IMG/VR virus record: IMGVR_UViG_3300046007_008909
Span: 1 to 21,261 of that record
Reading direction: 5' to 3' (one strand)
DNA length: 21,261 bases
DNA from: a virus
The position numbers and the translations under genes were made by a program. The notes under the pieces were generated by a model that worked only from the letters and a program-made list of their open reading frames with translations, was not told the DNA's origin and searched no databases. This document shows positions 1 to 21,261 of this stretch, piece by piece; the first letter of the stretch is position 1; each line of letters opens with the position of its first letter.

Positions 1-322
1 AATTTTGTACACTATCCTGTGATAAATATAAAGATCCATATCCAACACTTGTATTGAATTGGCTGTATAAACCCTTTCCTTGTGATAAACGTCCTATTGC
101 AACTTGACCATAATTTGATGGACGTGGTGGCATGCCAACATCATTAATGAAGTCATATAATCCACTAGTGGATGAAATATTTAATGTAAACACTCCCATA
201 TTTGGAACAACACTTTGTTCTAAAGGAGTTGATGTTTCTAATGATCTTGCACCAACACCAACAACTCCCCATGAGTTTGTATAGTTTCCTACACTATATG
301 CACCAACGGCAACATTTTCTGC
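1..322 (-). other. YadA-head-like beta-roll repeats, block 2 (residue ~1673 to window edge)
   Basis: The repeats seen are NVAVGAYSVG (from 1675), GVVGVGARSLE (about 1690), GQVAIGRLSQG (about 1745) and TSVGYGSLYLSQ (about 1766). This is the same beta-roll pattern as block 1, and it continues past the left edge, so its full length is unknown. Confidence 0.6.
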
Positions 323-3300
323 GATATATTCAATCGGCGGGGTTGGTGCAGCTGATATTCCAAGCGGATTTAATACTTTTTTAGGTTGAGTGTCAGTCAA
401 CCCCATTTCAACAGCGGATGACAATAATATATCACTATTACTACCGTTTGCGGTATTAGCTGCTAAATACCAAGTGTTTCCACTATTATCAGATCTAACA
501 TTTCCATATGCACTTGCCAGTATTAATATGCTAGGTGAATATGTTTGTATTGTTGTATAATCAAACTCTGAAAAGTCTGATCCGCCATCATAACTACCTG
601 TATACCAAGTACTACCCGTTGTAGAGCTAATGAGTATAGTTCCTGAATTACCAACTGTTAATACATTTCCATTTTTAAGAACTTTAACATCATTTAATGA
701 TTCGGTTGTTAAACTTTGTGTTACCAAAGACCAGCTAACGCCAGTATTATTTGTTTTATAAATTGATCCACTTTCGCCAACTGCAATCCAACTATCAGAA
801 TTGATGGAATCAATTGCATTTATTATATGAGACCCCGTATAACTGGAAGTTACCCAATTTAAATTACTGCCACTTTGTATATACCATATTTTTGATCCAA
901 CCAAAAAGCCAGTATTAATTGATGTTACACTTAAATTTTTAATACTATTTCCACCAATACCGTTTATACTACATGTAACCCACGATTTAGCAGAAGTTGT
1001 TGAACGTAATACTTTAGAATTTGAAGAATCAATACCATAAACAATATTTGAATTTAATGGGATTATTTTATCTATTGTATATACAGATGATGAATATATA
1101 GTTGTAAACGAACTATTTTTATTTGATGAGCGTAAAATGTATGTATTTAATGATAAGCTACTTGAGATATTAAAATCATTGTATAATATAAATGTTGTAT
1201 CACTGTTTGGTGATACAATTGAAGCCGGTTTTAGATATACGTTTGATCCAGTTAAAAAGCTGTTAACGAATGAAGCGGACGTAAAACTTGAACCAGATTC
1301 AATTACTGTATTCCATGAAAACCCACCATCAACAGACTTAAAAAGTTGACCAATTGGACTAACACCAATTATGTTTGACTGATATTTTTGTCTAATTGAT
1401 ACTGGTAGAATTGTTTTATTAGTTTGTAATGCACCATATCCAACTGCAACATTTTCTTTTGCATTTATAACAGTACCCATTGCACTGTGACCAACTGCAG
1501 TATCTTTATTACTGTATGTTGAATTTCCAAGTGTTCCAACACCAACAGCTGCCCCTTGTGTTAAATTATCTCTTAGTAGTGTTCTTTGCTGTGATGTTTT
1601 TTGACCAAAAATACCAACACCCAACCCAACATTTTCAGATGAGTTTGGAACATAAACTGGGGTTTCTCCTGGTTTTGTACAGCGATATGCGAAATTTTCT
1701 AAATTATAGAATGATGAACTTATAAATCTTGTTTGGAAACAATCTTTTGTATCCTCGCCGCCACCACCATTTGTATTATCTTCTTCATCAGATAAATTTA
1801 ATGGTTCTGCAAAGGCAGTTGTATATAATATAGAATCGCGTTGTGCGCTATTTGCTGGATTTATAGAATTTTCTAAATCTATAGATGTGTGATTTGAATC
1901 AATTTCTCTCCAGCTAGATCCCCCATTTGTTGATAATAAAACAAAATGATCATTATAAGAACCTAAATTTCTAGATCCAACTGCAACACCGATTGTGTTA
2001 CCCGATGAAAATTTAATATCTGCTATTGCGGTTGACGCATCGGTTGAATTTGGAACTGTGTATACTAAAGACGCATTTGCACCGCCATTGGTAGTACGAT
2101 AAATTGTATTGTTAAATGAAAATACACCGGTTTGTCCAGTTTTATCTAAGAAGTGAACAGTATCTATATTTGCACCACCAGTATTACTATTAATTGGTGT
2201 TGTTACTCTAGACCAAGTTGCTCCTGCATCTGTTGTTGTAAATAATCCAGGATTGCTTGATGAGTTTTTGCCTGATATAAATCCGCGTGTTGTTGAAACA
2301 AATTGTATTTGACCACTCTTATCATCCATGAAAGATTGTTTTGTATTACCACCACGATACCCAGTAATAGATACGAATGACCAAGATGTTCCGCCATTTG
2401 TAGTTCTATATATACCTTCAACAGAAGAATTTCCGTATAATGTAACAATACCGATATTAGCATCAATAAAGAATATATCTAACGGCTTATTTTGTTTTCC
2501 TACTGGAAGATTCAGAGATTCATTCCAAGTAGTTCCACCATCTGTTGTTTTAAATATCGTTGAATTTGAGTTGTAATTAGGGCCACCAGAGGAATTTATT
2601 GGATATGCCGTTATAAATCCAGTATTAGCAGAAGTAAAAAATACAGATGTTATATTAAAATTTTGAGGAGTTGCAAGTGTAGACCAATTTGAACCACCGT
2701 CAGATGTATATGATAATTTTCTTGTTGATGGTGTAAGTGCGGTTGGCTTTACAGTTCCAACTGCGAATCCGGTAGAAGAATTTAAAAAGCGCATTTTTAA
2801 TATTCCATCTGTTCCGTTTTGATATTTGTTATTATCAACAAAAAATTCAGAATCAGATTTTAATCCAAATGAAGTACCATTATTTGAAGATCCATATATA
2901 TAAAATTTGTCTATATCTTTATATATAATATATGACCCTTCGCTAAGCGCTGTTATAAGATAATCGCCTGCTGCTGGTTCTTGATTTAATATCGTAGGCT
3001 TCTTATCAACCCAAGTTAATCCTTTATCATCAGAACTCATCAATATCGGTTCGGAACCTAAATCTGTGCCAAGAGCTGCGTAAAGCCCCGTAGTACCACC
3101 TCCAATCCAATATCTATAGCTTCCTTCACCTGCAATAGCTGCTAACACTTGTGGATCGGTTGGCCATGGACCTATTATAGAAGACTCTTGTAGATTAGAT
3201 AATATTATTCCTTGGGTTCCTGCTGTTATCAAAAATCCATCAGCATCCCCATGGGGTTTTGTTTCATCTATTGTTATTGCTCTATTTCCATATTGAAATG

Positions 3301-5338
3301 GTATGGTTGTGCTTGATATTTCTACTACAGTGAATGATGGTGTTGATTGTGTAAAGTCTATTGTAAATTCTATTGAATATCCATTTTCGTGTAAAACATA
3401 AAGTGTGTCTGTTGAATAAACATGAATATCTATTGGTTTATAGAAGCATTGGCGTTTTTGGGTCCATGTTGAACCGCCATCATCTGAGACGTAGATGTAA
3501 TAATCATCTGGGCTTACGGTATCTTGTGTTAATACTACTATGTAATTATCATTTACTGGCCAAACTTTTAATATATCATGATTTGCAACTACTGATAGGA
3601 TGGTCCATGATCCACCATACGTTTTATACTTTAATAAATTGTTTGTACCGCATGCAAATACTTTAGTATCAGTACATTTTACATCTAAATATCTTTTGGA
3701 TGAGCTGTCATCTTGTGTAAATGTAAATGCCTGGGCGGATGTTCCATACTTTAAATTAGCACGTTCGCCCTTAAATATATAACCACCGTTTGTAACGCCA
3801 CCATCGGCAGTAACATATATTTCATACGCAGATCGTGCGGATATGGCATTAAAATCTAAATTATAATTATTATAACTCATGTTATAAAAATTATCATAAT
3901 TAAACCCGTCAGTTTGGGGTTCAAGTTCGGATATAGTAGCAGTTTTGTTATCTTTTTGAAGAAGTATAAAAGAATATGCTATTCCGGTATCTTCTACAAC
4001 ATCAAGCGCTTTTGGTTGTTGTGTTGCTGGGATATTTATGAACTTATCCTGTTTTAAATCTGTCCAATTATATTTTTGATTTGGAGAAGTTCCACTTAAA
4101 TCGTAAGTTTGACCAACTGACCAAAAAACATTATTTGAAGATATAGCTACATGTATGTTTGAAGGTGACGCAGATGGTGATAATTTTAATGTTTTTATGT
4201 CTATTATTGGTGGTTGTGGGTTTGGTATCGGAGTAGAAATGAAACTCCAATTGGCTCCAGCATCAGAAGATCTTAAAATTTTTGTTGTATCATCTGTTAC
4301 AGCAAGAACCAAATCTTGTTCAGGTATAATTATATCATTTACGCCACCGTTTAATCTAGTAACTGGCAATGCTACCGCTGTCCAATTGTCACCATCATCT
4401 GTTGTTTTTAATACTTTTCCATATGGTAAAGAAGTTGCTGCGTATGCAGTTGTTGCATTATATTTATCAAAAATTACTCGATTTATTACACCATATTTAA
4501 CACCACCCCCAGTAACATCAGTTATTGTTCCACCATCATCTTTATATAATTTACCAGATTCACTTCCATATATAAAAACTCCTGTAGTTGGATTATACGC
4601 AATAGCAGTTAGTGCGTCATTTGGATTTCCAGCCAATGCACCAGTTAGTGTTATTTCCGTAGTACTTATCACAACTGGGGTTGGTGTTTTATTGGGATCA
4701 ACTACTATTTTTATTAATGCCGGTCTATATACGCTACCAAGAGCAGATTCTACACGAAACGTCTTGCCTCTCCCACCCAGTAAATGTTGAAATTTTATCA
4801 TGCTTCGAAAAATAGCTGCATTACCTCCTGGTACACCCTCATATTTTGCACCAACTACATAACATTCTGATTTGTTTATCCAAATCATATCAAAACCAAC
4901 AAAATCACCGAATCCTTTAAGAAGAGAAAAATTTAATCCACCATCTACTGAAACGCTTATTCGGCATGCATTATCGTCCGGTGCCGATGAATTTATTACA
5001 GCCGATCCACTTATTTTTGCAAACGGATTTAATTCTGTTACTAAAGTATATGCAGTTTTATAATCAACGTGCTGTACTCGATAACCAAGTACTCTTCCTC
5101 CCGGTACTTTAGCTTGAGTAAACCCATTATCACCATTTTGGTTTGAAGAAATAACATAATCAAATCCACCCTGTCCGATAATAGATCGATTTCCCGGAAG
5201 ACTGTCATTGTATGTTGCATCTGTTCCGGCTACAAAAACATTTGGGTCTGCTTGTGGTTGCCTAAGAATTTGCTTAAAAAACGAACCGGTAGTTGCTTTT
5301 ATTAATCCCTGAACATCGGTGGTTCCAAATATCTTCAT
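1..5338 (-). CDS. Giant beta-propeller / YadA-head-like tail adhesin, 3' end beyond window
   Basis: One minus-strand frame is open from an ATG at 5338 to the left edge, at least 1,779 codons, with no stop; the start reads MKIFGTTDVQGLIK. A weak AGAG lies upstream. Asp-box motifs (S/T-x-D/N-x-G-x-T/S-W) end in Trp at about residues 319, 364, 625, 776, 885, 938, 986, 1042, 1143, 1342, 1453, 1495, 1536, 1578 and 1623, with degenerate copies at 137, 1089 and 1411. This is the signature of BNR/sortilin/Ycf48-type propellers. Two blocks of AVGxxAL-type repeats (about 1235-1304 and from 1675) resemble the YadA-head left-handed beta-roll found in trimeric adhesins and phage fibres. No enzyme residues, signal peptide or membrane segment were seen. 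Position after the tail tube gene, its own upstream terminator and promoter-like motif suggest a separately transcribed tail-tip or fibre adhesin. The frame is seen directly; the receptor-binding role is inferred. Confidence 0.85.
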   Translation of the reverse strand, partial: MKIFGTTDVQGLIKATTGSFFKQILRQPQADPNVFVAGTDATYNDSLPGNRSIIGQGGFDYVISSNQNGDNGFTQAKVPGGRVLGYRVQHVDYKTAYTLVTELNPFAKISGSAVINSSAPDDNACRISVSVDGGLNFSLLKGFGDFVGFDMIWINKSECYVVGAKYEGVPGGNAAIFRSMIKFQHLLGGRGKTFRVESALGSVYRPALIKIVVDPNKTPTPVVISTTEITLTGALAGNPNDALTAIAYNPTTGVFIYGSESGKLYKDDGGTITDVTGGGVKYGVINRVIFDKYNATTAYAATSLPYGKVLKTTDDGDNWTAVALPVTRLNGGVNDIIIPEQDLVLAVTDDTTKILRSSDAGANWSFISTPIPNPQPPIIDIKTLKLSPSASPSNIHVAISSNNVFWSVGQTYDLSGTSPNQKYNWTDLKQDKFINIPATQQPKALDVVEDTGIAYSFILLQKDNKTATISELEPQTDGFNYDNFYNMSYNNYNLDFNAISARSAYEIYVTADGGVTNGGYIFKGERANLKYGTSAQAFTFTQDDSSSKRYLDVKCTDTKVFACGTNNLLKYKTYGGSWTILSVVANHDILKVWPVNDNYIVVLTQDTVSPDDYYIYVSDDGGSTWTQKRQCFYKPIDIHVYSTDTLYVLHENGYSIEFTIDFTQSTPSFTVVEISSTTIPFQYGNRAITIDETKPHGDADGFLITAGTQGIILSNLQESSIIGPWPTDPQVLAAIAGEGSYRYWIGGGTTGLYAALGTDLGSEPILMSSDDKGLTWVDKKPTILNQEPAAGDYLITALSEGSYIIYKDIDKFYIYGSSNNGTSFGLKSDSEFFVDNNKYQNGTDGILKMRFLNSSTGFAVGTVKPTALTPSTRKLSYTSDGGSNWSTLATPQNFNITSVFFTSANTGFITAYPINSSGGPNYNSNSTIFKTTDGGTTWNESLNLPVGKQNKPLDIFFIDANIGIVTLYGNSSVEGIYRTTNGGTSWSFVSITGYRGGNTKQSFMDDKSGQIQFVSTTRGFISGKNSSSNPGLFTTTDAGATWSRVTTPINSNTGGANIDTVHFLDKTGQTGVFSFNNTIYRTTNGGANASLVYTVPNSTDASTAIADIKFSSGNTIGVAVGSRNLGSYNDHFVLLSTNGGSSWREIDSNHTSIDLENSINPANSAQRDSILYTTAFAEPLNLSDEEDNTNGGGGEDTKDCFQTRFISSSFYNLENFAYRCTKPGETPVYVPNSSENVGLGVGIFGQKTSQQRTLLRDNLTQGAAVGVGTLGNSTYSNKDTAVGHSAMGTVINAKENVAVGYGALQTNKTILPVSIRQKYQSNIIGVSPIGQLFKSVDGGFSWNTVIESGSSFTSASFVNSFLTGSNVYLKPASIVSPNSDTTFILYNDFNISSSLSLNTYILRSSNKNSSFTTIYSSSVYTIDKIIPLNSNIVYGIDSSNSKVLRSTTSAKSWVTCSINGIGGNSIKNLSVTSINTGFLVGSKIWYIQSGSNLNWVTSSYTGSHIINAIDSINSDSWIAVGESGSIYKTNNTGVSWSLVTQSLTTESLNDVKVLKNGNVLTVGNSGTILISSTTGSTWYTGSYDGGSDFSEFDYTTIQTYSPSILILASAYGNVRSDNSGNTWYLAANTANGSNSDILLSSAVEMGLTDTQPKKVLNPLGISAAPTPPIEYIAENVAVGAYSVGNYTNSWGVVGVGARSLETSTPLEQSVVPNMGVFTLNISSTSGLYDFINDVGMPPRPSNYGQVAIGRLSQGKGLYSQFNTSVGYGSLYLSQDSVQN
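449..1351 (-). other. Propeller region C, Asp-box repeats (residues ~1330-1630)
   Basis: Asp boxes occur at W1342 (SVDGGFSW), F1411 (degenerate, SSNKNSSF), W1453 (STTSAKSW), W1495, W1536 (TNNTGVSW), W1578 (TTGSTW) and W1623 (DNSGNTW). From 1411 onward the period is 41-45 residues, shorter than in region B, and many copies have lost the central Asp or Gly. With one unseen blade between 1342 and 1411 the spacing would fit about seven blades. Confidence 0.65.
1421..1642 (-). other. YadA-head-like beta-roll repeats, block 1 (residues ~1233-1306)
   Basis: The block contains four short repeats: ENVGLGVGIFG (from 1235), GAAVGVGTLG (about 1262), DTAVGHSAMG (about 1278) and NVAVGYGAL (1296-1304). They fit the N-x-A-V-G-x-x-A/S-L pattern of the left-handed beta-roll of YadA-type trimeric adhesins, also common in phage fibres. 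The block separates propeller regions B and C. Confidence 0.65.
1889..2731 (-). other. Propeller region B, regular Asp-box repeats (residues ~870-1150)
   Basis: Six Asp boxes are spaced 47-56 residues apart: W885 (TSDGGSNW), W938 (TTDGGTTW), W986 (TTNGGTSW), W1042 (TTDAGATW), a copy at 1089 where the Trp is Ala (TTNGGANA), and W1143 (STNGGSSW). The regular period is that expected for blades of one six- or seven-bladed propeller of the Ycf48/sortilin/BNR type. Confidence 0.75.
2969..4951 (-). other. Propeller region A of the giant protein (residues ~130-790)
   Basis: This region holds four clear Asp boxes, at W319 (TTDDGDNW), W364 (SSDAGANW), W625 (SDDGGSTW) and W776 (SSDDKGLTW), plus an early variant ending in Phe (SVDGGLNF, F137). 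Spacing is irregular, so some blades have probably lost the signature or other domains are inserted. The blade count cannot be fixed by eye. Confidence 0.6.
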
Positions 5339-5373
5339 GTGTATTCTCTATATAATGGGTACAAAATTATATC

Positions 5374-5385
5374 AATAAATATTGA
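5374..5385 (-). promoter_or_regulatory. Putative late promoter motif upstream of the giant gene
   Basis: The coding strand reads TCAATATTTATT, ending 36 nt before the ATG at 5338 and lying just downstream of the terminator at 5399-5424. It is one of six similar sites at matched distances from gene starts. Here the site sits inside an inverted repeat (tcaata/tattga, 5372-5385). Confidence 0.45.
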
Positions 5386-5398
5386 TTTCTATATAAAA

Positions 5399-5424
5399 AA
5401 AATCCCCGCTATTGCGGGGATTTT
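5399..5424 (-). terminator. Rho-independent terminator after the tail tube gene
   Basis: An 11-bp perfect stem (AAAATCCCCGC with GCGGGGATTTT) closes a 4-nt loop and is followed on the minus strand by a T-rich tail. It lies 23 nt after the stop of gene 19. The A/T arms also give the plus strand a T-tail, so it could be bidirectional, but no plus-strand gene uses it. Confidence 0.88.
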
Positions 5425-5446
5425 CATGTTAATATTTCTAATTTTA

Positions 5447-5935
5447 TTAGAATTGAAGGATCGCATAATCGTATGAAAGTGTAAGTGTTATTTCAACAGC
5501 ACTTTCTGTTCCCCAGTCAAAATCTCCAAAGTTAGTTTCTTTGATGAATGCACCTTTTATAGTCCATTCTTCAATCTTATCGCCAACTGGTCCAAGGGTA
5601 TTAAATGTAATATCTTTTTTGTAGAAGTCTGCATAACCATCACGCCCTGTAACAGATTCGTGTGATAGACGAATCCACTCAAGTGTTGCTTGCGCAGCAG
5701 ACGGAACAATTGGATCATACAATTTAATCTGAAGATCTTGCCATTCGCCCTTGCCTTTTAATTGACGCTTAACATTTATATGTTCCATAGTCACTTTACC
5801 GAACGTAATGTTTGGGCGCTGTGCTGCTTTAATCAGATATGCAGGTACACCTTCGATGTACATGATAAACCGGTTGAGCACTTTTGGCTCAAACGCCGTA
5901 AACATAATTTCGGTGGGACTTAAAAGATCGGCCAT
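5447..5935 (-). CDS. 19: Tail tube protein, T4 gp19 family
   Basis: This encodes a 162-aa protein, almost exactly the length of T4 gp19 (163 aa), which stacks as hexameric rings to form the inner tube of the contractile tail. Features seen are an N-terminal LLSPTEIMFTAFEPKVLNRF, a central YIEGVPAYLIKAAQRP, and a C-terminal ITLTLSYDYAILQF; the family commonly ends in such a beta-strand. A strong AAGGAG (5942-5947) lies 6 nt before the ATG. It has its own upstream promoter-like motif and a strong terminator, so it may be transcribed as a single-gene unit at high level. The gene directly before it is the tail sheath, the classic 18-19 pair. The family call is by recognition of the sequence and its context. 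Confidence 0.93.
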   Translation of the reverse strand: MADLLSPTEIMFTAFEPKVLNRFIMYIEGVPAYLIKAAQRPNITFGKVTMEHINVKRQLKGKGEWQDLQIKLYDPIVPSAAQATLEWIRLSHESVTGRDGYADFYKKDITFNTLGPVGDKIEEWTIKGAFIKETNFGDFDWGTESAVEITLTLSYDYAILQF

Positions 5936-5965
5936 TTAATTCTCCTTATGATTCAATTACTTTAT

Positions 5966-5978
5966 AATAAATATCAGA
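5966..5978 (-). promoter_or_regulatory. Putative late promoter motif upstream of gene 19
   Basis: The coding strand reads TCTGATATTTATT, ending 31 nt before the gene 19 start and lying in the 54-nt gap after the sheath stop. It is identical over 13 nt to the site upstream of phoH (12240-12252). Confidence 0.5.
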
Positions 5979-5989
5979 TTATTCAATTA

Positions 5990-8428
5990 TTATTCTGGAA
6001 ACTCTGCGCCAGTTGGTTGTACGTTAAAGTCAAGTATGATAAACTCAGCAGTACGTGTTGGTTGGAGATACAATTGACCGTACATAATATTTCTGTCTAT
6101 TAAGTCAGGTGTATTATTTGTTTCATCCATAATAACACGGAATGCATACAATCCTTGTCTTTGTTGGATAGACTCTAAATATGGCGTTACTATATTCAAG
6201 AATCTATTGCGAGTTGCTGCTGTATTTTGTTCAAACACCAAGAATCTAGTTGAAGCTGCGATAAACTTCTTAGCTGCTATAAGCAATCTTCTAACATTAA
6301 TTCTGTCAAGTGCAGATGGTCTTCCTTGTAAAGTTTTTTGTCCCCATACACATACACCTTGACCTGGGAATGATGCGATTGGATTGATTCTGTTTTCATA
6401 CAAAGCATCACGCTCTGTTTGTGTAAGACGTGTTTTTGCTTGAATAACTTCTGTCAATCCACCACGATTCAATCCAGCTGGTGCAAACCATTCTGCTGCA
6501 ATTCTATCGTTGAACGAGATAACACCCGGAAGTACTACTGACGGTGGTACCCATACTGGTTTATTTTTATCTGTGTCAACAATTTTAACCCATGGGTAGT
6601 AAGTTGCAGAATAATTTGAATCAAATCCAGCAACAGTTGATACTGCGTCTGCTACCGATGCTTCCAATCCAACTGCATCGAAGATAACAAACGCATCACC
6701 ACGCTCTTCTGCTGTATCTTTTGCATAAGTTGTAATTGTTGGGTGAAGTGAGTGTAAAACACCCGGCACAATTATCATGTTGATATCAAACTCATCTTTG
6801 TTAGATATTGCATCCAAAGCTTTCTTATAAGCTGTGTAGCCATCTGCAGATGTAGAAGAAATATCAAATCCTTGTGTGTTTCCTGCTATTATATGAACAC
6901 CTGTTCTCTTTTGTGCATTTGGTTTTGTTCCATCAAATCCACCTTGGAACGGAACAACAAACTTTCTACTATCCAACGCTGTATTAGATGAAAGGTCAAT
7001 TGCACCTGTATACGGAGCAGTTGCACTTGGAAATGCTGCACCCAATGGCTGTGAAAAATCAGAAAGAATAAAGTCTACATTGTTTCCGTTTGTCAATTGT
7101 GATGTAACTGGTAATGCACATAAATAATTTACGTTATCAGATCCCTGTAAATCGAAATCGAATCCCCAGTATTTACGCTTATTATATGTTCCGCCAATTG
7201 TCTGTGCTTGTACATATGTTGCAGCAGGTGGCTGAGTAAACGAATCAGGTATTGGTGAATACAGTGCCTTAAATCCAAACGGTACTAGTGAAGGATCAAT
7301 TGCTCCGTTGTTTACTGAGTCATCAACTATAACTCTAACATAGTTTGATTTGTTTGGATAGTCACCATTTACGATAACCTTTCCGTTTGAATCAACTGTT
7401 TGATATCTATCACCAATAACACGTAGTATGTATAATGGAGAATTTGGATCTAAATTACATGTAAACTGCTCGATGATTGCTGGGCGAAGATCATCGTCTT
7501 CGTGATCAAATGGTGCGTTTTTAATATCGCTTTGATCAACATAGCGAACAACAACATCGAACTGACCATATAAGGATCCTGCAATTGTACCAGCAGGGCG
7601 TATATTTGCAATTCCAATTTTCACATCCATGTTAGTAACTGTACCATCTGATAGATGGGTGAACTTAAATAAGTTTACAGCTACTCCACCAATTTTTTGT
7701 GAAGTAATCCATGGTGTAGTTGCTGCGCTGTATTCATTCTGGAAATCCCAGTTATCTAACGCAGAGCCACTTTGGATTGAAATTGTTAATGTACCGTTTC
7801 CACCTAAAGCCATTTCATTTGCTTTGTTAGCAAACAAAGAATAGTTGTAAACTGGGTATGTTCCAACTGGGCTATATCCAAAAAGTTTACCTAAGAAGTT
7901 GTCACTATCTGGATCGATCGATGCTGAAAATGCTGTGCCATTTTTATCAACTGCATTCGTAAATGTTCCAGTATCAGTAACAAATGAACCAGAAATTGTT
8001 AAATTAAATGATCCAGTCTCTTCGCTGTTTTCGATTATAGAATCTTCAAATAATGGAGTAGAACCGTCTGTTGTTACTGCAAAAGTTGGATGGAGCATAC
8101 TTAACAAGTATGAACCAGAATCATCCGTTGCTACGATTGCAATCGGATTTGTTAATTCATATCCACCAGTACCCAGTACACGTACAATTGTAGCACTTGG
8201 TGCATTATTTAAATATGATTTTGCTGTATAAGGCAAATAGGTATTCTCTGAGAACCCTCCAAACTTTGTTGTAAACTCTCTAAAAGAGCCTACTGGGGTT
8301 GGTACAAATGCAGGTCCTTTAACTGTTGGTCCAATCAAAGCAGCACCGATTTGTCCAATTGCTTGAGGGAGAAATGACGAATCAATCTCTCTTGAAAATA
8401 CACCAGGACTTACAATTCTTTCTGCCAC
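5990..8428 (-). CDS. 18: Contractile tail sheath protein, T4 gp18 family
   Basis: This 812-aa protein (T4 gp18 is 659 aa) forms the contractile outer sheath around the tube. The N-terminus (residues 1-90: VSPGVFSREID, then IGQIGAALIGPTVKGP) is the conserved linker and core. The C-terminal domain from about residue 652 carries the family hallmark GQKTLQGRPSALDRINVRRL and ends RTAEFIILDFNVQPTGAEF, the part that interlocks subunits. Residues of about 110-480 are a Ser/Thr/Gly-rich insertion, the likely source of the extra length and surface exposed. The start is GTG: GGAG (8435-8438) lies 6 nt upstream and no in-frame ATG fits. An out-of-frame ATG overlaps it at 8430-8428. It is probably co-transcribed with the small gene before it. 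Confidence 0.96.
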   Translation of the reverse strand: MAERIVSPGVFSREIDSSFLPQAIGQIGAALIGPTVKGPAFVPTPVGSFREFTTKFGGFSENTYLPYTAKSYLNNAPSATIVRVLGTGGYELTNPIAIVATDDSGSYLLSMLHPTFAVTTDGSTPLFEDSIIENSEETGSFNLTISGSFVTDTGTFTNAVDKNGTAFSASIDPDSDNFLGKLFGYSPVGTYPVYNYSLFANKANEMALGGNGTLTISIQSGSALDNWDFQNEYSAATTPWITSQKIGGVAVNLFKFTHLSDGTVTNMDVKIGIANIRPAGTIAGSLYGQFDVVVRYVDQSDIKNAPFDHEDDDLRPAIIEQFTCNLDPNSPLYILRVIGDRYQTVDSNGKVIVNGDYPNKSNYVRVIVDDSVNNGAIDPSLVPFGFKALYSPIPDSFTQPPAATYVQAQTIGGTYNKRKYWGFDFDLQGSDNVNYLCALPVTSQLTNGNNVDFILSDFSQPLGAAFPSATAPYTGAIDLSSNTALDSRKFVVPFQGGFDGTKPNAQKRTGVHIIAGNTQGFDISSTSADGYTAYKKALDAISNKDEFDINMIIVPGVLHSLHPTITTYAKDTAEERGDAFVIFDAVGLEASVADAVSTVAGFDSNYSATYYPWVKIVDTDKNKPVWVPPSVVLPGVISFNDRIAAEWFAPAGLNRGGLTEVIQAKTRLTQTERDALYENRINPIASFPGQGVCVWGQKTLQGRPSALDRINVRRLLIAAKKFIAASTRFLVFEQNTAATRNRFLNIVTPYLESIQQRQGLYAFRVIMDETNNTPDLIDRNIMYGQLYLQPTRTAEFIILDFNVQPTGAEFPE

Positions 8429-8451
8429 ATTATTCTCCTAATATAAAATTT

Positions 8452-8742
8452 TTAATTCTGTTGATCGGTTTCAGCTCTTGGTTGAAATGTTCCATTTTCT
8501 AAATCAAGAACACCATCTCCATATTTTTTATTAAACTCATCGATCATTGCTTGTTCATCGTCTCTTAGTTTTAGATACCTATCCCATGCATCGGTAATGA
8601 GTTGCTCAACATTCTTTAATCGTTCTTCCGAAATCTTCTTTTCAACGCCAAGTTGCCCATATTCTACTGAAAAAGCGAAATAATCATTTTGCATTTTCTT
8701 AATTTTCTCCATGTCTTCCGTTTCAAATTTAATAGATTCCAC
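8452..8742 (-). CDS. Small acidic coiled-coil protein, function unknown
   Basis: This is a protein of about 96 aa (100 aa if the ATG at 8754 is used) that I do not recognise. It is almost entirely charged helix, with a probable coiled coil over most of its length (METEDMEKIKKMQ-like heptads to about residue 75) and a short Gly/Asp tail, KKYGDGVLDLENGTF. I chose the GTG at 8742 because GGAGG (8748-8752) sits 5 nt upstream of it, whereas the ATG at 8754 has no ribosome binding site and that GGAGG lies inside its own second and third codons. The gene sits between the gp15-like gene and the sheath gene, downstream of a promoter-like motif and 23 nt before the sheath start. A tail-assembly role is possible from position only. 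Confidence 0.78.
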   Translation of the reverse strand: MESIKFETEDMEKIKKMQNDYFAFSVEYGQLGVEKKISEERLKNVEQLITDAWDRYLKLRDDEQAMIDEFNKKYGDGVLDLENGTFQPRAETDQQN

Positions 8743-8747
8743 AAAAA

Positions 8748-8752
8748 CCTCC
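8748..8752 (-). promoter_or_regulatory. Ribosome binding site that decides a GTG start
   Basis: GGAGG on the minus strand has a 5-nt TTTTT spacer to the GTG at 8742. It overlaps the alternative ATG at 8754 (ATGGAGG), so it cannot serve that start. This argues that translation begins at the GTG. Confidence 0.6.
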
Positions 8753-8785
8753 ATTGATATAAAAAAATATATTATCTATTCAAAC

Positions 8786-8795
8786 AATAAATATC
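8786..8795 (-). promoter_or_regulatory. Putative late promoter motif upstream of the small coiled-coil and sheath genes
   Basis: The coding strand reads GATATTTATT, ending 32 nt before the ATG at 8754 (44 nt before the preferred GTG). It lies in the 50-nt gap after the gp15-like stop. It would drive the small gene and the tail sheath. Confidence 0.45.
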
Positions 8796-8805
8796 AAAAT
8801 TTTTT

Positions 8806-9717
8806 TCAAAAATTGCCTTCATTTAAAATATCTGTATAATATTTTTTATCATTAGGGCCCTTTTTATTTTCTCTAAATTGTGTGTCTAAATCACTCACAA
8901 TTTCTTGGTCAAATACAATCTTTTTAGTAGAAAGACGGCGTTTTGTTACAACTTCGCCATTTACTTGTTGTCTTACTAAATAACCATATGTTGTAATATT
9001 GAATGATGAACGAACAACTCTATCGTCTGAAATATCGGTTACATTATCTATTGCATATGAATCAACATATGATCTAAACTTATAGCTATTTTTATCTCCA
9101 AATGATTGACCTTGATAGAATATCATCGTTTCTATAAGTTCATTTAGCTGTGTTTGATATTCACACCAGAACTGGAATTCATATGTAATTTTTACATAAT
9201 CGGGTGGTTGTATCAAATAAAATTCACTTGGTCTTTGCATCCCAGTCTGCACTGAAAATTGATCATATCTAAAGTTTTTATTATACTTTGCTTCAGATAA
9301 ATAATATAAATCTTCAACCGGAGACACTTTGTTTCTTTTTAATTGCTGATCAACTTCAACCGAAGCACGTCTAAACGCAATAACAGGTATAAGCATTTTG
9401 CCTTTTTTATCACGAATATAACCACGCTTCTGTACATCAGACCATTTTTCTGAATTCATATAGAAAATTGGTACATCTATAACTGTATCGTTTTCTACAA
9501 CTTTGGGTTGTATTACATTTTCAAAAAAGCTTTTTACACCAAAATCAATATCATATAAGGTTACGTTTGGTCCCTTTATTGTATCTTGGTCTCTTCTAAC
9601 TTGAGTATGACGTTGCTGACCAAGCGCATGATTAGGACGTGTTATTTTATCCTTATCGTTTATAAAAGAATCAACTGTTCTTTTTAATGGTGGTCTATAT
9701 TTTTGTGCGTTTCTCAT
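8806..9717 (-). CDS. 15: Tail sheath stabiliser / tail completion protein, T4 gp15-like
   Basis: This 303-aa protein (T4 gp15 is 272 aa) belongs to the family that caps the sheath and tube end and joins the tail to the neck. The T4 gp15 layout can be followed: an N-terminal helix and strand (KSFFENVIQPKVVEND, about 62-77), a strand VDVPIFY-like at 80-86, a strand MLIPVIAFRRASVE (108-121), the helix ITYEFQFWCEYQTQLNELIETM (177-198), and a late strand SSFNITTYGYLV (237-248). Compared with T4 it has a basic N-terminal extension of about 50 residues (RPPLKRTVDSF, RRDQDT). It starts 3 nt after the preceding stop with no clear Shine-Dalgarno site, so translation is probably coupled. The assignment rests on pattern and neighbourhood; the overall fold match is fairly convincing. 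Confidence 0.78.
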   Translation of the reverse strand: MRNAQKYRPPLKRTVDSFINDKDKITRPNHALGQQRHTQVRRDQDTIKGPNVTLYDIDFGVKSFFENVIQPKVVENDTVIDVPIFYMNSEKWSDVQKRGYIRDKKGKMLIPVIAFRRASVEVDQQLKRNKVSPVEDLYYLSEAKYNKNFRYDQFSVQTGMQRPSEFYLIQPPDYVKITYEFQFWCEYQTQLNELIETMIFYQGQSFGDKNSYKFRSYVDSYAIDNVTDISDDRVVRSSFNITTYGYLVRQQVNGEVVTKRRLSTKKIVFDQEIVSDLDTQFRENKKGPNDKKYYTDILNEGNF

Positions 9718-9720
9718 AAA

Positions 9721-10242
9721 TTAAAAGTTATTTGGTAAAGTTGCTTCTTTATTTATACCAGCCCGTACTTGCTCAATATTGAGCTTGCTACGCCTTGTTA
9801 TATGACCTTGTGCGATAATTGAAAGGTTAGAACCCCAATCTCTTCCAGTTGATGCATAGTCTGGATTTTTACCCATAATATATTGGTTGTCTATTACGTT
9901 ATCGATTTCATAATATTCACCGTTATACTCTATAAGATCGCCAACTTCAATAACAATCTCAAAATCTAGAAGTATATCTCTCAAAAATCTAAATTCAATT
10001 GGTTGACTAAAATCAATTGTTGGGTTTGTGAAATTATACTGCTGATCAGATCTGTTTATTAAGCATGGTATTCTAACACCGGCATAATAAATTTTGTTAT
10101 CGTTTTCTTCATAAACATTTGTTGGATTTTTTTCAAGTGAGAGTTTAAATACAGCAACTTCAATATCTATGATATCAACAATTAATTCTTTATTTAATGT
10201 TGTGAAAAGACTTATGTCTCTATATTTTCCAAATAGTGCCAT
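9721..10242 (-). CDS. Neck / head-closure protein, tentatively gp14-like
   Basis: This encodes a 173-aa protein, mostly beta-strand. The centre reads EVGDLIEYNGEYYEIDNVID (99-118), the loop-strand pattern seen in head-closure and neck beta-barrel proteins of tailed phages, followed by GKNPDY and a Trp-Gly turn. Its start overlaps the stop of the upstream gene by one base (TAATG), with AGGA just before, so the two are translationally coupled. It lies between the gp13-like and gp15-like genes, as T4 gene 14 does. It is shorter than T4 gp14 (256 aa), so the equivalence is positional plus fold-type, not proven by sequence. Confidence 0.65.
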   Translation of the reverse strand: MALFGKYRDISLFTTLNKELIVDIIDIEVAVFKLSLEKNPTNVYEENDNKIYYAGVRIPCLINRSDQQYNFTNPTIDFSQPIEFRFLRDILLDFEIVIEVGDLIEYNGEYYEIDNVIDNQYIMGKNPDYASTGRDWGSNLSIIAQGHITRRSKLNIEQVRAGINKEATLPNNF

Positions 10243-11375
10243 TATCCTATGTATATTTTAAGTGGTACAGTAGCTAAAGTATCACGCAACGCATCTGATT
10301 CTAATTTCTTTTTTTCAAGTTGAACTTTACGTGTTGTTTCTTCTAAATTATCACGTAGTTCTTTTATAAGTGCATCCTTCTCATTATTCGCAGCATCAAT
10401 CAATTCTGCATAATTCATAGTCACTTCTGCATTTGGTATCGGTATTTCAAGATACTTACCACGAATGTAACCCAACATTTCTTTGCACAATGCTAAAAAA
10501 TATGAGTATATCCATGCCCTACCAACACCATTAATTGCACCAAACGGTAAAATATTATATGGTGCATTACTATAATCAGAAATTTTACCTTCAACTGGCT
10601 TTCGTATTGGGTTTGATCTATCTTCTTTTACAATATATGAAAAATATAATCTTATATTTTCAGTTGGAATTGGAAATATAGATAGCTTATTATTTCTTAA
10701 ATCAAAGCTATATGCAGATTTTCTAATTTCATCATTAAATTCAATCGCTTGTATTCTCAGCAAATCATAATAAACAGGCATAAGCATGAACTGAACGCCG
10801 GTTGAATATGTGCCAAATCCGAACGCATCCAATAATGCTTGATTCCCCAAATATGGATCAAAGAATCGAGACGATGCAGGAACTCTTTGATGGAATACCT
10901 TTTTAACTTCTATTGAAGAACTTGGTTCAAATAAATCAATGAACAATGTTTGAAGATCGTATGTTTGTCTGCCGGTTTGTAAATCTATTGAACCTGTTTT
11001 AAAATCAATCTCACCACCAACACCAGCTTCTTGACCATATTCGTTTGAAATAGAAATTAATCTTCCTAAATTTGAATTTATCAATTGACCTGATAAATTT
11101 GATGAAGTTGGCGCACCTTGTAAATTTAACATATTTTGACGTATATTAAATTGGTTTACTTGACTAGTATATTCGTACACAGCTTCTTCAAAGCATGCAT
11201 AGAAATTCACTGGCTGTAATTCAACATCAACTATAGGATATCCAAGACGAGTTGCAGCCCATTTAGTTGCTTTATCTATTTCAGTTTGAAATGCTGTTTC
11301 TGCATCGTAATAACCAAACGGAGTATCGCCTGCTGCAAAGCTAGAAGACCCTGGCCATATTGGGATCAATACCAT
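10242..11375 (-). CDS. Neck / head-completion protein, tentatively gp13-like
   Basis: This encodes a 377-aa virion-type protein. The N-terminal part has DTPFGYYDAETAFQTEIDKA (17-36) followed by ATRLGYPIVDVELQPVNFYACFEEA split over 41-65; such an aromatic- and acid-rich helix-strand start is typical of head-tail connector proteins in T4-like environmental phages. The middle is strand-rich (FDLRNNKLSIFPIP). The last 50 residues form a charged coiled coil (LRDNLEETTRKVQLEKKKLE). It heads a coupled set of three neck genes and has a promoter-like motif 38 nt upstream. T4 gp13 is 309 aa. The gp13 label comes mainly from order (before gp14-like and gp15-like); a specific family was not recognised with certainty. 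Confidence 0.65.
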   Translation of the reverse strand: MVLIPIWPGSSSFAAGDTPFGYYDAETAFQTEIDKATKWAATRLGYPIVDVELQPVNFYACFEEAVYEYTSQVNQFNIRQNMLNLQGAPTSSNLSGQLINSNLGRLISISNEYGQEAGVGGEIDFKTGSIDLQTGRQTYDLQTLFIDLFEPSSSIEVKKVFHQRVPASSRFFDPYLGNQALLDAFGFGTYSTGVQFMLMPVYYDLLRIQAIEFNDEIRKSAYSFDLRNNKLSIFPIPTENIRLYFSYIVKEDRSNPIRKPVEGKISDYSNAPYNILPFGAINGVGRAWIYSYFLALCKEMLGYIRGKYLEIPIPNAEVTMNYAELIDAANNEKDALIKELRDNLEETTRKVQLEKKKLESDALRDTLATVPLKIYIG

Positions 11376-11412
11376 TTGTTAGTTCTCTAAATTAGTTATA
11401 AAAATATATAAA

Positions 11413-11422
11413 TATAAATATC
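11413..11422 (-). promoter_or_regulatory. Putative late promoter motif upstream of the neck operon
   Basis: The coding strand reads GATATTTATA, ending 38 nt before the ATG at 11375. It lies in the 97-nt gap between phoH and the neck genes, which holds no other gene. The opposite strand reads TATAAATA, identical to the T4 late promoter core, but pointing away from any gene. Confidence 0.4.
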
Positions 11423-11472
11423 TACGTTTGTATCCATTCTTTTGTAAAATCAATCAACGATGAAATTTACTT

Positions 11473-12207
11473 TTATTTTATTGATGAATCTTCAAAATAT
11501 CTAAGTATTTCGGTGACTATAGGATGACGATGGTTTGTTTTTAACTCATATGAGCCCAATTCATTAACTTTGCCTTCCATACTAAATAAATATGGAAATC
11601 CGCTATCTTTTTTATTCTTTAAATCGGTTTGTGTTATATCACCACATATCATCATTCTAGAATGTATTCCTAATCTAGATAATATCATCTCCATTTGAGA
11701 TTTTGTTATATTCTGTGCTTCATCTACAATAACGCATGAATTTACAAATGTTCTACCGCGCATAAAGCTGATTGGAGCTATTTCTATTTTATCTTCCGCT
11801 ATTAGTTTTTCTATTTTATCTTTGCCAGCAAGCATATACATATTTGCATGTATTGGTGCAACCCATGGATTCATCTTTTCTTTTAAGTCACCTGGTAGGA
11901 ATCCTATATCTTCGTTAGATACGGTTGGTCTTGTTATTATAATTTTGTCAATTTCTCTATAGAATAAATATTCAAGTGCTATCTGACACGCTAGTAATGT
12001 TTTACCGGATCCAGCTTTACCGGTTAATACCGATATTGAATCATTTAATATTTGTGACTTAACTATTTTTTGTTCTTCATTTAAAGACAATCCAAATTTT
12101 ATTTTATTTTTTATTTGCTTTCTCCCTTGTTTTGTTCCATAATCTTTTCCGAAATCTACCAATTCATCTTCATTCATATTTTCTAAAGTTTGATCTGTTG
12201 TAATCAT
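11473..12207 (-). CDS. phoH: PhoH-like ATPase
   Basis: This encodes a 244-aa PhoH-family P-loop ATPase. It carries Walker A GKAGSGKT at 63-70, the family motif IITRPTVSNEDIGFLPGDLKEK split over 89-111, Walker B VIVDEAQN at 159-166, sensor-type residues near MMICGDITQTD, and a late LKTNHRH. PhoH is common in marine and freshwater myoviruses; it is a putative RNA- or nucleic-acid-dependent ATPase whose phage role is not settled, and phosphate regulation is not shown by sequence here. It sits alone between the capsid terminator and the neck operon, with its own promoter-like motif. The ATG at 12207 has no good Shine-Dalgarno site; M11 (MNEDEL) is an alternative start. The catalytic motifs look intact. 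Confidence 0.95.
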   Translation of the reverse strand: MITTDQTLENMNEDELVDFGKDYGTKQGRKQIKNKIKFGLSLNEEQKIVKSQILNDSISVLTGKAGSGKTLLACQIALEYLFYREIDKIIITRPTVSNEDIGFLPGDLKEKMNPWVAPIHANMYMLAGKDKIEKLIAEDKIEIAPISFMRGRTFVNSCVIVDEAQNITKSQMEMILSRLGIHSRMMICGDITQTDLKNKKDSGFPYLFSMEGKVNELGSYELKTNHRHPIVTEILRYFEDSSIK

Positions 12208-12239
12208 ATGAAGCCCAAATATTAAAAGAACGGTTTATT

Positions 12240-12252
12240 AATAAATATCAGA
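12240..12252 (-). promoter_or_regulatory. Putative late promoter motif upstream of phoH
   Basis: The coding strand reads TCTGATATTTATT, ending 33 nt before the phoH ATG and 21 nt downstream of the capsid terminator. It is identical to the 13-nt site upstream of gene 19. Confidence 0.5.
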
Positions 12253-12273
12253 TTTTTATTTACTTAAATAAAA

Positions 12274-12300
12274 AAAGGGAGTGAAAAAATCACTCCCTTT
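12274..12300 (-). terminator. Rho-independent terminator after the major capsid gene
   Basis: An 11-bp stem (AAAGGGAGTGA with TCACTCCCTTT) around a 5-nt loop is followed on the minus strand by a T-rich tail. It begins 23 nt after the capsid stop, the same distance as the other terminator after gene 19. It closes the head-assembly operon. Confidence 0.9.
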
Positions 12301-12322
12301 AAAAATACTAAGCCGTAAAAAC

Positions 12323-13960
12323 TTAGATATCACCCAATGAATCGATTTGGATGAGACCGTAGAATTCAGGACGAACGATCTTCTTAGCATAACGTGTCAT
12401 CACGCCCTTACGAGGTGTGAACGTATTCGGATCGTATACAAGCGGTGTCATAATCAATGGAATATATGGAGCGTATACAGCACCTGTTTCGAGGAACTGA
12501 GCACCACGATAACCCATGAGAATTTGATTTTCTAACATGTATGGGTTCTTATAGATTTGATAACGTCCTTGGAACGTACCAACCTTTTGAACACCCATAG
12601 CAAATTGCATCTGATTACCATCTGTATCAACGCTGAAACCAGGCATTGATTCAAGGATCGTAGCAACTTGTGGAGAAACAACAGCAAAGTTTGCACCACC
12701 GCGCATGGTCTTTTGATGAATAAGGTTTGACACCTTCTGCATCTTAGTACCAAGTGTTTGGAACCAGGTCTGTTGTGTATATGCAGATGCTTGTGATTGC
12801 GCATTGCCATACTCTGTGAATCCACCTGTTAATGCATCATACTGACGTCCAACACGTGCTGACCATCTTTCGATTGTCTGAGCATTCTTGATAAGCATGT
12901 CAAGAATTTCAAGATCAATTTCTTGTGAGATATACTCAGAAAGCATTGATGTTAATTCTGCTTCAGCATCGATTGAGTGGTATGCATTTAAGTCTTGTGC
13001 AAATTCTGGTGTCCAGATTGCTTTCAACTTACGTGTTTTCGCAACAATTGTTTCGCTACGAAGTTCAAGATTGATTTCTGGGATATCGAGCGTTCCTGCT
13101 CTATCTTCAAAATCACCACGGCTAATAGCTGTTGGTTGCTTAGCATACTCAACCTTTACACCAGTAATGCTTGTAGCTGAACCAGATACAACGAATGTAA
13201 CAGTTGTATTTGAATTATTTGTTGATGTATACTGTGGGAAGTAATCGCTGAAGCCTGAACCACTGATAGTAAATGCACGAACGCCTTCCATATCAGCACC
13301 TTCTGTCAATGAAGCGGTTGACACTGTTATCTTATAAACATTACCAGCTGCAATTGAAGCTGAGTATTGATTAAAGAATTCTGTATCGAAATCGTAATCA
13401 GATGCTGAAAGTGATGATGTTGTGAATTGTGTTGCTGAAAGAGCAGTGTTTAATGTAAGACCAGACGCAGTTGCTTCATTGAATGAATAGCCATAACGTC
13501 CAGCACCATAAAGACCGCCTTCTGGATCTGCATTAAATACATCGCGGCCTGTAACACCGAATACAGAGTCAGCTTGTGATTCTTTACCAGCACCAGTTGA
13601 AAATCCAGGTTGTGCTGTGCCATACTTGAAATCAAGGAAGAACACAAGACCTGAAGGAAGGTTCATAGGCTGAACAGAAACGAAATCTTTTGCTGCAATT
13701 TGAGCAAAGATACGTCTTACAAGCGGGAGAGCAACGCCTGCCCACTCTTCTGAACCAGCTGCTGTTCCAGTTCTTGATGATTCTTCAATAAGTTGCTTTG
13801 CTTGGTTTTCGAGAAGTGTAGCAATGCCACTCTTTTCATAGTCATTTCTTACACCTTCCAAAAGACCAGTTTTTTCCCATTTAGTCACAACACCCTTGTT
13901 CTCTTCGATAAGTCTCTTATATGGACTTGAGGTATTGCTTAAAATTTCCTTTATACTCAT
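12323..13960 (-). CDS. 23: Major capsid protein, T4 gp23 family
   Basis: This is a 545-aa HK97-fold capsid protein (T4 gp23 is 521 aa). Matches to the family include SVQPMNLPSGLVFFLDFKYG split over 95-114, the block SETIVAKTRKLKAIWTPEFA followed by QDLNAYHSIDAEAEL, and the C-terminal GAVYAPYIPLIMTPLVYDP with KGVMTRYAKKIVRPEFYGLI. An N-terminal helical delta-type region of about 60 residues is expected to be removed by the gp21 protease; LxE sites that fit the T4 protease preference lie at LLE51 and LIE59. Residues of about 165-280 are Ser/Thr/Gly-rich and probably form an outer insertion domain. GGAG (13967-13970) lies 6 nt before the ATG. It is the last gene of the head operon, before a strong terminator. 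Confidence 0.97.
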   Translation of the reverse strand: MSIKEILSNTSSPYKRLIEENKGVVTKWEKTGLLEGVRNDYEKSGIATLLENQAKQLIEESSRTGTAAGSEEWAGVALPLVRRIFAQIAAKDFVSVQPMNLPSGLVFFLDFKYGTAQPGFSTGAGKESQADSVFGVTGRDVFNADPEGGLYGAGRYGYSFNEATASGLTLNTALSATQFTTSSLSASDYDFDTEFFNQYSASIAAGNVYKITVSTASLTEGADMEGVRAFTISGSGFSDYFPQYTSTNNSNTTVTFVVSGSATSITGVKVEYAKQPTAISRGDFEDRAGTLDIPEINLELRSETIVAKTRKLKAIWTPEFAQDLNAYHSIDAEAELTSMLSEYISQEIDLEILDMLIKNAQTIERWSARVGRQYDALTGGFTEYGNAQSQASAYTQQTWFQTLGTKMQKVSNLIHQKTMRGGANFAVVSPQVATILESMPGFSVDTDGNQMQFAMGVQKVGTFQGRYQIYKNPYMLENQILMGYRGAQFLETGAVYAPYIPLIMTPLVYDPNTFTPRKGVMTRYAKKIVRPEFYGLIQIDSLGDI

Positions 13961-13980
13961 CTATTTCTCCTAAAATTAAA

Positions 13981-15030
13981 TTATTTTAAACCTGCTAATT
14001 TCTTAAATCTTTCAGCCATCGCATCAGATTCTGTAAGTATTTCTTGTGTTTTCTCTGATGGTTTTGTTGATGGCATTGCATTGCTTACGAATGATTCCTT
14101 GATTGTAAGTGGTTTAGACTTATTACCATGGAAAGCTTCTGCTAAAGTTGTAAATACAAGCTTAACTTCACGAACTGACTTAGCTCTATCGAAGTTTTCA
14201 ATTACTTTAGCCTTTTGTGCTTCATTCAAATTATACTTCTTAAAGAGTTTGTTTGAGAAAAGAAGTTTAGCATTTAATAAATTAACTTCATTAATTTGTG
14301 TTCTTAAGAAATTAATTACATCATATGCTTCTTTGAGATCAGCTTCAAGTGATTCCATTTTTGCACCATAGCCTTCACCCTTTTCTTCTTCATGGTCTTC
14401 TTCATCTTCATCTTCTTCTTCTGTCAATTCACGTAAAGCATTGATTATGTCTTCGATATTCAATTCTTTCTTATCGTGTGACATTTCATCTGTTTTGTGT
14501 TGACCATTCTCCATATCTTCGCCTTCTTCTGACATCATTTTAGGTGTTTCATGTTTTACATGATCACCGTGTCCTGGATCATCAGTTGCAGCAGATGATG
14601 CATCATCGGCAGGCTCTTTGTTATCCCCTCTTCCGATTTCAGAAGATGCAAGTTCTTCTTCCAATTCACGAATAATGGCCTCAAGATCAAGATCTTCTTC
14701 CATTTCTTCTTCCTCTTCATGAAGCTTTTCATCATCTTTCTTATCTTCGTGGTCTTCGCCTTCCTTCTTCATCTTCTCTTCTTCTTCCTCTTCTTCTTTA
14801 AGATCTTTAACCTTTACCATTTCATCTGTACCATATTCTTCGCCTTCTGCTTGTACAGACTCTTCCTTCTTATCATCCTCCCCTTCCATCTCTTCTGACA
14901 ATTTAGCAGAAATCATAGATTGGATATGTGGAGCAAGCGCTTCTTCTATTGCTATCTTAGCATTTGCATATGCAGTTTCTTTAACTGCCTTAGCATCGGC
15001 TATAGCCTCCCTCAATAAATCTTTAGACAT
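13981..15030 (-). CDS. 22: Prohead scaffold / core protein, T4 gp22 family
   Basis: This 349-aa protein is longer than T4 gp22 (269 aa), the internal scaffold that shapes the prohead and is later degraded by gp21. The C-terminal part, FDRAKSVREVKLVFTTLAEA at about 280-299, is the recognisable gp22-type segment. The N-terminus is an Ala-rich helix (1-45). The middle is extremely acidic, with poly-Glu runs at about 77-117 and 203-216. A short helical motif appears twice: LDLEAIIRELEEEL (113-126) and LNIEDIINALRELTEEE (190-206). GAGGA (15037-15041) lies 6 nt before the ATG. It lies directly upstream of gene 23, as in T4. Family identity is supported by the C-terminus and context; the repeated motif is an observation. 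Confidence 0.9.
   Translation of the reverse strand: MSKDLLREAIADAKAVKETAYANAKIAIEEALAPHIQSMISAKLSEEMEGEDDKKEESVQAEGEEYGTDEMVKVKDLKEEEEEEEKMKKEGEDHEDKKDDEKLHEEEEEMEEDLDLEAIIRELEEELASSEIGRGDNKEPADDASSAATDDPGHGDHVKHETPKMMSEEGEDMENGQHKTDEMSHDKKELNIEDIINALRELTEEEDEDEEDHEEEKGEGYGAKMESLEADLKEAYDVINFLRTQINEVNLLNAKLLFSNKLFKKYNLNEAQKAKVIENFDRAKSVREVKLVFTTLAEAFHGNKSKPLTIKESFVSNAMPSTKPSEKTQEILTESDAMAERFKKLAGLK
14680..14802 (-). repeat. Low-complexity GAA/GAG tract in the scaffold gene
   Basis: A run of GAA/GAG/AAG triplets (CTT/CTC on the plus strand) encodes the poly-Glu/Lys region, residues 77-117 of the scaffold. A second shorter tract lies at about 14380-14422. Triplet repeats of this kind could vary in length by slippage without shifting frame. 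Confidence 0.7.
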
Positions 15031-15149
15031 AAAAAATCCTCAATTAAAAATTCTATAGCCATTAGAAGCTATAATAAGATGTATGTAAAGAAACTCCATA
15101 TGACAATAGAGTATTATACTTAATAATTATATATTTTTTTTCTAAAACA
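15031..15149 (-). promoter_or_regulatory. 119-nt leader between bS21 and scaffold genes
   Basis: This is the largest non-coding gap inside the head operon. The coding strand has a perfect TATAAT (15113-15118) within AGTAT/ATACT arms, without a good -35 at 17 nt. It also has a small inverted repeat TATAGC/GCTATA (15054-15059 and 15068-15073), and then the scaffold ribosome binding site. It lacks the GATATTTATT motif found elsewhere. It may hold a promoter of another class or a leader that sets scaffold and capsid expression. Confidence 0.35.
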
Positions 15150-15380
15150 TTATAAATTATTCAAAATAATATTATTTTTTTTCTGTTTTGCAATCGCAGC
15201 ACGTTTTGCACGTTTTCTTTTTTCTGCGGGTTTTATGTATTCTTGTTTCTCTCGATATGTTTCTAAAATTTGAAACTCTTTCATTTTTCTTTTAAAAATT
15301 CGTAATGCATAATCTATGTTATTGTTTGACACTTCAACATATGTTCCTAGCTTTCTAACCGATTCACTTATCTTTGTCAT
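15150..15380 (-). CDS. rpsU: Phage-encoded ribosomal protein bS21
   Basis: This 76-aa, very basic protein matches bacterial small-subunit protein bS21 over residues 15-69. It has a strand-like YVEVSNNNID, then the first helix ALRIFKRKMKEFQIL (25-39), then a second helix YREKQEYIKPAEKRKRAKRA in the family layout ('FKR...L...R...Y.KP..KRKRAK.AA..K'). It carries about 14 extra N-terminal residues. bS21 sits near the anti-Shine-Dalgarno end of 16S rRNA and acts in translation initiation; phage copies are known and are thought to replace the host protein on ribosomes. Its GAGG ribosome binding site (15385-15388) overlaps the stop of the preceding gene, with a 4-nt spacer to the ATG, so it belongs to the late head operon. 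The family call is strong; the effect on translation is inferred. Confidence 0.92.
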   Translation of the reverse strand: MTKISESVRKLGTYVEVSNNNIDYALRIFKRKMKEFQILETYREKQEYIKPAEKRKRAKRAAIAKQKKNNIILNNL

Positions 15381-15387
15381 ATAACCT

Positions 15388-15933
15388 CTATATTAATTTA
15401 TTAGCAACATGTACCATTTTCTTAATTGGTAACTTTAAAAATTTATTTCGTAATTCAGGAGTTGGCAGTGCATCGTAAATACCTAATAAAAGATTTGCAG
15501 TTGCAACATCAACCATCTCTTTATCAACCTTACCAGAAGATTTAGTGTTAACAATTGCTTGTATCTGGCTTAATGTTGATTTTGAATTATCTTCAATTGT
15601 TTCATTCTTATGGACTTGATACGCCTTTAACGCACCTAATGCATTTTTATATGAATCATATTTTTGTGGCCAAAGCTTACCAGTTTTTGCACTTTTTATT
15701 CTAAAATCATCTCCAACTTTTACAATAAATTTTTCAAAGATTTGCATGATATCTTCTTTTTTAAGCTTTTTCGGCAAACCTTTAGTTGGGGTAGCTGCAT
15801 ACTTTTCAAGTTCTTTTTCTGACATATTTTTAGCTACTGCTTTAACTGTAGCAGACGCATCTTTCATTTTTCCGCGTTTGTACATCAATGCCATTGCCAT
15901 TAACTGTTGTTGGTTTTCACTCTTAGATGGCAT
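15388..15933 (-). CDS. DUF3008-like N-terminal domain protein, unknown function
   Basis: This encodes a 181-aa basic protein. Residues 1-60 (MPSKSENQQQLMAMAL, YKRGK, then MSEKELEKYAATPTKGLPKK) resemble the small DUF3008 family, which has the same MPxKSxxQQ...KRG...MSExELEELAxTxxKGLP order; I make this call from memory of the family. A middle segment at about 68-108 (FIVKVGDDFRIKSAKTGKLW, then KNALGALKAYQVHK) looks like a separate small domain, and the rest is helical. GAGGT (15940-15944) overlaps the stop of the protease gene and lies 6 nt before the ATG. It lies between protease and bS21 in the head operon, so an internal head or assembly role is plausible but unproven. Confidence 0.85.
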   Translation of the reverse strand: MPSKSENQQQLMAMALMYKRGKMKDASATVKAVAKNMSEKELEKYAATPTKGLPKKLKKEDIMQIFEKFIVKVGDDFRIKSAKTGKLWPQKYDSYKNALGALKAYQVHKNETIEDNSKSTLSQIQAIVNTKSSGKVDKEMVDVATANLLLGIYDALPTPELRNKFLKLPIKKMVHVANKLI

Positions 15934-15937
15934 GTAT

Positions 15938-16564
15938 TTACCTCAAATTACATTCACAAGATAATTCGCAAATTAATTCTTGCAAAACTCTATTAACATT
16001 TTCATACTTGTTATTAGAATGTGCTACGTTTTCTTTAATTACAGATTCGTTTGTTGGAGAAACAAATGCACCATGTGTACTTGGATTAGAAACAAAGTCC
16101 CATGCAATTAATTCAAAATCATCTTGCACTTCTAATGATTCATTTACTTCTTTAACACTACCAAGTCCACGTGAAGAAACTCCAACTTTAATACCAGATC
16201 TAAACAATTCTTTTAAAATGTTACCACTTGGCGTTGGAAGAACTTCAATTTTTCCAATTAGCTCATTTCCCTTCCAGTACATGTCAATGATATTATGGCT
16301 GACATTTTTTAAGTTTACTATGGCTGAATCTGGGTGGTCCAGCTCTCCCATCGCACGTCTTTCTACAACATAGGTATCATAATATTTTTTTGCTTCTCGT
16401 ACTAAAATATCTTTTGGATAAACTCGTCCGTTTTGATTCTTTACATCAGAGCGTTGTAGTGGACCACTAACAATCAATGTTCCATTATGTTGTGCCATTG
16501 ATTCATTAATAATTTGCGGTGTGAAATACATAACACCAACTGGATCTACTATTAATTTTTTCAT
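15938..16564 (-). CDS. 21: Prohead core protease, T4 gp21 family
   Basis: This 208-aa protein (T4 gp21 is 212 aa) is the serine protease that matures the prohead by cutting scaffold, capsid and core proteins. It shows the family blocks GPLQRSDVKNQNGRVYP (34-50), RRAMGELDHPDS with the likely catalytic His77, MYWKGNELIGKIEVLPTPSG (95-114), and GVSSRGLGSV with the likely nucleophile Ser130 or Ser131. The start codon overlaps the stop of the gene before it (ATGA), so it is translationally coupled. Likely substrates are the scaffold and major capsid proteins encoded just downstream. The fold is complete and no key residue appears missing. Confidence 0.95.
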   Translation of the reverse strand: MKKLIVDPVGVMYFTPQIINESMAQHNGTLIVSGPLQRSDVKNQNGRVYPKDILVREAKKYYDTYVVERRAMGELDHPDSAIVNLKNVSHNIIDMYWKGNELIGKIEVLPTPSGNILKELFRSGIKVGVSSRGLGSVKEVNESLEVQDDFELIAWDFVSNPSTHGAFVSPTNESVIKENVAHSNNKYENVNRVLQELICELSCECNLR

Positions 16565-17085
16565 GCTGATAATTCTATGATTTTTTTAGAAATTTTTATT
16601 AATCTCTCTGCAATTTTGTGCAATTTAGATTTAGAAGATTTCCAATATGCATCCTGAGTAATTGCCATTTCATTTTTCAATCTATGATTGTGTGCTACTA
16701 TACTCTCTAATTCATATAATGCTCTGTTAATCTTTTTAATACCAAGATTTATTTTTTTATTTGGAGAGTATGTTTCATCTTTTTTAAAATCAATATATCG
16801 TGCTTCATTCATATATAAATGTGTTGCAAATTCTTTGTACAACGATCTTTTATGTATTGGAATGAAGTATTTTGGTTTTTTCTTTTTAACTAATTTATAA
16901 CCATAAGATGTTGCACTCTTTTTTACTCTTGCTGTATGCTCTTTTTCATTTCTAGCAAATGCCCCCGGGATATTGTATCCAGTTACATTTCCAGTAACAT
17001 TTCCAGGTGCGGTGGATACTGATGCTTCACCGTCTTCTTCAATCTTGGATTTTATCTCTTTTATATATGATTTTATATCATCCAT
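16561..17085 (-). CDS. Lys-rich protein, possible head-core component, unknown
   Basis: This encodes a 174-aa protein I do not recognise. It has an acidic helix at 1-20 (DDIKSYIKEIKSKIEED), a Thr/Gly/Asn segment with a repeated NVTG (APGNVTGNVTGYNIPGAF, 26-43), a basic stretch with KLVKKKKPKYFIP, and a helical Lys-rich C-terminus (IAERLIKISKKIIEL). It is coupled on both sides: TAATG with the gene before, ATGA with the protease after. T4 encodes the small prohead core proteins gp67 and gp68 in the corresponding portal-to-protease interval. The Lys-rich make-up would fit such a role, but no sequence match was seen. Confidence 0.82.
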   Translation of the reverse strand: MDDIKSYIKEIKSKIEEDGEASVSTAPGNVTGNVTGYNIPGAFARNEKEHTARVKKSATSYGYKLVKKKKPKYFIPIHKRSLYKEFATHLYMNEARYIDFKKDETYSPNKKINLGIKKINRALYELESIVAHNHRLKNEMAITQDAYWKSSKSKLHKIAERLIKISKKIIELSA

Positions 17086-17399
17086 TAACGTACTGCCTGA
17101 TTTCTAATTAATACATAAACATCAGCTGCACCTGTTACATAAGATATTGATAATTCATGTATGTATCCCTTTGCAAGCTTGCTAAGATCAATCGATCCGC
17201 CATTTGATAGGTATGCAGTACCAGCAGCCGAACCATATGTTATTACAGCACCCGCGCCATAATCAGATCCAGTAAAGTATGCACTACCAGACGGTGTAAT
17301 CACTCGATGATATTTTCCAGGATGACCAATTCTAACAAAATCGTTTGGTGATCCGCCAGTTTGTCTTTGGTGGTATTCTTGTGGTTGAATCGCTGCCAT
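17085..17399 (-). CDS. Small Gly/Tyr-rich beta protein, unknown
   Basis: This encodes a 104-aa protein with no recognised family. It is rich in Gly, Ser, Ala and Tyr, with alternating hydrophobic stretches such as SGSAYFTGSDYGAGAVITYG and a C-terminal strand pattern GYIHELSISYVTGAADVYVLI. This suggests a compact beta-sandwich with no signal peptide or membrane segment. Its ATG overlaps the preceding stop by one base (TAATG), and its own stop overlaps the next start in the same way. It could be a minor capsid or decoration protein, judged only by composition and by location in the head operon. Confidence 0.8.
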   Translation of the reverse strand: MAAIQPQEYHQRQTGGSPNDFVRIGHPGKYHRVITPSGSAYFTGSDYGAGAVITYGSAAGTAYLSNGGSIDLSKLAKGYIHELSISYVTGAADVYVLIRNQAVR

Positions 17400-18256
17400 T
17401 ATAGGATTCTCCTAATTTCATTTTTTAATTCTTGTAATTTTAATAACTTGACTACATGCTCATCATTAACAACTTTAATATCTTTTAATGATTCTGTTAA
17501 TTTTAGTAATTCTTGTAATTTTATCCTTAAAATTTTATCATTTACTTTTGGAATTGATTCCGATATAAATGATTCAATTTTTACAACTTCGTCTATAATA
17601 TATGATTTTAAATTACTTGAGTTTGAGATGTTTAATATAAATTGACGTAATGTATGTTTTTGGTTTTCTCCCAAAAATCCATATTTTTCATTAAATTTAT
17701 TAACAAGAATTTTATATGATAAAAGCCGGACATCTTCCGGTTCTTTTCCATATGATTCTTCTAAAATGTCAAATTCGTTTGATTCATTTGATTTTGATTT
17801 TTCTTTGATTATATGATCAATCAGGGTACTTTTAGATCTAACTATATCTAATGGGTTATCGTCTTCGCTGTATTCAAATACCTTATATATTGATGCATAC
17901 GCCTTGTAATTTGGTATATTTGTTTTAAAGAAATTGTGTAAATCAAAAGAGTTTTTGATTTCTTTAATCAAATTAAATTTTTCAGTTTGAAGTGCTACTT
18001 TGTTTAATCGCTTTCTTGTATTAATAATAGTTTCGAGCAAAATTGATGATTTTTGCTCGGATGAAAACTTTTCATTCAAAAGCGTATTATATAGCATGTA
18101 CTCTTTATAAAGCTCCTTATCTTTTGCAAAATAGCGTTTTAATATAGACGAAGCTTCAGAATTTTTACCTTCTATTACATCGGCTGTTATCTGTCTAACC
18201 AATAAATCAAACAGAATTCCAGTATTTTTATATTTTGAATGTTTAAGTTCTTTCAT
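17399..18256 (-). CDS. Helical protein first in the head operon, unknown
   Basis: This encodes a 285-aa, mostly helical, charged protein. The N-terminus KHSKYKNTGILFDLLVRQIT (5-24) is a distinctive block that I believe recurs in environmental T4-like phages next to the portal gene, but no function is known to me. Long Lys/Glu helices fill the rest, ending with LLKLQELKNEIRRIL. It begins the operon running to the major capsid gene, with a promoter-like motif 30 nt upstream and a weak ribosome binding site. A scaffold/core or portal-associated role is suggested only by position. Confidence 0.85.
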   Translation of the reverse strand: MKELKHSKYKNTGILFDLLVRQITADVIEGKNSEASSILKRYFAKDKELYKEYMLYNTLLNEKFSSEQKSSILLETIINTRKRLNKVALQTEKFNLIKEIKNSFDLHNFFKTNIPNYKAYASIYKVFEYSEDDNPLDIVRSKSTLIDHIIKEKSKSNESNEFDILEESYGKEPEDVRLLSYKILVNKFNEKYGFLGENQKHTLRQFILNISNSSNLKSYIIDEVVKIESFISESIPKVNDKILRIKLQELLKLTESLKDIKVVNDEHVVKLLKLQELKNEIRRIL

Positions 18257-18285
18257 ATATCACTAATAGTATGGTTTAAGTTATA

Positions 18286-18295
18286 TATAAATATG
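18286..18295 (-). promoter_or_regulatory. Putative late promoter motif upstream of the head operon
   Basis: The coding strand reads CATATTTATA, ending 30 nt before the ATG at 18256. It lies in the 53-nt gap after the portal stop, beside an AATT tetranucleotide run (18299-18315). It is the weakest match of the six, differing at the first base. Confidence 0.35.
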
Positions 18296-18309
18296 TTATA
18301 ATTAATTAA

Positions 18310-20142
18310 TTAATTGGAATTTATTAGATTTTTTTCATCTAAAAACGATGAATTATCCATGTCATCTATTTCGTGTAAATTTTCAATTGATTCACCTAAT
18401 AAAGATTTAGCAATGACATCATTTGATTTTATTTTTATAGATGCTAAATACGGTATATATGCATTCGCCATGCTACTTTCCACACTTAATGGACTATTAT
18501 TTTTGTATGAATGCTTTATGCTCTTATCCATCTTATAATCATTATTACTATTCTTTCCAACAGGATCTCTACCTAGATAATGTGAATCTGTTTCATAATT
18601 TGATTTATACTCTTTAGGTCTTCCTGGTTTTTCGTTTGTAGGAGGTATTTCCATACTTGCTATATCGTGCGGCGTTCCATATGACTGGCTAGTTACAACC
18701 GGATCATTTCCTTCGGTTTCAATTTGAGATGATCTAAACTTAAATTTAGAGTCTTCAAGAATATTATTAATTTCTTCATTTGCTTCTTCTTCACTCATGT
18801 TGAAAATATTCTTGTAAATAAACCATTTTGAAAGTGCTTTATTTTCAGTTGCAGCCGTAAACAATTCAACTTTTTGTTTTAAAAGATTTATTTTTTCTTG
18901 CTCATAAATTATAGATGGTGATGTTAATTCAAGTTTAAAATCTATTAAATCACTTTCTTTAAATCCTTGTGCATATAAGTGTACAATTGCAATCTTTGTT
19001 AATTCGCTTTCTATAATTCTCTGGACTCGCTCAATTGTTCTTGCAAATCTAATATCTTCTGCCGCTAATGTTGCCTTGCCCTCAACTGTCTCATCATAAC
19101 CCAAAAATGCTTTTGGTATTTTTAGAGAAGCAAACAATTTACTACGCAAATACTCCAAGTCTTCTATAGCTTGGTATTGCAATCCGTTTAATGTAGAAAT
19201 TTCCGTTCCATTGTTCTGTCCACGTACCGGCAGATAAAAATCTTCTAAAATATTTTGCATGTTATATCGAAGATTATATTGACCAGTTTTCTCATCTACA
19301 AACGGTGTTTTTTTCATTTGATTCATAACCTGCTGCATGTATTGGTCTACTTCAGCAGGTGGTATGTTACCAATATCGAGTTTAAATATTCTTTTTTCCG
19401 GTGCTCGCATAACTCTATGGATCATCATAGCGTCTTCCATAAGAGTTATTTGTTTAAAAAGTTTACGAGCTCCCTCTAAAATAGAGCGCCCATATGGTAA
19501 AAAGTTTGTATCTGACAAAAGTCTGAAGTGTGCTACTTCATAATTTTCAAACTTTGCCTTTCCTAAAGCACCCTCATAAATAAATTTAGTATCAAACAGA
19601 TTGTTTGGATCTGCCCCGTCTTCTCTTGTAACTTCATACGCAGATAACGGAAATATACTAACAATACCAAGCTCTTCTCTAATATCTAAACGCAAATAAA
19701 AATCCCCATACTTTACTAAATTACGAGTCCATGGCCATATGTTATATTGTATATTTAAAATATCATAAAATAAATTTGTTAAAATTTTTCTGATGTTATC
19801 ATTTTCACTTTTAATTAATAAAACCTCTCCGTTTTCCGCTTTAGTTGTAGCTTCATCGGCATATATATCCAAGGCAGATGAAATTATAGCATCTTCATCC
19901 ATTGCTTCGTAATCCGTATATAAATCCAACCTAGCTGCGCTAAATCCATTATATTGATGGTATGGATTTACGTTTGAACCACGAGTACCATGCAATCTCC
20001 CGTATCTATCGATTACGCGAGTTTGATATGGATTTCCCTGTGCTTGGTAATGTGCGGTATCACTAACTTTAAGCTTACCATCAACATTTCTTAGAACAAT
20101 CGTAGTGCTAAATAATTTTTTTAATCTATCAAAAATTGCCAT
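18310..20142 (-). CDS. 20: Portal protein, T4 gp20 family
   Basis: This 610-aa protein (T4 gp20 is 524 aa) forms the dodecameric ring at the capsid vertex through which DNA is packaged by the terminase. Family features are an N-terminal wing with ARLDLYTDYEAMDEDAIISS followed by ALDIYADEAT, the core FPLSAYEVTRED, and a stem/clip region with YEVAHFRLLSDTNFLPYGRS, then LMEDAMMIHRVMRAPEKRIF and KIPKAFLGYDETVEGKATLA. The C-terminus from about residue 475 is a low-complexity, Ser/Asn/Lys-rich tail (EKPGRPKEYKSNYETDSHYL) and accounts for the excess length. The ribosome binding site AAGGTG (20147-20152) overlaps the terminase stop codon, so the two genes are transcribed and translated together. Confidence 0.96.
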   Translation of the reverse strand: MAIFDRLKKLFSTTIVLRNVDGKLKVSDTAHYQAQGNPYQTRVIDRYGRLHGTRGSNVNPYHQYNGFSAARLDLYTDYEAMDEDAIISSALDIYADEATTKAENGEVLLIKSENDNIRKILTNLFYDILNIQYNIWPWTRNLVKYGDFYLRLDIREELGIVSIFPLSAYEVTREDGADPNNLFDTKFIYEGALGKAKFENYEVAHFRLLSDTNFLPYGRSILEGARKLFKQITLMEDAMMIHRVMRAPEKRIFKLDIGNIPPAEVDQYMQQVMNQMKKTPFVDEKTGQYNLRYNMQNILEDFYLPVRGQNNGTEISTLNGLQYQAIEDLEYLRSKLFASLKIPKAFLGYDETVEGKATLAAEDIRFARTIERVQRIIESELTKIAIVHLYAQGFKESDLIDFKLELTSPSIIYEQEKINLLKQKVELFTAATENKALSKWFIYKNIFNMSEEEANEEINNILEDSKFKFRSSQIETEGNDPVVTSQSYGTPHDIASMEIPPTNEKPGRPKEYKSNYETDSHYLGRDPVGKNSNNDYKMDKSIKHSYKNNSPLSVESSMANAYIPYLASIKIKSNDVIAKSLLGESIENLHEIDDMDNSSFLDEKNLINSN

Positions 20143-20150
20143 AAATCACC

Positions 20151-21261
20151 TTATAATAGCCATTTTAAATCATCAGTTTCTTTATCATTAAGAGTCATAG
20201 ACCACTGGTTATTGCGTTGCTGTGCTCCATTCATATAAATAGTGCTTGGTCTTTGAATATTCATCAAAGTATTTCGAGTTAATTCAATTCCTTCAGTTTT
20301 TAATTTTATCGCAGCATCTCGTGTCCATAACGCAATTCCCATAGACATGACAAGATCATCATTATAACCAGTTAACGCTTCTGCTCTAGATCCATTCCAT
20401 ATAAATACATATAATTCTTCAATTAATCGCTTAGATCTTACTATTGGTAATCTTTCTCTAAAATAAGTTTCTAATTTAGAAATTACCAATGGTCTTATTC
20501 TGCTTGACATTGTAAACCCAGGAACCATTTGTGATTTGTCTTTTAGATCATATCCTTTTGCCAATTGAATGTTTACATCGGTATATCCTTCTTCTTTGTA
20601 TGAATAATACAAGTTTGAATAATTTCTATCTATTGCTTGCTGAATTGCTGCCCATCCAATATTTGCGTTTTCTATTATTAGCAACGCATCATTGTATTCG
20701 GTTGCAATTGAAACGAGAAAATTTCCATATGATTTGGTATCTAATTTTCCTTTATATTCGGCAACCTGTTCTACATTATCAATATCCATTACATGGAATG
20801 CAGAATAATCTTTTCCATCGCCACGAGCAACGTCTGCGATAACAACATAACTTTTAGCTGGGTCTGGGTATTGCCATATCCATAAGTTGCCGTCTATTCC
20901 ACGTCTTTCCAATGGTTCTTGGGCATATGTATCTTCATACCATTTAATTATAGGACCGTCAACAACTGTATGACCAGACGATATAAAATCACAATCACAT
21001 TCCTGTGCTGCCATCTTTTCGCCAAGAAGCTGTGTTTGTTTATCTCTCCATGATTGATCTCTTTCAGGATGAACCGTCCATGGTAATAATATTGTATTAA
21101 ATCCATTTTGCTTAGTCTCTGCTCCAACCCATGTTTTATGGAAAAAATTACCAGTACCGTTTGGTGTTGATAAAATAATAGCACGTCCTCCATTTGCAAG
21201 CGTTTGCTGTGCAGACGCCCAAATCTCATCAATATAATCAATAAAAGCTGCCTCGTCTATC
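20151..21261 (-). CDS. 17: Terminase large subunit, T4 gp17 family, 5' end beyond window
   Basis: The frame is open from the right edge to a TAA at 20151, giving 369 codons of the C-terminal part. The first residues are IDEAAF, the Walker B motif with catalytic Glu, followed by IILSTPNGTGNFFHKTW (about 28-44), the ATPase coupling motif. The RNase H-like nuclease follows: YVVIADVARGDGKDYSAFHV (Asp at about 143), LLIIENANIG (Glu at about 197) and GYNDDLVMSMGIALW (Asp-Asp at about 301-302), matching the T4 gp17 metal ligands. It packages and cuts concatemeric DNA at the portal. An internal Met at 21014 is not the start; the ATPase N-terminal part lies outside the window. All visible active-site residues are present. 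Confidence 0.97.
   Translation of the reverse strand, partial: IDEAAFIDYIDEIWASAQQTLANGGRAIILSTPNGTGNFFHKTWVGAETKQNGFNTILLPWTVHPERDQSWRDKQTQLLGEKMAAQECDCDFISSGHTVVDGPIIKWYEDTYAQEPLERRGIDGNLWIWQYPDPAKSYVVIADVARGDGKDYSAFHVMDIDNVEQVAEYKGKLDTKSYGNFLVSIATEYNDALLIIENANIGWAAIQQAIDRNYSNLYYSYKEEGYTDVNIQLAKGYDLKDKSQMVPGFTMSSRIRPLVISKLETYFRERLPIVRSKRLIEELYVFIWNGSRAEALTGYNDDLVMSMGIALWTRDAAIKLKTEGIELTRNTLMNIQRPSTIYMNGAQQRNNQWSMTLNDKETDDLKWLL

Follow-up and report, generated by a model that had tools for sequence, protein, structure and literature searches.

bS21 is the commonest ribosomal protein encoded by phages (PMC9976891). A capsid-linked phage bS21 with late expression has already been published (PMC9723584), and the accessible part of Al-Shayeb et al. 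2020 (PMC7162821) describes huge-phage rpS21 with N-terminal extensions together with the idea of preferential initiation, with no tie made there to the placement of Shine–Dalgarno (SD) sequences or to a capsid operon. The role of phage-encoded bS21 has been open since 2019. A bS21 gene was studied here in the window, that is, the whole 21,261-nt stretch of virus DNA analysed (IMG/VR record IMGVR_UViG_3300046007_008909). The pattern of SDs among its relatives offers a specific and testable answer: phage bS21 may alter the host ribosome's choice of mRNAs.

A similar layout was described by Chen et al. 2022 (PMC9723584) in Bacteroidetes phages, in which bS21 likewise lies close to TerL, portal, protease and major capsid protein (MCP); it was expressed with the late genes in metatranscriptomes and was proposed to replace host bS21 late in infection. 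Their gene, however, is on the opposite strand and not part of one operon, whereas the window gene and those of 64 out of 64 relatives are co-directional with the capsid genes, and their proteins keep an aromatic residue at the Tyr54 position, where the window protein has Ala. IMG/VR relatives with the Chen layout have an unextended bS21 of 63–65 aa and no SDs, whereas the window bS21 is extended. Pelagibacter phage HTVC008M (Mizuno et al. 2019, PMC6375957) also provides a T4-like phage bS21, but that protein is 67 aa long, the host is SD-using and SD use is genome-wide. The same gene order as in the window is found in Microcystis phage Mel-JY01 (PP395634), where the gene is annotated RpsU and the MCP is 68.6% identical to the window's, although bS21 has diverged (35% identical); no description of this feature of Mel-JY01 was found in the literature search.

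The cellular bS21 of F. johnsoniae (PMC9976891) belongs to the same family and occupies the same ribosomal site. Together with bS18 and bS6 it hides the anti-SD, and its Y54A substitution, C-terminal deletion or depletion leads to more translation of strong-SD reporters, which explains how an altered bS21 can leave the anti-SD free (PMC9976891). Its own gene has a strong SD, unlike the phage bS21 genes of group B (see below), which have none.

The bS21 gene of the window and its capsid operon

The features of the locus are the following.

15150..15380, minus strand: bS21 (rpsU-like) coding sequence, 76 aa (PF01165, E 4.5e-14; phrog_21469, ribosomal protein S21; purifying selection)
15339..15380, minus strand: codons of the N-terminal extension of bS21, residues 1–14 (alignment; coil in the model)
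15385..15389, minus strand: Shine–Dalgarno AGAGG of bS21 (sequence; SD score 5)
15388..15933, minus strand: g181, a 181-aa protein with a DUF3008 domain, directly upstream of bS21 (PF11450, E 4.8e-07; synteny)
15938..16564, minus strand: prohead core protease (PF03420, E 4e-31)
13981..15030, minus strand: acidic scaffold-like protein, 349 aa (position and composition; synteny with MCP in relatives)
12323..13960, minus strand: major capsid protein gp23, MCP (PF07068, E 1e-77)
18310..20142, minus strand: portal gp20 (PF07230, E 1.5e-72)
17399..18256, minus strand: g285, first gene of the putative late transcript (gene order and motif position)

The bS21 open reading frame starts with ATG and ends with TAA. 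The profile PF01165 (Ribosomal_S21) scored 52.3 bits against it (curated cut-off 27), covering profile positions 2–54 of 55. In the AlphaFold model (mean pLDDT 84.7) a coil of about 21 residues is followed by helices at residues 22–35, 38–45 and 51–75, and all ten PDB fold matches, weak as they were (E 0.09 or weaker), were bS21 or mitochondrial ribosomal chains. Among the nearest relatives of the window dN was 0.14–0.22 and dS 0.9–2.3, indicating purifying selection. The match along nearly the whole domain and the predicted helical bS21-type fold bear out the complete bS21 homologue claimed in the earlier note; the gene is an authentic phage-encoded bS21 that has been handed down with the capsid block in a large clade of T4-like phages. 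No second bS21 was found in the 21 kb contig, and an Rfam search of the window gave no match. The N-terminal extension, put at 14 residues in the earlier note, has that length when counted to VEV; by the conserved AL pair the protein is 10 residues longer than the bS21 of E. coli or F. johnsoniae. In a genome scan for the host with this protein, the two relatives that turned up, one in a Gottesmanbacteria MAG and one in a Proteobacteria MAG, were weak, bS21 being too short and divergent to be informative.

As had been claimed, bS21 has the same direction as the capsid genes: all lie on the minus strand, in the order terminase, portal, g285, g104, g174, protease, g181, bS21, scaffold-like protein, gp23 and PhoH, and past PhoH there are more structural genes, including sheath and a gp19-like tube. 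gp20, the gp21-type protease and gp23 follow one another in the order of a T4-like capsid operon (PF07230, PF03420, PF07068). The bS21 SD shares two bases with the TAG stop (15388–15390) of g181, so the ribosome binding site does overlap the previous stop. The reported place between prohead protease and scaffold is right as to position, with the qualification that g181 intervenes on the protease side; such a DUF3008-like gene usually lies just upstream of bS21 in the branch to which the window belongs. The scaffold-like protein had no family match in Pfam or PHROG. In the 119 bases between its gene and bS21 no terminator was flagged, and the fold there was no better than that of shuffled sequences. 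At one end of the contig, on the minus strand, an open frame of at least 1778 aa (1–5338) without a Pfam match runs off the end and probably encodes, by its position, a large tail protein.

Distribution of bS21 and of Shine–Dalgarno sequences among relatives

In 64 of the 80 IMG/VR loci with a related MCP, bS21 lay upstream of the scaffold gene, always on the MCP strand, an occurrence in this slot that is new here; of the other 16, nine had an intact interval without bS21 and seven were cut short. The placement, which the earlier note singled out as deserving comparison, is therefore the norm in this phage clade, and capsid linkage of a phage bS21 had already been published (PMC9723584). Flavobacterium phage immuto has no bS21. 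On quick MCP trees one well-supported clade (group A) contains the window and is surrounded by the other bS21 carriers (group B), a division of related, non-independent loci that was drawn after inspection of the data; rows without bS21 fall in 4–5 places. On these trees bS21 presence and late SDs change together only about four times, one of them forced by well-supported branches, and a tree-based paired test was dropped, the independent changes being too few.

The SD score was the longest stretch of TAAGGAGGTGA in the interval 4–20 nt before each ORF's first ATG, with values of at least 4 taken as positive; for bS21 the start was the first ATG lying no more than 45 codons from the domain. 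Starts are thus first ATGs in metagenomic, mostly incomplete contigs, and gene classes were assigned from homology to annotated genes of immuto and Mel-JY01, not from expression.

In group B an SD preceded bS21 in 0/39 cases, the scaffold gene in 40/40, the MCP gene in 39/40 and the portal gene in 1/15, so that bS21 is not the only late gene devoid of one. Median duplex energies with the 16S tail were 0.0 kcal/mol for bS21, -7.7 for scaffold and -6.3 for MCP. For group B genes other than bS21 the observed SD frequency was 0.72–0.79 vs 0.18–0.23 expected after letter shuffling. For bS21 the shuffled expectation was itself 0.01; since its leaders hold almost no G, the zero count owes as much to composition as to motif.

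SD use in most of the large group B genomes was high in blocks around the structural genes and low elsewhere. By class, SDs were present in 70/108 virion core genes vs 22/108 genes of replication or metabolism (p 4e-11). This gap survived within-genome permutation and was retained with the gene family as unit (p 3e-4 under one definition of the motif and 2e-5 under another). Taken singly, genomes G006, G007, G008 and G011 were significant and G004 and G005 were not; an NrdB homologue and GroEL with SDs were exceptions in G006 and G008. Three genomes were not used to find the rule, their capsid loci having nevertheless been inspected before it was tried on them: in G012, with an extended bS21, SDs marked 7/8 virion vs 2/21 other genes (p 1.7e-4); in G013, without bS21, 2/18 and 0/11; and in G014, with a host-like bS21, 0/11 and 1/9 (0.08 for the whole genome). 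Relatives without bS21 had SDs on 8/85 capsid-block genes and on 0.03–0.09 of genes genome-wide. T4 (0.68 overall) and HTVC008M (0.56) use SDs throughout, with no comparable split between virion and other genes. The combination in group B of an extended bS21 with no SD of its own, SD-bearing late virion genes and SD-less replication and metabolism genes is new here; no published work tying phage bS21 to SD placement was found in a literature search of sources other than preprints and most subscription journals.

Extension lengths were measured from the AL pair against E. coli or F. johnsoniae bS21. The N-terminal excess was 10–13 residues in group A, 13–38 in group B and 0 in host-like phage bS21; some rows were not anchored automatically, and two values of 35 (L026/L027) stem from a misplaced anchor. 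Phages retrieved with the bS21 core of F. johnsoniae had mostly the Chen-type layout, with bS21 of 63–65 aa on the opposite strand, and their MCP, scaffold, protease, portal and terminase genes had no SDs (L194–L205, with a host-like, unextended bS21). About half of the group B proteins have Arg at the Tyr54 position and most of the rest have Tyr or Phe; late SDs are present in both types. The known unlocking lesion, loss of Tyr54, is therefore not common to all of group B, and it was ruled out as the sole determinant of late SDs. The presence or slot of bS21 alone was likewise ruled out by L088, a 484 kb phage with an unextended bS21 in the same slot, whose MCP, scaffold and protease genes lack SDs. 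With host-like bS21 phages and L088 lacking SDs on their capsid genes and both Tyr54 types bearing them, late SDs track the extended form of bS21 rather than its presence, its slot or Tyr54, a correlation over few independent lineages.

Group A, to which the window belongs, does not follow this pattern. Its bS21 genes have an SD in 19/20 cases, that of the window included, and by SD motif count virion and other genes did not differ significantly (32/54 vs 14/29); a split appears in Mel-JY01 when duplex energy is used (p 1.5e-4). In G009, the longer relative closest to the window, SDs also precede several replication genes. The arrangement proposed for a late-SD switch with extended bS21 was found in group B and not in the window, which has an SD before bS21 and does not contain the early genes of this phage. 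Since group A has SDs before bS21 and, in the parts sequenced, also on genes other than the late ones, such a switch cannot be claimed for the window's phage. Its SD use argues for a host tolerating SDs, and the hosts of this phage may simply use them.

Proposed role of the extended bS21 and alternative explanations

The reading preferred here, with a probability of about 0.5, is that in the sister lineages host bS21 is exchanged for the extended phage form, so that a ribosome with an occluded anti-SD can read the SD-bearing late mRNAs. The phage protein would take the position of host bS21 in the 30S, on the platform at which this protein, together with bS18 and bS6, governs access to the anti-SD. 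The group B bS21 mRNA, having no SD, would be readable by the unmodified, SD-blind host ribosome; ribosomes with phage bS21 would then expose the anti-SD, and the SD-bearing virion mRNAs (scaffold, capsid, sheath, tube and baseplate) would be preferred to host and early phage mRNAs, which lack SDs. Late timing, host type, incorporation into the ribosome and unlocking of the anti-SD are steps that we infer. In the window's branch the most that the exchange of bS21 would do is to increase initiation on SD-bearing mRNAs at large. The remodelling of host ribosomes suggested in the earlier note thus finds support in the SD pattern of the sister lineages, while in the window's branch, with SDs on bS21 and on non-virion genes, its consequence is not visible.

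That a pelagiphage bS21 enters E. coli ribosomes (PMC6375957) speaks for this reading, but the resulting ribosomes were almost inactive in translation in vitro, which counts against a switch. No match to the IF3, S18 or S1 families was found in 11 relatives searched for other phage translation factors. The wider proposal, given slightly less than an even chance, is a translation programme of two stages in phages whose hosts are SD-blind: the SD-less early genes and bS21 would be translated before the extended bS21 takes the place of the host protein and opens the anti-SD, and ribosomes would then be diverted to SD-marked virion mRNAs; in the window's branch the programme would be ancestral or constitutive. 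If true, these phages would prefer their own messages by altering one small ribosomal protein, a virus-encoded change of the initiation rule of the ribosome and a natural orthogonal translation system for Bacteroidota.

The features of the window's branch, with SDs on most capsid-block genes including bS21 and on replication genes of G009, would also be expected if phage SD use only mirrored the translation system of the host and bS21 were a passenger or mild helper, and HTVC008M, with bS21 and SDs throughout on an SD-using host, agrees with this. Such a host effect cannot account for SD-rich virion genes and SD-poor replication genes inside one genome, and it leaves unexplained why members of this clade that have no bS21 are SD-less; it is unlikely. 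A simple substitute, in which phage bS21 makes up for lost or limiting host bS21 and the choice of mRNA is unchanged, is in accordance with the conserved core and fold, the purifying selection and the late context, but it is improbable, as it predicts neither the extension nor the link between extended bS21 and late SDs.

The SDs and bS21 travel with the capsid block, as they would if the virion block and bS21 had come from a phage of SD-using hosts and the SDs were relics. Relics would decay, yet late SDs are kept among capsid proteins with as little as about 57% identity, and also on far-off late genes such as those of baseplate and tail, and homologous blocks without bS21 have no late SDs; a modular origin is accordingly very improbable. 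The least credible of the alternatives is that bS21 is packaged in the virion, injected and active from the start of infection, a possibility raised in PMC9723584: only the place of bS21 among the head genes speaks for it, and the SD-less replication genes of group B argue against SD-competent ribosomes early in infection.

Promoter motifs, timing and hosts

Two further sites in the window concern transcription.

18286..18294, minus strand: ATATTTATA late-promoter-like motif, 29 nt upstream of g285 (motif enrichment and position)
11407..11421, minus strand: two overlapping ATATTTATA motifs upstream of g377 (motif position)

Between the genes of large relatives, ATATTTATA occurred in sense orientation 10–18 times vs 0.5–2.0 expected (5–22 fold enriched). 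It precedes portal, g285, g377, sheath, tube and hub, and directly precedes bS21 in the sister genomes G007, G008 and G011; some non-virion genes are also preceded by it. It is probably a late promoter of this phage clade, including the L099–L168 genomes, in which the distinct T4 late promoter TATAAATA was not enriched. For the window we infer that the motif at 18286–18294 starts a transcript comprising g285, g104, g174, protease, g181 and bS21. The late co-expression with capsid genes put forward in the earlier note is therefore probable, as suggested by the common direction, the coupling of the bS21 start to the end of g181 and the motif before g285.

Promoters of the Bacteroidota type (TTG-N16-21-TAnnTTTG) were enriched in Mel-JY01 (23 observed vs 1.7 expected), G001 (15 vs 1.3), G008 (16 vs 1.5), G007 (6 vs 1.6) and the bS21-less G010 (10 vs 0.8), and were not enriched in G006, G005, G011, G004, G009, immuto or the window, the last offering little DNA. 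As immuto infects Flavobacterium and shows no such promoters, their absence is not evidence against a Bacteroidota host. The low SD use of non-virion genes fits, and does not prove, an SD-blind host in group B. Whether genes led by these promoters are poorer in SDs was examined in Mel-JY01 and G001, and no difference was found. The 23 promoters of Mel-JY01 (PP395634, L095–L098), which also carries a gene annotated 'major paralogous domain', make its cyanobacterial host assignment worth checking. In G008 (L115–L124) several non-virion genes have a Bacteroidota -7 box ending 2–6 nt before the ATG, which would make their early mRNAs leaderless.

In Arg-type group B phages a stable hairpin, with a T-run after it, lies between the late-promoter motif and the bS21 start (L064:6473-6570, L043:6432-6529 and L028:6453-6550; z -3.0 to -4.3). 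In L043 the sequence is changed and the stem is kept; the element could be a terminator or a regulatory leader.
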